From Oecophyllibacter saccharovorans (GTDB lineage: Bacteria; Pseudomonadota; Alphaproteobacteria; Acetobacterales; Acetobacteraceae): a stretch of DNA of 64,000 bases. This document shows, one piece after another, positions 1-64,000 of the stretch. The DNA is taken from NCBI RefSeq assembly GCF_006542375.1, contig NZ_CP038143.1, positions 310,001 through 374,000 of the forward strand, read 5' to 3'. A program made the translations under genes and the position numbers. How positions within the stretch are numbered: position 1 is the stretch's first letter; every line of letters starts with the position of its first letter. The notes under the pieces were generated by a model. The model searched no databases. It was given only the letters and a program-made list of their open reading frames with translations, and was not told the origin of the DNA.

Positions 1-105
1 CGCCCCGATCACATCTCCGCTCGGCTCGCCGGCCAGAATCCAGACCACCCGTCCCCGGTAATGCAGGGGAACCTGGCCCTGCACCGGCGCCATGTGCACG
101 CCCAT
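1..105 (-). CDS. lpxB: Lipid-A-disaccharide synthase, N-terminal fragment
   Basis: Only the first 35 codons lie in the window; the gene continues past the left edge. The fragment holds the LpxB N-terminal motif AGEPSGDVIGA (compare AGETSGDILGA in E. coli), which follows a hydrophobic strand. LpxB is the glycosyltransferase that joins UDP-diacylglucosamine to lipid X in lipid A synthesis at the inner membrane. The ATG at 105 is preceded by a purine-rich ribosome site (AAGGGGGA); a second in-frame ATG lies four codons later at 93. Identification rests on one short but characteristic motif. Confidence 0.72.
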   Translation of the reverse strand, partial: MGVHMAPVQGQVPLHYRGRVVWILAGEPSGDVIGA

Positions 106-180
106 CGCTTTCCCCCTTCTCTCTGCGTATGTTTCTGAACGCTACCCGCAAAATGCTGCCGGCAGCCGATCAGATTAATA

Positions 181-2694
181 TCAGCTGCGCAGGGTTGCGC
201 CCGTCGCCTTCTCGACCGCCTCGGCCAGGGCCCTGGTCACCGCTTCAAGCTGAGCGTCCGTCAGACTTTCCGTGGCAGGTTGCAAGGTGACTTCCACCCC
301 CAGAGACCGCATACCTTCCGGCAATCCCGACCCTTCAAAAACGTCGAAAAGGCGCACATTGCTGATCATTCCGCGTTGCGGCAGCGCCCGTTCCGCACCA
401 CGCACAGCCTTGAGCACATCCTGCGCCTGAACCTGCGGGCCCGCAAGAAAAGCGAAATCCCGCCGGACAGGTTGGAGGGGAGACAGCACAGGCGCCCCCC
501 GCCCTTTACCTTGACGGGCCTTGGGTCTGGGAAGGACATCCAATGCCAGTTCGAACATGGCGACCGGTCCTACAAAGCCGAATTCCCGCGCCAGGCGTGG
601 GTGGAGCTCGCCGAAAGTGCCCAGCACCTTCTTAGGCCCCTGCCGCAACTGCCCGGAACGTCCGGGATGATAATAGGCCGGCGCCTCAGCCACAGTGGTA
701 AGGCCCGCCTGGTTTACCCCCACTGCCAGAAGCGCAGCTGTCAGGTCATCGCGTGCCGCTTCCCACCCGAAGCCGTGCCCCTTCCGCCCTGGTCTGCGCG
801 CTGTCTGCCCCCCCCGGACACCCGCCAGAACCATCCTGCCCGCATGTTCTCCAAAGGCCGGGCCGAGTTCGAAAAACCCTGCTTCACCTTCCTGGCCCAG
901 ACCGCGAGCCAGATTTCTTTCCAGCGCCCGCAACAGGGGAATGAGCGGCGTCGGGCGCAGCTGATCCAGATCAGCGGCAATCGGATTGAGCAATCGCTCT
1001 CCTGCAGGAGCGCCACCAAAGCGTTCGGCATCCTGACTGCTGACGAAAGAGAAACCAATCGTCTCCATCAGCCCACGCCCAGCACAGAGACGGCGCAGCA
1101 GATTCAGGCGGCTCTGCTCAGGGCTCAGGGCTGAGGTGGCAACCTGGGTACGCTGGGGCAAGCGCAACGGGGTAACGGCATCAATGCCGCGCAGACGCAG
1201 CACCTCCTCCACAAGATCCGCCTCGGCTTCTGCAGCAGCAACATTTTCCTCGGCGCGCCGGGCGCGGCTCTGGTCCAGCTCAGGCGCCTGGGCCAATATC
1301 CCTGCAGGGCTGGCGATGTCATTACGCCAGGAAGGCACGCCAAAAACAGCCCGGTCCGCCTCACGGGAAAGGAGTTCAAATCCCAGTCCCTGCAGCATGG
1401 TCACCGCTTCATCCGGGCTGACATCCAGGCCGGCCAGATCCTTGAGACGGGCAAAACGCAGGCTGGCCTGACGCTGCCAGCCCGGCTCTGCGCCCGCACT
1501 CACCACTGGCCCTGCTTTCCCCCCGCAAAGCTCCTGAATCAGCGCTGTCGCCGCCTCCAGGCCTTCGCGGACCCGGGCCTGATCCACGCCACGCTCGAAG
1601 CGGTAACGGGCATCGCTCTGCAGACCCAGCCTGCGTCCGGTCAGCGCAACCCGAACCGGGTCGAACAGGGCTGATTCAACGAATACATTCTGCGTGTTCT
1701 CATCCACCGCGCTGCTCTGACCGCCCATGATGCCGGCCAGGGATTGCGGTCCGCTCGCATCACGGATGACGATATCCTGGGTCTGCAAGGCGTAGTCCTG
1801 GCCGTTCAGGGCCTGGAAAGTCTCCCCTTCCTGCCCGTGACCGACGGTCAGCACTGGCCCTGCCAGTCTGTCAGCATCAAAAACGTGCAGGGGGCGTCCC
1901 AAGGCGATCATGAGATAATTGGTCACGTCCACAAGCGCTGATTGCGGCCGCAGCCCCACACTTTCCAGGCGTCGTCTCAGCCAGGCGGGGCTCGGACCGT
2001 TGCGCACGCCCCGGATAAGCCGGCCTGTTACCCAGACACAGTCAGGATGGGTGATCTGCCAGCTGGGACCGACAATGGTTTCAGCTTCTGACAGGCTTTC
2101 AACCACTTCCGGAGCGGACCAGGGCTTCAGCTGCCCCAATCCTGCTGCCGCCAGGTCACGTGCCACGCCACGCACCCCCAACGCATCGCCGCGATTAGGG
2201 GTGATGGCGATCTCGATGATCGGATCATCCAGGGCCGCATAACGCGCGTAGTCTTCCCCCACAGGCGCGTCTGCAGGCAATTCAGCAATGCCTGAATCCT
2301 CATCGCCCAATCCGAGCTCCCGCAGGGAGCAGAGCATGCCCCCACTGGCCTGGCCACGGATTTTCCCGACCTTGATCGTCATGCCACTGGCAGGGATATA
2401 GGTGCCCGGCGGCGCAAAAATCACATGCAGGCCGGCCCGGGCGTTAGGTGCGCCGCAAACGACCTGTACGTTTTCAAAACCGGGCCCTGCATCAACGTGA
2501 CAGATCTGCAGCCGGTCCGCATCCGGGTGGCGTTCGGCCGAAAGAATACGCGCCGTTCGGAAGCCCTGGAGTTTTTCAGCCGGATCTTCAACCCCTTCCA
2601 CCTCCAACCCTATACGGTTGAGCGTGGCGCAGATTTCCGGCAGCGAGGCTGCAGTCTCCAGATGGTCCTTGAGCCAGGAAAGGGAGAATTTCAT
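181..2694 (-). CDS. pheT: Phenylalanyl-tRNA synthetase beta subunit
   Basis: 837 residues. With PheS it forms the alpha2-beta2 enzyme that charges tRNA-Phe in the cytoplasm. Visible in order: tRNA-binding (EMAP-like) domain about residues 40-150, B3/B4 editing region with GRPLHVFDADRL near 267, B5 domain from about 405, and a C-terminal FDX-ACB anticodon-binding domain from about 745. After PSWRNDI (454-460) there is an extra Ala/Glu-rich stretch of about 30 residues before DLVEEVLRLRG, where E. coli PheT passes directly. I recall similar insertions in acetic acid bacteria but cannot check. One base separates it from the pheS stop, so the two are co-translated. Confidence 0.96.
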   Translation of the reverse strand: MKFSLSWLKDHLETAASLPEICATLNRIGLEVEGVEDPAEKLQGFRTARILSAERHPDADRLQICHVDAGPGFENVQVVCGAPNARAGLHVIFAPPGTYIPASGMTIKVGKIRGQASGGMLCSLRELGLGDEDSGIAELPADAPVGEDYARYAALDDPIIEIAITPNRGDALGVRGVARDLAAAGLGQLKPWSAPEVVESLSEAETIVGPSWQITHPDCVWVTGRLIRGVRNGPSPAWLRRRLESVGLRPQSALVDVTNYLMIALGRPLHVFDADRLAGPVLTVGHGQEGETFQALNGQDYALQTQDIVIRDASGPQSLAGIMGGQSSAVDENTQNVFVESALFDPVRVALTGRRLGLQSDARYRFERGVDQARVREGLEAATALIQELCGGKAGPVVSAGAEPGWQRQASLRFARLKDLAGLDVSPDEAVTMLQGLGFELLSREADRAVFGVPSWRNDIASPAGILAQAPELDQSRARRAEENVAAAEAEADLVEEVLRLRGIDAVTPLRLPQRTQVATSALSPEQSRLNLLRRLCAGRGLMETIGFSFVSSQDAERFGGAPAGERLLNPIAADLDQLRPTPLIPLLRALERNLARGLGQEGEAGFFELGPAFGEHAGRMVLAGVRGGQTARRPGRKGHGFGWEAARDDLTAALLAVGVNQAGLTTVAEAPAYYHPGRSGQLRQGPKKVLGTFGELHPRLAREFGFVGPVAMFELALDVLPRPKARQGKGRGAPVLSPLQPVRRDFAFLAGPQVQAQDVLKAVRGAERALPQRGMISNVRLFDVFEGSGLPEGMRSLGVEVTLQPATESLTDAQLEAVTRALAEAVEKATGATLRS

Positions 2695-2695
2695 G

Positions 2696-3781
2696 TCAGA
2701 TTCCCTCGATCAGGGTGGCTGGCGAATAAGGAGAGGTGCCGTAATGCTGCAGCCAGCGCAGGTCGCTCTCGTAAAAGGCGCGGAGATCGGGGATTCCGTT
2801 CTTGAGCATGGCCAGACGCTCAATGCCCATTCCGAAGGCAAATCCCTGCCACTCTGCCGGATCCAGGCCGCAATTGGCGAGAACGCGCGGCTGTACCATG
2901 CCGGCTCCCAGAACTTCCAGCCAGTCATCGCCTTTGCCGACTTCCCCGCTCGCTTTCGACCAGCCGATGTCGACTTCCATGGAAGGCTCGGTAAAGGGAA
3001 AATAAGAAGCGCGGAAACGGACCGGCAGCGCAGGGTCGTTGAAATAGACGCGCAGAAACTCGATCAGACATCCCTTGAGATGCGCCAGGGTGATGCCCTT
3101 TTCGATCACAAGCCCTTCGCACTGATGAAACATCGGCGAATGCGTCGCGTCATGATCGGCCCGGTAAGTGCGGCCCGGGGCAATGATACGCAAGGGCGGT
3201 TCACGCTCCAGCATGGTTCGGATCTGGACACCTGAAGTCTGGGTGCGCAGAACGCGCGGCGGTGCCCCTTCTTTCTCGGGCGGCAGATAGAACGTGTCCT
3301 GTTCCGTGCGGGCCGGATGATGATCGGGCGTGTTGAGAGCGGAGAAATTATGCCACTGGCTCTCGATATCCGGCCCATCGGCCACCCCGAAGCCCATCGC
3401 ACCGAAAATGGCCGTGATCTCTTCTATCGCGCGCGAAACCGGGTGCAGCTTCCCCTCAGCTCTGAGCTCTGCTGGCTGTGTTACGTCCACACGCTCGGCA
3501 ACGAGCCGCGCCTGGAGCTCCTCTTCCTCGATCTCGCGCCCACGTTCTTCAATCAGCTTGGAAAGTTCATCTCGCAGGACATTGAGCGCCTGGCCACGTG
3601 CCTTGCGCTCTTCAGGAGGAAAAGTTCCCAGCTGACGCAACAGACTGGTCAGCTTGCCTGTGCGCCCCAAGGTACCCACACGCACCGCATCCCACTCGCC
3701 CGGGGTCCGGGCGGCGGCAAGAGCGGCAACGGTTTCAGCCTTCAGGGCTTCGAGGTCATTGCTGTCTGGATTACCGGTCAT
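2696..3781 (-). CDS. pheS: Phenylalanyl-tRNA synthetase alpha subunit
   Basis: 361 residues. This is the catalytic class II aminoacyl-tRNA synthetase subunit that activates phenylalanine. It has the N-terminal coiled-coil arm (about 1-85), then class II motif regions including TRTEQDTFYLP-type, RVLRTQTSGVQIRTM and FHQCEG segments, and motif 3 as FGMGIERLAMLKNGIPDLR near the C-terminus. An open frame extends upstream to 3838, but the ATG at 3781 has a good ribosome site (AGGAAG) and matches the usual PheS start. It is followed by pheT with one base between. A strong hairpin at 3863-3899 separates it from rplT upstream, so it may have its own promoter or depend on read-through. Confidence 0.96.
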   Translation of the reverse strand: MTGNPDSNDLEALKAETVAALAAARTPGEWDAVRVGTLGRTGKLTSLLRQLGTFPPEERKARGQALNVLRDELSKLIEERGREIEEEELQARLVAERVDVTQPAELRAEGKLHPVSRAIEEITAIFGAMGFGVADGPDIESQWHNFSALNTPDHHPARTEQDTFYLPPEKEGAPPRVLRTQTSGVQIRTMLEREPPLRIIAPGRTYRADHDATHSPMFHQCEGLVIEKGITLAHLKGCLIEFLRVYFNDPALPVRFRASYFPFTEPSMEVDIGWSKASGEVGKGDDWLEVLGAGMVQPRVLANCGLDPAEWQGFAFGMGIERLAMLKNGIPDLRAFYESDLRWLQHYGTSPYSPATLIEGI

Positions 3782-3862
3782 TCTGTCGCTTCCTTCATCC
3801 TCTGGAACGTGGCCTGCAGCGAAGACACTCTGAAACACACGCCCGCATCAAAGGCCTGACGT

Positions 3863-3899
3863 AAAACGGGCCGCCCTGATCCTACAGGACGGCCCGTTT
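3863..3899 (-). terminator. Rho-independent terminator or attenuator after rplT
   Basis: Inverted repeat with a 15-bp stem (one G-T mismatch pair) around a 6-base loop. Read on the minus strand, the second arm runs into a short T tract (GCCCGTTTTAC). It lies between the rplT stop at 3958 and the pheS start at 3781. It should therefore end rpmI-rplT transcripts or attenuate read-through into pheST. No Phe-rich leader peptide was found beside it. Confidence 0.7.
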
Positions 3900-3957
3900 C
3901 AGGTCCTGACCCCGGGAGATGACCCAGGGTAAAGCAGCCCCTTATCTTGTAACAGCC

Positions 3958-4311
3958 TCAGAGGGCGGCCTGGGCCTTGCGGACGATTTCCGCAAATGCC
4001 GGCGCATTGTCAAAGGCCAGGGCCGCCAGAACCTTACGGTCGATTTCGATGCCGGCCTTGGACAGGCCATTGATGAAACGGCTGTAGGTCAGGCCGTGCT
4101 CACGCACGGCAGCATTGATGCGCTGAATCCACAGAGCGCGGAAATCACGCTTCTTGTTGCGGCGATCGCGATAGGCATACTGAAGCGCTTTTTCAACGCG
4201 CTCCAGAGCGATGCGATAATTGGTCGAGGACCGGCCGCGATAACCCTTGGAGAGCTCGAGGACCTTTTTGTGACGGGCGTGTGTCGTAACGCCCCGCTTG
4301 ACGCGTGCCAT
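3958..4311 (-). CDS. rplT: 50S ribosomal protein L20
   Basis: 117 residues, the usual L20 length. It begins [18 protein letters not shown], the near-invariant N-terminal tail that threads into 23S rRNA, and continues with [20 protein letters not shown] and a globular C-terminal domain. L20 is an early assembly protein of the 50S subunit and in several bacteria represses its own operon by binding the leader mRNA. It lies 22 bases downstream of rpmI in the standard order. The infC gene that normally begins this operon is absent. Confidence 0.98.
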
Positions 4312-4333
4312 ACTCTATAATCTCCCTGTCCGC

Positions 4334-4540
4334 TTATTTCTTGAGGCCGTAAGGCGCCCATTGCTTGATGGTTTTGGCATCCATTTCCGTCATGGTCTGC
4401 GGACCACGGTTGGTGCGTTTCATCTTCTGCGGACGGTTGATCAGGCCATGGCGCTTGTTGCCGGGACCGCTCATCACCTTGCCGGTGGCGGTGATCTTAA
4501 ACCGCTTCTTGACCGAAGACTTGGTCTTCATCTTGGGCAT
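4334..4540 (-). CDS. rpmI: 50S ribosomal protein L35
   Basis: 68 residues, beginning [17 protein letters not shown] with the typical GKV-x6-KRHGL core ([16 protein letters not shown]). L35 is a small basic protein of the large ribosomal subunit. The ATG at 4540 follows a strong ribosome site (GAGGAGAG). It is the first gene of the rpmI-rplT unit here, with a promoter candidate about 120 bases upstream. Upstream infC is missing, and the next gene is the divergent gcd. Confidence 0.98.
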
Positions 4541-4972
4541 TTCGTTCTCTCCTCGCTCTGTTACTCCCCTTCAACCCTCCTGAAAGCGGCTGAAACCCGG
4601 GAAGTCCACGGCCGGGCATGCCGCTTGAGGGCCCGGACGCGTGCTGGTCGGGGCCGCTTATAGGAGTTGAGAGGCCCTGGCGCAAGAGGTGGTGCGCACC
4701 CGCTACGGAAAGGGCTGGTACAGAAGGTACTGCCTAAGGGTAATTGACATTTTTTAACTTGTGCTCCCCTGCAAAACTTGTCGGCACCCGGAAGAGCGTG
4801 ATTTACTTTCGCCGTTCGATTTTATCCTGCTCAGGGAAGGCCGACTGCCTCAAGAGTCGCGTGTTCCATTGGCTTTGCATTACGGTTACCTTTCTCCAGT
4901 TTTCCTGGTGTTTTGCCCAAGGGCCTGTGAATTCCAGGAATTCAAATCCAGGAACCCAAACTAGGATTTCCC
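4541..4972. other. Divergent intergenic region rpmI / gcd
   Basis: 432 bases without a convincing gene. It holds the rpmI ribosome site and leader, the promoter candidate at 4657-4685, and the upstream region of gcd. A TTGACA hexamer occurs at 4744-4749 on the plus strand, but no good -10 lies 16-18 bases after it. Short open frames here have no recognisable product. Confidence 0.6.
4657..4685 (-). promoter_or_regulatory. Sigma-70-type promoter candidate for rpmI-rplT
   Basis: On the minus strand, TTGCGC (4685-4680) is followed after exactly 17 bases by TATAAG (4662-4657). This fits the -35/-10 consensus well and points towards rpmI 120 bases downstream. A leader of roughly 100 nt would follow, long enough for L20 autoregulation, though I did not identify an L20-binding fold. 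Confidence 0.5.
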
Positions 4973-7504
4973 ATGTCATCACAAACCCGACCCGGAGGTC
5001 TGCTTGCCCAGCTGGCTGGTCTGGTCTTCGTCACCGCCGGTCTGCTGCTGGTTATCGGCGGGGTGTGGTCGCTGCTGGTCGGCGGCCCGCTTTACTATCT
5101 GCTGACCGGACTGGGCCTTACTCTGACCGGACTTCTCGTCTGGTTGCGCAATCCGGCAGCCCTTGTCCTCTATGCCCTTATCGGTTTCATCGCTCTGATC
5201 TGGTCGTTCTACATTTCAGGCTTTGACTTCTGGGGGCTGATGCCGCGCCTGAATATCTTTCTCATTCTCGGCATTCTGCTTCTGCTGCCGCCGGTCACGC
5301 GGGCGCTGGCGCCCAACCGGATTGCAACAGGGCTTCTGGGTGTGGTCGTTGCCCTGACCGGGGGTCTTCTGGGCAGCTCCTTCTTCGCTTCTCCCCACAC
5401 ACAGGAAGGCGAGCTGTCAACGGCCCTTATCAATCCTGTTCCTGAGGATCCCGAACACGTTCCCGCTGGCGAGTGGAAGGCTTACGGTCGCACGCATGCC
5501 GGAGATCGGTGGTCGCCGCTCAAGCAGATCAATTCCGGTAATGTCGGGCAGCTCAAGCTGGCCTGGGTCATGCATACGCATGATTTTCCCCAGCCCAACG
5601 ATTCAGCTGAGCCCACCAACGAAGCCACGCCTCTGGCCTTCGACAATACGCTCTATTTCTGCTCGCTCCACCAGAAACTTTTCGCTGTGGACGGTGCAAC
5701 GGGCAAGACGAAATGGGTCTTCGATCCTCACCTGCATGACAACCCCACCTATCAGCATCTGACCTGCCGTGGCGTCAGCATGCACGAAACCCCGGCCAAT
5801 GCCGTGGACTCCAGCGGGCAGCCGGTTTCACAGACCGATTGCGCAAAACGCCTGGTGCTGCCGGTCAATGACGGGCGTATCATTGAGGTGGATGCGGCAA
5901 CCGGGAAGAAATGCACCGCTTTCGGCCAGGACGGGGAAGTGGACATGCGCGTTCCCTTCCAGCCCTACACGACGCCCGGACAGTATGAGCCGACTTCGCC
6001 GCCGGTGATCACGGACAAATATGTGATCGTCAACAGCGCCATCACGGATAACGGCTCCGTGCGCCAGGCTTCCGGTGCCACGCGCGCCTATGACATCTAT
6101 ACGGGCAAGATGGTGTGGGTCTTTGACGCCGCCAATCCGGATCCCAATGAGATGCCCAGCCCGGAGCATCCGCATTTCCACCCCAACTCTCCCAATTCCT
6201 GGGCCATTTCGGCTTATGACAAGAAGCTGAATCTCGTCTATATTCCCATGGGCATCGGCACGCCTGACGAATGGGGCGGTTACCGCACCAAGGATGCCGA
6301 GCGCTTTGTGCCCGGCATCCTCGCGCTCAATGCCGATACCGGTAAGCTGGCCTGGTTTTTCCAGACCGTTCACCATGATCTCTGGGATATGGACGTGCCG
6401 GCCCAGCCAAGCCTGGTCGATGTGACGCGCCAGGACGGCACGTTGGTGCCCGCAATCTATATTCCGACCAAGACCGGCGACATTTTCGTCCTTGACCGCC
6501 GCAACGGTCAGCCTATCGTGCCCATCACTGAACAGAACGCACCGCAGACGCCGGCTCCCGGTGACTGGGTCAGTCCTACACAGCCCCATTCCGGCCTCTC
6601 CCTGCGCCCCAAGGAGCGTCTGTCAGAAAAGGACATCTGGGGGGCAACCATCTTTGACCAGATGGTGTGCAACATTTATTTCCACTCCCTGCGTTATGAC
6701 GGCATCTACACGCCGCCCTCCATTCAGGGCACGCTGGTCTTTCCGGGCAATCTCGGCATGTTCGAGTGGGGCGGCATGGGTGTGGACCCGCAGCGTGAAG
6801 TGGCTTTCGTCAATCCGATCTCTCTGCCGTTCGTGTCCCAGCTGGTGCCGCGCGGCCCGGGCAACCCGCTCTGGCCCGACCCGCAGGCCGGCGCGCATAA
6901 GAGCACGGGTGAGACCGGGCTGCAGCCTGCCTACGGCATTCCCTTCGCCATCCGCCTGCATCCGTTCCTCAACCCTCTGCTGGAGAAGATCGGTATTCCC
7001 CTTCCCTGCCGCACGCCTCCATGGGGCTCCGTGGCCGGGCTGGATCTGAGGACCAACAAGGTGGTGTGGGAACACCCCAATGGCACGATGCGGGATTCAC
7101 TGCACAAATCCTCCCTGCCCCTGCCTCTGCCGCCCTTCCATATCGGTGTGCCAAGTCTTGGCGGCCCCTTGGTCACAGCCGGCAATCTTGCAGTGCTGAC
7201 CTCGACACAGGACGACGAGATCCGCGCCTATAACCTGACCAACGGCAAAGAGATCTGGCAGGCGCGGTTGCCCGCTGGCGGCCAAGCCACCCCCATGACC
7301 TACGCCATCAACGGCCGGCAGTACATCGTGACCTATGCCGGCGGGCATGGCTCCTTCGGCAGCCGGATGGGGGATACCCTGCTGGCCTATGCGCTGCCCG
7401 ATAACACAGCGTCTGCCACTGAGGGCGCCAAAACTGTTCAGAGTGGAACCTCCGCCAGCACCACAGAAGGGAAAACCGAAGCTTCAAGCGGCAGTACGCC
7501 GTGA
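4973..7504 (+). CDS. gcd: Membrane-bound PQQ-dependent glucose dehydrogenase
   Basis: 843 residues. It oxidises D-glucose to gluconolactone on the periplasmic face and passes electrons to ubiquinone, the classic incomplete oxidation of acetic acid bacteria. The N-terminal 140 residues form about five membrane segments. A periplasmic eight-bladed quinoprotein propeller follows, with W-motifs such as ALNADTGKLAWFFQTV and DRRNGQP, the segment HHDLWDMDVPAQP, and the PTKTGDIFVLDRR strand carrying the lysine expected near PQQ. A Ser/Thr/Ala-rich tail of about 35 residues extends beyond the propeller, making it longer than the E. coli enzyme (796). It is monocistronic and followed by a hairpin at 7511-7546. 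PQQ synthesis genes are not in the window. Confidence 0.96.
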   Translation: MSSQTRPGGLLAQLAGLVFVTAGLLLVIGGVWSLLVGGPLYYLLTGLGLTLTGLLVWLRNPAALVLYALIGFIALIWSFYISGFDFWGLMPRLNIFLILGILLLLPPVTRALAPNRIATGLLGVVVALTGGLLGSSFFASPHTQEGELSTALINPVPEDPEHVPAGEWKAYGRTHAGDRWSPLKQINSGNVGQLKLAWVMHTHDFPQPNDSAEPTNEATPLAFDNTLYFCSLHQKLFAVDGATGKTKWVFDPHLHDNPTYQHLTCRGVSMHETPANAVDSSGQPVSQTDCAKRLVLPVNDGRIIEVDAATGKKCTAFGQDGEVDMRVPFQPYTTPGQYEPTSPPVITDKYVIVNSAITDNGSVRQASGATRAYDIYTGKMVWVFDAANPDPNEMPSPEHPHFHPNSPNSWAISAYDKKLNLVYIPMGIGTPDEWGGYRTKDAERFVPGILALNADTGKLAWFFQTVHHDLWDMDVPAQPSLVDVTRQDGTLVPAIYIPTKTGDIFVLDRRNGQPIVPITEQNAPQTPAPGDWVSPTQPHSGLSLRPKERLSEKDIWGATIFDQMVCNIYFHSLRYDGIYTPPSIQGTLVFPGNLGMFEWGGMGVDPQREVAFVNPISLPFVSQLVPRGPGNPLWPDPQAGAHKSTGETGLQPAYGIPFAIRLHPFLNPLLEKIGIPLPCRTPPWGSVAGLDLRTNKVVWEHPNGTMRDSLHKSSLPLPLPPFHIGVPSLGGPLVTAGNLAVLTSTQDDEIRAYNLTNGKEIWQARLPAGGQATPMTYAINGRQYIVTYAGGHGSFGSRMGDTLLAYALPDNTASATEGAKTVQSGTSASTTEGKTEASSGSTP

Positions 7505-7810
7505 AAACATCTTACCGGCAAAGGGTTCCGATCCTTTGCCGGTAAGTCGGTTCCTTCAACACAGGCGTCTCGAAAGCGCCCTCCAAGAAGTGGGAAAAAG
7601 AGTCGCCTGCTCGCCACAAAAACGACATGACTGCCACTTAAAGCCTTCAGTGAGCCGATGTTTCAGATGACCGGTTGGAACTGGCATCTGGGCACTTCTG
7701 ACTGAAGGCGCTCACCCCCCTGCCCACCTGACTTTGTCGGAAGACGGATTTTCTGTTTCGGAAACGTCTTCTCATCCATGACCTAACGCACTCGAAGACT
7801 GGAGATGCAC
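7505..7810. other. Intergenic region gcd / His-rich protein gene
   Basis: About 300 bases with no supported gene. It contains the gcd hairpin. A 9-base inverted repeat (gccttcagt ... actgaaggc) lies around 7641-7710. A small stem, GAAGACG / CGTCTTC at 7740-7746 and 7765-7771, sits some 40 bases before the next start and could be an operator or leader hairpin. No clear promoter was identified. Confidence 0.5.
7511..7546 (+). terminator. Hairpin downstream of gcd
   Basis: Perfect 14-bp inverted repeat (CTTACCGGCAAAGG and its complement) with an 8-base loop, starting 7 bases after the gcd stop. It is not followed by a clear T tract, so it may act as a transcript-stabilising 3' structure or a weak terminator. 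Confidence 0.6.
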
Positions 7811-8215
7811 ATGATGTTCCGTCGTTTCGCCGTCGCCGCCCTGGCCGTCGCCGCCCTTGGCAGCAATGCCGCTTTCGCCCAGGAAGCAGCTGTTGACACC
7901 ACCTCCACTGCAGCAGCGCCTGCCGCGCCAGCCCCTGCCGCCCCCACCAGCGATGCCGCGCAGCCTGAACACGAACATGATCACGGGCACGGCCATGATC
8001 ATCACCGCCATCACTGCCGCGACAGCAAGGGCAAGTTCGTCAAATGCGACAAGAAGAAGCATGACGAGCACCGCCACCACTGCCGCGATGGCAAGGGCAA
8101 GTTCACCAAATGCCACAAAAAGGACGCCGGCAACGACAACGCGGCTCCCGCTAACGACGTGACCCCCGCTCAGGATGCTGCCGCTCCGGCGCCGGCCGCC
8201 TCTGCCGGTCGCTGA
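7811..8215 (+). CDS. Secreted His/Cys-rich repeat protein, putative metal binder
   Basis: 134 residues from the chosen ATG at 7811, which sits 6 bases after GGAG; ATG codons at 7805 and 7814 are alternatives. It has a signal peptide (MMFRRFAVAALAVAALGSNAAFA), an Ala/Pro-rich linker, a His/Asp/Glu cluster (EHEHDHGHGHDHHRHH), and two tandem copies of a 19-20 residue unit with core HHCRDxKGKFxKC. An Ala/Pro tail ends it. The His runs and paired cysteines suggest binding of a transition metal in the periplasm, but that is inference. I do not recognise a named family, though CRDxKGKFxKC-type motifs may recur in acetic acid bacteria. It is probably monocistronic and followed by a structured 3' region. 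Confidence 0.8.
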   Translation: MMFRRFAVAALAVAALGSNAAFAQEAAVDTTSTAAAPAAPAPAAPTSDAAQPEHEHDHGHGHDHHRHHCRDSKGKFVKCDKKKHDEHRHHCRDGKGKFTKCHKKDAGNDNAAPANDVTPAQDAAAPAPAASAGR

Positions 8216-8230
8216 TCCACGGTTCAGCTC

Positions 8231-8352
8231 TTTACGGTTCCGCTTGCCCTAAAGCGCGCCCTCCTCTGAGGAAACAGTACTCAGGGGCTACAGAACCGTA
8301 AAAATGCGCACATGTCAGAACCCGCTTTCCGAATTCGGAAAGCGGGTTTTTT
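8231..8352 (+). ncRNA. Candidate structured RNA with three-way junction and terminator
   Basis: The strand folds by eye into a closed junction. P1 is a perfect 10-bp stem (8231-8240 with 8293-8302). P2 is CGCTT/AAGCG (8241-8245 with 8252-8256). P3 is 8 bp with one G-U (8263-8270 with 8280-8287) and a 9-base loop. A linker then leads to a 15-bp terminator stem and six Ts (8319-8352). It starts 16 bases after the His-rich gene, so it is either a 3'-UTR-derived small RNA, an independent small RNA or an elaborate terminator. It matches no RNA family I recognise (not tRNA, SRP RNA or 6S). Confidence 0.4.
8319..8352 (+). terminator. Rho-independent terminator
   Basis: Perfectly palindromic 30-base sequence (AACCCGCTTTCCGAA and its complement) followed by a TTTTTT run at 8347-8352. 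It is the strongest intrinsic terminator in the window. It ends plus-strand transcripts of the His-rich gene and/or the RNA candidate before the convergent sufE. Confidence 0.88.
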
Positions 8353-8421
8353 CTGTTTCTCGACCAGCTTACATTCTGGATATTCCTGCAGCCTGAACAG
8401 GCCTCGCTTATGTAGCCAAGC

Positions 8422-8889
8422 CTATGCAGCCAATGCGGCCCGTTTGCGAATTGCCTGCGCCATGGCTTCCACGCCATTGCCGCGATTGGCCGACAAAGCT
8501 TTCACCAGTCCAAGCTCATGGAGAAACTGAGGTGAAGTTGCCTGGATCTCTTCAGCACTCCGACCGGAATACACCCGCAGCAGCAACGCTACCAATCCCT
8601 GAACGATGGCTGCATCCGACGCGCCGGCAAAAAACAGCCTGCCCTCTTTTTCCTCAGCTTCCAGCCAGACCTGGCTCTGGCATCCCGGCACCCGGTGCTG
8701 GTCTGCCTGCCAGTCTGGTGGAAAAACTGGGAGTTTGCGGCCGAGTTCAATGATGTACTGGTAACGTTCCATCCAGTCATCGAAAAGCGCCAGCTCCTCG
8801 CCGATTGCCGCAATGGCCGCAGCAGCGCTGTCCTCCTGAGGCATAACAAAAGGAGCGGACTGATCAGCGGTTGAAGTTTCAGAAGTCAT
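8422..8889 (-). CDS. sufE: Cysteine desulfuration protein SufE
   Basis: 155 residues. SufE accepts persulfide sulfur from the desulfurase SufS and delivers it for Fe-S cluster assembly in the cytoplasm. The acceptor cysteine is C70 in VPGCQSQVW, and the fold-typical segments DDWMERYQYIIELGRKLP and LVALLLRVYSGRSAEEI are present. An N-terminal extension of about 25 residues precedes the core. The other suf genes are not adjacent. It follows the histidine kinase gene with one base between, suggesting one transcript with the two kinases. Confidence 0.94.
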   Translation of the reverse strand: MTSETSTADQSAPFVMPQEDSAAAAIAAIGEELALFDDWMERYQYIIELGRKLPVFPPDWQADQHRVPGCQSQVWLEAEEKEGRLFFAGASDAAIVQGLVALLLRVYSGRSAEEIQATSPQFLHELGLVKALSANRGNGVEAMAQAIRKRAALAA

Positions 8890-8890
8890 T

Positions 8891-10957
8891 TTATTTTTCC
8901 TTTTCCGTACCGCCGCTTTTCATATCTGCCTCCTCCGACACCCCCTCCTCTGAAGGCGAGCAAAGTTCCTGAAGCGCAAGGCGCAGCTGCAGTTGAGTGA
9001 ACGGCTTGGAGATCAGCCTGGCCCCATCCAGGACAGCGCCGGCTGTCTCACCGCTCATGAACAGGATCTTCAGCCCGGGCAGCCGTTCTTTAAGCACGCG
9101 TGCACAGCTGGGCCCGTCATAATCGGGCATGCGGACATCCAGAATGGCAACTTCCGGTTGAAAGCCGCTCTCCAGAACCGACAGCGCTTCCTGCAGGCCG
9201 TTGGCCTCACGTGTCAATGCCCCTTCCTGGCGCAGGAACTGTCCGACCACCCGGCGAACCGGTTCTTCATCCTCCACGATAAGCATGGCACGCCCTTCCA
9301 TGACCCTATTCATGGAGGTTTGGGCCGCGGGGGCCTCAACCGCCTTTGCTTCAGGAGTCCTTCTCGCCTTACTGACCGACTTGGACGATCCATCAATTCC
9401 CGAAGAGGCTTCCTGAAGAAGGGGCAAAAGGAGCGTGACGGTCGTCCCCTTTCCGGGCGCGCTGGCCAGCTTCACATCGCCATGCGCGCGCGTCACAAAA
9501 CCATAGACTCCTGATAGCCCAAGGCCTGTTCCCTTACCCACAGGTTTGGTGGTGAAAAACGGATCGAAAACACGCGCCTGTACGGCAGCACTCATTCCAA
9601 GCCCGTCATCCTGCACTTTCACAGCCAGCGCCTGATCTTTCCTGCAGCCGCCTGGGACATCCGGTAAATCCGCAGGCACAACGGCGAGACTGATCCTCAC
9701 GCGACCTCCCTGCGGCATGGCATCGCGTGCATTGACGCACAGATTGAGCAGAGCCATCTCAAGCTGGCGGGCATCTGTCAGCATATCCGGCAATCCCGCT
9801 CCGCCCTCATCTCCCATATCAAGCTCCAGCTGACAGCAGACAGCTGTTGCGCGCAGACTCTGGGCCAGCAGGGGCGCAAGGGCCTTCATAAAGGGCCCCG
9901 GTGCCACAGGGGCGAGGCTGTCCCCACCCTGGCGCCCGAACTGGAGCAGGCGGCGTGTCATGGCTGCGCCCTTCTGCACCCCTTCCTGGGCCTGGGTAAG
10001 CAGAGCCCGACCCGCACTCTGTGCGTCAATATCTTCTTCCAGAAGGTCCAGAGCACCAGAGATAGCCGCCAGAAGATTGTTGAAATCATGCGCGATACCG
10101 CCTGCCAGCGTGCCCAGGGATTCCAGACGCTCCGCCTGGCGCAGGCGCGCCTCAACCGCCACGCGGTCTGTCACATCCCGGTCCAGGCAGACCTGCCAAG
10201 CCTCCGCGAAAGAGGCTTTCTGCGGCCACGCCAACGCCCAGCGGGTCATTTCATGCCAGTGCGTCTGCCCCTCTTCCTGGGCGCAGAAGGTCGAAGCAGC
10301 CTGGCCAGTCTGTTGAGTCAACAGGCGCAACCGGCGCATTTCCGCCTGAACTTCCGGCGGGTAATGCGCGCTTTCACGGCTGGTCTCCTCTCCAGCGCGG
10401 GGGGCGACATTGCTGCGGATACAGCGCCCCTGAGCGTCTGAGAAGACGAGGGTGAAGGGAAGAGCCTTCATCAGGCCATGCAGCAGAGCCTGTTCTGTCT
10501 TCAAGGCCCTCTGGGACAGGCAGTGCCGGGCCACTTCAGCAACGAGAGCCCGCAAAGCCTTTTCATCCCAGGGCTTGTGGACATAGGCCTGCACCTGGCC
10601 TTCATTCAGGGCAGCCACCACCGCATCAAGGTCAGCGTAGCCTGTCAGGAGTAGACTGCGGGCGTCTGAGAAGGCACGGGCCTGGCTCAGAAGCCGGTCG
10701 CCTGACAGACCGGGCATCCGCTGGTCTGAAATGATGACCGCCACTTCCGGGTGCGCCCGCAGAACTTCAAGGGCCTGCAGCGGATCGCTCTGCGTGAGAA
10801 TTTCATAGTCATCCTCCAGCAGGTCGGTAAGGGCAACCAGGATTTCCTCCTCATCATCCACGATCAGAATCGTCACACGCTGTGAGGCAGTGCCGGTTTC
10901 ACCTGCCTCAGAAGCATTTTCGGAAGAAGATACTTTCATCTGCACAGGCTCTTTCAT
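8891..10957 (-). CDS. Hybrid histidine kinase: receiver - kinase - receiver
   Basis: 688 residues; no membrane segment, so cytoplasmic. Domains: receiver 1 (about 27-145) with acidic pair D34/D35, phospho-acceptor D78 and K128; a PAS-like middle region; HisKA with H290 in GGIAHDFNN; HATPase with NARDAMPQGG, DDGLGM and GKGTGLGLSGVYG boxes; receiver 2 at the C-terminus (VEDEEPVRR, LDVRMPDYDG, SKPF). HisKA sequence and order resemble NtrB-like cytoplasmic hybrid kinases. The ATG at 10957 follows AGGAGAAATC; the longer frame to 11038 would overlap the upstream kinase and lacks such a site. The stimulus and output are unknown, and no DNA-binding regulator is adjacent. Confidence 0.88.
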   Translation of the reverse strand: MKEPVQMKVSSSENASEAGETGTASQRVTILIVDDEEEILVALTDLLEDDYEILTQSDPLQALEVLRAHPEVAVIISDQRMPGLSGDRLLSQARAFSDARSLLLTGYADLDAVVAALNEGQVQAYVHKPWDEKALRALVAEVARHCLSQRALKTEQALLHGLMKALPFTLVFSDAQGRCIRSNVAPRAGEETSRESAHYPPEVQAEMRRLRLLTQQTGQAASTFCAQEEGQTHWHEMTRWALAWPQKASFAEAWQVCLDRDVTDRVAVEARLRQAERLESLGTLAGGIAHDFNNLLAAISGALDLLEEDIDAQSAGRALLTQAQEGVQKGAAMTRRLLQFGRQGGDSLAPVAPGPFMKALAPLLAQSLRATAVCCQLELDMGDEGGAGLPDMLTDARQLEMALLNLCVNARDAMPQGGRVRISLAVVPADLPDVPGGCRKDQALAVKVQDDGLGMSAAVQARVFDPFFTTKPVGKGTGLGLSGVYGFVTRAHGDVKLASAPGKGTTVTLLLPLLQEASSGIDGSSKSVSKARRTPEAKAVEAPAAQTSMNRVMEGRAMLIVEDEEPVRRVVGQFLRQEGALTREANGLQEALSVLESGFQPEVAILDVRMPDYDGPSCARVLKERLPGLKILFMSGETAGAVLDGARLISKPFTQLQLRLALQELCSPSEEGVSEEADMKSGGTEKEK

Positions 10958-10967
10958 GATTTCTCCT

Positions 10968-12983
10968 TCATGAGATCTCAGGGGCAGGAGACGGGTCCTG
11001 ACCAACCTGCCCCTCTCTGCCAGTGCCAGGCGCCCCATCGTTCCGGCTCTCCTGACGCAGGCTCAACCCTTCTGGCGAAAGCGCGCTCAACCCGCGCGGG
11101 GTCATGCGGACCGGAATACGGATGCGAAAGGTGGTTCCCCGACCCTGCAGCCCTTCACCGATCGTGATCGTGCCGCCGTGCGCCTCCACAATGCTGTGTG
11201 TGATCGCCAGGCCCAGCCCCGTTCCTTCACCGACCGGCTTGGTGGTGAAAAACGGGTCGAAAACGCGTGACTGCAGAACAGGCGACAGCCCCGGCCCGTT
11301 ATCAGCCACCGTGAGGACATAAGCCTCTTCTTCCTGAAATGTGGACACCACTATCTTTCCCATCCTCCTGCCGCCAGAACCTGTCTCTCCAACCCGCTCG
11401 CCCGCTGAAGCTGCAGCCTCGGGCTCAGCCGGGCTCAGCAAGGCGTCAGCAGCATTGGAGACGAGATTCATGATGGCCTGGTTGATCAGGGCGGGCTGGC
11501 AGATCAGCAGTGAGGGCGCATGCAGGTGACAGACAACTTCCAGGCCATGGGCCAGTTTATGACCCAGCAGCGCCAGAGCCGTTTCCAGAGCATCCGGCAC
11601 ATCCACCGGCTGATAGGTTCCTTCCTCAAGCCGGGAAAAACGCCGCAACCGCACCACCAGATCCTGAATGCGCTGCAAACCTGTCGCAAGGGCGTCCAAA
11701 CGGGTCGCCCCCTTGCCGAGCAGAGCCTGCAAGTCGCCCAAAGCCGCAACAGGCGCCTGGGACAATGCGGCCAGCTGCTGCACCTCCTGGTCGGCAAGGG
11801 CCAGACTGCGCCCGATGGTGCGCGCATGCCCCAGAGTGAAGGCAAGGGGATTGTTGATTTCGTGTGCGATCCCCGCCACCAGCTCACCCAGAGCCGCCAT
11901 CTTGGCGGCATGAACGAGCTTGGCCTGGGCCTGCAGCAATCTGGCATTGGTTGCAGCCAGTTGCTGGTTGGCCTGCTGCAACGCTTCAGCCATCTCGGCG
12001 CGGGCATGGGCCGCTTCCAGCCTCAGGGCCACTTCCTGGCGTTCTTCGGCCTGACGGTGCAGCGTCTCTTCGGCGATACGCCTGCGAGCTTGCGTGCAGA
12101 TGCGCAGGGCCAGCACATCACGCGCCATGTCGCTCGGCACCAGGTCATCAATGCCGAGTTCAAAAAATGCGCCGCAGGACTGGGACCTGAAGCGTTGCGC
12201 CTCCACGATGCCCAGCACGCGAAACGGCACACGCCCGGCTTCCTTGAGCGCCTGACGGCGCGCTTCGAGATTGCGGCAGAATTCCATGTCGCCCGACTGA
12301 CCGAGATCAGCCATGACCAGACAGTCCGGCGCCGCAGCCCCGGCCAGCCAGGCGCCCTCCACCAGGTCCTGCGAACGTTCAACCGAGGTCACCGTATAGC
12401 CGTCACGCCAAAGCAGCTCTCCAAGTCCCGGTCCGGAATCCTCATCCTCAGCAGGCGAGCTTTCCTCCGTCTGCGCAAGCACTTCCATCGCCAGCGCCGG
12501 GTCATTCCAGAAAGCGAGCTGTGCGGCATCGCTGGGTGGCTGGGCAATCATGATCCGCGGCCGACGCCTGGGTTCCTCTGCTCGCTCGACAGCCTCAGCA
12601 CCAGCCTGCAGAAGGGCCCTGATCCGCAGGGAAAGCAGATCGGGGTGGGCAGTGCGGGAAATATAGGCGTCTGCCCCGCTCTCCAGCCCCTCGCGCTCTT
12701 CATGAGGCGTGGCATTGCCTGTCAGAAGCAGTACAGGCATCTGGCAGGTTGCGCGCCCCAGGCGCAGGCGGCGCACGAACTGCCCGCCATTCATGCCTGA
12801 CAGCGCCACACTGACAACCGCCAGTTGGGGCAGCGCGTCTGTCTGTCGGGCTTCGAGCAGCTGCAGGGCGCTTTCAGCGTTTTCAGCCCATAATATCTCT
12901 GCCCCTTCCCGCGCCAGCAAGCCCTGCAGGCGCTGCCGGTTTTCCAGCTCGGAATCAACCAGAAGAAGCCGCAGCTGCACCAT
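10968..12983 (-). CDS. Sensor histidine kinase with degenerate N-terminal receiver
   Basis: 671 residues, cytoplasmic. The first about 125 residues have a receiver fold, but the phospho-acceptor Asp is Ser (S58 in VVSVALSGMNGG) and the acidic pair is D10-S11. A second receiver-like segment spans about 144-300. A coiled coil (about 305-360) precedes HisKA with H374 in GELVAGIAHEINNPLAF. HATPase follows with NLVSNAADALL, DNGPGLS and GEGTGLGLAITHSIVEAHGG. Ten bases separate it from the downstream hybrid kinase, so the two probably act in one pathway. The altered receiver cannot take phosphate in the usual way and may serve as a docking domain. The start follows AGGGAG. Confidence 0.87.
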   Translation of the reverse strand: MVQLRLLLVDSELENRQRLQGLLAREGAEILWAENAESALQLLEARQTDALPQLAVVSVALSGMNGGQFVRRLRLGRATCQMPVLLLTGNATPHEEREGLESGADAYISRTAHPDLLSLRIRALLQAGAEAVERAEEPRRRPRIMIAQPPSDAAQLAFWNDPALAMEVLAQTEESSPAEDEDSGPGLGELLWRDGYTVTSVERSQDLVEGAWLAGAAAPDCLVMADLGQSGDMEFCRNLEARRQALKEAGRVPFRVLGIVEAQRFRSQSCGAFFELGIDDLVPSDMARDVLALRICTQARRRIAEETLHRQAEERQEVALRLEAAHARAEMAEALQQANQQLAATNARLLQAQAKLVHAAKMAALGELVAGIAHEINNPLAFTLGHARTIGRSLALADQEVQQLAALSQAPVAALGDLQALLGKGATRLDALATGLQRIQDLVVRLRRFSRLEEGTYQPVDVPDALETALALLGHKLAHGLEVVCHLHAPSLLICQPALINQAIMNLVSNAADALLSPAEPEAAASAGERVGETGSGGRRMGKIVVSTFQEEEAYVLTVADNGPGLSPVLQSRVFDPFFTTKPVGEGTGLGLAITHSIVEAHGGTITIGEGLQGRGTTFRIRIPVRMTPRGLSALSPEGLSLRQESRNDGAPGTGREGQVGQDPSPAPEIS

Positions 12984-13201
12984 GAATCTCCCTGTAATTT
13001 TCCACGTTTCCGCTCTTTAGCGACCCGCTCAGCCTGTTTATATCATATTCAGGCAGCTCAACCTCTATGACTTCCCCTCTATGAGATGTCAGATCGCGCC
13101 TGGGCCGGAAGTGTCGGTTTACCGCAACAGAGCTGAAGGTTTTTCTCAATGCGGCGCGTGCCTGCTTTTCTTCCCCGTTCTTTCAGGGAATACTACGGGC
13201 C

Positions 13202-13624
13202 ATGAATCACTCCGATCCAGCTCCCCATCCCATCCCCCGCCCGACTGAGCCGGCAAAAGCCTCCATCGCTTCTCTCTTTTCAGGGCTTTGGCTGACCCGC
13301 AACATCATCTGGGCTTTCGCGCATTTCACGGCCTGCTTCGTGCTCCAGATCAGCGAGTTCTTCGCCCCTCTCCTGCTCGTTCTGGGCATCGGCTGGTCGC
13401 TCGTTCCCCATGTCGTCGGTTTGGCCAGCCATTCCCTCAACACGGCCAGCGCCGACTCCCAGACACGTGACCTCATCGCGCACATCACCACCTCATTTCC
13501 CATGCAGGTCGAGGTTTCAGGACACGTGCTCACCCCGCACGGCCTGATCATGGACGGTTTTCTGCTGATGGCCCTGACCGCCTTCTGCGCCACCGTCTCC
13601 GCATGGCTGGGACGGCAGGTCTGA
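13202..13624 (+). CDS. Small membrane protein of unknown function
   Basis: 140 residues with two predicted membrane helices (about 33-63, which contains the aromatic stretch WAFAHFTACF, and about 112-135) joined by a periplasmic loop of about 45 residues. The N-terminus is Pro-rich and cytoplasmic. I recognise no family. It stands between the divergent kinase gene and ftsE, with 121 bases before the latter, in a slot where other alphaproteobacteria often have a zinc-ribbon protein. The frame is intact and its composition matches its neighbours, so I take it as real, with moderate confidence. Confidence 0.6.
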   Translation: MNHSDPAPHPIPRPTEPAKASIASLFSGLWLTRNIIWAFAHFTACFVLQISEFFAPLLLVLGIGWSLVPHVVGLASHSLNTASADSQTRDLIAHITTSFPMQVEVSGHVLTPHGLIMDGFLLMALTAFCATVSAWLGRQV

Positions 13625-13745
13625 AAAGACCGCTCCTGCCGCCTGCCTGTTATGGCCGACGGCGAAAAGGGGTGCACTTTCAGAGAGGCGTTTCTCACGA
13701 AGCGTTCAGGAAACCCTCACAAGAACCTGATATGACCAAACCGGC

Positions 13746-14663
13746 ATGATTATTCTGGATCACCTGCCCTTTTCCCCGGCTTCCAAGGCCGGCAGTCTGC
13801 AAGCCGGGAACCGTCACGGCTTCTCCCTGCGCCTGGCACGTGGTGACATTGGCTGGATCACCGGACCGGCCGGAAGCGGAAAAACGGCCCTTCTGGAACT
13901 CCTGGCCCTGCGCCGCCCCCTACCTGAAGCAGAGATGCGTATTCTGGGACAGGTCGTAACAAAACGCACTGCCGCTTCAGAACTGGCCAGGCTGCGACGC
14001 AATATCGGCCTGATCGAGGAACGCCCTTCCTTTCACGATGACTGGTCCCTGCTTGCCAATGTGTGCTTTCCCCTACGCCTGGTCGACAAACCCCAAAGCC
14101 GCGACAGGATTCTGCACCATGGCGAAGCCATCCTGCGCTGGGCAGGGCTTGGACAACACATGCATGAGCCGGCCAGCACCCTCTCGGCCACGCAGCAATT
14201 GCGACTTGGGATGGCGCGGGCGCTGATCAGAAGGCCGGACCTGATCCTCGTCGATGCGCCTGCGCTGCAGCTGGACCCGGAACTGCGCGACCTGCTGCTG
14301 GGCGCCTTTGCCGAAATGAGAGGCAAATCCTGCGCTATTCTTCTGGCAACCCAGGATCCTGCCCTGCCCGAACGTCTCCCCGGACCTGTTCATACTCTGG
14401 CCGGCCCGACACAAAGCGGAAACTTTCATCCCCATTCGAGCGCCCACAGGCCCCCTGCTGACAGCCCCTCCTTTGCAAAACCGGAGCCGCTTCCGACCGA
14501 CGCACGGCCAGCCACGATGCTGCGGGGGCGTGCGGGCGCACGTCCGCTGCGACCTGAACTGAAAGAAACCCCTCTGACTGCGCGGCATGACCCGCATTTC
14601 ACACTTCACGCTGCGCCAACTCTCCCCTCCTCAGGCTCGGCAGCCAGAGGAGGAAAGTTGTGA
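13746..14663 (+). CDS. ftsE: FtsE-like ABC ATPase with degenerate catalytic motifs
   Basis: 305 residues, against about 220 for FtsE. FtsE pairs with FtsX at the division site to control peptidoglycan hydrolase activators. Walker A is intact (GPAGSGKT, 40-47). The Q-loop Gln is E91 (GLIEERP), the signature reads LSATQ (146-150) instead of LSGGE/Q, the Walker B glutamate is A171 (LILVDAPAL), and the H-loop His is Q203 (ATQDPA). ATP may bind but hydrolysis should be impaired. A Pro-rich tail of about 85 residues follows the ATPase domain. The stop overlaps the ftsX start (GTGA), and identity as FtsE leans on that coupling. Another transporter ATPase is a less likely reading. Confidence 0.8.
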   Translation: MIILDHLPFSPASKAGSLQAGNRHGFSLRLARGDIGWITGPAGSGKTALLELLALRRPLPEAEMRILGQVVTKRTAASELARLRRNIGLIEERPSFHDDWSLLANVCFPLRLVDKPQSRDRILHHGEAILRWAGLGQHMHEPASTLSATQQLRLGMARALIRRPDLILVDAPALQLDPELRDLLLGAFAEMRGKSCAILLATQDPALPERLPGPVHTLAGPTQSGNFHPHSSAHRPPADSPSFAKPEPLPTDARPATMLRGRAGARPLRPELKETPLTARHDPHFTLHAAPTLPSSGSAARGGKL

Positions 14664-15754
14664 CAGACCGCCCCTTTCCCTCGCTGCGACCACGTCTTCA
14701 CCTGCCTTTTCTGCCCCTGCTGACCGGCGGCGCACAGTTCCTGATCACCTTGGCCGGAACCCTCTGTCTGATCGCCCATCTTCTGCTGGGAGCCTGGCAG
14801 GCAGAAAGTGCTTCCAGCCTTCTCATCGCTTTTCCGAAAGTCGGCACTGCACCAGAAAAAATTCAGGACAGAACGCCTGCGCCCAGTCCAGCGCCTGAAA
14901 AGCCAGCCAGAAAAATCTCTTCTGCGCATGCCCGCGCCCGTTCACACACGATAAAAAACACGCACCAGCCTGTTCCGCTTCCCCCTGCACCGCCAGCCCC
15001 TCCACCATGGAATGAGGAGCAGGTTCTCCAGAAGCTTTCCTCTTTTCCAGGCGGGAAACAGGCTGCTTTCCTGCCGCCTGAGCAGATCAGGGCTCTTTTC
15101 AGGAGCTGGGGCGCCCCCTGGGAAGGGCCTATGCCGCCTGTTCTCGCCCTGCCGCTGCAGCCCGGTCAGGATGCAGCGAGCCTGACCCCTCTTGCACACC
15201 TGCTTCGACTGAGCTTTCCCGAAGCCCTGGTCATTCTTCCACCCCCCCAGAGCAGCATGTTGCCCAAGGTTCTGGCCCCTCTCTGGCGCCATACTGATCT
15301 CCTGTGCTTCACCACTGCCTTTCTGGCACTCTGCACGGGGCTGTGCGGGATTGTGCAGGCAGCACGCCTCGCCGTTCTTCAGACAGCACGCGCGCGCCGC
15401 CTGTTGACGGAATTCGGCGCCTTCCCCCGTGCCGGCAACCTGGGCTTCAGGGTGGCTCTTCGCGCCATGGCCGGCGCTTTCACCGGAGGGCTGGTGGCCC
15501 TGGCCTGCAGCAGCAGCCAGTGGAAGGCGCTTTCACCTTTCTGGAACAGCCTGCTGGGCAGTTCGCACACAGCTTTCGGGGCTTCATCCGGTACAGGAAT
15601 TGCCCGCATACCACCTGATCCCTTGAAAGCCTTCTGGCTAAGCGGAAGCCTGACTGTTCTGGTAGGCATGCTCTTTTTCGGCCTGATTGCCTGGCTCGCG
15701 ACCCGTCTTTTCCTGTTGCGTGCCGCCCGGAGATCTGTACCTATCTTGCAATGA
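14660..15754 (+). CDS. ftsX: FtsX-like membrane protein
   Basis: 364 residues with the FtsX layout: one N-terminal membrane helix (about 22-46), a large periplasmic region, then three C-terminal helices (about 214-236, 267-287 and 330-352). The periplasmic domain contains an unusual Pro/Ala-rich stretch (about 65-120) and is longer than in E. coli. FtsX transmits FtsE state across the membrane to EnvC-type amidase activators; an envC-like gene occurs at 57150. Translation begins at GTG, overlapping the ftsE stop, and its own stop overlaps the ydcF start (ATGA), so the run is translationally coupled. Confidence 0.8.
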   Translation: MTDRPFPSLRPRLHLPFLPLLTGGAQFLITLAGTLCLIAHLLLGAWQAESASSLLIAFPKVGTAPEKIQDRTPAPSPAPEKPARKISSAHARARSHTIKNTHQPVPLPPAPPAPPPWNEEQVLQKLSSFPGGKQAAFLPPEQIRALFRSWGAPWEGPMPPVLALPLQPGQDAASLTPLAHLLRLSFPEALVILPPPQSSMLPKVLAPLWRHTDLLCFTTAFLALCTGLCGIVQAARLAVLQTARARRLLTEFGAFPRAGNLGFRVALRAMAGAFTGGLVALACSSSQWKALSPFWNSLLGSSHTAFGASSGTGIARIPPDPLKAFWLSGSLTVLVGMLFFGLIAWLATRLFLLRAARRSVPILQ

Positions 15755-16428
15755 AAAGCCCGGAAAACAGACAGGTACAGAAAAAGACAGGAAAACGGTC
15801 GCTTCCCAAAAAAACCGTTTCTGTGAAAGCCCTACTGTTCTGGGGCGTTACCGGGTTGTGCCTGCTTTTCGGGCCCCTTGGCTTCATCGGCTTCACACTT
15901 GATGCACTGCAGGCCCCGCCTGCCCGGCTGCCTGACCACTGCCCAGGGATGGTTGCATTGACAGGGGGGGAAGAACGGGTCTCAGCCGCCCTGCGCCTGC
16001 TGCGGGCGCATCCTGACCATGTTCTCCTTATTTCAGGCGTGGCACCAGAAACCACCCTGGACCAGATTGCCCTGCAGAACGGCTCATCGCTGCCGCCCGG
16101 TCTGGAGCGCCAGATCACTCTTGGCCGACGGGCCGTAAGCACGGTCGGAAACGGCCATGAAACAGAGCAATGGGCCCAGGAAAACGAGCTCGACTGCATT
16201 GTCGTCATCACGGCCGGTTATCACATGCGCCGCGCCCTGCTTGAAATCCACCAGGCAGCCCGTGACCTGCATCTGTGCCCCTGGCGCGTGCTGCCGCCTG
16301 CCATGCAGGCCCCCTGGCAACCGCATGCCCTGCGGATCCTGCTTCAGGAATATGCCAAGTTTCTGGGCGCTTATGCACGTGATACCTTCTCACCCCCGAA
16401 CCATCGCCGCGGCCTGCGCAGAAGCTGA
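15751..16428 (+). CDS. YdcF/SanA-like DUF218 envelope protein
   Basis: 225 residues. A basic N-terminus, one membrane anchor (about 27-52) and a periplasmic DUF218 domain with VALTGGEERVSAALRLL, LLISGVAPETT, AVSTVGNGHETEQWA and VVITAGYHMRRALLEI. The family includes ElyC and SanA of E. coli, which affect envelope integrity; the reaction is not established. It follows ftsX with an ATGA overlap and precedes plsC, an order common in alphaproteobacteria and consistent with an envelope role. Confidence 0.85.
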   Translation: MKSPENRQVQKKTGKRSLPKKTVSVKALLFWGVTGLCLLFGPLGFIGFTLDALQAPPARLPDHCPGMVALTGGEERVSAALRLLRAHPDHVLLISGVAPETTLDQIALQNGSSLPPGLERQITLGRRAVSTVGNGHETEQWAQENELDCIVVITAGYHMRRALLEIHQAARDLHLCPWRVLPPAMQAPWQPHALRILLQEYAKFLGAYARDTFSPPNHRRGLRRS

Positions 16429-16449
16429 AGACATGAGAGAAATAAGGAT

Positions 16450-17244
16450 ATGATGAGCTTGCTCCGTGGTGCTCTCTTCAACGCCTACCTGGTTCTCCTG
16501 ACGCTTGTCATGGGCCTGGGCACCTTTCCTCTGCGTCTCGCCCATCAGCACCGGTTGGCCCTTGACTATGCGAAACTCTGGTCACGCGCCGTCCTGTGGG
16601 GGTTTGAGAAGATCTGCGGCGTGAAAATCGTCATTGAAGGGCGCGAGAACCTCGGTCAGGGCGCCTGCGTCATCGCCTCGCAACATCAGTCCTTCTTCGA
16701 TGGCTTCATCTGGATGGTGCTGGCAACGGATCCCGCCTATGTCATCAAACGTGAACTGACGCGCATTCCCCTGGTCGGGCCGATGCTGGTGCTCAGTGGC
16801 ATGATCCCTGTTGATCGCCAGGGGGGACCGCAAGCCTTGCGTGACATGATGGCCCGCACTGCAGCCGCGCTGAAGGATGGAAGGCAGGTCATTCTTTTCC
16901 CTGAAGGCACCCGCACCCAGCCCGGCACCAGGGCCCCCTTGCAATCCGGCATCATCGCCCTGGCTCGGCAGGCAGGCAGGCTGCCCGTCCTGCCGGTCGT
17001 TACCAATTCAGGTCTTTTCTGGCCCCGCTCTCCCTGGCGCAAAAATCCCGGCATATTGAAAGTCCGGATTGGCAAACCGCTGCCCCAGGTCTCAGGCCGG
17101 GCGCTGCTGGGAGAGATCGACAGCGCCTGGGACAGGCTCTGTGCTCAGGCAGGCCTTCTCCGCACAGCTCAGACTGAAATCCCTCCTGAGACCCCCCCTC
17201 TCCCTGCCCCTTCCCGGGTGGAGGAGACAGAAACCAGCGCCTGA
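16450..17244 (+). CDS. plsC: 1-acyl-sn-glycerol-3-phosphate acyltransferase
   Basis: 264 residues. It transfers an acyl chain to lysophosphatidic acid, giving phosphatidic acid at the inner membrane. It has an N-terminal membrane helix (about 5-28), the catalytic HX4D motif (H79 to D84 in HQSFFD), the glycerophosphate site FPEGTR (150-155), and an IPVDR block near 119. The last about 30 residues are Pro/Glu-rich and variable. Two consecutive ATGs are available at 16450 and 16453. Its stop overlaps the next start (TGATG). Confidence 0.93.
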   Translation: MMSLLRGALFNAYLVLLTLVMGLGTFPLRLAHQHRLALDYAKLWSRAVLWGFEKICGVKIVIEGRENLGQGACVIASQHQSFFDGFIWMVLATDPAYVIKRELTRIPLVGPMLVLSGMIPVDRQGGPQALRDMMARTAAALKDGRQVILFPEGTRTQPGTRAPLQSGIIALARQAGRLPVLPVVTNSGLFWPRSPWRKNPGILKVRIGKPLPQVSGRALLGEIDSAWDRLCAQAGLLRTAQTEIPPETPPLPAPSRVEETETSA

Positions 17245-18548
17245 TGCCTTTTCCCACTTCGAAAGGGTTGGCCTCTGACCCGACAGACCAGCCTCCGTCC
17301 TCCCGCCGAGAGACACGCAGGCCGTTACAGAAACGCCTGTCTGTCCTCTGGAACCGCCACGGCCAGAAGATCGGCGTGGGATTTCTGCTGATACTGGGAG
17401 GCATTCTTCTGGCTGACTGGGGAGCTTCACGCGCAGTTCAGGCCAGCCTGCTGCTCACCGTTGATCGTTTCGACCAGCAATTAAAAAACGACCACCTTAT
17501 CTTCACCCACACTCCACCTGTCACTGATGGCTGGCCCTGGGGCGCTCGTCTGACTCTGGAAGCGCCACATCTGCAGGGCAGCATCGGTCCTTATGAATTC
17601 GGCGCCGTTGCACAGCACCTCCAGCTTGGTGGCAGCTGGCTGACCTGGCTGAAAAGCGGCGTGCAGGGAGCCACGCTTCCACTGCAGCTGAGGGAGACGG
17701 CTCTGCTGCGTATCGTCTCCCCCTCCCGGCAAAGCCTGACCTTTCGGTCGCATCAGCTGGCATTTTTTCTGCATTCCCATAACCACGGGCAGAACCAACG
17801 CTATGATTTCCAGGCAGAAACGCTCGAGGCAGCACTGCTGGGCTTTGACGAAAACCTGCGTTTTTCCCATCTCGGCGGCACATTGCAGCTCCACCCTGCA
17901 CCGTTTCCGGCCTCCCTCCACCCCGTGCCCAGCAGGATCAGTCTTTTCCTGACAGCCCGTAAAGGCCAGCTGCGCGACAGCGCTTTTCTGCGTCGCTTTC
18001 TCGACGGCCTTCTGGCCAACACGTCCCTTGCGCGCGGCGAGATCGATGTCAGCAATCTCCTGCTCGGTCTCAATCTGAGCGGTAACGGCCCGCTGCAGGA
18101 TTTTCCCCATGATGGCAACTGGCAACTCATCATTCCGGAAGCAGCGTGTGCGTTTCCACTCCCCGACAGAGCTCGCCTGCGCTCTGCCGCAAACCCGGCT
18201 GCAAAAACGGCCACTGAAATTCAGGGCGGCAAACCGCGTCTCGTCCTGAGCGGGCGGGTGAACTGGCCGGGCGGCAAGGGTGAAATCACAGCACGCCTGC
18301 AGAACTGGCGCGGCCTGGTCGCCACCATGCTTCAGCAAAGCGGGATCCAGCAGAAAATGAGCCCTCCCCAGAAACGCCTTCTTTTCAGCGTCATGGCTCC
18401 CCCTGCACCCGGACGGCCCGAGCCTCCCCTGAGCCTGACCTTTCCCCTCCAGCACGGCTATCCGACCGGGCTGACCCCTGAACGGCTGGATATCCTCAGG
18501 CATTTCACCCTCTCTGATCTGGCGCGGCACATCTCCCTGGCACCTTGA
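17244..18548 (+). CDS. DUF2125 family periplasmic protein
   Basis: 434 residues. A basic cytoplasmic N-terminus (1-45), one membrane anchor (about 48-70), and a long extracytoplasmic beta-rich region with TDGWPWGARLTLEAPHLQG, the GWPW-type motif I associate with the DUF2125 family of alphaproteobacteria. The function is unknown. Coupling to plsC and the ftsEX block suggests an envelope or lipid-related job. The frame is clean to the stop at 18548, followed closely by the convergent gloB. Confidence 0.8.
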   Translation: MPFPTSKGLASDPTDQPPSSRRETRRPLQKRLSVLWNRHGQKIGVGFLLILGGILLADWGASRAVQASLLLTVDRFDQQLKNDHLIFTHTPPVTDGWPWGARLTLEAPHLQGSIGPYEFGAVAQHLQLGGSWLTWLKSGVQGATLPLQLRETALLRIVSPSRQSLTFRSHQLAFFLHSHNHGQNQRYDFQAETLEAALLGFDENLRFSHLGGTLQLHPAPFPASLHPVPSRISLFLTARKGQLRDSAFLRRFLDGLLANTSLARGEIDVSNLLLGLNLSGNGPLQDFPHDGNWQLIIPEAACAFPLPDRARLRSAANPAAKTATEIQGGKPRLVLSGRVNWPGGKGEITARLQNWRGLVATMLQQSGIQQKMSPPQKRLLFSVMAPPAPGRPEPPLSLTFPLQHGYPTGLTPERLDILRHFTLSDLARHISLAP

Positions 18549-18570
18549 GCACCTGCCCCTTCAGAATTCG

Positions 18571-19413
18571 TCAGGCCCTGTCCTTTGCAGAACGCAACGC
18601 TGCCAGCTGAGTGGGAGTCCGGGCCCGCAGGAAAGGATTGGTCGCCTGCTCCACCACTAAGCTGACCGGCACACTCGGCTGGTTCTGCGCTCTCAGGGCA
18701 CGTACCTCTTCCCGTCGATCATGAAGCCGGGCTGCAGACAGGCCAGAGACCCCCGGGTTTCCCTGCTCAGCAAGCCCGGCAATGAAGTCCAGATTGGCAG
18801 CAGTGTATTCATGCCCGGGGCATACCAGGGTCTGGGGCGGCAGCTGATCGTATTTCCGGAAACTGTGGAAAAGATCTTCAGCAGTGCCATCGAACAGCCG
18901 GCCGCACCCGCCACTGAAAAGCGTATCCCCCGTCATTACGGCCGGCACGGCCGGTACATAATAGGAAAGATGCCCACTGGCATGACCGGGCGTGTCCAGC
19001 ACCTCGACGGTCAGGCCCTGCAGATCCAGTGTTTCTCCGCCTTTGAGCACATGTGTTGGATGGGTGTTGGCAGGGCCATACACCGGCGCGTGATAATGTG
19101 CTGCGAGTGCTGGGGCGCCTTGGATGTGGTCACTGTGCAGATGGGTCAGCAGAATGGCGATCACTGGCGTGTGGCCCAACCTCTTTTCAAGCGGCTGGGC
19201 TTCACCGGGATCAACCACCACCACGCCAGGCGAGGCGGCAGAACGGATAAGCCAGGCGTAATTGTCTTTCAAGAGCGGGACCGGCTGAACTGTAACGTCT
19301 GCAGCAGGCCGAGCCTGCCCGGCGCCACCAGTAGCAGACCCACCCCCTGCCGTTGAACTTGAGGCAGCATTAGGCTGTGCGTCTGTCACAGGCTTTCCGG
19401 TTTGTGGCATCAT
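18571..19413 (-). CDS. gloB: Hydroxyacylglutathione hydrolase (glyoxalase II)
   Basis: 280 residues. It hydrolyses S-lactoylglutathione to lactate and glutathione in methylglyoxal detoxification. The metallo-beta-lactamase fold carries THLHSDH (90-96), further metal ligands in DTPGHASGH and [17 protein letters not shown], and CPGHEYT. The first about 38 residues are a low-complexity Ala/Ser/Gly stretch absent from standard GloB; no in-frame ATG lies closer to the core, so this start seems forced. No glyoxalase I gene is nearby. Confidence 0.93.
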
Positions 19414-19531
19414 CTTTCTCTCTTCTCCCTGGCTTCACCCGGGTCTTTGGCATCCACCGCGCAACGGACGCACAACAGAAGTCCCCGGCAACAAGCTTGA
19501 CCGAACCTCACCGGAAGGCAAGAGTAGCGCC

Positions 19532-20209
19532 ATGTCGCTTATCCAGTCATTCAGATATGTCATTTCACGCCCCAATCGCGCCGCCCTGCCCTTTATCGGA
19601 GCGGGTCTGGCCACAGCCCTAATCGGACGCGCAACGCCCTGGCGCCTTACGCGCGCGCTCGGCACGGCAGGGTTGCTCTTCACCGGTTTCTGTCTCTATT
19701 TCTTCCGCGATCCCAAGCGTTTCACCCCTGAAGATGACCAGGTCGTCCTGGCTGCAGCTGATGGACGGGTCACTTCCATAGATCTCGTTTCCCCACCTGA
19801 AGATCTGGGCATGTCTGCCGAGCCGGTCTGGCGGGTATGCACTTTCCTGTCTGTGCTGGACGTCCATATCAACCGCATTCCCGTCAGCGGTACTGTGACA
19901 GCCCTGGCTTACCATGCCGGCACCTTCGTCAATGCCAGTCTCGACAAAGCGTCTGAAGAAAATGAACGCAACGGCCTGTGCATCACCATGGCTGACGGCC
20001 GGCAGGTGGCCGTCGTGCAGATCGCCGGGCTGATTGCGCGCCGGATCATCTGCGATGTGGTGCCGGGCGAGCAGGTGACGGCAGGGGAGCGCTTCGGACT
20101 GATCCGCTTCGGCTCGCGCACGGATGTCTATCTTCCGCCCGGGGTCAAACCGATCGTCTCCAAAGGCCAGACCATGGTCGGCGGCGAAACGGTTCTGGCC
20201 CGTCTCTGA
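19532..20209 (+). CDS. psd: Phosphatidylserine decarboxylase, short form
   Basis: 225 residues. It makes phosphatidylethanolamine by decarboxylating phosphatidylserine at the inner membrane. This is the short Psd class typical of alphaproteobacteria: a membrane segment about 20-55, FFRDPKR near 57-63, the VHINRIP block, and self-cleavage at G194-S195 (RFGSR), which creates the pyruvoyl group. It is followed after 19 bases by pssA, the preceding enzyme of the pathway. Confidence 0.95.
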
Positions 20210-20228
20210 GCGGAGGTCCCATCAGATC

Positions 20229-21257
20229 ATGACTTCCCAGGATTCCCCCCGAAACCCGAAACCCGGCAGCACCCGCACTGGTCTGCGGCTCGTTCCCGAC
20301 GGGGACCCGGACGCTCTGGCCGCCAAGGAAACACCGGCAGCCCCGCCTTCCGAAATGGACCAGGCTCTCGCAGAACCGCAGGAAGATGTCGTCCCTGCCC
20401 GTCCGTCCAGCCCTCACCAATCCAGACGGCGGCGGGCACGGCGGCGCGGGCTGTCCTTCAACCGGCTGGTGCCCAATATCCTGACCATGCTCGGTCTCTG
20501 TGCCGGGTTGAGCGCCATGCGCTTCGCGCTGCTGGGTCAGTTCGGCATGGCAGCAGGCGCGCTCCTCTTCGCTGCCTGCATGGACGGCTTGGACGGACGT
20601 ATCGCCCGCCTGCTCCGCGGCACGTCGCGTTTCGGCGCCGAATTCGACAGTCTTTCCGACTTCGTCTGTTTCGGCGTCGTCCCGCCCTTCATGCTCATGA
20701 TGTGGTCGCTCCCGCCCCGCTCCCGCTTCGGCTTCATTCCCTGCCTGATGTTCACGGTGTGCATGGCGTTGCGCCTGGCGCGCTTCAATGCGACGCTTGA
20801 TGATGACAGCAAGCCGGAATACGCTGCCAGCTTTTTCAGTGGCGTGCCGGCCCCTGCGGGCGCAGGCCTGGCGCTTTTTCCGGTTTTTGTCGGGTTGGAA
20901 GCGCAACGCAACGATCTGCCGGGGCTGGAAGTATTCGCTCATTCCCCATGGCTCTCGGCAGCCTGCCTGATCGTGACAGCCTTTCTGCTGGTCTCGACCC
21001 TGCCGGTCTGGTCCTTCAAGAATTTCAAGGTTCCTTCGCAGCTGATCGTTCCCCTGCTGCTGGGAACCGGTCTCTATGCGGCTTTTCTGGTTACAGAACC
21101 CTGGGGGGCACTGGCCTCGGCTGGCCTGCTCTACCTGATCATGCTGCCCTTCTCGCGACGCTCCTACTGGCACCTTCGCCACGAAGCCGAGGAAGACCGT
21201 AGGCTCGGGGGTCAGACAGTGACGGCGCCCAGATCCTCTCCTCCGTCCGCCGGTTGA
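20229..21257 (+). CDS. pssA: CDP-diacylglycerol-serine O-phosphatidyltransferase
   Basis: 342 residues. It condenses CDP-diacylglycerol and serine to phosphatidylserine, feeding Psd. The CDP-alcohol phosphotransferase motif is complete: DGLDGRIAR (119-127), then G136, D140 and D144. About eight membrane helices follow. A hydrophilic, Arg-rich N-terminal extension of about 75 residues precedes the first helix. The ATG at 20229 is chosen from the psd spacing; the frame stays open to 20124 inside psd. It is convergent with the hyf-like cluster, 24 bases away. Confidence 0.94.
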   Translation: MTSQDSPRNPKPGSTRTGLRLVPDGDPDALAAKETPAAPPSEMDQALAEPQEDVVPARPSSPHQSRRRRARRRGLSFNRLVPNILTMLGLCAGLSAMRFALLGQFGMAAGALLFAACMDGLDGRIARLLRGTSRFGAEFDSLSDFVCFGVVPPFMLMMWSLPPRSRFGFIPCLMFTVCMALRLARFNATLDDDSKPEYAASFFSGVPAPAGAGLALFPVFVGLEAQRNDLPGLEVFAHSPWLSAACLIVTAFLLVSTLPVWSFKNFKVPSQLIVPLLLGTGLYAAFLVTEPWGALASAGLLYLIMLPFSRRSYWHLRHEAEEDRRLGGQTVTAPRSSPPSAG

Positions 21258-21281
21258 GCGGAGATCCCATCACCCTTCAAG

Positions 21282-21896
21282 CTAACGTCTGGCCTGAGCT
21301 TTCGCGGCACGCTCTCCTTCCCGCGCAAAGGCGCACAGGGCCTGCAGGATTTCTTCAGGTGCCGGCGGGCAGCCGGGGACAGTCCGCCAGCTCCGTGCCA
21401 GGCTGCTCACCCCTCCAAGAACCGCATAATCATTCGGGAAAACACCCCCGTTAAGGGCACATGCCCCTAAGGCGATCATGCATCGTCCTGGCGGCATACG
21501 GCTCCAGACCTCTGCCAGCCGCCCGGCACTTGCACGGGTTACCGGTCCGCTCAGAAGCAGCCAGTCCGCCAGGGCGGGATCATCCACCAGCTGAAAGCCG
21601 CTTCCCTCCAGCGCCGTGACAGAAGGCAGCATCTGCACTTCCATGGCACAGCCATCACAACCGCCTGTCGCCACCGGATAAAGCCGGATCAACTGGCGCA
21701 GACGTCCGTGCCGGGCACGCGGGCGCCAACGCTGCGCATCCAGAAACGCCATGAGGAGCGTCACCGGCACTGAAGCGCTCTGCATCTGGCGCGCGGCCGC
21801 AGGACTTTCCTTGGCTTTCAGCGGTGCAGACATAATGGGATCAGCTGCAGGCTGATAATCCTTCCCGCCCGACTGTCCTTCAATCTGTTCATCCAT
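21282..21896 (-). CDS. hyfI: HyfI/NuoB-like small subunit of a hydrogenase-related complex
   Basis: 204 residues from the ATG at 21896; a GTG two codons earlier (21902) is an alternative. It matches the small subunit of group 4 hydrogenases and NuoB of complex I. The four cysteines for the proximal [4Fe-4S] cluster are all present: C80 and C83 in GGCDGCAMEV, C146 in LGACALNGGVF, C176 in VPGCPPAPEEIL, plus SGPVTR and LGGVSSL blocks. An N-terminal extension of about 60 residues is unusual. It is the last gene of the cluster, 70 bases after hyfG. Intact cluster ligands imply an electron-transfer role even though the partner large subunit lacks a metal site. Confidence 0.85.
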   Translation of the reverse strand: MDEQIEGQSGGKDYQPAADPIMSAPLKAKESPAAARQMQSASVPVTLLMAFLDAQRWRPRARHGRLRQLIRLYPVATGGCDGCAMEVQMLPSVTALEGSGFQLVDDPALADWLLLSGPVTRASAGRLAEVWSRMPPGRCMIALGACALNGGVFPNDYAVLGGVSSLARSWRTVPGCPPAPEEILQALCAFAREGERAAKAQARR

Positions 21897-21972
21897 GATC
21901 ACATCCGCTCAGTTTTCCCGCAATCGCTCTACTGGCAGGCAATGCCTGAAATTCTCTGATTCCATTAAAATT

Positions 21973-23505
21973 CTATAAAGCCGCCCCTGCCGGGGACAGC
22001 CCCAACGAGCTCAATACCAGCGGAACCCGTGCTGCCGGCACAGAAGCCAGCAGGGGTGTCAGCGCCCCCAGAAGGGCAACTGCCGGGTCGCGCACCTGCA
22101 CATCTGCCAGGTTTCCGTTTTCATCAAGCCGTACCCAGTACCACACATCACCACGGGCCCCTTCCGCAACGCCCAGCCCCTCACCGGTCGGCGGCAGGGG
22201 AGACACATCGTCACTCTGGCCGATTGACGCAATCAGTCGGCGGAGCAGAGCCAGAGAATCCCGCATTTCTCCCAACCGTACCCTGTTGCGGGCCAAGGCG
22301 TCTCCCTCGTGACCTACAGGGGCACGCAGACAGTCCACCCGCATTCCCGCTTCACTGCGCCGCAGGTCGACAAAACGCCCACTGCCCCGCCCGACTGCAC
22401 CACCAAGCGCATATTGCCAGGCCATTTCCGGCGACAGCACGCCCACCCCGGCAAAACGTGATGCATAGATTCTGTTCAACTTGGTCAGGCGTGGCAGATA
22501 AGGGGCAAGGCTGTCCACAACGGCCTGAGCCAGAAGCACCGGTTCCGCAACAGCACTTTCCAGCGGCAGAACACCGATCGTATCGGTCAGGCGGCGGCTC
22601 GTGCCATGTTTCTGGCACAGCCGCGCCAACCGCTCGCGCAGCATCGCGCATTGCTCGCCCATCAGCCCGGCTCCTGCTTCGCGGGCTGTACGCGCCAGAT
22701 CGTATAAATGGAGACTGAGGCGTTCCACCTCCAGCAGAAGCAGACGTATGTCACGCTCACGCGGCGTGGGCAGAAGACCGCAGGCCTGCTCCACCGCACG
22801 GGCAAAAGCGAGAGGATGGGCCACAAAACCGCTCGCGCTCACACGCCCCACCAGCCCCAGCGCCTGAGTTGGGCTCAAGCCGCGCAGGCGCGCCTGAATT
22901 CCCCTGTGCGCTTCAAACAGCCCGCATTCCACGCTGCCATCTTCAACGCGTGTCAGGTTCAGAACACCTGCCACCCCGGAGCGGTCAGGGGGCACCAGCT
23001 CCGCCCAGGCCGGATCAGGTCTGCCGCTGGCAGGGACTGGATCAGGGGCCAGGGGCCAGGTGACGGTCCAGCAGCCACTGTCGAGAAGAGGCGTATCAGA
23101 GCGCGCAAACTGCGCTTCCACGCCCCAGAGATCGCGACTCATCCGCTCCCCCATCACTGCGGCAGCGTACCGCCGGGAAGCGCCGAGGTAACGCCGTTGC
23201 AGCACGGGCGTGCTGACAAGGACAGGGCTTTCACCTTCCAGCAGCAGAAGCGTGGCTTCCGTGGCATCCGCCCAGCTCGCCAGCAGAGGCAGAGAATGCC
23301 CTGGAGCGCTCAGCATCTTCTCCCACTGCTCTGGCGTCAGCCGGTAGCGCAGCAGCCCGACCTGCTCTCCCTGGCGCAGCAAGGCGTTCATCGTGCTGCC
23401 CGGCAGACCGCCCTCCTCCAGAGGTTTCGCCGCCTGGGCAGAAGGGGTCACAACCGTTCCGGCCTCAAGCGAAGGGAAAGAATCTGGATCAGGCGCTCCC
23501 CTCAC
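21973..23505 (-). CDS. hyfG: HyfG-like (NuoCD-type) large subunit lacking NiFe ligands
   Basis: 510 residues. A NuoC-like N-terminal part (about 50-145, with RMSRDLWGVEA) is fused to a NuoD/hydrogenase large-subunit domain (about 190-510, with EAHRGIQARLRG, LLLLEVERLSLHLYDL, AEGARGDVWYWVRLDENG and VRDPA). At the first ligand site, RxCGxC is RVSASG (221-226). At the C-terminal site, DPCxxC is replaced within SSLGLSPAGAAL (499-510). No catalytic NiFe site can form in the known way. Translation starts at GTG overlapping the hyfF stop (GTGA). By family knowledge this resembles Ehr complexes or complex I rather than a hydrogenase. Confidence 0.84.
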   Translation of the reverse strand: MRGAPDPDSFPSLEAGTVVTPSAQAAKPLEEGGLPGSTMNALLRQGEQVGLLRYRLTPEQWEKMLSAPGHSLPLLASWADATEATLLLLEGESPVLVSTPVLQRRYLGASRRYAAAVMGERMSRDLWGVEAQFARSDTPLLDSGCWTVTWPLAPDPVPASGRPDPAWAELVPPDRSGVAGVLNLTRVEDGSVECGLFEAHRGIQARLRGLSPTQALGLVGRVSASGFVAHPLAFARAVEQACGLLPTPRERDIRLLLLEVERLSLHLYDLARTAREAGAGLMGEQCAMLRERLARLCQKHGTSRRLTDTIGVLPLESAVAEPVLLAQAVVDSLAPYLPRLTKLNRIYASRFAGVGVLSPEMAWQYALGGAVGRGSGRFVDLRRSEAGMRVDCLRAPVGHEGDALARNRVRLGEMRDSLALLRRLIASIGQSDDVSPLPPTGEGLGVAEGARGDVWYWVRLDENGNLADVQVRDPAVALLGALTPLLASVPAARVPLVLSSLGLSPAGAAL

Positions 23506-24809
23506 GCTTCACGCTCCCCCAATACTGCCGGTGACCTCAGTGATTCAGGCAGAGGGGAAAGGATCAGTCTGCCTGACACGTCGGGGTCTTCCTCTTCTCC
23601 GGGGATTTCAGAACTTCCCGGCACGAAAGCCGCTGTCAGAGCCAGGGCCAGCAAACCAACGCCCAGCCCTAGGGCCAGACGGCGATCCGGAGCGGCCATG
23701 CGCGCCCCGAGCCACGATAGTGAGAGGCCCTGCAAGGTGAGGGTGCGCAGATCCCAGGCAAGGGCGCCGACTGCCAGAACCGTCATGACCCAGGACAGAA
23801 CCTGCGCCAGCATGATGAGAATGACCACCAGCAAAGGCAAGGCACACCATTCCACCAACTGCGTTCCTCCCACTTTTGCATTCCCGGTTTCAATGGAGAG
23901 CGGGGCCAGCAGGCGCTGCAGGGCGCAGCACAGCAGCGCAGCACAGAACAGAATCAGCAGGGCGTTCTCCTGCCCGCTCCCTGCCGCGACCGCGCCCAGC
24001 CCCACCAGCAGGGAGAGCAGAGGCGCGGAACGACGGCCACTGCCCAGCACGGTCAGCCAGAGGCCAGCCAGACCGGCCAGCAGAATCAGTTCACGCGTCA
24101 GGGGAGAAACAGCCAGTTGCAGCAACAGAAACAGCGCGCCGAATCTGAGCCCTGTCTCCAGCAGGGCAAAGGCCGGGACAAGAATGTTGGTCTCTCCCAG
24201 CCCTGCCATCATTCCGAGACCGACCACCAGCATGATGGCACCCAGCGTCGCACCGTCCTGGCTGTCAGGCGTCAGGGGCAGGGCCTGAAGCAAAGCCGCC
24301 CCCAGAGCACTCAGACACACCCCGCAGAGACGCAGGCGCACCATATCCCACGCACTGCGCGCGCGCCTGGGACCCCGTCCATCCCACCAGGCCAGAACCA
24401 CTGCGCCGGCGCCCAGGCAGATGACGACTGCCAGAACAGACTGCACGCACAAAGCCATCAGCCCGCAACCCGTCACCAGAAAAGGCAGCCGTTCCGCAAG
24501 GGCGGCTTCCGCACGCGTCAGCTCAACCTGCCCTCCAGACGGGGCGTTCACTAACGGGGCGCTTACAAAAAGCAGCAGGGGCGTGCAGGATTCAAGCCCG
24601 ATCGCCACCGTTTGAACAATGGGCAGATTGTTCGGAAAGAACACCAGCGCAAACAGGCTCATGGCTGCCCCGGCCAGCGCCAGACCCCGCCCCTGCCCGA
24701 TCCGCCCGGACGCCCAGAGCAGGACGGCTACCAGAAAAGGCCAGCACAGGACCGCAAACAGCCCGGGAGGCGGCAACAGACCGACTGGAAGAAGGGAAGC
24801 AGTTTCCAT
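23502..24809 (-). CDS. hyfF: HyfF/NuoN-like antiporter-type membrane subunit, degenerate
   Basis: 435 residues with about 12 hydrophobic segments and the length and position of HyfF. Identification rests mainly on order (between hyfE and hyfG) and topology; sequence similarity to NuoL/M/N is weak by eye. The only lysine in the whole protein is K312 in a loop, so the membrane lysines expected for proton translocation are missing. E218 in FALLETGLRFG is the clearest buried acidic residue. A hydrophilic tail of about 45 residues ends the protein. A 76-base gap separates it from hyfE. Its stop overlaps the hyfG start. Confidence 0.72.
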   Translation of the reverse strand: METASLLPVGLLPPPGLFAVLCWPFLVAVLLWASGRIGQGRGLALAGAAMSLFALVFFPNNLPIVQTVAIGLESCTPLLLFVSAPLVNAPSGGQVELTRAEAALAERLPFLVTGCGLMALCVQSVLAVVICLGAGAVVLAWWDGRGPRRARSAWDMVRLRLCGVCLSALGAALLQALPLTPDSQDGATLGAIMLVVGLGMMAGLGETNILVPAFALLETGLRFGALFLLLQLAVSPLTRELILLAGLAGLWLTVLGSGRRSAPLLSLLVGLGAVAAGSGQENALLILFCAALLCCALQRLLAPLSIETGNAKVGGTQLVEWCALPLLVVILIMLAQVLSWVMTVLAVGALAWDLRTLTLQGLSLSWLGARMAAPDRRLALGLGVGLLALALTAAFVPGSSEIPGEEEDPDVSGRLILSPLPESLRSPAVLGEREA

Positions 24810-24885
24810 CCGTTGTTCTTATCCCAAAACTTTTCCGGTCCCCAGCGCTTCAGCCCCAGGCTTCAGCGTGCGTCTGCGCGCCATC

Positions 24886-25419
24886 TCAGTAGGCCTCTGA
24901 ACGACGCCAGACCAGCCGGGGCAGCAGAAGGCGACCGAGCAGGGCCAGCACTGCCCAGAGCGCCACCGCCGTCAGACACAACCCCCAGGAGGACAGAACG
25001 CAGCCCAGCACCATCAACCCGTCAGCTGCCATCAGCAGCCCGCAGAACTGGGTCAGCGGTGTCCCGGTTCCGACCAGGCAGAGCGCGCCAACAACCAGCG
25101 CCACGGCCAACAGAGCGGCCAGACCGACGGAAGCGCCGGCCAGAGCCAGCACCAGCTCAAGCAGAAGCGTCAGCACGATGGGCAGAAGACCGCGCAGCTG
25201 CCCCTGCAGAGGGCCAGGCGGTTCCCCATAGCTCCGCAACGCCAGCCAGGCCCCGAAATTGAACACGATCAGCACGCCGACCGAAAAGGCTGCCAGAAAG
25301 CCGTTCTGAACCAGCCCGCACGCCACGGCACAGGCAATCCCGTACAAAGGCAACCAGCGCGCATCCTGCCCGAAGGTCAGAAGAATCATCACCAGGGCGA
25401 AAGCGAAAGCCGTGATCAT
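24886..25419 (-). CDS. hyfE: HyfE/NuoK-like membrane subunit, degenerate
   Basis: 177 residues with about six hydrophobic segments. It matches HyfE in length and place. The usual MENG-type segment with a buried Glu appears as GLLMAADG (127-134), with Ala in the Glu position by my alignment. E88 (LLLELVLAL) is the one clear buried acid, and there is no lysine at all. The ATG at 25419 overlaps the hyfC stop (ATGA); an open frame reaching 25626 lies inside hyfC and is not the true start. Confidence 0.74.
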   Translation of the reverse strand: MITAFAFALVMILLTFGQDARWLPLYGIACAVACGLVQNGFLAAFSVGVLIVFNFGAWLALRSYGEPPGPLQGQLRGLLPIVLTLLLELVLALAGASVGLAALLAVALVVGALCLVGTGTPLTQFCGLLMAADGLMVLGCVLSSWGLCLTAVALWAVLALLGRLLLPRLVWRRSEAY

Positions 25420-26396
25420 GCGGCGAACCTCCCTGAAAGGGCGAGGAGAAAAGCAAGGCCAGCCATCAGGGCGGCAAGACGTGCATTCCGTTCCGTGCGC
25501 GTGGCTTCCAGCACGAGCAACAGACCCAGCGCACCCCCCAGCCGACCCAGGAATGCCAGAAGCGCCATGCCCGGCGTCTCCCCTGACAGACCAGGCAGCA
25601 GCAGATCCCCCAGATAAAGCAGCCATCCTATCTGCAGAAAAGAAAGCAGACTGGCCCTTTCATCAAAAATCTGCCGGATAATGCCCAACTCCTCTTCACC
25701 GCTGCCCTCGTCGCCTTTGTGGAAAGCATTCAGGCGCGGAAAAGCACCGGTAAAGGCTAGGGCCAGGCCACAACAGGCACTTGTACCGCTCAAGCCGGGA
25801 TTGGCGCCTTCATGAAGCAGATATCGCACACCATCCAGCCCCGTCACACCTGGTGCAGCCAGGACAAACAGGCTTTCCGTCACGCACAATACCAGTACCG
25901 CCCCTCCGAGGCTGGCGCGCTGACGCGCAGCAGTCGACCGGCCGGTTCCCAGGAAAGCCGTAGCTGCCAGCAGGAGAAGCCCCAGAAACAGAGGATCGCT
26001 CAACCAGACCGACGGCACCCAGCCTTGCGCCAGAACCGAGGTGAGCGCAGCCATGTCGCCAGACAGTCTGGCCCAGACCCCAGCCGGCATTGGCCCGCCT
26101 TGTATTCCCGCTCCGCCTGAAACGCAGGGAGCCAGACCGGGCAGGGCCAGAGCGACCAGAGCTCCCATGGCCATTGCAACCCCCCAGGATGCTGAGAGCC
26201 CTTGCCTCAAGGCCAGTAGAGAAAAGCCCCATATACGCCGGAATGCCAGAGAAAACGGGCGCACGCTGCGTCCTGCCAGAAAATCTCCGCCTTCTTCCAC
26301 CCACCAACTGAAAAAGGGCGCGAGCAGCGCCAGAAAGCCCAGCTGCAGCAAAGAAAAACCGACGGAAACGACAAGGCTCAGAATATCCGGCTTCAT
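25416..26396 (-). CDS. hyfC: HyfC/NuoH-like membrane subunit
   Basis: 326 residues with about eight membrane segments. NuoH/HyfC anchors the hydrophilic arm and forms part of the quinone or proton path. Recognisable remnants are PFFSWWVEEGGDFLAGRSVRP, in the place of the GRRGPS-type loop, and an acidic loop EEELGIIRQIFDERAS (about 240-255), in the place of the E-L-T-hegm loop. Only two lysines occur, neither in a membrane segment. The ATG at 26396 overlaps the hyfB stop; the longer frame to 26474 lies inside hyfB. Confidence 0.74.
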   Translation of the reverse strand: MKPDILSLVVSVGFSLLQLGFLALLAPFFSWWVEEGGDFLAGRSVRPFSLAFRRIWGFSLLALRQGLSASWGVAMAMGALVALALPGLAPCVSGGAGIQGGPMPAGVWARLSGDMAALTSVLAQGWVPSVWLSDPLFLGLLLLAATAFLGTGRSTAARQRASLGGAVLVLCVTESLFVLAAPGVTGLDGVRYLLHEGANPGLSGTSACCGLALAFTGAFPRLNAFHKGDEGSGEEELGIIRQIFDERASLLSFLQIGWLLYLGDLLLPGLSGETPGMALLAFLGRLGGALGLLLVLEATRTERNARLAALMAGLAFLLALSGRFAA

Positions 26397-27871
26397 ACGC
26401 CCCACTCCACCAGAGCAAGCATAAAGCCGAGGAAAGCCATCCAGAAGCCTACACTGATCGAAGGCCAGCGCCACTCAGAGAGGGCATATTGCAGCTGCAG
26501 AAGACCCAGAAATTTTTTCAGACGCAAGGCCAGCCGGAAGGCGCGACGGGCCAGACGTTTCTGCATCAGACGCAGACGGACCAGATCCCCTGCCTCGCCA
26601 TCCGACAGCACAGTTCCAGAAGAAAAAAGATCCGGCCAGCGCAGCCCGAGAGCCGCACCATGATGACGCCAGGGCCTTACAAAAAAACACCAGAAGGCCA
26701 GCAGCATGCCCCAGCCCAGAGGCCAGGCCAGAAGCGCGCCGTCTCCACCGCGGATCTGCCAGAAGGCCTGCTGCCATCCTGCAGACCCGGTTTCTGCAGA
26801 AGTGATAAGAACATGCCCGGCCGGGACTGACAGGAGCACAAGTCCCAGCGGCACCAGAAACGCCCCGATCAGAAAAGCCAGAGTGATGGGGCGTCCCCCC
26901 AGCCAGGACAGCACGGCCAGTCCTTCAGCCAGGGAGAGCCCCCCCAGCAGACAGGCCAGAAACAGGCCTCCCGGGGTCCAGTCAGGTGTGCCTGTCGCCA
27001 GGCCGAGCGCTGCATGCAGTCCCAGCCACAGCACCAGAAAACCCGGCAGGGGCGGAACGGGAAGCAGCAGCCCCTCCCATCCTGGACGCAGCACACCAAG
27101 CGCCTGCAAGGCCAGGTCCAGCATAAGGGCAGCCAGCGCTGCCTGCGCGCTCGCCTCCAGCCCGGCGCTGGTGGCAGCCTGCATCAGGCCGAGCAGAATC
27201 ATGGGACGCATGGGCAGAAAGGCCGCTACCGCCCGCGGCGTGGGGTGAACTGCCAGGGCCGCCAGCCCCAGTGCCCCCATGATCACGACACTGCCACAGA
27301 GCCAGAGGGCCGGCATGGTAGGGTGAACATGTGCGGCCAGGCCGACTGCCAGAAAACTGCCTGCAACCTGCCCGCAGGCGCGGTGTCCGCCAGGCCAGAA
27401 CAGAACAGGCAACAGCGCCAACACGCCCCAGATACCGGGATAGAGGGCATAGACAAGCAGCAGAGGAATAGCGATGGCAGGCCGGCAGAAGGCTTCACCT
27501 GGGGCATGCAGCAGCAGAATGGCCGCACCGATGAACAGCACTGTGCCGGCTGGAATCCCGCACAGCAGCGCTGCGGCCACACAGAGAAGGCCCAGTCGGT
27601 CCAGGGTCAGCCGCGCCTGCAGCCTGGCCCCCAGATCTTCACGCCAGCGCGCCGCTTCCGCCAGTGTGTGCTGCAGCACCGCCCCCAGCGCCTGGGGCTG
27701 GAGCAGATATTTATGGATGAGACCCGCTCTCAGCCTGCTGGCCCGCAGACTGCCCAGCGTCAGGCCAGCCCCCCGCACTGACGCCAGATCCGGCAATGGC
27801 CGACCGACCAGCAGGGCTGCAGCCACCAGCAGGACTGCCAGAAAATAAGTCGGAAAATCCGTATGCACCAC
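26393..27871 (-). CDS. hyfB: HyfB/NuoL-like antiporter-type membrane subunit, degenerate
   Basis: 492 residues with about 13 hydrophobic segments, shorter than E. coli HyfB (about 670). There is no lysine between K54 and K438, so the conserved transmembrane lysines of NuoL-type subunits are absent. The segment matching the KxLLAYSS region reads PRAVAAFLPM. A C-terminal basic cluster (QKRLARRAFRLALRLKK) is followed by a last helix. It starts at GTG with a weak ribosome site, 83 bases after holC and on the same strand, so it may be read through from pepA-holC. It is the first gene of the six-gene block, and assignment as HyfB rests partly on gene order. Confidence 0.7.
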   Translation of the reverse strand: MVHTDFPTYFLAVLLVAAALLVGRPLPDLASVRGAGLTLGSLRASRLRAGLIHKYLLQPQALGAVLQHTLAEAARWREDLGARLQARLTLDRLGLLCVAAALLCGIPAGTVLFIGAAILLLHAPGEAFCRPAIAIPLLLVYALYPGIWGVLALLPVLFWPGGHRACGQVAGSFLAVGLAAHVHPTMPALWLCGSVVIMGALGLAALAVHPTPRAVAAFLPMRPMILLGLMQAATSAGLEASAQAALAALMLDLALQALGVLRPGWEGLLLPVPPLPGFLVLWLGLHAALGLATGTPDWTPGGLFLACLLGGLSLAEGLAVLSWLGGRPITLAFLIGAFLVPLGLVLLSVPAGHVLITSAETGSAGWQQAFWQIRGGDGALLAWPLGWGMLLAFWCFFVRPWRHHGAALGLRWPDLFSSGTVLSDGEAGDLVRLRLMQKRLARRAFRLALRLKKFLGLLQLQYALSEWRWPSISVGFWMAFLGFMLALVEWGV

Positions 27872-27954
27872 GCTTGTCGTCTGCTCTTTCTCGCTGGGGA
27901 CGCCCTCGGTTCAACTCCGCTGGTGCCCGCTTCGCTGCTGGGAGGCTAGGGCCA

Positions 27955-28443
27955 TCACCCGGCCTGGCACCAACCGGTTTCTTCCTGCTTCCAATAGGCC
28001 AGTTCGTGACCCGCTCCCTTAGCCGCCCGCCAGCGCTCCCGCGCACGGGTCACTGACTGCGGATCAGCCCCGTCAAACAGGTCGAAAACCCGCTTGAAGC
28101 CCGTCAGATCCTCGCCCCCCGCCCCGTCCACGCGAAACAGAAAGCGCGCCCCGTTCGGCACAGCATCATCGCAGGCCAGCCAGATGGGTTGAAAGGCTTC
28201 ATCGCCGTCATATACATGCCCGTGCGGCAGCCAGAGACACACAGAACTGCTCCACATGGCCTTGTCCAGCCCAGCCAGGGTGGTGGCATCAGGGCAGCGC
28301 ACGACTGAACGCTCCCCGGTTTTCAGGCTACGCTCCAGCAATCTGGGCAGCGCCTCAGCCAGGGGCGTGCGGGTCAGGTGGTAGAAGCCGACCTGGCTCC
28401 CCTCCTTCCCGCTGGTCGGCGTATCCGTGTCGGCACCGTTCAT
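27955..28443 (-). CDS. holC: DNA polymerase III chi subunit
   Basis: 162 residues. Chi links the clamp loader to single-strand binding protein at the replication fork. Typical features are VGFYHLTRTPLAEALPRLLERSL at the start, WSSSVCLWLPHG, PIWLACDD, and FKRVFDLFDG near the C-terminus. It starts 10 bases after the pepA stop, the standard pepA-holC pair. The ATG at 28443 is used; the frame continues upstream inside pepA to 28866 without homology. Confidence 0.93.
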   Translation of the reverse strand: MNGADTDTPTSGKEGSQVGFYHLTRTPLAEALPRLLERSLKTGERSVVRCPDATTLAGLDKAMWSSSVCLWLPHGHVYDGDEAFQPIWLACDDAVPNGARFLFRVDGAGGEDLTGFKRVFDLFDGADPQSVTRARERWRAAKGAGHELAYWKQEETGWCQAG

Positions 28444-28453
28444 GAAAGGCTGA

Positions 28454-30016
28454 TCATTTCTTCCGTGCGTTGTTATTACGATCGGATTTCCCACCCTCAG
28501 CCTGACCTTCATGGGTGCGGACAAAGGTATCGAGCAACTGTACTCCGAAACCGCTGGCGCCTTTGGGCTTGGTTGGCAGCCCCTTGGCCAGCCAGGCGGT
28601 CCCGGCAATGTCGAGATGCGCCCAGGGGGTATCGCCTGTGAAACGCTTGAGGAACTCGGCTGCCTGGATGGAACCGCCTGCCCGCGTGCCGATATTCTTG
28701 ACATCCGCAACGTCTGAATCGAGCAGCTTGTTGTAAGCCGGGCCCATCGGCATCCGCCAGAGTTTCTCATCTTTTTCCAGCCCTGCAGCTTCCAGCTGGC
28801 GGGCCAGCACGTCATCACTGCTGAAGAGGCCGGCATATTCAGAGCCCAGAGAAACGACGATCGCACCGGTCAGCGTGGCCAGATCAATCATCAGCGAAGG
28901 CGCGTATTCCCGGTTCACGTAAGTCAGCAGATCCGCGAGCACCAGACGCCCTTCCGCATCGGTATTGAGAATTTCGATGGTCTGGCCGCTCAGGCTGGTC
29001 ACGATGTCACCCGGACGCTGCGCGTCACCGGAGGGCATGTTCTCCACCAGCCCCACGATTCCGACGGCATTGACGGGCGCCTTGCGCAGAGCCAGGGCCT
29101 GCATCAGCCCCACGACGGTTGCCGCACCGCCCATATCCGTTTTCATTTCCTCCATACCGGCGGAGGGCTTGATGGAAATTCCGCCTGTATCGAAGGTCAC
29201 GCCTTTGCCGACAAATGCGAGCGGCGCTTCATCGCCACCGCCTCGGTGGCGCATGATGACTGTATAAGGCCGGTGCGCACTGCCCTGCGCCACCCCCAGA
29301 AGAGCGCCGAAACCGAGTTCGCGCATCCGCTTCTCGTCCAGCACTTCCACTTCCAGGCCCTGCTGGCGCAGAGCTTCGATACGGTCACGAAAATTTTCAG
29401 GCGTCAGCACATTGGCCGGCTCACTCACCAGATCGCGGGTCAGGAACACCCCCTGGCTCACCGCATCAAGCTCCGGCCAGCGCTGACGCGCCGCAGCCAC
29501 ATCCTGCTCATCGGCAAGCGCGACCGTCAGACGAGTGAGCGGCGTTTCCTTGGAGGGCTGGGTCCGGTAACGGTCGAAGCGGTAGGCAGCCAACCGCGCA
29601 CCCAGAGCTGCTTCAGGCGCGAAAACCGCCAGGCTCTGGGGCACTACCAGAAGGGCCGAACCGTCGCCGAGCTTGCTGCCGGTCAACGCGCCGACCGCCC
29701 GTCCGGCAGCCTGCTCCACGGCCAGGCCTTCCGGCACAGACGCAGGGTTGCCCTCGCCCTCAGCCGCACAGCCAACCAGCTGGATCTGAGCGATCCCCTG
29801 CGCCGGGGTCGCCAGACCCACCACCTGTCCTGCAGTGCCTTCAAACCCGCGCAGCGCTGCCAGGCGCGTCAGCGCCCCCCCTGCCAGCGTGTCGAGCTGC
29901 TTGAAAACCGGCGTATCAGCGTAATTTTTCCCATCACACAACAGGGCGATCGAAAGCGGCGCAGCGTCCGAGCCCGTCAGCGAGGAGGGAAGAGTATCGA
30001 ATGAAACCTGAAGCAT
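28454..30016 (-). CDS. pepA: Leucyl aminopeptidase (cytosol aminopeptidase, M17)
   Basis: 520 residues. It removes N-terminal residues from peptides and in E. coli PepA also binds DNA. The M17 catalytic half is clear: [17 protein letters not shown] with the metal-binding Lys/Asp, the [10 protein letters not shown] block, and [12 protein letters not shown] with the Asp/Glu ligands and catalytic Arg. A less conserved N-terminal domain covers about 1-170. The last residues are polar ([11 protein letters not shown]). It is divergent from cysQ. Confidence 0.96.
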
Positions 30017-30385
30017 GACGGATCACCTCAATTGCAGTCGGTAGGGAAAGGGTAGAAAAATGAATTGGCAGGAAAAAGACGCAGGAAAAGACAAAGACAT
30101 AAAAGCTGTCTGCGCCAGATCCGGCAGTTTTGCCGGCGGGTAAGGGCAAGCAGGAATTTTGGGACAAATTAGCGTGTCTGCCCCAAGACATAAAGTAACC
30201 TGCTCCAAAGCGCCTGCTGTTCCTCTGCAACGGCACCCGCCCCCTTCCGGGCCACGCAAACGACACATGGAACCTCCCGAGAAATGTCAAGTGACGGGTT
30301 CCTGCGAATCGGATAGCCTGACTGGCAGGGCCAGTTCTCTGTGCCAGGCCCTTTCGCTTGCGGCTCTTTCAAAGCCGGAGGCCTG
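30017..30385. other. Divergent intergenic region pepA / cysQ
   Basis: 369 bases with no supported gene. It is A-rich on the plus strand near 30050-30110 and contains a perfect 6-bp stem (CCGGCA/TGCCGG) at 30121-30136 that lacks a T tract. It should hold the divergent promoters, but I could not place a good -35/-10 pair. Confidence 0.5.
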
Positions 30386-31216
30386 ATGATGGAGACAACG
30401 GAGATGCAGCCCCCTTCTCCCTGCCCTGATGACCGCACTCTTCTCGCACTGGCGGAAGATATCGTGGCCAAAGCAGCCGACATCGTTCTGGAGATCCGCA
30501 AGCGTGGCTTCCGCACCGAGGTCAAGGCTGATTCGTCGCTCGTCACTGAGGCCGATAAGGCTTCGGAAGCCTATATTCTGGCCCGCCTGCGTGAAGCCTG
30601 CCCCGATATCGCGGCCATCGGGGAGGAGGAAACAGCGGCCGGTCACCAGGTTGAACCGGGCGAAACCTACTGGCTGGTGGATCCCCTTGACGGAACAAGA
30701 GGCTTTGCGGCCGGGCGGGATGAATTTGCGATCAATATCGGCCTGGTCCGCAACGGGCGCGCCGTGCTGGGGGTGGTCGCCATTCCCGCCTATCACCAGA
30801 TCTATGCCGGGGGTCCGGGCCTGGGCGTGCGGCGCATTGATACGCGGACCGGCACCGTCACGCCCATTCATGTCCGCCCCACCCCGCCTGAAGGGCTGAA
30901 AATCCTCTCCTCCTCCTATCTCGGCAGTGAACGCTGTCCGAGCAACTGGCTGGATGGGCAAAAGGTCGCTTCCGTCCACCCCATGGGATCAGCCATCAAG
31001 TTCGTCCGGATTGCCGAAGGCAATGGCGATTTCTATCCCCGCCTGGGGCCGACTATGGAGTGGGATACCGCAGCCCCCCAAGCCATTCTTGAAGAGGCGG
31101 GCGGCCAGCTCCTGACCGCAGAGGGCCAGCCGCTGCATTACGGCAAACCGGGGTGGAAAAATCCCCACTTCTACTGTACGGGAGCCGGCACTCCTTCCAC
31201 CCCGAAACCTCAATAA
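30386..31216 (+). CDS. cysQ: 3'(2'),5'-bisphosphate nucleotidase CysQ
   Basis: 276 residues, inositol monophosphatase superfamily. CysQ hydrolyses adenosine 3',5'-bisphosphate left over from sulfate assimilation. Metal-site motifs are present: IGEEET, WLVDPLDGTRGF, and near the C-terminus MEWDTAAPQAILEEAGG. The ATG at 30386 (or the next codon, 30389) is preceded by GGAGG; the longer frame from 30341 has no such site. An inositol-1-phosphatase is the alternative, but the GTRGF form favours CysQ. It is followed by tsaC after 17 bases. Confidence 0.9.
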   Translation: MMETTEMQPPSPCPDDRTLLALAEDIVAKAADIVLEIRKRGFRTEVKADSSLVTEADKASEAYILARLREACPDIAAIGEEETAAGHQVEPGETYWLVDPLDGTRGFAAGRDEFAINIGLVRNGRAVLGVVAIPAYHQIYAGGPGLGVRRIDTRTGTVTPIHVRPTPPEGLKILSSSYLGSERCPSNWLDGQKVASVHPMGSAIKFVRIAEGNGDFYPRLGPTMEWDTAAPQAILEEAGGQLLTAEGQPLHYGKPGWKNPHFYCTGAGTPSTPKPQ

Positions 31217-31233
31217 CAAAATAGGCCAGCGCC

Positions 31234-32280
31234 ATGACGGGAACAGCTCCCTCCCGCCAGACAGAACGACTTCCAGCCAGTTATGACGGCATCCGGCGCG
31301 CAGCAGAACTGCTGCGCCATGGCGGTGTCGTGGCTTTCGGCACTGAAACGGTCTACGGCCTTGGCGCTCTTTCCACATCAGGGAAAGCGGTAGAACGGAT
31401 CTATACCGTCAAGGGACGTCCTTCCTTCAATCCCCTCATCAGCCATGTTGCCACCGCCACGCAGGCTTTTGCCGAAGCAGCGCCCGATTTCCCCCTCCGC
31501 GCTCTGGCCCACCAGCTGGCAGATGCCTTCTGGCCTGGCCCACTTACCCTGGTAGTACCCCGCGCACCGACAAGCCGGATCAGTAAGGCGGTTTCAGCAG
31601 GACTGGGCTCCATTGCGCTTCGCGTTCCGCAGGGGCGGATCGTTCAGGAGCTACTGGCTCTGGTCGGCGCCCCGGTGGCCGCACCTTCCGCCAACCGTTC
31701 CGGTGCCGTCAGCCCTTCGACGGCCCGTCATGTCCTTGACGGGCTCGACGGCCGCATTGACGCCGTGCTCGACAGTGGGCCAAGCGGGATCGGCGTGGAA
31801 AGCACGATCGTCGATCTTTCAGGCGAGCGCCCACGCCTGCTGCGGCCCGGCGGCATCACGCGCGAGGCGCTGGAGGAAATCTGCGGGCCCTTGGAAAGTG
31901 CTGCCGCTCTTCCCTCTTCTGAAACTCCCTCGCCCAAAGCGCCTGGCCAGCTTTCCTCCCATTATGCGCCCAGCCTGCCGGTGACGTTGAACGTGACCGA
32001 TCCTGCCACTGAGCAGGCCGTACTGGCCTTCGGAAAAACAGGAGAAGCTGGCCCCGCAAACAGTGCTGACAGGCTGATCTGGAATCTCAGTGAAAGCGGT
32101 GATCTGGCTGAGGCGGCGGCGCGGCTTTATGCCGGACTGCGTTTTCTTGACACGGAAGGCACCCGGCGCGGGCTCAAGGGCATTGCCGTTCAGCCTATCC
32201 CCGCTGAAGGACTGGGAGAAGCGCTGAACGACAGGCTGAAACGCGCAGCCGCGCCTCGCAAGGCAATCCCGGTCAGCTAG
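31234..32280 (+). CDS. tsaC: L-threonylcarbamoyladenylate synthase (Sua5/TsaC type)
   Basis: 348 residues. It makes threonylcarbamoyl-AMP for the t6A37 modification of tRNAs reading ANN codons. The YrdC domain (about 15-215) has GGVVAFGTETVYGLGALST, KGRPSFNPLISHV, PSANRSGAVSPSTARHV and GVESTIVDLS. A C-terminal Sua5 domain (about 250-345), linked by a Pro-rich hinge with SSHYAPSLPV, marks the longer Sua5 form. Confidence 0.95.
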   Translation: MTGTAPSRQTERLPASYDGIRRAAELLRHGGVVAFGTETVYGLGALSTSGKAVERIYTVKGRPSFNPLISHVATATQAFAEAAPDFPLRALAHQLADAFWPGPLTLVVPRAPTSRISKAVSAGLGSIALRVPQGRIVQELLALVGAPVAAPSANRSGAVSPSTARHVLDGLDGRIDAVLDSGPSGIGVESTIVDLSGERPRLLRPGGITREALEEICGPLESAAALPSSETPSPKAPGQLSSHYAPSLPVTLNVTDPATEQAVLAFGKTGEAGPANSADRLIWNLSESGDLAEAAARLYAGLRFLDTEGTRRGLKGIAVQPIPAEGLGEALNDRLKRAAAPRKAIPVS

Positions 32281-32394
32281 CTGATTGAAGCCTTTACCGT
32301 TCTGGGCCATTTTCGTTCTGTAGGGTCCGCTTACCCGGAGCCCTGCACAGCCTGTACAAAGCAAAATGTGCGAAATGCACTCCCGGAGCCTGCC

Positions 32395-33519
32395 ATGGCC
32401 GCTGCGCCCACACCGCCCTTGCCGCTGCTTGACCACTATATCCTGCGGCAGCTGCTGGTGGCCCTTCTGGCGCTGACCGGCGGGGCGGTGGCGCTGATCT
32501 GGCTGACGCAATCGCTGCATTTTGTCACCCTCATCGTCCAGCACGGACTCTCCCTGCGCGCCTTTTTGCATCTGACCCTGCTGATGGCGCCAAGCTTTGC
32601 CGTCGTCATCCTGCCGGTCACGACGTTTCTGGTAATTCTGTTTCTGTACCAGAAGCTGGCCGGCGACCGGGAACTGACCGTCATGCATGCCGCGGGGCTG
32701 TCCACGCTCAGGCTGGCGCGACCCGGACTCCTCTGTGCGCTGGCCGCCACAGGTGCCAGTCTTGTGCTCTCCCTCTGGCTCGCTCCTGTTTCCTATCACG
32801 CCTTTCACGCCTATGAATTCCAGATCAGAAACCGCCTCGCTGCCTTCCTGCTGGAAGAAGGCGTTTTCACCCATGTTTCGGAAACGATGACGATCTACAT
32901 CCACAAACGTGACGGCTCCAATGCATTTCAGGGAGTAATGATCCAGGATAACCGGGACCCGGCCAATCCCGTGACAGTTCTGGCTGAGCGCGGCGCCATG
33001 GTTCCCGATGCGCTGAGGCCGCGCCTCGTCCTCTACAATGGTTCCCGTCAGGTCCTTGATCGCCGGACCCGGCAGCTGGCTATGCTGAATTTCGACCACA
33101 ACATGGTCGATCTCACCACCACCAGAGCCGGCGCCCATCAGAGCGAAGACGCTGCCGAACTGCCGCTGGGTCAGCTCCTGCACCCACCTGCCCAACTTTC
33201 ACAACATGTGCGCAACAAATGGCGCGTGGAAGGGCTGCACAGGCTGACCGGGCCCTTAAGCGCTTTTTCCTACAGCGTTATCGCCCTCGTCTGCGTCCTG
33301 CGTGGGCGCTTCTCCAAACACGGCAATTTCTGGCGCCCCCTGCTCGCCATTTTCCTGGTCGTGGGCCTGCTGACCTTCTCGCTGATGCTCAAGAGCATGA
33401 CGGCACGCACGCCTGCCCTGGCGCCCCTGATGGTCACCCTGGCGCTGCTGCCGGGCATGATCGGGCTCCTGTGTCTGTTCTTTGACGGACGCCGCACACG
33501 CCCGGCCCGGCCGGCCTGA
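32395..33519 (+). CDS. lptF: LPS export ABC permease LptF
   Basis: 374 residues. LptF and LptG form the permease of the LptB2FG transporter that lifts lipopolysaccharide from the inner membrane. YjgP/YjgQ layout: three N-terminal helices (YILRQLLVALLALTGG, then two more to about 120), a periplasmic jellyroll, and three C-terminal helices. ELTVMHAAGLSTLRL is the cytoplasmic coupling helix. The ATG at 32395 follows GGAG; a GTG at 32368 would add nine residues. lptG begins 10 bases on. Confidence 0.93.
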   Translation: MAAAPTPPLPLLDHYILRQLLVALLALTGGAVALIWLTQSLHFVTLIVQHGLSLRAFLHLTLLMAPSFAVVILPVTTFLVILFLYQKLAGDRELTVMHAAGLSTLRLARPGLLCALAATGASLVLSLWLAPVSYHAFHAYEFQIRNRLAAFLLEEGVFTHVSETMTIYIHKRDGSNAFQGVMIQDNRDPANPVTVLAERGAMVPDALRPRLVLYNGSRQVLDRRTRQLAMLNFDHNMVDLTTTRAGAHQSEDAAELPLGQLLHPPAQLSQHVRNKWRVEGLHRLTGPLSAFSYSVIALVCVLRGRFSKHGNFWRPLLAIFLVVGLLTFSLMLKSMTARTPALAPLMVTLALLPGMIGLLCLFFDGRRTRPARPA

Positions 33520-33529
33520 TGTGTAGCCC

Positions 33530-34771
33530 ATGACTTCTTCTGGCACCCCTGCAGGCGGGGAGATGGCTGAAAATGCCCGTCTTCTGCGCGCACGCACCGC
33601 CCAGAATGACACGCAACGGGCAAGGCGCATGGGCAATGTGGAAGCAAGCCATGCGCATTTCTCCACGACCCTGGCGCGTTATTTCGGGCGACGCTTCCTT
33701 CTGGTCGCTCTGGCCGTCACCCTGGCTCTGACAGCGCTGATCACCCTGTTTGATTTCATCGACCTTCTGCGGCGTGCTTCAGCGCATCCTGCAGCCTCTT
33801 CGGCGCTTGTGCTGCAGATTGCCGCCCTGCACATGCCGTATTACCTGATCTTCGTGCTGCCTTTTGCGATGCTGCTGGGCGGAATGATCTGTTTTGCCCG
33901 CCTTGCACGCTCTTCGGAACTGATCGTGGCGCGGGCCAGCGGCCAGTCGGCCTGGCAGTTTCTCAGCGCCCCCGTGGGCTGCGCGGTCATGCTGGGCGTG
34001 CTGGCCACCGCTGCGCTGACCCCTCTTTCCTCGCGCATGTACAGCCATGCCGAAATGCTTGATGAAATCTGGCTCAGGGACGGCACGGGACCGATGCTGC
34101 TTTCTCACGGCACATTGTGGCTGCGCCAGGATATGGACGGTCCGTATTCTGCCGGCAGGCAGGCCATCATCCATGTGCGCGATATGCATCTCCAGCCGGA
34201 CGGAAAGCTGCACGTTACCGGTGTCACGGTGCTGCAGCTCGATTCCCGCAACCAGCTTCTGGCCCGTCTCGAAGCCCCGAACGGTCAGCTGGACGGAAAA
34301 ACGTGGATTTTCAACCACACTCTTTCATTTTCTGCGGCGCATCCGCCACATGAACTCGGAACAGTGACCCTCCCTTCCGCCTTTACTGTCGCACGGATCC
34401 GCAGCAGCGCTTCCCCGCCGGACACGCTTTCTGTCTGGGCCCTGCCGGGCTTCATCAGGCTTCTCGGCAGTTCCGGCTTTCCCACCCTGCCACACCGCCT
34501 GCGATTGCAGGCCCTGTTGGCGCTGCCCATTCTTGCTGGTACAATGACCTTGGTTTCTGCCGGATTCTCAATGCGCCCTGCCCGCAGGGGCGGGGTGATG
34601 CGCCTGCTGGGTGCGGGGGTCGCGGCAGGCTTTGCTTTGTTCACGGTCTCAAAAGTGGCTGAACAACTCGGGAAATCTGGAGCCCTGCCGCCTGTTCTGG
34701 CCGCATGGGCCCCGGCTGGAGCAGGGCTCTGTCTTGCAGCAGCCTTGCTACTGCATATGGAGGACGGCTGA
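33530..34771 (+). CDS. lptG: LPS export ABC permease LptG
   Basis: 413 residues, partner of LptF. YjgP/YjgQ family: N-terminal helix with FGRRFLLVALAVTLALTALITLFDFIDLLRR, helices 2-3 with PYYLIFVLPFAMLLGG, the coupling segment RSSELIVARASGQSAWQFL, a periplasmic domain with LEAPNGQLDGKTWIF, and three C-terminal helices. The first about 45 residues are a polar extension, and in-frame ATGs within it could be the true start. Its stop overlaps the lptD start (TGATG). Confidence 0.93.
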   Translation: MTSSGTPAGGEMAENARLLRARTAQNDTQRARRMGNVEASHAHFSTTLARYFGRRFLLVALAVTLALTALITLFDFIDLLRRASAHPAASSALVLQIAALHMPYYLIFVLPFAMLLGGMICFARLARSSELIVARASGQSAWQFLSAPVGCAVMLGVLATAALTPLSSRMYSHAEMLDEIWLRDGTGPMLLSHGTLWLRQDMDGPYSAGRQAIIHVRDMHLQPDGKLHVTGVTVLQLDSRNQLLARLEAPNGQLDGKTWIFNHTLSFSAAHPPHELGTVTLPSAFTVARIRSSASPPDTLSVWALPGFIRLLGSSGFPTLPHRLRLQALLALPILAGTMTLVSAGFSMRPARRGGVMRLLGAGVAAGFALFTVSKVAEQLGKSGALPPVLAAWAPAGAGLCLAAALLLHMEDG

Positions 34772-37113
34772 TGGCGGTGCCTGGAAAGCGCCCATCTCGC
34801 GCCCGCAAACGAATGAAACGTCTCAGCGCCGTCCTCAGTGGATCGGCGCTTGGCGTCATGGCTGGCACCTCCTGGCCGACCCTGCAGCAGGCCCAGGCAG
34901 GCACCCTGATTGTCGACCATCCCGGCACGCTGGTGAAGCGCGACCATGCTTCCACGGCCGAACCGCTTACCTATCTGACCGACCATGAAAGCATCGACAA
35001 GACCGGGCTGGTAGTCTGGGAAGGCAATGTCCGCGTCTGGCAGGGACGCCAGGCGTTGCGGGCCGACAAGGTAACGCTCGACCGCCCCGCCGGCCTGATC
35101 CGCGCCACGGGGCACGTGGCTTTCGTGCAGGATGATGGAAGCACGCTCTACGGCGATCACGTTGAATTCACGCACGGCCTGAAAGACGGAATCGGCACAG
35201 CCATCTACCTGCGGATGGAAAAGGATGCCCGCATGGCCAGTGCCGGCGTGCGGCGCACCAACGGGCTGATCAATGATTTCGCGCATGCCGTCTACACGGC
35301 CTGCCCGATCTGCCTGAAGCACCCTGACCAGGAACCTTTCTGGGAAATCAAGGCCGCCGAGGCCATTCAGGACAAGCCCAACCAGACGCTTGACTTCGAC
35401 CATGCCTGGTTGCGCCTGCTCGGCCTGCCGATTTTCTATTTTCCCTATTTCTCCGTGACGGACCCGACCGTGAAACGTCACAGCGGCTTCATGACGTTCA
35501 ACGTCAATCCGCATGACCGCTATCTCGGCACCTATTTCACGCTGCCTTATTTCTGGGCCATCGATAAATCCTCCGACCTCATGCTGACCCCCCTCATCTC
35601 ATCGAAGACGGGGCCCGAGCTCACGGCGGAATACCGGAAGCGGTTCAATTTCGGCGCTCTCGACATCACCGGCGCACTGGCTGATGACACGATCAAGTCG
35701 AACAGGTACCGCAACATCTTCGGTCAGTACAGCAACCGTGAGAGTTCGGGGGCACAGGGATACATCTTCGCCAAGGGCAATTTCGACATCGACAAGCACT
35801 GGCAGGCAGGCTTCAACGCCAATCTCGCCACATCGTCGAACTACATGCGCAACTACCGCATTCCCGGCTACGGCAATGACGTGCTGTTCTCCAATGCCTT
35901 CATCCAGGGTTTCGGGGTCGGCTCCTTCCTGCGTTTTGACGGGCAGGCTTCACAGGGATTGAACAACGGGGTCATCCGCAATGCCGACCTGCCCTTTGCC
36001 CTGCCCCGCTTCACCTATGATTACATGGGCGAGCCCGATGCGTGGGGTGGCCGCTTCTCAGTGCACACGACCGACTTCGACGTTCTGCGCTCCCGCGGGG
36101 CCAGCGACCAACGCGGTGAACTGCGCATGCAATGGGACCGTCCCTTCCACAACAATCTCGGCCAGCAATGGCTGGTGACAGCCCGTCTGGATTCGATGGT
36201 CTATCACAGCACCCATCTCAACGAGCAGCCGCTTTACGAGGCCGGGGGCAAACACTCGCATGTTTCAGGCCAGGTCATGCCGACGGTGGCGGTAAAAATG
36301 AACTGGCCCTTCCTGCGCAGCTTTGCCAAGGGGCACGGCTCACAGGTCTTTGAGCCGATCGTGCAGTTCATCGCCGCCCCTGACAGCGGCTGGGGTGCAC
36401 GGCGCAACATGCCCAATGAAGACAGCCTGTGGTACGAGTTCAGTGACACAACCATGTTCGCCCTCAACCGTTACCTGGGCACAGACCGGCTTGATGGCGG
36501 GGTGCGCGGCAATGTCGGCATTCACCAGAACTGGACCTGGAACGGTCGTTCGATCGACATGCTGATCGGTGAGAGCTTTCAGCAGCACATCACCCATTCC
36601 ATGCCAGCTTATTCCGGGCTGGAGCATCACATTTCCGATCCGGTCGGGCGGATCCGCCTGTCGCCCTCACGGTATTTCGATGCCACCGTCCGTGGCCGTT
36701 TCAATCCCTGGCGCAAGAAATTCGATTACGGCGAAAGCCTGTTCAGCGTCGGCGATTCACATTTCCGCCTGCTGGGCGGCTACGTTTATGCGCCCATCAC
36801 GCCCTATTACTATTACTACACCGACTTCAACACCCATGCTCCCAACCTGCCTTACCTGTCCCCCACCAACGAACTCACCGGTGGCTTCACAGCCAATTGG
36901 GGTCATTATCACCTGTCGGCCTATACGCGCCGTGCCATGTCGCGCAAACAGTTCGTGGCCAATGGCGGTGATGTCGGGTATTCAAATGACTGTTTCGGGC
37001 TGGATCTCATCTATATGCGCCAGTACACCTTCATCGGCGGACAGCGTCGGCACGATACCGTCCTGTTCAACTTCTTTTTCAAGACCATCGGCACAATCGG
37101 CATCAATGGCTGA
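34771..37113 (+). CDS. lptD: LPS-assembly outer membrane protein LptD
   Basis: 780 residues. LptD is the outer membrane barrel that inserts lipopolysaccharide in the outer leaflet. A basic N-terminus with a probable signal peptide (about 1-45, ending near QQAQAG) is followed by an OstA jellyroll (GRQALRADKVTLDRPAGLI, YGDHVEFTHG) and a long C-terminal barrel (about 220-780) rich in alternating aromatic strands. Cysteines in the CPICLKH loop and one near the C-terminus (NDCFGLD) could form the disulfide that controls maturation. The start overlaps the lptG stop. Confidence 0.94.
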   Translation: MAVPGKRPSRARKRMKRLSAVLSGSALGVMAGTSWPTLQQAQAGTLIVDHPGTLVKRDHASTAEPLTYLTDHESIDKTGLVVWEGNVRVWQGRQALRADKVTLDRPAGLIRATGHVAFVQDDGSTLYGDHVEFTHGLKDGIGTAIYLRMEKDARMASAGVRRTNGLINDFAHAVYTACPICLKHPDQEPFWEIKAAEAIQDKPNQTLDFDHAWLRLLGLPIFYFPYFSVTDPTVKRHSGFMTFNVNPHDRYLGTYFTLPYFWAIDKSSDLMLTPLISSKTGPELTAEYRKRFNFGALDITGALADDTIKSNRYRNIFGQYSNRESSGAQGYIFAKGNFDIDKHWQAGFNANLATSSNYMRNYRIPGYGNDVLFSNAFIQGFGVGSFLRFDGQASQGLNNGVIRNADLPFALPRFTYDYMGEPDAWGGRFSVHTTDFDVLRSRGASDQRGELRMQWDRPFHNNLGQQWLVTARLDSMVYHSTHLNEQPLYEAGGKHSHVSGQVMPTVAVKMNWPFLRSFAKGHGSQVFEPIVQFIAAPDSGWGARRNMPNEDSLWYEFSDTTMFALNRYLGTDRLDGGVRGNVGIHQNWTWNGRSIDMLIGESFQQHITHSMPAYSGLEHHISDPVGRIRLSPSRYFDATVRGRFNPWRKKFDYGESLFSVGDSHFRLLGGYVYAPITPYYYYYTDFNTHAPNLPYLSPTNELTGGFTANWGHYHLSAYTRRAMSRKQFVANGGDVGYSNDCFGLDLIYMRQYTFIGGQRRHDTVLFNFFFKTIGTIGING

Positions 37114-37196
37114 GGAAGCACCGGTTGCAGATGTTTGAGGAGCGTTCAGGGAGTTCAGATGGGATCAATGATCGAGATCATGCTATGAGGGTCGAC

Positions 37197-38609
37197 ATGA
37201 CGTACTCTTCCCGCGCCTCCCGGCGGCTCGGCCTGCGACAGGCACTGTGCCGCACCGCTTTCTCCCTGGCCGCCTGTGCCTCCTTCATGGCCGCCAGCAC
37301 TGTGCAGGCCCGCCCCCACCACTACGCTCTGCAGCCGGTCAAGCCCGGGGGAAAGGCCGCAAACGCCCTGCCGGACAATGCCGTTACGGAAGATGAGATC
37401 ATCGCTGTCGTCAACGGGCAGATCCTGACCGAGCGCGACGTGGACGACCGGGCGCGCCTCTTCGTCCAGTCCACCGGGCTGCCGATCAGCCCCGAGGTCA
37501 TGAACCGCATGCGCGGCCAGATTCTGCACCAGCTCATTGATGAGCGGCTGAAGCTGCAGGAAATCCTCAGGCGCCATATCAACATTCCCCCTGAGCAGAT
37601 CGCTGCCACGATCTCCACCATTGAGCAGCGCAACGGCATGCCGCCCAACACTCTGCGCAACCGCCTCAAGGCGGATGGAATCTCACTGACTACCCTGATC
37701 GACCAGATCCGCGTCCAGATCGGCTGGATGCAGGTGCTGCGCATGGAACTCGGGCCGCGCAACCGCGTGACAGCCCAGCAGATCGCCCAGCGTGAACAGG
37801 CCATTCAGTCTGAGACCGGGCGGCCCCAATATTTCATGAGCGAGATCTTCATCCCGGTCAAAAACCCGCTCCACGACCAGGTCGAGCTCGCCTTTACCCA
37901 GACCATCATCAACCAGCTCCGCAATGGAGCGCCCTTCCCGATCGTGGCTGCCCAGTTCTCCCAGGACCAGACTGCCCTTGAGGGCGGCTCGCTGGGCTGG
38001 ACCCAGGAAGACCGCCTGGACCCGGCCGTGGTGGCGATCGTGCGGCAGATGCCCGATCGCGCCATCTCAAACCCCATCAAAGTGCCCGGCGGTTACGTGA
38101 TTGCCACGGTTCACCAGCGGCGCACTGTGGGCAAACAGATGGGAACGCTGATGGAGATGCGGCAGGTTTTCTTCCCCTTCGCCACCCCTCTCAACCCGCA
38201 GAATCCGACAGAGCAGCAGCAGGTGACCCTGCAGAAAGCCCTGCATGCGGAACAGACCCTGCACAGCTGTGCGGAAATGGAAGCGCTCAACAAGTCCCTG
38301 GGAGAAGTCCACACCTCCAATCCCGGCACTCAGGTGCAGGAACGCCTTCCCCCGCAAATGGCCCCGCTGCTGACCAATCTGCCCATCAACAAGCCGACCA
38401 AACCCCTGGTTTCACCTGATGGCATCACGCTCCTCATGGTCTGTTCGCGCAGCCAGCGCAACCTGGCCCTGCAGACGCCAGGCCAGATCGCCGATCAGCT
38501 CATGAGTGAGCGGATCGAGCAGAATGCCCGCCAGCTGCAGCGCACCCTGGAGCGGCAATCGGTTATCCAGATCCGCCCGGCAGGCAAGAAGCTTCTCTCT
38601 CATGGCTGA
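37197..38609 (+). CDS. surA: Periplasmic chaperone and prolyl isomerase SurA
   Basis: 470 residues. SurA escorts outer membrane proteins, LptD among them, across the periplasm. A signal peptide ends near VQA-RPHH, followed by the SurA N-domain (DEIIAVVNGQILTERDVDDRARL) and one parvulin domain (about 215-320, EIFIPVKN ... GGSLGWTQEDRLDP ... GGYVIATVHQRR). The ATG at 37197 follows GAGGG; earlier in-frame starts at 37185 and 37125 would lengthen the signal region. The gene lies between lptD and rsmA, and the usual pdxA is missing here. Confidence 0.92.
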   Translation: MTYSSRASRRLGLRQALCRTAFSLAACASFMAASTVQARPHHYALQPVKPGGKAANALPDNAVTEDEIIAVVNGQILTERDVDDRARLFVQSTGLPISPEVMNRMRGQILHQLIDERLKLQEILRRHINIPPEQIAATISTIEQRNGMPPNTLRNRLKADGISLTTLIDQIRVQIGWMQVLRMELGPRNRVTAQQIAQREQAIQSETGRPQYFMSEIFIPVKNPLHDQVELAFTQTIINQLRNGAPFPIVAAQFSQDQTALEGGSLGWTQEDRLDPAVVAIVRQMPDRAISNPIKVPGGYVIATVHQRRTVGKQMGTLMEMRQVFFPFATPLNPQNPTEQQQVTLQKALHAEQTLHSCAEMEALNKSLGEVHTSNPGTQVQERLPPQMAPLLTNLPINKPTKPLVSPDGITLLMVCSRSQRNLALQTPGQIADQLMSERIEQNARQLQRTLERQSVIQIRPAGKKLLSHG

Positions 38610-39534
38610 AAGCGGCTCGGGGAGGGATGAAGAGCGGGGGGCTGAAACACAGCCAGGGGTCCTGCCTCCTCTCCCCACGCTGAAAGAAAGCATTCACAAG
38701 CACGGGCTGGATGCCAAAAAATCCCTGGGCCAGCATTTCCTGCTTGATCCTTCGGTCTGCGAGCGCATTGCGCGCCTCGGCGGTGACCTGCATGGTCGGC
38801 ACGTCGTGGAAATCGGCCCGGGACCAGGCGGCCTGACCCGGGCGCTGCTGGCTAGTCCTGCCCTGGACGTGCATGCCGTCGAAATTGATTCGCGCGCCTG
38901 GCCCCTATTGGAAGAGCTTGCCTTACACGCCCCGGACCGGCTGAAAATCGTCCGGCAGGATGCGCTGGAGCTTGATGCGACCCAGCTCACGCCGGGGCCG
39001 CGCCAGATCATTGCCAACCTGCCCTATAATGTCGCCACGCCCCTGCTGATCAGCTGGCTGCGTCAGGGTGCCGACTGGGAACGGCTAGTCCTGATGTTTC
39101 AGAAGGAAGTGGCAGAGCGCGTCTGCGCCGCACCGGGAAGCAGTGCCTATGGTCGCCTGGCGGTTCTGGCGCAATGGTGCGCTGACTGTTCAATCGCCAT
39201 GGTGCTGCCTCCAGGCGCTTTTTCCCCCCCACCCAAAGTGCATTCCGCTGTTGCCGTGCTGCGTCCGCACGCCCAGCAGCCTTCCCCGGCCCTCTTCAAG
39301 GCCATGGAACAGGTGACGGCCGCCGCTTTCGGACAGCGCCGGAAAATGCTGCGAGCTGCCATGAAACCCCTGGGCGGCGAAGATCTTCTGGGTGCGGCTG
39401 GCATTGAAGGGACGCGCCGTGCTGAAACACTCAGCATTGCGGAATTCGCCCGCCTGGCGGAATGCCATCTGGCCCGCAAACAGGCGGGGCAAAAATCCTC
39501 TTCTCCCCTGGAAAGGCAGGGACAGGGCCTCTGA
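38602..39534 (+). CDS. rsmA: 16S rRNA dimethyladenosine transferase RsmA (KsgA)
   Basis: 310 residues. It dimethylates the two adjacent adenines near the 3' end of 16S rRNA in late 30S maturation. Motifs: KKSLGQHFLLDPSVCERI, the SAM site VVEIGPGPGGLTRALL, EIDSRAW, and the catalytic NLPYNVATPLL. PPGAFSPPPKVHSAV is also typical. The ATG at 38602 overlaps the last 8 bases of surA. A 20-residue polar leader precedes the core. Confidence 0.96.
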   Translation: MAESGSGRDEERGAETQPGVLPPLPTLKESIHKHGLDAKKSLGQHFLLDPSVCERIARLGGDLHGRHVVEIGPGPGGLTRALLASPALDVHAVEIDSRAWPLLEELALHAPDRLKIVRQDALELDATQLTPGPRQIIANLPYNVATPLLISWLRQGADWERLVLMFQKEVAERVCAAPGSSAYGRLAVLAQWCADCSIAMVLPPGAFSPPPKVHSAVAVLRPHAQQPSPALFKAMEQVTAAAFGQRRKMLRAAMKPLGGEDLLGAAGIEGTRRAETLSIAEFARLAECHLARKQAGQKSSSPLERQGQGL

Positions 39535-39538
39535 TCGC

Positions 39539-40741
39539 TCAGGCGGCCTGCAGAAGATAATCCCGCGTCAGCGGAACGGCCTCGATCGAGCGGGTGAGCT
39601 GCAGCTGAAAATTCATATGGCCCTGCAGGCGGAAGGCCAGCTCCGAACACAGAAGATAAAATTCGAACATGCGGACGAACCGTTCATCGTAAAGCTGCAC
39701 GATTTCAGCGCGGTGTTCTTCAAAACGCTTCCGCCAGTGCGCCAGGGTCTTGGCGTAATGCAGGCGCAGCACCTCGCAATCCGCCACCCAGAGGCCTGAC
39801 TGCTCCACTGCCGCCAGGGTTTCGCTCAGGGCGGGAGAATAGCCGCCCGGGAAAATGTATTTCGCAATCCAGGGATTGGTCGTGCCGGGACCATCCATCC
39901 GACCGATCGAGTGGATGAGCGCCACCCCATCATCGCGCAGCAGGTCATGGACGCGGCGGAAGAACGTTGCATAATCCCTCAGACCGACATGCTCGAACAT
40001 GCCGACAGATACGATACGGTCGAACTTGCGGTGCAGCGTGCGGTAATCCAGAAGCTCGAAAGTGACCTGATCCTCCAGCCCCGCTTCACGTGCACGCTGG
40101 CGCGCCACTTCCAGCTGCTCGACCGACAGGGTGACGCCCAGCACCCGGGCACCGTAGTCCCGCGCCAGAGTCAGCGCCATTCCCCCCCAGCCACAGCCGA
40201 TATCAAGCACCTCAAGGCCCGGCCGGTCCAGTTTAAGCTTCTGGGCGATATGATGCTTCTTGGCCAGCTGAGCCTCTTCAAGGGAAACATCGTCGCTTTC
40301 AAAATAACCACAGGAATACTGCATGTCCTCATCGAGAAAGAGACGGTACAGACGCTGGTCCAGATCATAATGATGCGCAACATTGGTGCGCGCACGCCCC
40401 AGGGAGTTGAGCGGGCGCAAAAGCCGCCCGGCATAGCGCAGACGGCGGCTGACTTCCTCACTGAAGAGGGAGTGCTCTTCAATGTTGGTCATAAGCACGC
40501 GCATGAGCTGCTCCAGGCTGCACCCCTCAGGGCCCAGCCCCTCGTCCATGTAAGCTTCGCCAAATCTCAGCCCGGGATTAAACAGCAGCGCCCGTTCAGC
40601 CTGGGGAGTGTAGAAACGCAAGCCCGCGCTCTCGCCCGGCTGCTTGCCACGATAGCTCCGCTGCGACCCATCGCTGTAAGTCACGTGCAGGTTCCCCTTC
40701 TGAATGAAGCCCCTGAACATGATATCGAGAAGTCTGTTCAC
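39539..40741 (-). CDS. cfa: Cyclopropane-fatty-acyl-phospholipid synthase
   Basis: 400 residues. It adds a methylene bridge from SAM to double bonds of membrane phospholipids, often in acid stress or stationary phase. An N-terminal lipid-binding domain (about 1-120) is followed by AHHYDLDQRLYRLFLDEDMQYSCGYF and the SAM site VLDIGCGWGGMALTLA. Further blocks are GVTLSVEQLEVAR, DRIVSVGMFEHVG and KYIFPGGYSPAL. Only four bases separate it from convergent rsmA, and no terminator is visible between them. Confidence 0.96.
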   Translation of the reverse strand: MNRLLDIMFRGFIQKGNLHVTYSDGSQRSYRGKQPGESAGLRFYTPQAERALLFNPGLRFGEAYMDEGLGPEGCSLEQLMRVLMTNIEEHSLFSEEVSRRLRYAGRLLRPLNSLGRARTNVAHHYDLDQRLYRLFLDEDMQYSCGYFESDDVSLEEAQLAKKHHIAQKLKLDRPGLEVLDIGCGWGGMALTLARDYGARVLGVTLSVEQLEVARQRAREAGLEDQVTFELLDYRTLHRKFDRIVSVGMFEHVGLRDYATFFRRVHDLLRDDGVALIHSIGRMDGPGTTNPWIAKYIFPGGYSPALSETLAAVEQSGLWVADCEVLRLHYAKTLAHWRKRFEEHRAEIVQLYDERFVRMFEFYLLCSELAFRLQGHMNFQLQLTRSIEAVPLTRDYLLQAA

Positions 40742-40897
40742 TTCCGCTGCTCCCTTACCCCGACCGAGTTCTCAATCAATCACCATCCCCCATACAGGTT
40801 CGTGCAATTCAACCAGGTTACATGTCGGTTTCCGAAATATTTCCGTCAAGCCAGGAGGCGAAAAGAATCCACGCCCCCGAAAGAAGCGGAAAGAATC

Positions 40898-40930
40898 AAA
40901 AAGGCCCGATGGACAATCATCGGGCCTTTT
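40898..40930 (-). terminator. Rho-independent terminator of the rpsF-rpsR-rplI operon
   Basis: Perfect 13-bp stem (AAAAGGCCCGATG and its complement) with a 6-base loop, 80 bases beyond the rplI stop. On the minus strand the second arm ends in TTTTT. It lies well upstream of cfa, so it also insulates the two units. Confidence 0.85.
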
Positions 40931-41009
40931 CCGGCAGACGGCCTGAAAAATCTTCCGGACCAGCAGCACAGTTCCGGGAAGGGAAACATCTTTCCCGGAA
41001 CTGGCAAAC

Positions 41010-41639
41010 TTACTGGCTCAGCTGTTCTTCTTCACGTTCTGCGGTCACACCGGATTCGGCCCCGGCTTCTGCAGCTTCAGCCGCCGCCTCTTCAGCCGCC
41101 TGCTCGGCATGCAGTTCGCCGAGAATGTTTTCATCCTCTTCCTGCACGGTGGCAGCTTCACCACGCGCCTGGCGCTCGGCTTCCTCTTCGGAACGGGCCA
41201 CATTGACAGTGACGGGGATGGACACTTCAGGATGCAGGATCACGCGTGCTTCCACGATCCCCAGCATCTTGATCGGTGCAGCCAGCTGGACCTGATTGCG
41301 GTCGACCTTAAGGCCGGCCTCGCTGGTCGCCTGCGCGATATCGCGCGGCGTGACGGAGCCGTAAAGGCTGCCGCTGTCACCAGCCTGGCGGATGATGACC
41401 ACCGAGAGATCCTGCATGCGTTCGGCCAGACGCTCGGCTTCCTCGCGCTTGCGGAGGTTCTGGGCTTCGAGCTGTGCGCGTTCATTTTCGAAGCGGGCCC
41501 GATTGGTGGCATTGGCACGCAGAGCCTTGCCCTGAGGCAGGAGGAAGTTGCGGGCATAGCCGGGCTTGACGCGGACGAGATCGCCCATCTGGCCCAGGTT
41601 TTCCACGCGCTCCAGGAGAATGAGTTCAGTCAGTGACAT
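41010..41639 (-). CDS. rplI: 50S ribosomal protein L9
   Basis: 209 residues, against about 150 in E. coli. The N-terminal RNA-binding domain ([33 protein letters not shown]), the connecting helix and the C-domain with [12 protein letters not shown] are standard. After about residue 150 a strongly acidic Glu/Ala-rich tail of some 55 residues is added ([20 protein letters not shown]...). L9 is a ribosomal stalk-like protein involved in frame maintenance. Third gene of the S6-S18-L9 operon. Confidence 0.97.
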
Positions 41640-41650
41640 GATGGCGTTCC

Positions 41651-41941
41651 TCAGCTCACGACATAGGGGAGCAGGGCGAGGATGCGGGCGCGCTTGATCG
41701 CCTGCGACAGTTCACGCTGCTTCTTGGCGGAAACGGCCGTGATGCGGCTCGGCACGATCTTGCCGCGTTCCGAAAGAAAACGGCTCAGCAGGCGCACGTC
41801 CTTGTAATCGATCTTCGGCGCGTTGGGCGCGGAGAACGGGCAGGACTTGCGACGGCGGTAGAACGGGCGACGCGCACCGACAGCCATGCGCCGGGCGGCA
41901 GGATTTACTTCTGGGGTGGGGGTGGTTGTCGTATCAGCCAT
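41651..41941 (-). CDS. rpsR: 30S ribosomal protein S18
   Basis: 96 residues from the ATG at 41941, which follows GGAG at good spacing; a GTG at 41950 overlapping the rpsF stop is the alternative. The S18 core is [26 protein letters not shown] and [20 protein letters not shown]. An extra Thr/Pro/Ala N-terminal tail of about 20 residues precedes it. S18 binds S6 on the 30S platform, and the two genes are adjacent. Confidence 0.96.
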
Positions 41942-41946
41942 TTCGC

Positions 41947-42417
41947 TCACTCCGCCGCAGGCGCTTCAGCACGCACTTCACTGGTTCGGGCTTCACTGGA
42001 TTCAGGGGCACGGCGCCCACCGCTACGGCCGCTTTCAAAACGGCCGCCGGAACGACCGCCGCCGCCACGTGAAGGATTGCGCTCACCGCGTTCGTCCTTG
42101 CGGGACATCATGGGTGACGGCGCTTCGTCGATATCCTCGACGCGCAGGGTCATGACACGCAGGATGTCTTCATTGAGCCCCAGCTGACGCTCCATCTCAC
42201 GCATCGCTGCAATCGGCGCTTCGATGCCGAGCAGGACATAATGGCCCTTGCGGTTTTTCTTGATCCGGTAGGCAAGTGTACGCAGGCCCCAGAATTCACG
42301 CTTCAGGACCTTGCCGCCGTATTCGCCGAGCAGATTGGCGATATTGTCGACGATCGCCTCGACCTGGGCCGGGGAAACGTCATTACGTGCGATCAGCACG
42401 GTTTCGTAAAGTGGCAT
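41947..42417 (-). CDS. rpsF: 30S ribosomal protein S6
   Basis: 156 residues. The S6 ferredoxin-like core (1-95) begins [23 protein letters not shown] and includes the [22 protein letters not shown] strand. A C-terminal Arg/Gly/Ser-rich tail of about 55 residues ([15 protein letters not shown]...) is added, unlike the short Glu-modified tail in E. coli. First gene of the operon, with a promoter candidate about 155 bases upstream. Confidence 0.97.
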
Positions 42418-42572
42418 CTAAGCTCCCTTCGGATATGGTCAACCCAGCCAGCCCATGCTGGTTTCAACGCCCCCGATCGGCCCGGGCGATCCTTCAGGGA
42501 CCGCCGCGCTTGCCGGACCGGACGCGCGGGTATAGCCGCAGGCGTGCCCTCGCCCACAGCAGGGAAAGCGGT

Positions 42573-42601
42573 CTTTAATCACATAAGCCGTGTGCTGACA
42601 A
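42573..42601 (-). promoter_or_regulatory. Promoter candidate for rpsF-rpsR-rplI
   Basis: On the minus strand TTGTCA (42601-42596) is followed after 17 bases by TTAAAG (42578-42573). The -35 is good and the -10 is weaker. It lies in the 275-base gap between rpoD and rpsF and faces the ribosomal operon. Confidence 0.35.
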
Positions 42602-42692
42602 GAGGGGCGCGTCCCACCTCCTGGCCGGGCTGGCACAGATCACGCGCCAGTCACTACGGAGCCGTTAGCCCAGGGGTCCGCCCTCCCGGGGA

Positions 42693-44639
42693 TCAGTCAT
42701 CAAGGAAGGATCGCAGCTTGCGCGAGCGGGATGGATGCTTGAGCTTGCGCAGGGCCTTGGCCTCGATCTGTCGGATACGCTCACGCGTCACATTGAACTG
42801 CTGGCCCACTTCCTCGAGAGTATGGTCCGTGTTCATTCCGATGCCGAACCGCATCCGCAGTACGCGTTCCTCACGCGGTGTCAGCGAGGCAAGAACCCGG
42901 GTCGTGGCTTCGCGCAGATTCGTCTGGATAGCGGCATCCAGCGGAATGACGGCCGCCTTGTCCTCGATGAAATCACCGAGATGGCTGTCTTCCTCATCGC
43001 CGATCGGCGTTTCAAGCGAAATCGGCTCCTTGGCGATCTTGAGAACCTTGCGGACCTTCTCAAGCGGCATGCCCAGCTTCTCTGCCAGCTCTTCAGGGGC
43101 GGGCTCACGGCCGATCTCGTGCAGCATCTGGCGCGACGTGCGTACCAGCTTGTTGATGGTCTCGATCATGTGCACCGGAATGCGGATCGTCTTGGCCTGA
43201 TCCGCAATGGAGCGTGTGATGGCCTGACGGATCCACCAGGTCGCATAGGTCGAGAACTTGTAACCACGCCGGTATTCGAACTTGTCCACCGCTTTCATCA
43301 GGCCGATATTGCCTTCCTGGATCAGGTCCAGAAACTGCAGGCCGCGATTGGTGTATTTCTTGGCAATGGAGATCACCAGGCGCAGATTGGCCTCGATCAT
43401 CTCCTTCTTGGCACGGCCTGCATCCCGCTCGCCGCGCGAGATGGTCTGATACACCTGGCGGAACTCGCCAACCGGCAGGCCGGTTTCATGGGCCAGCTCC
43501 GCCACTTCCTGGCGCAATGCAAGCAGCTGGGGCAGATGCTTCGTGGTGAGGTTCTTCCACCCCTTGCCGGGCAGAGCCGTCAGGGTATCGATCCAGTCCG
43601 GATCGAGCTCATGGCCGCGATAGCGCGACATGAATTCCTCACGCCCCAGCCGGCAGCTTTCAGCCAGACGCAGCATCCGCCCTTCCAATGCGTTCAGGCG
43701 CTGCACCTGAGCCTTGATGGATTCCACCAGCTCTTCAATGCGGTTGTTGTGCAGCGACATGCGGCTGACAAGAGCGATCATATCGCTGCGCAGCTTCTCG
43801 TAGGCCTTCTCTGTCTTGGAAGGCACTTCCTCACCTGCAATCTGCGCTTCAATACGGTGCGACTGCAGCTTTACAAGTTTCTGGTAGAGGGGTTCGAAAG
43901 CCTCGAAAAGCTCCATGATTTCAGGACGCAGCTTCTCTTCAAGCGCTGCCAGGGAAAGATTGCTGCCGGCGCTTTCAGCGTCAGCATTCTCATCCTCATC
44001 GCTTTCGTCGCTGCTGTCATCCGTGTCCGCAGAGGTCTCCCCCTCACCGGTCAGGCCTTCCTCAGGCTCATTCTGGCTGGCTTCCAGGTCGATCACGTCC
44101 CGCAACGGCAGGTCACCGGCCTTCAGGTCCTCATACCAGCCGAGAATGGACTGGAAAGTGAGCGGGCTGCGGCAGAGCCCGTTAATCATCTCACCGCGTC
44201 CGGCCTCGATCCGCTTGGCAATGGCGATCTCGCCTTCGCGCGACAGCAGTTCCACCGCCCCCATTTCGCGCAGATACATGCGTACGGGATCATCCGTGCG
44301 GCTGGCCGCCTCGGCATCCACATTGCCGCCGCTCAGCTCTTCCGAGTCTTCTTCCTCATCTGAAGAAGCCGCCTGGGCCGGGGGACTGGCCTCTTCCTCC
44401 CGCTCTTCGCTTTCAACGACCTGGATGCCCATTTCCGACAGGGCCGCCATCACGTCTTCAATCTGCTCTGACGACATGCGGTCCTGTGGCAGGACGGCAT
44501 TGAGCTCATCAAAGGTGATATGCCCCTTCTCACCCCCTTTGGCGATCAGCCTCTTGACGGCGGCCGACTGCACATCCAACGGAGCGCCATCCTGCTCCGT
44601 GGTGTTGCGGTCCGTTCCGGAGCCTGATTTCGTTGCCAT
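42693..44639 (-). CDS. rpoD: RNA polymerase primary sigma factor RpoD
   Basis: 648 residues. Housekeeping sigma-70. Region 1.1 (about 25-75, [25 protein letters not shown]), region 1.2 ([22 protein letters not shown]), an acidic non-conserved insert (about 185-230), region 2 ([50 protein letters not shown]), region 3 and region 4 (the [18 protein letters not shown] helix-turn-helix) are all visible. It lies downstream of dnaG, the usual macromolecular-synthesis pairing, with a 282-base gap that suggests its own promoter. Confidence 0.98.
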
Positions 44640-44921
44640 GCGTCTCTCCGTACAGTCGTCTCAAACGTCTCAAAAGCCAGGGGCGGTCCTCATGGAAAAT
44701 ACCATGACTGCCGATGTAAAACCGATGACCGGGCAGCGTGGAAGTGGTAAATCCAACCCCACTAGTCAAGTTCCCGCTTGCATAAAACCCGGTTTTTGCC
44801 GTCTGGCTGCGGTCTTTTTGTCTCAGTTTCACCCTTCACCGGTGAGGGTGTTTTACGCACATCTTTCTCCAGTGTCGCCACTGGCTGTCCTCCCCTTCCC
44901 CCACCCCTGCCCCTCCGTTCT
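44640..44921. other. Intergenic region dnaG / rpoD
   Basis: 282 bases, presumably carrying an rpoD promoter, which I could not place with confidence. A TTGACT hexamer occurs on the minus strand near 44768, but no good -10 follows. A near-perfect inverted repeat (CACCCT-t-CACC GGTG AGGGTG) sits around 44836-44856; it lacks a T tract on the minus strand. Confidence 0.45.
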
Positions 44922-46820
44922 CTACTTCAGGTCCTGATCTGTCGCTTCCGGGCTTTCCCCACGCCGCAGGGCCTCGAGAATCCGTAGTCGTGCGCGAAGG
45001 GCGTCCGGAAATTTACCGGCCTCACTCCCAGGCCCGGAAGAATCCTGCAGAATCAGCTGAGCATATTCCTGGCGCACTTCACGTTCAAAAACTGCAAAAT
45101 TCACCAAGCCGTAAAAATGCCACCAGGTTTCAAGCGGCGTCGTGCCCGTCAGGTCCTCGGTCTCTTCGCTACTGCGGCCCTCGCGCGGCAGGGGCACGGC
45201 CAGAACCTCCTGCTGAAGCGCTTCCAGCCCACAGCCCTGCACCCAAGCCAGACAGCCGGCTTCATCCAGGAATTCAGCCTGGGCGTTCCATTCCAGAAGA
45301 CAGCTGCGCAGGGTCTGCAGGTCTTCAGGGAGCGCCAGTTGACTGAAAGCCAGCTCAACATGAGGCAGAATTTCCGGATGGCGAAGCAGCAGAGCACACA
45401 GCGCCATGAGACGCGCCCGGTCCCGCTGCTTCGACTGCACAGGAGGCGGGGGCGAAAAATTCTCCGCACTTGACGACCAGTTCCCTCTCTGCGCGCCGGA
45501 ATTCCCCCGATTGCTTCCCCAGTTTTTTGTCCCGCCACTGTAAGCAGCGGCTTTCTGTGGGCGAAACCGCGCAAAGAACATATCCAGCAATGTGCTGCGA
45601 TACTCTCCGGCCAAAGCGCGATCAGGGATGAGTCGGGCCAGCTCTTCAAGCTTGCGGCGCAAGCGGGCGCGCTCTTCTGGACCGGGCGTGGCGGTTTTAA
45701 GGGTGCCGGTCAAAAGGTTGAAGAGTTCTTCAGCCATCGGGCGCGCCCCTTCCAGCAAGGTGCGCATTGCTTCACGACCCTGGTGGCGAATGAGCGAATC
45801 CGGGTCTTCCCCTCCTTCCAGCCGGCAGAAGCGCAGGCTGCGCTCAGCGGTCATCAGCGGCAGCGCGATCTCACAGCTCCGCAAGGCAGCCCGCTGACCG
45901 GCCGCATCCCCGTCAAGACAGAGGATCGGCGACTCGCTCTGCCGCCACAGCAATTCGAGCTGCTCCTCTCCCAGGGCGGTGCCCAGAGGCGCTACAGCCC
46001 CGCAGAAGCCAGCCTGGTCGAGGGCAATGACATCCATATAACCCTCAACGACCACCAGCGCTTCACCCCTGCGCGCTGCAGCCGTGGCCTGATCGAGGTT
46101 GAAAAGCATGCGCCGCTTGGAAAACAGTCGTGTTTCGGGGCCATTCAGGTATTTCGGCTGCCCGTCCCCCAGAATGCGCCCTCCGAAGGAAACCAGCCGT
46201 CCCCTGCGGTCCCGAATGGGGAAGGTAACCCGGTTGAAGAACAGTTCACCCCGTGGCGCGCCGTGCTCATCAACCCGCATCAGCCCGGCCTGAACCAGCC
46301 GTTCTGCCGTCACCCCCTCGGTCTCCAGCGCCCGGAGCAGCTGGCGACCATCCCCTGACCAGCCAAGACCGAATTTCTCCAGCGTCGCCTCGCTCAACCC
46401 GCGGCCGCGCAGATAGGCCAGGCCATTGCGCCCCTGCGGCTCATACAGGTAACGCCGGTAGAGCGCCTGCACCTTCTCGAGCACCTCGCCCAGATCCTGC
46501 GCAACCCGGCGCGTTTCCTCCGCGCGCGGGTCCTGCTGGGGCATTTCCAGCCCGACTTCACCAGCCAGGCGCTCAACGGCTTCAGGAAAACTGCTGCCTT
46601 CCGTCTGCATCGTCCAGGTGATGGCGTCCCCATGCGCGCCGCACCCGAAACAGTGATAGTGATCGTCATAGATATAGAATGACGGTGTCTTCTCACCATG
46701 GAACGGGCAGCAGGTCTTCCAGTTGCGCCCCGAGCGCACGAGCTTGCAGCGCCGCCCGATCAGGCTCACCAGCGAGTGGCGGTTGCGCAGCTCGTCAAGA
46801 AAAGCCGAATCAATGGCCAT
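44922..46820 (-). CDS. dnaG: DNA primase
   Basis: 632 residues. It synthesises RNA primers at the replication fork. The CHC2 zinc-binding domain at the N-terminus has CCPFHGEKTPSFYIYDD and YHCFGCGAHGD. The primase core follows with FFNRVTFPIRDRRGRLVSFGGRIL, PKYLNGPET and the TOPRIM acidic residues in VVVEGYMDVIALDQ and ILCLDGDAAGQRAA. The C-terminal helicase-binding part (about 440-630) starts with a Ser/Asn/Gly-rich linker. It belongs to the yqeY-dnaG-rpoD series. Confidence 0.97.
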   Translation of the reverse strand: MAIDSAFLDELRNRHSLVSLIGRRCKLVRSGRNWKTCCPFHGEKTPSFYIYDDHYHCFGCGAHGDAITWTMQTEGSSFPEAVERLAGEVGLEMPQQDPRAEETRRVAQDLGEVLEKVQALYRRYLYEPQGRNGLAYLRGRGLSEATLEKFGLGWSGDGRQLLRALETEGVTAERLVQAGLMRVDEHGAPRGELFFNRVTFPIRDRRGRLVSFGGRILGDGQPKYLNGPETRLFSKRRMLFNLDQATAAARRGEALVVVEGYMDVIALDQAGFCGAVAPLGTALGEEQLELLWRQSESPILCLDGDAAGQRAALRSCEIALPLMTAERSLRFCRLEGGEDPDSLIRHQGREAMRTLLEGARPMAEELFNLLTGTLKTATPGPEERARLRRKLEELARLIPDRALAGEYRSTLLDMFFARFRPQKAAAYSGGTKNWGSNRGNSGAQRGNWSSSAENFSPPPPVQSKQRDRARLMALCALLLRHPEILPHVELAFSQLALPEDLQTLRSCLLEWNAQAEFLDEAGCLAWVQGCGLEALQQEVLAVPLPREGRSSEETEDLTGTTPLETWWHFYGLVNFAVFEREVRQEYAQLILQDSSGPGSEAGKFPDALRARLRILEALRRGESPEATDQDLK

Positions 46821-46934
46821 GCCTGCCCTCTACCCTCACCTCTGCATGCCGTTTTCAGGAAAACCGGTTTTCAGAAAATCCCGCGCCTGCTTTTTGAGCA
46901 GATAAATCCACAGGCGTGTTCCCGGCTTATTGGA

Positions 46935-47402
46935 TCAGTTGGGTTGCGTCAGTCGGGCCTTGACCAGCGGGCCAGCCTTGCCGGCGTCCAGGGCTGCCCC
47001 GAAACGTTCCTTCAGCGCTGCCATAACGCGCCCCATATCCTTCAGCCCTGCTGCCTCCGTGCTGGCAATCGTCTCCCCGATCGCCTTTTCCAGCGTTGCC
47101 TGATCCACTTCGGGCGGCAGGTAGTGTTTGATCGTGCTGATCTCGGCTTCTTCCTTTTCAGCCAGTTCAGGCCGACCCCCCTTGTGATACAGAGCCGCGG
47201 ATTCCGTGCGGGACTTGATCATGCTGCGCAAAGCTGCATGCACGTCCCCTTCCTTCACTTCAGCCTGTCGGGCCCGGGCTTCGACATCCAGATCCTTTAG
47301 CTTGGCGGTGATGCCACGCAAACGGGCCACAGCTTCCTTGTCACCGGCCTTCATCGCCGCCTTGAGATCATCCATGATCCGGGTGTGTAGTGGGGTGGTC
47401 AT
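46935..47402 (-). CDS. yqeY: GatB/YqeY domain protein
   Basis: 155 residues: TTPLHTRIMDDLKAAMKAGDKEAVARLRGI at the start and KHYLPPEVDQATLEKAI, KDMGRVMAALKERF in the C-terminal half, the all-helical YqeY fold related to the tail of GatB. The exact function is unknown, possibly tRNA-related. The ATG at 47402 follows AGGAG; the longer frame to 47603 is not supported. It lies 114 bases upstream of dnaG and divergent from carA, a common alphaproteobacterial arrangement. Confidence 0.92.
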   Translation of the reverse strand: MTTPLHTRIMDDLKAAMKAGDKEAVARLRGITAKLKDLDVEARARQAEVKEGDVHAALRSMIKSRTESAALYHKGGRPELAEKEEAEISTIKHYLPPEVDQATLEKAIGETIASTEAAGLKDMGRVMAALKERFGAALDAGKAGPLVKARLTQPN

Positions 47403-47835
47403 CTCGCAACTCCTGTCTGGCCTGGGGCTGGCTGAACTGATTGAATATTGAATATAGAAAGAGCGGCAGAAAATCTGCGGCGCACTGAGCCAGCCGGGAT
47501 AGCGCCGCCCTTTCAGAAGTCCCGCATCATAAAAGCTCAGTTCATCAGCTGAAAGGGCTTTCCCACCAGCCCTTTCCCACCAAACCCATCCAGCAAACTC
47601 CATTGAGACATGGCTGGCATGGTGCTTGGAAACGCCTCGAAAGCGAATTCTGAGATAAATCCAGGGATGGGAAATTTTTTCCCGGGACCGTTAGGGCAAT
47701 TCTTTTTCCGGCTTTGCCCGGAAAAAACTTCCCAGCTCCGCAGGCAGCCTCTATTGTTCCATCAATTTATTTGCCGTGTTGCGGGACCGGGTTTGAAACA
47801 GCGCTCACAGCTGAAGCGGAAAGGAAAATTCTGGC
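47403..47835. other. Divergent intergenic region yqeY / carA, with inverted repeats
   Basis: 433 bases without a supported gene. Two symmetrical elements precede carA: GGGAAA-TTT-TTTCCC near 47670-47684, and TTTTTCCGG / CCGGAAAAA with a 6-base loop at 47703-47726. The second has its T tract on the 5' arm, so it is not an ordinary terminator. Either could be an operator or leader structure for carAB. AT-rich repeats (ATTGAATATTGAATAT) near 47440 may mark the yqeY promoter. Confidence 0.5.
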
Positions 47836-49332
47836 ATGAATATTGATGCGCTGATCGAAAAAACCGGTGGCCCGGCCCGAATCGCCCAACTGACCGGCGT
47901 CGGCAGTGAAGCGGTGCGTAAATGGCGGCAGGCCGGCACGGTGCCGCCCAAGCACTGGCCGGCGCTTCTTCAGCTCCCTGGCATCACACTTGCCGACCTG
48001 ACAGCAGACCTTCCTGAAGGAAATGCACAGGAAACGGACAGGCCTCAACAAAAACAGGGCCTGCCTGCCTCCACGCCGGATCTGAAAGCCGACGCACAGA
48101 GCGGCGCGGAAGAAACACTTCCCCCAGCCGGCGCCACGGCTGTTCTGGTTCTGGCAGACGGAACAGTGCTGTGGGGCAAAGGCTTTGGTGCCTGCAACGA
48201 GGCTCTGACAGGCGAGCTCTGCTTCTGCACGGCCATGACCGGCTACCAGGAAACACTCACGGACCCCTCCTTTGCAGGTCAGATCGTTACTTTCACCTTT
48301 CCCCATATCGGCAATGTCGGCACTAATCCGGAAGATGATGAAGCCAGCCGGATGGTGGCGCTTGGCGCGGTGGTCAAGGAAGACGTCACGCTGCCTGCCA
48401 ACTGGCGCGCCACTGAAGATTTCCGTCACTGGCTGAAAGCCCGGGGCCGCAGTGGCATCAGCGGCATCGACACACGCAGGCTTACCCGCCTTCTGCGCGA
48501 CAAGGGGCCGCAAACCACCGTGCTGTCCTATCCGGAGACGGGGAAATTCGACATCCCGGCCCTGCTCGACAAAGCGCGCCAGTGGCCCGGGCTGCAGGGC
48601 ATGGATCTTGCCGCTGAAGTAAGTCGGCCGGCACGCAGCTGGGACAAGCCCGTCTGGGCGGAAATGCTGAGGGCGACCACCCCCTCGTCTCAGCCCCGGC
48701 AGCGGAAACGGCGCGTCGTCGCCCTGGATTATGGTGCCAAGGATAATATTCTGCGCTGCCTGGTAAGCGCCGGATGCGAGGTGGAGGTGCTGCCCGCAAC
48801 CGCAAACGGCGCTGAGATCCTGGCCATGAACCCTGAAGGCGTGTTCCTCTCCAATGGCCCAGGGGATCCGGCAGCCACCGCGCAATACGCGGTACCGGCC
48901 ATTCAGGCCGTGCTGGAAGCCGGGATTCCCATCTTCGGTATCTGCCTGGGCCATCAGCTTCTCGCGCGCGCCTTTGGCGGCAGCACCTACAAGCTTCCGC
49001 AGGGCCACCGCGGCGCCAACCAGCCCGTCAAGGACCTGACCACGGGCAAGGTTGAAATCACCAGCCAGAACCATGGCTTCGCCGTGGATGAAAACTCCCT
49101 GCCTCAGGACGTGACCGTAACCCATGTCAGCCTGTTCGACGGCACCAATGAGGGCATCGCCCACAAGACGCGCCCGGCTTTCTCCGTTCAGTATCATCCG
49201 GAAGCCAGCCCCGGACCGACTGACAGTTTCTATCTTTTCGAACGGTTTGTCAGCCTGATCGACGCGCAGGCACCAGACAACCGGAGCCGAAAAAAGAATA
49301 CTCCCCAGAATGATGCAGCCAAAGGCGCCTGA
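47836..49332 (+). CDS. carA: Carbamoyl-phosphate synthase small subunit fused to an N-terminal HTH domain
   Basis: 498 residues, about 100 more than E. coli CarA. Residues 1-55 form a Cro/YdaS-like helix-turn-helix (PARIAQLTGVGSEAVRKWRQ, then VPPKHWPALLQL). A polar linker of about 45 residues follows, and CarA proper begins near 100 (TAVLVLADGTVLWGKGFG). The class I glutaminase has nucleophile C370 (GICLGHQLLARAFG) with H454 and E456 (QYHPEA). No in-frame ATG, GTG or TTG lies between the HTH and the CarA domain, so the fusion is the only way to express CarA here. It supplies ammonia from glutamine to CarB for pyrimidine and arginine synthesis. A DNA-binding or autoregulatory role of the HTH is inference. 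Confidence 0.93.
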   Translation: MNIDALIEKTGGPARIAQLTGVGSEAVRKWRQAGTVPPKHWPALLQLPGITLADLTADLPEGNAQETDRPQQKQGLPASTPDLKADAQSGAEETLPPAGATAVLVLADGTVLWGKGFGACNEALTGELCFCTAMTGYQETLTDPSFAGQIVTFTFPHIGNVGTNPEDDEASRMVALGAVVKEDVTLPANWRATEDFRHWLKARGRSGISGIDTRRLTRLLRDKGPQTTVLSYPETGKFDIPALLDKARQWPGLQGMDLAAEVSRPARSWDKPVWAEMLRATTPSSQPRQRKRRVVALDYGAKDNILRCLVSAGCEVEVLPATANGAEILAMNPEGVFLSNGPGDPAATAQYAVPAIQAVLEAGIPIFGICLGHQLLARAFGGSTYKLPQGHRGANQPVKDLTTGKVEITSQNHGFAVDENSLPQDVTVTHVSLFDGTNEGIAHKTRPAFSVQYHPEASPGPTDSFYLFERFVSLIDAQAPDNRSRKKNTPQNDAAKGA

Positions 49333-49335
49333 CCC

Positions 49336-52300
49336 ATGCCCAAACGCACAGACATCCGCTCCATCCTCATCATCGGCGCCGGGCCCATCGTCATCGGTCA
49401 GGCGTGTGAATTCGACTATTCCGGTGCTCAGGCCTGCAAGGCGCTGCGGGAAGAAGGCTACCGGGTCATTCTGCTCAACTCCAATCCCGCCACGATCATG
49501 ACCGATCCGGACCTGGCGGACGCGACCTATATCGAGCCGATCACCCCGGAGTTCGTCGAACGCATCATTCTCAAGGAAAAGCCTGACGCCATTCTGCCGA
49601 CGATGGGCGGCCAGACAGCCCTTAATGCCGCCATGGCGCTTGACCGATCCGGCTTTCTGGAAAAACACGGTGTGGAGCTGATCGGGGCGCGGGCCGATGT
49701 GATCGACCGGGCTGAAGACCGGCTCAAATTCCGTGAAGCCATGGACAAGGTGGGGCTGGAAAGCCCACGCAGCAGCATTGCCCACTCCCTTGAAGAAGCA
49801 CGGCAGGCGCTAGAGCATACAGGGCTGCCGGCGATCATCCGCCCCTCTTTCACCATGGGCGGCTCAGGCGGCGGCATCGCCTACAACCGCGAGGAATTCG
49901 ACCAGATCGTCCGCAGCGGACTGGACGCCTCGCCCACCACGGAGGTTCTGATCGAAGAATCGGTCATCGGGTGGAAAGAATACGAGATGGAGGTGGTGCG
50001 TGACGCAGCTGACAACTGCATCATCGTCTGCTCCATCGAGAACATCGATCCGATGGGAGTGCATACAGGCGACTCAATTACGGTGGCCCCCGCGCTGACC
50101 CTGACTGACAAGGAATACCAGCGCATGCGCGATGCCTCCATCGCCTGCCTGCGGGAGATCGGGGTGGAGACCGGCGGCTCCAACGTGCAGTTTGGCGTCA
50201 ACCCGAAAGACGGCCGCATGGTCGTTATCGAGATGAACCCCCGTGTCTCGCGCTCCTCTGCCCTCGCTTCCAAGGCGACCGGCTTTCCCATCGCCAAGAT
50301 CGCAGCCAAGCTGGCAGTGGGCTACACGCTCGACGAGCTGAGCAACGACATCACCGGCACGACGCCTGCCAGCTTCGAGCCCACGATTGACTATGTCGTC
50401 ACGAAAATTCCGCGTTTCACTTTCGAGAAGTTCCCCAGCACGCCGGCCCTGCTCTCCACCTCCATGAAATCCGTCGGCGAAGCCATGGCGGTCGGGCGCA
50501 GCTTTGCCGAATCCCTGCAGAAAGGTCTGCGCTCCATGGAAACAGGGCTGACCGGCCTTGATCCGGTCGCCCCGCCGGGCGACGGCAGCCCTGATGCCTA
50601 TCGCGCCGCCCTGTCAGAACCGCGCCCGGAACGCATTCTCATGGTCGCTCAGGCTTTCCGGGCCGGGTTGTCGCTTGAGGACATCCAGGCTGCCTGCCAT
50701 TTCGAACCCTGGTTCCTGAGACAGATTCAGGCGCTCATCACCACGGAGCGCGAGATTGAGCAGAACGGCCTGCCTGAGGATGCAGTAGCCCTGCGCAACC
50801 TCAAGGCGCAGGGCTTTTCCGACCGCCAGCTGGCCCGCCTTTCCGGCCAGACGGTCGAAGAGGTCAGGGCCCTGCGCGAAAATCTGGCCGTGCAGCCCGT
50901 CTACCGGCGGATCGATACCTGCGCGGCTGAATTCGCTTCCGGCACACCTTACTTCTATTCCACTTATGAAGGCGGCTTCGGCACACCGACATGCGAAAGT
51001 GAACCGACAGCGCGCGACAAGATCATCATTCTCGGCGGCGGCCCCAACCGGATCGGCCAGGGCATCGAATTCGACTATTGCTGCGTGCATGCAGCCTATG
51101 CCCTGCGGGAAGCCGGCTTTGAGACCATCATGGTCAACTGCAATCCGGAAACTGTTTCGACCGATTACGATACATCCGACCGGCTTTACTTCGAACCCCT
51201 GACGGCTGAAGACGTCATCGCCCTTATCCAGACGGAAAGTGCGCAGGGACGTGTTCTGGGCTGCCTGGTGCAATATGGCGGGCAGACGCCCCTCAAGCTT
51301 TCACGCGCCCTTGAAGAGGCCGGCATCACCCTGCTCGGCACGCCGGCTGATGCCATCGACCGCGCTGAGGACCGCGAACGTTTCCAGGCCATGCTGCGCA
51401 AGCTGGGCCTGCGCCAGCCACGCAACGGCATCGCCCGCACGCCGGAAGAAGCGCTGCAGGTCGCCGAAGAGGTCGGTTATCCGGTCGTGGCGCGGCCTTC
51501 CTACGTTCTGGGGGGGCGTGCCATGGAGATCGTTCATGATCGTGCCGGGCTGTCGCGTTATCTCAACACCGTCCTGCGTGACGCGGGCGAAGAGATCGCC
51601 ACCGGGCCGGTGCTGCTTGACCACTACCTCAATGATGCGATTGAAGCGGATGTGGACTGCATCGCCGATGGCCAGAACGTCTATGTGGCGGGCGTCATGG
51701 AACATATCGAGGAGGCAGGCATTCATTCAGGCGATTCCGCCTGCTCACTGCCTCCTTACACGCTGTCGCCCGCGCTGATCACGGAATTGCGGGCCCAGAC
51801 CGAAGCCATGGCACGCGAGCTGGGCATTCAGGGGCTGATGAACGTGCAGTTCGCCATCAAGGATGACGAGGTCTTCGTGCTGGAGGTCAATCCCCGCGCC
51901 TCCCGCACCGTGCCCTTCGTGGCCAAGGCCACCGGCGTTCCGGTCGCCAAGATCGGCGCGCGCATCATGGCCGGGGAAAAACTGACTGACTTCCCCCTGG
52001 CCGCCAGAAGCGTCGTGCCCCATGTCGCGGTCAAGGAAGCGGTCTTCCCTTTCCACCGCTTCCCGGGCGTGGACACCATTCTGGGGCCCGAAATGCGCTC
52101 GACCGGCGAAGTCATGGGACTGGATCACACATTTGAAATGGCTTTCGCCAAGTCCCAGCTGGCCGCCGGGGTGAACCTGCCCCAGTCAGGCACGGTGTTC
52201 CTGTCCGTGCGTGACAGCGACAAGGCGCATGTTCAGCCTCTGGCCCGCAAGCTGGTGGAAATGGGCTTTGACATCCTGGCAACCCGTGGCACGGCGACGC

Positions 52301-52593
52301 GCCTGCAGGAAGCGGGCATTCCGGTCACGCAGGTCAACAAGGTGCTGGAAGGAAGGCCGAACTGTGTGGACGCGATCCGCTCAGGGGACGTCCAGATGGT
52401 CATCAACACGTCACAGGGCGGTCAGGCCGCGCGTGACAGTTTCGATATCCGGCGCTCGGCCCTGACAATGGGTGTGCCGCACTTCACCACGATCGCGGGC
52501 GCGCGTGCCGCCACCTACGCCATTGCCGCGCTGCGCGACCAGAAGGTCGACGTTGCCCCGCTGCAGGCCTACTTCCCCACCGGGTTCAACTGA
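49336..52593 (+). CDS. carB: Carbamoyl-phosphate synthase large subunit
   Basis: 1085 residues. It makes carbamoyl phosphate from ammonia, bicarbonate and two ATP. Two homologous ATP-grasp halves are seen: the first starts [23 protein letters not shown] with [14 protein letters not shown], and the second starts [22 protein letters not shown] with [13 protein letters not shown]. An oligomerisation domain lies between them, and a C-terminal MGS-like regulatory domain (about 940-1085) ends it. Three bases separate it from carA, so the two are co-translated. Confidence 0.98.
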
Positions 52594-52851
52594 GCCCGCC
52601 CTGGCTGCCAGGCCCCGGAAGGCAGGGGACTTGCAGGGGGCGCTTTCTGCTGGCTATCCTGAAAACAGCAGAACAGAATACGCCCGTTTCCACCCGACGC
52701 ATTGCAGCGTACGGGCCTGGGCCGTCATGAGGTCTTCCCCCTCACCGGAGGATCCGGCCTCTGTGAACGCCGGCGGCGCAGGAGCCTGAAAATCTGAAAA
52801 TCCAGGGCCACTGCGTCTGACCCATCATTCGATCGAACCAAGGATTCCACC

Positions 52852-53325
52852 GTGCAGAAAAGCCCCATGACCGCGCAGGGACTGAAGCGTCTTGAAGATG
52901 AGCTGCGCCAGCTCAAAACGGAAGGGCGCCCTGCCGTCATCCGCGCCATTGCCGAGGCGCGTGCGCACGGCGATCTTTCGGAAAATGCGGAATATCATGC
53001 CGCTCGCGAACGTCAGTCCTTCATTGAAGGCCGCGTCATGGAGCTGGAAGGGCTGATCTCCACCGCCCAGGTTATCGACCCTTCCTCCCTGTCGGGAGAT
53101 CGGGTGCAGTTCGGCGCCACTGTCGAGCTGGTGGACGAGGAAACAGATCAGGAACGCACCTACCAGATCGTCGGCGAGCATGAAGCTGACATCAAGCAGG
53201 GCCGCCTCTCCGTCTCCTCGCCGCTGGCCAAGGCCCTGATCGGCAAGGAAGTGGGCGACAGCGTCTCTGTACCGGCCCCCGGTGGCGACAGGACTTACGA
53301 GATTCTGAAAGTCACCTATCGCTGA
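52852..53325 (+). CDS. greA: Transcription elongation factor GreA
   Basis: 157 residues. GreA rescues backtracked RNA polymerase by stimulating RNA cleavage. The N-terminal coiled coil carries the acidic tip DLSENAEYHAARERQSFIEGR, and the C-terminal FKBP-like domain has GATVELVDEETDQ and SPLAKALIGKEVGDSV. The start is GTG at 52852, preceded by AAGGA. The 258-base gap after carB shows an 8-bp stem (TTCTGCTG/CAGCAGAA) near 52648-52676, possibly a carAB 3' structure. Confidence 0.97.
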   Translation: MQKSPMTAQGLKRLEDELRQLKTEGRPAVIRAIAEARAHGDLSENAEYHAARERQSFIEGRVMELEGLISTAQVIDPSSLSGDRVQFGATVELVDEETDQERTYQIVGEHEADIKQGRLSVSSPLAKALIGKEVGDSVSVPAPGGDRTYEILKVTYR

Positions 53326-53355
53326 AAAAGCCCCTGCCCGTTTCAGGAAACTGCC

Positions 53356-54009
53356 ATGACTTCTCCCACGCCCTCACCTGCTGACCTTTCAGCCCCACGC
53401 GTGCTGGTTCTGTATTACTCCACTTACGGCCATGTCGAGACGCTGGCAGGTTCAGTGGTGGCAGGCGCGCGCCAGGGAGGGGCTGAGACTGATCTGCGGC
53501 GCGTGCCGGAACTGGTTCCCCCAGAAGTCGCACAAAGCCATCATTTCAAGCTCGACCAGCCGGCCCCGTTGGCTGAGCCTGAAACACTGGCTGATTATGA
53601 CGGCATTATCGTCGGCGCCCCGACACGCTTCGGGCGCATGCCATCGCAGATGGCCGCTTTCTGGGAACGGACGGGCGGCCTCTGGCTCCGCGGCGCCCTG
53701 ATCGGCAAGGTGGGCGCCGCCTTCACCTCCAGCGGCACCCAGCATGGCGGTCAGGAAACAACCCTGTATTCCATCATCACCAACCTTCTGGCGCATGGCA
53801 TGGTGATCAGCGGGCTGCCCTACAGCTTTCAGGGCCTGGTCGAGACCAGCGAAGTCAGCGGTGGCGCACCCTGGGGTGCAGGCACCATCGCCGGCACGGA
53901 TGGCAGCCGGCATCCGATCGAAAATGAGAAACAGGGCGCTTTCTACCTCGGCCAGCGCGTCGCCCGTCTGGCGGCAAGGCTGAAAGCCACGGAAGACGCC
54001 AAAACCTGA
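53356..54009 (+). CDS. wrbA: NAD(P)H:quinone oxidoreductase WrbA
   Basis: 217 residues, flavodoxin fold. WrbA reduces quinones to quinols by two electrons using FMN. The FMN phosphate loop is [50 protein letters not shown] and the [12 protein letters not shown] block are diagnostic. An N-terminal leader of about 14 residues precedes the fold. It lies 30 bases after greA and is convergent with upp. Confidence 0.94.
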
Positions 54010-54048
54010 TCCGGACGACCAGACAGATTGGCAGGCTGAAAGAGAATA

Positions 54049-54723
54049 TCAGGTGCCGAACAGGCGGTCCCCGGCATCGCCCAGACCCGGCACGATATAG
54101 CCCCTGCGGTCCAGGCCCTCGTCAAGCGCGCTGGTGATGATACGCACGTCCGGATGCGCTTCGCGGAGCGCGTGCACCCCTTCAGGCGCAGCCACCAGGC
54201 AGACAAACACGATCTTCTGCGCCCCGGCTTTCTTGAGACGGTCCAGCACGGCCAGGGCGGAATGCCCGGTCGCCAGCATCGGGTCCAGAACCACGCAGCG
54301 CCGCTCGGCCAGATGGGCGGGCACATTGAAGTAATATACCCGCGCCTCGAGCGTATCATGGTCCCGCTGCACCCCGACATGACCCACGCACGCTGAAGGC
54401 ACAAGGTCCAGCATGCCTTCGAGCAGCCCAAGCCCGGCACGCAGGATAGGAATCACGCAGAGGCTGCGCCCTTCCAGCTGTCCCACCCGCAGATGTGTGC
54501 CGTCTGGCATGACCAGCTCCTGCGGCCGCAGGGGCAGGTCACGCGTTGCCTCATAAGCCAGAAGCAGGCTCAGTTCACGCACTACCTTGCGGAAATCCGC
54601 CCGCGGCAAAGTGCGGTCACGCAACCAGGAAAGCTTATGCTGCACCAGGGGATGCGCGATGATCTCGATCCCTCCGTCCTCTTTCCCAGCAGCGGAGGCA
54701 GCGCTCTGCGGAGACACTGTCAT
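54049..54723 (-). CDS. upp: Uracil phosphoribosyltransferase
   Basis: 224 residues. It salvages uracil to UMP using PRPP. The core has HPLVQHKLSWLRD, IPILRAGLGLLEGMLDLVP, the PRPP loop VLDPMLATGHSA and the uracil-binding C-terminus GYIVPGLGDAGDRLFGT. About 20 extra residues precede the usual start. The ATG overlaps the msrB stop (ATGA), so both are on one transcript. Confidence 0.96.
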   Translation of the reverse strand: MTVSPQSAASAAGKEDGGIEIIAHPLVQHKLSWLRDRTLPRADFRKVVRELSLLLAYEATRDLPLRPQELVMPDGTHLRVGQLEGRSLCVIPILRAGLGLLEGMLDLVPSACVGHVGVQRDHDTLEARVYYFNVPAHLAERRCVVLDPMLATGHSALAVLDRLKKAGAQKIVFVCLVAAPEGVHALREAHPDVRIITSALDEGLDRRGYIVPGLGDAGDRLFGT

Positions 54724-55148
54724 GGTGTCGTTTTCTCCGGGTCAGCTCCGCAATCGCCTTCAGGCACGAAATCGAGCGCCAACCCGTTGATGCAGTAGCG
54801 CTGCCCTGTCGGAGCGGGCCCGTCCGGAAAAACATGGCCGAGATGGCCCTGGCATTTCATGCAATGGACTTCAGTGCGCGCCATGCCGAAACGCCGGTCC
54901 TCCGAAAAGCCCAGCGCCTCTTTCTCAGGGGCGTGAAAAGAAGGCCACCCGGAGCCGCTGTCATATTTCGCCGTCGAACTGAACAGTTCTGCCCCGCATC
55001 CTGCGCAACGGTAGCGGCCCGGGCGTTTCTCGGCATTCAGAGGGCTTGACCCGGCGGGCTCAGTGCCGTGTTCCCGCAGGATCCGGCGGCGCGCCAGGCT
55101 CTGTGCGCTCTGGGGAGCTGCGCATGAAAAAGAATCGTCAGGGCTCAT
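54720..55148 (-). CDS. msrB: Peptide-methionine (R)-S-oxide reductase MsrB
   Basis: 142 residues. It repairs the R form of methionine sulfoxide. Zinc cysteines come in two CxxC pairs (CAGCGAELF and CMKCQGHLGH). YDSGSGWPSF and the catalytic Cys in QRYCING are present. The first about 40 residues replace the usual N-terminal helix region with a polar segment. It starts after GGAGCGAGC and is coupled to upp. Confidence 0.94.
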   Translation of the reverse strand: MSPDDSFSCAAPQSAQSLARRRILREHGTEPAGSSPLNAEKRPGRYRCAGCGAELFSSTAKYDSGSGWPSFHAPEKEALGFSEDRRFGMARTEVHCMKCQGHLGHVFPDGPAPTGQRYCINGLALDFVPEGDCGADPEKTTP

Positions 55149-55530
55149 TGCTCGCTCCGTCAGGTGAAATCCCCCTTACATTAAGTCACACATGTCCCTG
55201 ACAGAAAGGATTTTACCGTCCATCGGGCGGGAAATCTCGCCCTGCCCCGTTTACATTGGAGCCGAGCCTGCCAATATCTGGATACGTAAATGCCTGAGCC
55301 CCGCAATCCCCACACGGCTCCCGCCGTCGCAGCGGCTCTCTCGACCGGTGCTGTGCATGATCGCCTCTTTCCGTGGCAGCAGCATGCCATGACAGCGCCC
55401 GGTTGCAGGCCACTCGGCAGACCGGGCACGTCTCCAGGGAGCAGCGGTCCTGTGCAGCAGGCCGGCCGGATTGAGAGAACCGGATCGAAATGGCCTGAAT
55501 CATCTGAACGACGCTGACAGGAGTCTTTCC
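55149..55530. other. Divergent intergenic region msrB / gpmI
   Basis: 382 bases. I find no convincing gene on either strand; the short open frames have skewed composition and no motifs. It must hold the divergent promoters, but no clear hexamer pair was found. A short stem (GGGCG/CGCCC) occurs near 55225-55242. Confidence 0.5.
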
Positions 55531-57075
55531 ATGTCCACCACGAAAAAACAGCGCCCCGTCATGCTGACCATCCTTGATGGCTTCGGCTGGCGCGAAGACA
55601 ACGCCGATAATGCGATCCGCATGGCGGAACTGCCCACTTTCAACAAGCTCTGGGCCAACAATCCCCATTCCTTCCTCCAGGCCAGCGGTGAAGCGGTCGG
55701 GCTGCCTGACGGCCAGATCGGCAACTCGGAAGTGGGCCATACCAATATCGGCGCCGGGCGCGTTGTCATGCAGGAGCTGCCCCGCATCAGCAAGGCCTGC
55801 AAGGACGGCACGCTGGCCCAGAATCCTGTCCTGCTCGCCTTCATTGACGCGCTGAAGGTCAGCGGCGGCACCTGCCACCTGATGGGCCTGGCCTCCAAGG
55901 GAGGCGTGCATGCCCATCAGGACCACATCGTGGCTCTGGCCAAGATCGTCGATGCCGCCGGGGTGCCGGTCGTGCTGCACCTCTTCAGCGACGGGCGCGA
56001 CACCCCGCCGAAATCCGGGATCGAATTCTTCAAGGAAATCATCGCTGAACTGCCGAAAAACGTGAAGATCGGCACCGTCTGCGGCCGCTACTACGCCATG
56101 GACCGCGATCATCGATGGGACCGGGTGGAAAAGGCCTATGACGCCATCCGTTACGGCAAGGGTCCCCATTTCCCCAATGCGATCGACGCGCTGGAAGACC
56201 AGTATGCCAAGGATGAACGCGGCGATGAGTTCACGCTGCCTGCCGTCATCGGCGACTACAAGGGCATGAAAGACGGCGACGGCATCCTGTCGGCCAATTT
56301 CCGCGCTGATCGCATCCGCCAGCTGCTGGAAGCTTTCGTGATGCCGGTGTTCGACGGCTTCGACCGCGGACCGCGCCTCTCCCTGGCCGGCGTATGCACC
56401 ATGACCTATTATTCCGATTCGCTGGAACCCTATACCCAGGTTCTCTTCCCGGCCGAAATCCTTACCGACCTGCTCGGTGAAGTGGTGGCCAATGCCGGGC
56501 TGAAGCAGCTGCGCACGGCCGAGACGGAGAAGTATCCTCACGTCACCTACTTCTTCAACGGTGGCCAGGAAGTGCAGCTGGAAGGCGAAGACCGCATTCT
56601 CGTCGCTTCTCCCAAGGTCGCCACTTATGACATGCAGCCTGAAATGTCCTCAGGCGAACTGACCGACCGCGCTGTCGAGGCGATCAAGTCCGGTAAATAC
56701 GACATGATCATCCTCAACTTCGCCAATCCCGATATGGTCGGCCACACCGGCGAGCTGAAAGCGGCCATTAAGGCGGTCGAGGCTGTCGATAAGGGGCTCG
56801 GACGCATCTATGACGCGATCCGGGAGCAGAACGGGGTGCTGTTGGTCACTGCTGACCACGGAAACTGCGAAACCATGAAGGATGAAAATACGGGTGCGCC
56901 CCATACAGCGCACACCACCAATGAAGTTCCCTTCATCGTCGCCGATTACGATACGCCCATCACGGTCGAAAACGGCCGTCTGGCTGATATCGCGCCGACC
57001 ATTCTGCAGCTGCTGGGCCTCAAGCAGCCTGCAGCCATGACCGGTCACTCCCTGATCGTGCCGAAAAAGAGCTGA
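55531..57075 (+). CDS. gpmI: 2,3-bisphosphoglycerate-independent phosphoglycerate mutase
   Basis: 514 residues. It interconverts 3- and 2-phosphoglycerate using two manganese ions. Alkaline phosphatase fold: LTILDGFGWRE at the N-terminus, phospho-serine S66 in QIGNSEVGHTNIGAGR, HLFSDGRDTPP, and the metal sites NFANPDMVGHTG and TADHGNCETM. The ATG at 55531 follows ACAGGAG; the frame to 55471 is an extension without support. It heads the run gpmI-envC-ctpA-rppH. Confidence 0.97.
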   Translation: MSTTKKQRPVMLTILDGFGWREDNADNAIRMAELPTFNKLWANNPHSFLQASGEAVGLPDGQIGNSEVGHTNIGAGRVVMQELPRISKACKDGTLAQNPVLLAFIDALKVSGGTCHLMGLASKGGVHAHQDHIVALAKIVDAAGVPVVLHLFSDGRDTPPKSGIEFFKEIIAELPKNVKIGTVCGRYYAMDRDHRWDRVEKAYDAIRYGKGPHFPNAIDALEDQYAKDERGDEFTLPAVIGDYKGMKDGDGILSANFRADRIRQLLEAFVMPVFDGFDRGPRLSLAGVCTMTYYSDSLEPYTQVLFPAEILTDLLGEVVANAGLKQLRTAETEKYPHVTYFFNGGQEVQLEGEDRILVASPKVATYDMQPEMSSGELTDRAVEAIKSGKYDMIILNFANPDMVGHTGELKAAIKAVEAVDKGLGRIYDAIREQNGVLLVTADHGNCETMKDENTGAPHTAHTTNEVPFIVADYDTPITVENGRLADIAPTILQLLGLKQPAAMTGHSLIVPKKS

Positions 57076-57149
57076 TCAGGACCCTGCATAAACGGGGAAG
57101 CCTTCTTCTTTCCCGTCACCATCCCACCAGGCTCTTTCTGGTCGCATGG

Positions 57150-58526
57150 ATGGGCAGCACAGCCGCTCTGCAGGGAGCGGCTGTTGCCCGTTCCGCTGTG
57201 ACGGGACATCCCGGCACCAGGGCTGCCCATCACCACCAGATCGCCCACAGCTCAGGCGCCCACCGGACCGCAGCCTCTGCCAGACATGGAACAGCCAGAA
57301 CCGCAGAAGGCCCAGACAAAGCGGGGCTGGCACGCCTGTCCTCGGCCCTGCAGGAAATCTCAGCCAGTCGTCAGGCCCTGCAACAGGGCCTTGAAGCACG
57401 CCTGCAGCTTATTGCCACCCGCAAAGCAGCCCTTGAGCAGGCTTCAAGCCGGGTCGCGCATAATACGGAAGCGCTGGCCCGGCTCACCCGGCAGCAGAAA
57501 AGAATTGAGGCTCAGCTGGCCCGGCTCCAGCGCCGCCACCAGGTTACTGAAACCAGACGGGCAGCCCTGCTGGAAAACACCGCTGCCCTTCAGCAGGAGC
57601 GCCTGCAGGTTACGCGCCAGGAAATCTCCCTGCTGCCCCTGACCGAGCAGCTTACGGACTATCCAGGCCTGATTCTGCTGCCGCCTGCTGCCCCTGACCG
57701 GCCTGCAGCTGAACAGGCAGCAGACAGGCCAGTGCAAGTCCAGGCTCTACTGCCCTCCCTGTTGGCGTTGCGCCTGGCGGTCAATGCCCAGCGGGAAACC
57801 CGGCTTTCAGCACGCACAGACCGGCTAGAAACCCAGGAAGAGGCTCTGGCACGCACAAGCCAGCAGCTGGAAGCCAGCCGCCTTGATCAGGAACGCGGTC
57901 GCCAGCTGGGGCTGACCTTGACCCAGCAGGCACAGCAGGAAGCCCGGCAGGCCACCACTGAGATGGAAGCCGCCCGACAGAAGCTGCTTGAAGCACGCAG
58001 AAACGCTCAGGCGCTGACCGATGAGATTGAAGTTCTGGTCCGTCGCGAAGCCGAGCAGCAGATGCGCCTGCAGGCCGAAGCACGCAGACTGGCACGTGCA
58101 CATCAGGCGGCCGCGGCCCACAGGGCCGACCGCGCAGCGCAGGCCCTGAGCGGCGCGGGACTGGCACGCGGGGGCGGGCGGGCACCTGTTCAGGGCGTTC
58201 TGGCCACCCGCTGGGGCGAAAGCACGGAGGGAGGACCTGCAACCGGCATCACCTGGCGCACCAGCAGCCAGGTTCCCGTTATCTCCCCCTGCAGCGGTCA
58301 TCTTCTCTATGCCGGGGCTTTCCGCTCGTTCGGCAACATGGTCATTCTCGATTGCGGGCGTGGAACGCGTTTTGTTCTGGCAGGGTTCGGCGCCATTACC
58401 AGCCCTGCGGGCGCCTCCCTCACACGTGGCACACCGATCGGACGCATGCCGGCAGGGCCCGGAGCGCTTTTCGTCCAGCTGCGCCAAGGCAGTCGCGCCG
58501 TCAATCCGGCCCCTTATCTGCGCTAG
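57150..58526 (+). CDS. envC: EnvC-like murein hydrolase activator, degenerate LytM domain
   Basis: 458 residues from the first ATG. Long Gln/Arg/Ala coiled coils (about 55-325) are followed by a C-terminal LytM/M23-like domain (about 335-458, with TGITWRTSSQVPVISPCSGHLLYAGAFRSFGNMVILDCG). The catalytic histidine of active M23 enzymes is replaced (ILDCG for IIDHG), as in EnvC, which activates amidases without cutting peptidoglycan. The reading frame remains open back to the gpmI stop and encodes RLFLVAWMGSTAALQGAAVA, a better signal peptide than the ATG start gives. No ATG, GTG or TTG precedes it there, so the start is uncertain. Confidence 0.82.
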   Translation: MGSTAALQGAAVARSAVTGHPGTRAAHHHQIAHSSGAHRTAASARHGTARTAEGPDKAGLARLSSALQEISASRQALQQGLEARLQLIATRKAALEQASSRVAHNTEALARLTRQQKRIEAQLARLQRRHQVTETRRAALLENTAALQQERLQVTRQEISLLPLTEQLTDYPGLILLPPAAPDRPAAEQAADRPVQVQALLPSLLALRLAVNAQRETRLSARTDRLETQEEALARTSQQLEASRLDQERGRQLGLTLTQQAQQEARQATTEMEAARQKLLEARRNAQALTDEIEVLVRREAEQQMRLQAEARRLARAHQAAAAHRADRAAQALSGAGLARGGGRAPVQGVLATRWGESTEGGPATGITWRTSSQVPVISPCSGHLLYAGAFRSFGNMVILDCGRGTRFVLAGFGAITSPAGASLTRGTPIGRMPAGPGALFVQLRQGSRAVNPAPYLR

Positions 58527-58742
58527 AGTTTCCCTCTGAGTGCAGGCCGCCTGGTTCCAGAAAGATTTTCACTCTTCAACCTGCCCGCAACAGTTTCCCC
58601 GTTCCCTGAAAAACAGTAAACTCCCGCCCACGGAAACTCCGGCCAGCCACCCGGATTGGAATGAGTCAGGAACGCCAGGTCCGCCGGTGCTCCGCCTGCG
58701 GCCGGCCTTACACACGCAGATCACATTGAGGATGTCACGATC

Positions 58743-60338
58743 ATGAAGTTCAGAACGGGCCTGATGCTGGGTCTTGCCCTTGCCTCCTCGTGCTCCCTCG
58801 CCTGTCTTCAGGCTTCAGCAGCCCTGGCTAAAACATCTGCTCCCCTAACCAATGGCGCCCATGCCAAGCCTTCTGCCGCCACTGCAAACACCGATGCCAA
58901 CAATGCCGAAACGGTCCGTCTTCTGACCCTGCTCGGGACGGTCATGGACATCGTGCGGTCAGAATATGTCGAGCCGGTCACCAACAAGACCCTGATTCTC
59001 AACGCGCTCAACGGCATGGTCGGTGATCTGGACCCGCACTCCGCCTACATGACTTCCCAGCAGCTGCATGACATGCAGGATGAGATTTCCGGTCAGTTCG
59101 GCGGGTTGGGGCTGCAGGTGCAGATGGATGCCAAACATGTGCGCGTCGTCTCACCCATCGACGGCACACCCGCTGCTAAGGCAGGCATCCTGCCTGGTGA
59201 CGTCATTCTCATGGTCGATGGCAAAAGCATCGCCGATCTCAGCCTGGATCAGGCGGTGCGCAAGATGCGCGGCAAGCCCGGCTCCCTCATCACCCTCACC
59301 CTCCTGCGCCCCAAAACCGGCAAAACCTTCACGGTGACGCTGAAACGCGAGATCATCCACGTTCAGATCGTGCGCTCGGCCCTTTACGGCCGGATCGGGT
59401 ACCTGCGCCTCACTGAGTTCGATGATTCAGCCGAACACGAGCTGCGCAAGGCCTATCATGCGCTGGAACGTGAAGTGGCACACACGCCCGGCAAAACGCT
59501 GGATGGCCTGATACTCGACCTGCGCTCCGATCCAGGCGGCAAGCTTGACCAGGCCATCGCTGTCGCCCGGGATTTCATCCCACAGGGCGAGATCGTCTCC
59601 ACGCGCGGTCGCCATCCTGAAAACAACCAGCACTGGGACGCCACCGGTACCGACCTGACCCACGGCCTGCCCATCATCGTCCTGACCAATTCCGGTTCAG
59701 CTTCGGCAAGCGAAATCGTCGCCGGTGCCCTTAAGGACCATCACCGCGCCCTCATCCTGGGCGAACGCACCTTCGGCAAAGGCTCTGTCCAGACGATCAT
59801 CCCCATCTCCGACCAGGGTGCCCTGCGCCTGACGACGGCGCGCTATTACACACCCAGCGGGCAGTCCATCCAGGGCCACGGCATCACCCCGGACGTGCCC
59901 GTGGCCGAAAGCCGTGACGATGATGCGCTCTATACATTCCACGAATCTGATCTGGCGCACGTGCTGAGCAACATCGGCAGCAGCAAGGAGAAAGCTGCGC
60001 CTACCCCCAATCTGCCGGCAGCTGCGCGTGCCGTGCCCCATCTGCCGCCTGAAAACTGGCCTGCCTTCAATCCGGCCAATCCCGAGACCGATTTCCAGCT
60101 CCAGCAGGCCCTTCACCTCCTGGACAATCTTACCAATACGCCAGCGCCCAAAGGCCCGATCGCGCCGACGCTGATCGACGGCAAGAAGCCGGACCTGCCT
60201 CCGCTTCCCCTGGCTGCGGGCGGCCTGCACAAGGACACCGAGACAGGACTGCAGAAAAAGAGCACCGTTCAGCAGCCCCCACCTGCCAGGCCGGCCGCTA
60301 AAGCCCCTGCCGCCCATGCGTCGCAAGGAACACACTGA
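58743..60338 (+). CDS. ctpA: Carboxy-terminal processing protease (S41)
   Basis: 531 residues. Periplasmic protease that trims or degrades envelope proteins, including peptidoglycan hydrolases in other bacteria. A signal peptide ends near AALA-KTSAP. A PDZ domain (about 110-200, GGLGLQVQMDAKHVRVVSPIDGTPAAKAGILPGD) and an S41 core follow, with catalytic Ser in NSGSASASEIVAGAL and Lys in GERTFGKGSVQ. A Pro/Lys-rich C-terminal region of about 120 residues follows. It lies downstream of envC, as is usual in alphaproteobacteria. Confidence 0.95.
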   Translation: MKFRTGLMLGLALASSCSLACLQASAALAKTSAPLTNGAHAKPSAATANTDANNAETVRLLTLLGTVMDIVRSEYVEPVTNKTLILNALNGMVGDLDPHSAYMTSQQLHDMQDEISGQFGGLGLQVQMDAKHVRVVSPIDGTPAAKAGILPGDVILMVDGKSIADLSLDQAVRKMRGKPGSLITLTLLRPKTGKTFTVTLKREIIHVQIVRSALYGRIGYLRLTEFDDSAEHELRKAYHALEREVAHTPGKTLDGLILDLRSDPGGKLDQAIAVARDFIPQGEIVSTRGRHPENNQHWDATGTDLTHGLPIIVLTNSGSASASEIVAGALKDHHRALILGERTFGKGSVQTIIPISDQGALRLTTARYYTPSGQSIQGHGITPDVPVAESRDDDALYTFHESDLAHVLSNIGSSKEKAAPTPNLPAAARAVPHLPPENWPAFNPANPETDFQLQQALHLLDNLTNTPAPKGPIAPTLIDGKKPDLPPLPLAAGGLHKDTETGLQKKSTVQQPPPARPAAKAPAAHASQGTH

Positions 60339-60340
60339 GA

Positions 60341-60868
60341 ATGTCAACTTCCACAGATCTCCCTTATCGACCCAATGTGGGCATTGCGCTTTTCAACCGG
60401 GAGGGAAAACTGTTCCTGGCCCAGCGCGCTGATCTGCCGGGACATATCTGGCAATGCCCGCAGGGCGGTATTGATGAAGGTGAAAACCTGGAGCAGGCCG
60501 CCTGGCGGGAGATGATGGAGGAGATCGGCACCAACAAGGCGGTGCTGCTGGCCATGCGCCCCGGCTGGGTGAGTTATGACCTCCCCCCCCATCTGCTGGG
60601 CCGGTCGCTGGGTGGCCGTTACCGGGGCCAGAAGCAGCGTTGGCTGGTTTTCGGCTTCACCGGGAAGGACAGCGACTTCAATCTCGGCCTGCAGACGCCG
60701 CCGGAGTTCAATGACTGGCGCTGGGTCGGCGTCAGGGAAGCGCTTGACGGTCATTATGATCTCGGCATCAAGCGCAAGCTTTATGAAACCCTGCTGCCCG
60801 AGCTCAAGAGGCTGTTTGACAAGGCTCCGCAGGGGTGGTGGCTTCAAACCCCTGCCAAGCTCCGCTGA
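60341..60868 (+). CDS. rppH: RNA pyrophosphohydrolase RppH
   Basis: 175 residues. It removes pyrophosphate from 5'-triphosphorylated mRNA and starts decay. It begins with YRPNVGIALFNREGKLFLAQR. The Nudix box GGIDEGENLEQAAWREMMEE lies at about 42-61, and KQRWLVFGFTG and PEFNDWRWV are typical of the RppH branch. It starts two bases after the ctpA stop and is convergent with the ABC exporter. Confidence 0.96.
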   Translation: MSTSTDLPYRPNVGIALFNREGKLFLAQRADLPGHIWQCPQGGIDEGENLEQAAWREMMEEIGTNKAVLLAMRPGWVSYDLPPHLLGRSLGGRYRGQKQRWLVFGFTGKDSDFNLGLQTPPEFNDWRWVGVREALDGHYDLGIKRKLYETLLPELKRLFDKAPQGWWLQTPAKLR

Positions 60869-60884
60869 AGTTTTCCAGGACACG

Positions 60885-62660
60885 TCAACCCAGAGGCTGC
60901 TCCAGACTCTGATGATGCACCAGACGGGCGTAAAGCCCGTTTTTTCGCATCAGCGTTTCATGCGTGCCCTGTTCAGCTATTCCCCCTTCCTCCACCACAA
61001 TGATCAGATCGGCCTGTTGTATGGTAGCCAGCCGGTGAGCGACGACCAGGGTCGTGCGCCCCTGGCGCAAGCTCTGCAAGGCCTGGAGGACCCGGGTCTC
61101 AGTGCGTGAATCCAGCGCACTCGTCGCCTCATCCAGCAGCAGCACCCTCGGCTGACGCAGAAGCGCACGCGCCAGGGCGACGCGCTGCCGCTGTCCGCCC
61201 GAAAGATACTGCCCGGCAGGGCCGACCCGACTGTGCAGACCCTGGGGAAGCTCATCGAGAAAATCGAGAGCCAGCCTGTCACAGAGCTGGCGGATCTCCT
61301 CCTCACGCGCTTCGGGGCGGCCAAGGCGAATATTTTCCAGGACCGACATGTCAAACAGCGCGCTCTCCTGGCTGACATAAGCCATGTTGTCGCGCAGGCT
61401 TTTCAAGGTCACATCACGCAGATCCCATCCATCCAGCGTGATACGGCCCGCGCTCACATCATGCAGGCGGGGGATGAGCGAAAGCAAGGTGGATTTACCC
61501 CCCCCGCTCGGCCCGACGAAAGCCACGGTCCGGCCAGGCAAAAGCTGCAGAGTCACATTTTCCACCCCGCGCCGCCCGTCACGATGCCGGTAAGACACGC
61601 CAGAAAAGACAAGCGCGCCCTTGCCTTCAGGCAGTGGACGGGCATCCGGCGTCTCCTGCACAGTCGGCGGCGTGTCGATCATCTCATAGACCCGGGCCAC
61701 GCCGCCCAAACCTTCCTGCAAGGCTGTGCTCAACGACCCTAAAGCCCGTAACGGGCGCGAAGCTGCAAAAAGAGCCGCAATGAAGGCAGTGAAATCCCCA
61801 AGCGTCGCCCCTCCCATGGAAGCCCGCCAGCCTGCGAAGCCGAGAACAAAGGCGATCGCGCCTCCGCCTATCACTTCCAGAAGCGGATCGAGACGGGCCC
61901 GGTGACAGGCAATCTGCAACAGGCGGTCATGTAGCTGCCTGAAAGCTTCCCCCAACCGACGGCGCTCATGGCCTTCCATCCGGTAGAGACGGATCTGGCG
62001 CGCCAGGCTGAAGCTTTCTGTCAGAAGGGCAGCCGTCGCACCTATCTGCTCCTGCATCCCGCCGGAAGCCCGCCTGACCCGGCGCCCCAGCTTCTGCACG
62101 GGGATAATCGCCAGCGGATAGAGAATGACAGCAATCAGACTCAGCTCCCAATCCATCCACAGCATGGCGGCAACCAGCCCCACGACAGTGACCACATCCC
62201 CCAATGCATTGACAGAACGGGTCAGCGCCTCACGAAGGGCCAGCGCATCACTGGTGAAACGTGACGCCCAGCTTGCCGGCGCCTCTTCTTCAAGGGAAGC
62301 GACATCAGCCTGGAGACCCTGATTGAGCATCCGCAGCTGCAGACCGCGCACCACCTGCATCACCATGCCCTGCACCGCCACGTTCTGCCCGTACTGGGCC
62401 AGAGCTTTGGCGCCGGTGACCGCCAGGACGAGCGCAGGCACCTGGTAGAGAATGCGCCTGTCATGGGCTGTGAACATGTCGATAGCACGACGGATGATGA
62501 CCGGATAAAGCGCCGTCAGCCCGCCCATAAGCAGGGTAAGCAGAACGATGAGTCCTACCCGGCCTGGATGCTGGCGGATTTCTTCACGCCAGATGCGCCG
62601 CACCAGTTTGAAGCTGGATGCCGGCGGCGCAGCGGACAGTCCTTGACCTGGACACTTCAT
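60885..62660 (-). CDS. ABC exporter, fused permease-ATPase (MsbA-like)
   Basis: 591 residues, a half-transporter acting as a homodimer. Six membrane helices (about 30-320) precede a complete nucleotide-binding domain: Walker A GPSGGGKST, Q-loop YVSQESALFD, signature LSGGQRQRVALARAL, Walker B LLLDEATSALD and H-loop VVAHRL. It belongs to the MsbA/lipid-drug exporter class; the substrate cannot be read from sequence, and MsbA proper (lipid A flipping) is one candidate. It follows the cca-type gene after nine bases, on the same strand. Confidence 0.88.
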   Translation of the reverse strand: MKCPGQGLSAAPPASSFKLVRRIWREEIRQHPGRVGLIVLLTLLMGGLTALYPVIIRRAIDMFTAHDRRILYQVPALVLAVTGAKALAQYGQNVAVQGMVMQVVRGLQLRMLNQGLQADVASLEEEAPASWASRFTSDALALREALTRSVNALGDVVTVVGLVAAMLWMDWELSLIAVILYPLAIIPVQKLGRRVRRASGGMQEQIGATAALLTESFSLARQIRLYRMEGHERRRLGEAFRQLHDRLLQIACHRARLDPLLEVIGGGAIAFVLGFAGWRASMGGATLGDFTAFIAALFAASRPLRALGSLSTALQEGLGGVARVYEMIDTPPTVQETPDARPLPEGKGALVFSGVSYRHRDGRRGVENVTLQLLPGRTVAFVGPSGGGKSTLLSLIPRLHDVSAGRITLDGWDLRDVTLKSLRDNMAYVSQESALFDMSVLENIRLGRPEAREEEIRQLCDRLALDFLDELPQGLHSRVGPAGQYLSGGQRQRVALARALLRQPRVLLLDEATSALDSRTETRVLQALQSLRQGRTTLVVAHRLATIQQADLIIVVEEGGIAEQGTHETLMRKNGLYARLVHHQSLEQPLG

Positions 62661-62669
62661 GACGCCCCT

Positions 62670-64000
62670 TCAGCGGATGGATTCGCTGCGCTGGATTTCC
62701 TGCGCCAGCCATTGCCTGCAGGCCTGCGCATCAGGACGGCACCCTTCTGACAGCCACCAGTCCCGGGTTCTGCACAGCCACTGGCCCAGTGCCGGGCCCG
62801 GCTGAAGCCCGCATGCCAATCCGTCCTTGCCGCTCAGGGGAAAGACCGGGCGCGTCATGGCACCGAGCCGCGCCCGCAAGGCTTCCCAGCCCGCATCCGG
62901 CCGCCCCAGCTCGGCTGCCTGCAGCAGCCAGCTGCGGTCTTCCAGCAGGGACAGCTCCTGCCCGGCTGCCGCACGGCGCAGGTCGTCATCGGTCATGTCC
63001 GGACTGAGTTCAGGGACATTCTGCGCAAAAACGTGCAATCGGTGACGCGCCAGACGTGAAAGCTTCAGGCGCGCCCCGAGCCCCTCATCAGGACACAGGG
63101 CATAAAGGCGCAGAAGCCCCAGGCGCTCTTCCCGTTCGCTTTCTTCGTTCCTGCCCTGTGCCTGTACTGAAGACACTGCAGACAAAGAGGGCGCCTCTTC
63201 ATCCTCCGTCATATTCCCGCAGGCGAGCAGGCGGGCAAGCCCTGCCAGCTGTGCCTGGGGCAGAAGAACATTCAGCAGGGTCGTCTCTTCCATCAGGCGC
63301 AGGGTGGGCAAAAGCCTGGGCCCCGTCAGAAGCCGCAACAGCTCCGAAGCCACCCGCTCCACCGAAAGCCGGCGGGTCAGCTCCACGCCTGCCCGAATGG
63401 CTGCCACGGCTTCCCCATCAGGGGTGCCGCTTCCGTAACGGGCCTGAAAGCGGAAAAACCTCAAAGCGCGCAGGGCATCTTCCTCCAGCCTGCGCGCAGC
63501 ATTCCCCACGAAGCGGACCCGCCCCTCGGCCAGATCCTTCACACCGCCGAATTCATCATGCAGTTTTCCGGCCCGATCAAATGAAAGGGCATTGATCGTG
63601 AAGTCCCGGCGCGCGGCATCCTCTCGCCAGTCATCCGTCCAGGCCACGACAGCATGACGGCCATCCGTCTCCACATCATGGCGCAGGGTCGTAAGTTCAT
63701 AAGGCCGCGATTCATGCACAACGGTCAGCGTGCCATGCGCCAGACCGGTCGGAACCACTTTCAGCCCTGCCGCTTCCAGAAGGGGTGTCGCCTCTTCGGG
63801 CGGCAGGGGACTTGCCATGTCAATGTCGTGCACAGGCCGCCCGCACAGGAAATCCCGCACGCATCCGCCCACCAGCCGGGCCTGCGGCAGAACAGACCAG
63901 ATGCGTTCCACGCCTGCGCGTTCCGGCAGGACCGACAGACGCTGCCAGATCAGTTTCTCCTGCTCTGACGCGTGCGTGTCTTCCCCGGCCGACGGAAGCT
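62670..64000 (-). CDS. cca: CCA tRNA nucleotidyltransferase / poly(A) polymerase family, 5' end outside window
   Basis: At least 413 residues. It adds or repairs CCA at tRNA 3' ends (or adds poly(A), which the family cannot always distinguish). Polymerase head: VGGCVRDFLCGRPVHDIDMA with the catalytic Asp pair, RRDFTINALSFD, and EEDALRALRFFRFQARYG. A helical C-terminal domain follows. A GTG at 63911 is the only start codon in the window, but the frame stays open to the right edge and reads like the normal N-terminal helix (EKLIWQRLSVLPERAG), so the true start is probably beyond 64000. Confidence 0.88.
   Translation of the reverse strand, partial: LPSAGEDTHASEQEKLIWQRLSVLPERAGVERIWSVLPQARLVGGCVRDFLCGRPVHDIDMASPLPPEEATPLLEAAGLKVVPTGLAHGTLTVVHESRPYELTTLRHDVETDGRHAVVAWTDDWREDAARRDFTINALSFDRAGKLHDEFGGVKDLAEGRVRFVGNAARRLEEDALRALRFFRFQARYGSGTPDGEAVAAIRAGVELTRRLSVERVASELLRLLTGPRLLPTLRLMEETTLLNVLLPQAQLAGLARLLACGNMTEDEEAPSLSAVSSVQAQGRNEESEREERLGLLRLYALCPDEGLGARLKLSRLARHRLHVFAQNVPELSPDMTDDDLRRAAAGQELSLLEDRSWLLQAAELGRPDAGWEALRARLGAMTRPVFPLSGKDGLACGLQPGPALGQWLCRTRDWWLSEGCRPDAQACRQWLAQEIQRSESIR

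Follow-up and report, generated by a model that had tools for sequence, protein, structure and literature searches.

An Ehr-type complex of acetic acid bacteria whose membrane arm appears to have lost its ion-pumping residues

Introduction

Energy-converting-hydrogenase-related (Ehr) complexes are defined, in the available portions of three papers, by a large subunit that is related to those of group 4 hydrogenases and is without the CxxC ligand motifs (PMC6349859, PMC10432482, PMC10284858); their function is called unknown in the corresponding portions of two of these (PMC10432482, PMC10284858). The sulfane sulfur reductase MBS of Pyrococcus furiosus has likewise lost the NiFe site, and its proximal [4Fe-4S] cluster is the reported catalytic centre; the accessible text describes MBS as pumping via a charged axis, with the proximal cluster held by three cysteine ligands in a shortened motif (PMC7684303).

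No characterised close homologue of the complex described here was found, the nearest solved relatives being complex I, formate hydrogenlyase (FHL), and MBH. A search for acetic acid bacteria or Gluconobacter together with hydrogenase-4 found no open-access literature, and a wider search gave none by title among the matches listed. The word "hydrogenase" does not occur in the Bombella intestini genome paper, and a paper on Acetobacteraceae respiration contains it once and "hyf" not at all. In the complex I superfamily, few residues are as strongly conserved as those for pumping, and a lineage that keeps the complex under selection without them separates the job of the peripheral arm from that of the pump.

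Organisation of the locus

The window, which is the whole 64,000-nucleotide stretch of Oecophyllibacter saccharovorans DNA that was analysed, contains six open minus-strand frames spanning 21282–27871. ORFs and coordinates confirm the original prediction that these are intact and ordered hyfB-C-E-F-G-I, as in Escherichia coli hyf without A, D, and H.

hyfB-like, 26393 to 27871, minus strand: antiporter-type (NuoL/M/N-like) membrane subunit of 492 aa, pump residues apparently lost
hyfC-like, 25416 to 26396, minus strand: NuoH-like membrane anchor; ATG start, with a longer ORF to 26474
hyfE-like, 24886 to 25419, minus strand: small membrane subunit; ATG start, with a longer ORF to 25626
hyfF-like, 23502 to 24809, minus strand: antiporter-type membrane subunit of 435 aa
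hyfG-like, 21973 to 23505, minus strand: large subunit (NuoC+NuoD / HycE type) without NiFe ligands; PF00346, E = 6e-19
hyfI-like, 21282 to 21902, minus strand: small subunit with a predicted [4Fe-4S] site, possible start at 21785; PF01058, E = 3e-17

Frames overlap by ATGA at the hyfB/hyfC and hyfC/hyfE junctions and by GTGA at hyfF/hyfG, with gaps of around 70–76 nt (from the ORF coordinates) at hyfE/hyfF and hyfG/hyfI. The GC content of the six genes (0.61–0.65, against 0.62 for the window) bears out the expected likeness to neighbouring DNA. HyfG and HyfI alone gave informative Pfam matches; HyfB, HyfC, and HyfE had none at E ≤ 1 and HyfF only a chance-level match, and therefore these four are named from gene order, profile comparison, and fold. 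The cluster contains no HyfA- or HyfH-like gene and no genes for the NADH-side module.

The large subunit and the missing NiFe site

Two segments of HyfG stand at the places of the hydrogenase metal ligands.

HyfG residues 221–226, RVSASG, 22828 to 22845, minus strand: place of the N-terminal CxxC
HyfG residues 499–510, SSLGLSPAGAAL, 21976 to 22011, minus strand: place of the C-terminal CxxC

Aligned with HycE of formate hydrogenlyase, RVSASG falls onto RVCGIC and SSLGLSPAGAAL onto the DPCYSC segment, and none of the six HyfG cysteines (145, 194, 242, 286, 297, and 392) occupies a ligand place. The NiFe-binding CxxC pairs are thus gone, as had been claimed from the sequence, and HyfG fails the criterion for a group 4 [NiFe] hydrogenase, which requires both. 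Rhizobium and Methylovirgula have six-gene Ehr operons in which the two pairs are also missing; since ligand loss is a defining property of Ehr complexes generally, it is not the surprising part of this locus. The maturation protein HypD gave no match in the window genome (G000) and was present in one of 20 genomes, G029, whose large subunit is of the true CGIC/CYSC kind. A single HyfG sequence searched against the named genomes found no match; relatives were recovered when an alignment served as the query.

Residues that contact the quinone head group have been named in the accessible text as His38 and Tyr87 of Nqo4 (PMC7684303). In the alignment, RVSASG stands where NuoCD reads RIEYLG, and a histidine before EPGHFR that is conserved in canonical rows is lost in the window. 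The first of these columns may be the place of Tyr87 and the second that of His38, a correspondence that was not computed.

The small subunit and its iron-sulfur site

The predicted cluster ligands of HyfI were placed by alignment.

HyfI C82 and C85, 21648 to 21659, minus strand: first pair of cluster ligands
HyfI C148, 21459 to 21461, minus strand: third cluster ligand
HyfI C178, 21369 to 21371, minus strand: fourth cluster ligand

The window protein has all four with the hydrogenase-type CxxC spacing, and its closest solved chain is FHL subunit 7. All four cysteines occur in each of the 62 hydrogenase-type HyfI rows (E. coli NuoB was a 63rd row, and some species contributed more than one) and in four of five displaced HyfI proteins, the exception being that of G001, with serine at the first ligand. 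As far as an alignment can tell, these putative iron-sulfur ligands are nearly invariant.

Ehr-type HyfI accompanies Ehr-type HyfG in 19/19 genomes, including those where hyfI has left the operon; a further genome (G009) has no strong HyfG but carries, where a contig ends, part of an Ehr-type HyfI. Loss of HyfI at loci without hyfI was considered and refuted, as the gene lies elsewhere in all five genomes searched (G001, G008, G022, G037, and G046; five named Asaia loci without a nearby hyfI were left out of this genome-wide search).

In three of these genomes (G022, G008, and G046), hyfI precedes a gene for an NrtR-type regulator and nadA-nadB-nadC. A link between HyfI and NAD synthesis was not retained as the main reading: in Saccharibacter a few kb separate this nad cluster from the hyf locus, and local rearrangement therefore explains the adjacency.

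The membrane arm

Of the 68 HyfB rows that bear the TM12 motif (70 rows in total, the two without it being left out), 11 have the glutamate, and all 11 fall outside the acetic-acid-bacteria clade.

HyfB residues 273–282, PPLPGFLVLW, 27026 to 27055, minus strand: position of the TM12 Glu, occupied here by Leu, where pumps have ...SEW

Window HyfB contains four lysines (residues 54, 438, 452, and 453), with none between 55 and 437; HyfF has a single lysine, residue 312 at a loop position, and the HyfE ORF has zero. The pump residues E/K/K/E of HyfB (places of NuoM 144/234/265/407) and E/K/E of HyfF are kept in Rhizobium, Methylovirgula, and Azospirillum as well as in the Acetobacteraceae loci L040, L045, and L050; those of HyfB are replaced in Gluconacetobacter and in loci L042, L043, L044, and L047. 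In HyfC, the window protein is without the LAEP, PVDNP, and LEYSG motifs and has lost the TMH5–6 (coupling) loop, which in relatives links redox chemistry to pumping. Acidic residues remain at the LEYSG column in 25/74 HyfC rows and at the THLE column in 21/74, numbers that exceed that of the canonical rows.

Charged or histidine positions conserved at 90% or above number five per subunit in the clade, against 26 (HyfB), 19 (HyfF), and 23 (HyfC) in canonical complexes; for HyfE the figures are five and six, which is no real drop. These counts compare 27 clade rows with eight canonical ones, and the positions were not mapped from one set to the other. Protonatable residues that are newly conserved comprise H286 and D377 in HyfB, D290 in HyfC, and D88 in HyfE.

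The HyfF model superposes on E. coli NuoL with Z 28.9 over 366 residues, and HyfF, so modelled, keeps the antiporter fold. For HyfB the model is no more than suggestive of that fold: it reaches Z 14.0 against a chain of the Mrp antiporter and 13.9 against NuoL, helical bundles can reach Z 13 by chance, and Foldseek returned no match at E ≤ 0.001 (best E 0.68). Profile alignment (hhalign) to the canonical subunits gave E 8e-11 for HyfC and was weak for HyfE (E 0.002) and for HyfB and HyfF (E 0.003); because of the last result, the losses in HyfB and HyfF rest partly on intermediates and on the lysine counts.

Judged from these comparisons, the acetic-acid-bacteria clade has lost the antiporter Lys/Glu residues, the acidic motifs of HyfC, and its coupling loop, all of which canonical Ehr complexes keep. 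The original prediction was right about the ligand loss and overlooked that of the pump residues and coupling loop.

Descent and selection

In the tree, the acetic-acid-bacteria Ehr proteins form a 34-row group with support of 100/99, and members share a gene neighbourhood; common descent of the clade, inferred from sequence, is well supported. Ehr had been proposed as the nearest known type, and gene order, CxxC loss, and the tree all favour that placement. Three genomes (G000, G032, and G054) have no match to NuoG-type PF10588 or to antiporter PF00361, and the complex persists in them where neither complex I nor HypD nor any further antiporter subunit was detected.

All six genes are open across 17 Gluconobacter loci, where median dN/dS is 0.06–0.21, hyfE having the lowest value (0.064). 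HyfB of L067 is cut by a contig end, and the sole reported stop, in HyfB of L071, falls at residue 7 of an arbitrary TTG start, the frame being open thereafter. The seven Bombella-clade loci contain zero stops, with medians of 0.07–0.17. These values come from sister genera and not from the window, as the collection holds one genome of its genus and the nearest HyfG relatives are only around 50% identical. Low dN/dS and intact frames in both groups support the proposal of selection rather than decay, the selection on all six genes in these genera being purifying, and mostly frameshifted orthologues, which would have refuted it, are not what is seen.

Possible functions

With the NiFe centre and the pump residues lost and one iron-sulfur site kept, the complex probably has a job other than energy conversion, and it is very unlikely to pump in the way known for antiporters. 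The explanation that we favour, held at somewhat less than even confidence, is a membrane-anchored Ehr complex uncoupled from ion pumping, whose cluster-bearing module acts in electron transfer or redox sensing. On this view a single-cluster cytoplasmic module of HyfG and HyfI would persist, and HyfB, C, E, and F, a fossil pump, would now be a scaffold that holds it at the membrane. The cluster would most likely serve electron transfer with a soluble partner, or redox sensing, without energy conservation; this is inferred, and no partner, substrate, or expression has been shown. Ferredoxin-type proteins (PF12838) occur in 7/7 genomes checked. That the [4Fe-4S] cluster is the working part of the complex is close to an open call, and that a superfamily member has left energy conversion altogether, its pump becoming an inert scaffold and its single-cluster module taking on a new redox-sensing or electron-relay role, is no more than a tentative possibility.

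A purely structural role, in which no catalysis is left and the complex is kept for stabilising a different membrane complex or aiding its assembly, seems unlikely but retains some force: only one cluster site is left of the catalytic and pumping features examined, the membrane subunits show their own set of conserved columns, and the available part of one paper proposes a role of this kind for a degenerate bc1 complex in acidophilic members of the Acetobacteraceae, a precedent within the same family (PMC10715153). It is not obvious why a structural role would need the cluster ligands to be invariant, but the four HyfI cysteines are kept. Complex I as the stabilised partner was rejected, its markers being missing in G000, G032, and G054.

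Ion transport along a re-built path, using HyfB H286/D377, HyfC D290, HyfE D88, HyfF D/E218, and arginines, is improbable. Each of these positions is conserved in 25 or more of the 27 clade members, and HyfF keeps its modelled fold; however, the cores of the window's antiporter subunits are without lysine, the TM12 glutamate and HyfC motifs are lost, and conserved charges in HyfB, C, and F are few beside the canonical number.

There is little to recommend the idea that the complex is an Ehr-type oxidoreductase coupled to a molybdenum enzyme, formate dehydrogenase or another, for which the accessible text on Margulisbacteria and Saganbacteria offers a precedent in proposed FDH-Ehr complexes (PMC6349859). 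The window genome does encode one molybdopterin oxidoreductase near a ferredoxin-like frame (C1:548–551 kb), but PF00384 has no match in G032 or G054, which retain the complex, and no gene of the Mo-enzyme type is among those placed in the conserved neighbourhood (neighbour names were checked with Pfam). Slow decay of a useless operon, which would fit the fast-diverging membrane subunits, their lost ancestral motifs, and the HyfG frame of L103, broken in two, is the least credible, given the low dN/dS and open frames of the Gluconobacter and Bombella-clade loci, retention of the complex in 1.9 Mb genomes and of HyfI even when moved, and the absence of frequent within-species inactivation or of dN/dS near 1.

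The complex is present in Gluconobacter oxydans, a tractable laboratory species, which makes the Ehr role directly testable there. Annotating its subunits as hydrogenase-4 or as NADH-quinone oxidoreductase components would lead energy-metabolism models of acetic acid bacteria astray.

Comparison with known systems

The window meets the Ehr criteria, with a large subunit without CxxC, a small subunit with [4Fe-4S] ligands, and an antiporter-like fold (HyfF, with HyfB suggestive); its subunits fail only on the ion-translocation residues, which relate to the suspected Ehr function and lie outside the sequence definition. The alphaproteobacterial six-gene Ehr complexes of Rhizobium, Methylovirgula, and Azospirillum share the B-C-E-F-G-I order and the loss of both CxxC pairs; they differ in retaining the PVDNP loop and acidic motifs of HyfC together with the Lys/Glu residues of the antiporter subunits, three features that the clade appears to have lost. 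Hydrogenase-4 (Hyf) and formate hydrogenlyase (Hyc) of E. coli resemble the locus in HyfG and HyfI homology and in gene order minus A, D, and H, but the cluster is without NiFe ligands and HyfA- or HyfH-like genes, and the genome without HypD. MBS is likewise a hydrogenase relative without a NiFe site, and the HyfF model matches its structure (6u8y chain H) with Z 28.4, whereas window HyfI retains four cysteines with hydrogenase spacing in place of three. Respiratory complex I shares NuoC/D-, NuoB-, and NuoL/M-type sequence or fold and differs in its pump residues, in an NADH-side module that the cluster lacks, and in NuoG, for which the genome has no match. The loss of NiFe ligands is already ordinary for Ehr; what is unusual is a membrane arm without pump residues, and we call the cluster a pump-less Ehr variant whose reaction is inferred.

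Organisation of the hyf-like cluster

The complex I/hydrogenase-like genes occupy a single block of the window:

21282-27871, minus strand, hyfB-C-E-F-G-I, six open frames

The original prediction of six intact frames, with junctions at ATGA/GTGA or closely spaced, is borne out: with starts picked by overlap, B/C and C/E meet at ATGA and F/G at GTGA, and short gaps separate E/F and G/I. It had also held that both NiFe-binding CxxC pairs are absent from HyfG, and alignment to formate hydrogenlyase agrees, with RVSASG standing at RVCGIC and LGLSPAG as the C-terminal CxxC segment. In Pfam, HyfG falls within the 49-kDa family (E 6e-19) and HyfI within the 20-kDa family (E 3e-17); at E<=1, HyfB, HyfC and HyfE match no family, and what HyfF matches is no better than chance. 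In G. oxydans, too, none of the four membrane subunits (HyfB, C, E and F) has a Pfam match at E<=0.01. Searches of the 1.94 Mb window genome found no second 49-kDa family match, HypD, NuoG-type domain or recognisable antiporter subunit.

Distribution and selection

HyfG is matched at E<=0.001 in 59 of 60 family genomes, and the best match exceeds 61 bits in 47 of them (counted from the table); the weaker matches mostly begin at about residue 173-200, as expected of NuoD. A scan of named genomes gave 47 loci, from Gluconobacter, Saccharibacter, Bombella, Neokomagataea, Asaia, Swaminathania, Brytella, Acidomonas, Tanticharoenia and Gluconacetobacter, plus two placed to family only. The window and many of these loci have a common neighbourhood (sua5-cysQ, pepA-holC, hyfBCEFGI, pssA-psd-gloB), which the Asaia loci do not share. 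In a 47-row HyfG tree—midpoint-rooted for drawing only—34 rows of the window type form one group (support 100/99), and the window HyfG is placed next to Saccharibacter and Bombella (100/98); the long branches from genomes G046, G013, G040, G001 and G030 are less surely placed.

Locus L046, in the 1.9 Mb Acetobacteraceae genome G029, lies close to a molybdopterin oxidoreductase gene and encodes a large subunit of the true group 4 hydrogenase type, in which both CGIC and CYSC are present; G029 is the sole HypD-positive among 20 genomes. Genome G058 carries two Ehr-like clusters (L048 and L049) of different gene order, whose large subunits group away from the alphaproteobacterial type.

Selection rather than decay had been proposed, and dN/dS in loci outside the window lineage supports this, with medians of 0.064-0.21. 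Across 17 Gluconobacter loci (pairs with dS 0.1-1.2), medians were 0.21 for B, 0.145 for C, 0.064 for E, 0.105 for F, 0.090 for G and 0.127 for I; those of neighbouring genes were 0.076 (holC), 0.072 (Rieske-domain), 0.093 (aldo/keto reductase) and 0.034 (ROK-family). The lone Gluconobacter stop lies in HyfB of L071, at residue 7 of the chosen reference start, with an open frame beyond; a contig end cuts L067. Seven Bombella-clade loci gave 0.166, 0.148, 0.078, 0.144, 0.086 and 0.066 (B, C, E, F, G and I), with no stops in the six genes. In the Asaia locus L103, HyfG is split over two frames.

Loss of the pump residues

Canonical Ehr complexes, including those of the Acetobacteraceae loci L040, L045 and L050, carry E/K/K/E at the NuoM 144/234/265/407 places of HyfB, keep E/K and E in HyfF (the 265 place is not Lys), and retain LAEP, PVDNP and LEYSGRH in HyfC. 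In Gluconacetobacter, L042, L043, L044 and L047 these residues and motifs are replaced or gapped, and their HyfB can still be grouped with canonical HyfB in a single profile. The core clade aligns more weakly (hhalign E of about 0.003 for HyfB and HyfF, 8e-11 for HyfC), and alignment-free counts were therefore added. The TM12 motif is visible in 68 of 70 HyfB proteins (65 distinct); it carries Glu in 11, all outside this clade, and in the other 57 this residue is replaced by Leu, Gly, Phe, Ala, Thr or Met. In the window, the 435 residues of HyfF include a single lysine, HyfE lacks lysine altogether and HyfB has four (residues 54, 438, 452 and 453). Among 27 core members, charged or His positions conserved at 90% number five per subunit, against 26 (B), 19 (F), 23 (C) and 6 (E) in eight canonical rows, so that HyfE shows no real drop; row numbers are unequal and positions were not mapped between the sets. 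Two HyfC columns hold acidic residues in 25 and 21 of 74 rows, more than the canonical rows. The HyfC TMH5-6 loop, mostly gapped out in this clade, belongs to a set of three loops that, in MBS, MBH and complex I, are reported to connect the redox chamber with the pump (PMC7684303). As judged from these residues, the pump is missing in this clade as well as the NiFe site.

A pump-less HyfF profile matched at least 10 of 60 family genomes. In a class sample of 289 genomes, only the window's own match was clear among scored candidates, with a marginal 22-bit match in genome G172. At most 25 (family) and 5 (class) first-look candidates were scored per genome, and few of the class sample belong to this family by its listing; misses are possible on both counts. 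Loci L042-L044 and L047 have also lost the HyfB residues, yet lie outside this profile.

When superposed on NuoL, the modelled HyfF (pLDDT 78) scores Z 28.9 across 366 residues, a predicted survival of the antiporter-type fold. For HyfB (pLDDT 73; best Foldseek E 0.68; Z 14.0 after realignment) the model is only suggestive.

The iron-sulfur site in HyfI

Four cysteines are present in all 62 hydrogenase-type HyfI rows, some of which share a species; the 63rd row is E. coli NuoB, which departs from this pattern as it should. Ehr-type HyfI exceeds 100 bits in all 19 genomes with Ehr-type HyfG (24 searched), and is also carried by G029, with its true hydrogenase, and G009, where it is partial at a contig end. 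In five genomes hyfI is displaced from the operon yet present, and four of the five proteins keep every cysteine; in the fifth (L120:5529-5948, genome G001) Ser replaces the first, which by analogy with MBS might leave one iron open. The iron-sulfur cluster site thus appears, on ligand conservation, to survive.

In genomes G022, G008 and G046 (L116, L117 and L119), the displaced hyfI directly precedes an NrtR-type regulator gene and nadA-nadB-nadC; this is likely a rearrangement, since in Saccharibacter the nad cluster is found close to the hyf locus. In Bombella a further gene, encoding 956 residues and under purifying selection (dN/dS 0.08), separates hyfG from hyfI:

L084:10515-13385, TonB-dependent receptor gene; same place in L074, L075, L080, L081, L082 and L088

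Possible function

Conserved cluster ligands, a retained HyfG core and the loss of both pump and NiFe site lead to the inference of a non-pumping, single-cluster membrane module. Of the 66 HyfG columns that canonical Ehr proteins have in common with hydrogenases, 27 are retained by 12 or more of 14 rows; the EPGHFR segment of HyfG is altered. The strongest rival is a purely structural role for the complex. Under the inferred redox role, the HyfG-HyfI core, holding one cluster at the membrane, would serve electron relay or redox sensing without pumping. Ferredoxin-type proteins occur in all seven genomes checked. A Mo-enzyme partner is not required, because no PF00384 match was found in genomes G032 and G054.

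Comparison with Ehr complexes

Plasmid-borne operons of Rhizobium and Methylovirgula contain the same six genes in the window's order, and their large subunits likewise lack both CxxC pairs, a single Cys adjoining the third ligand place. Since Ehr complexes are themselves defined in print by this loss (PMC6349859, PMC10432482, PMC10284858), the missing ligands are nothing special to the window cluster. The naming of Ehr as the nearest type is supported by gene order and CxxC loss; the pump residues, which canonical Ehr complexes keep, are what this variant lacks.
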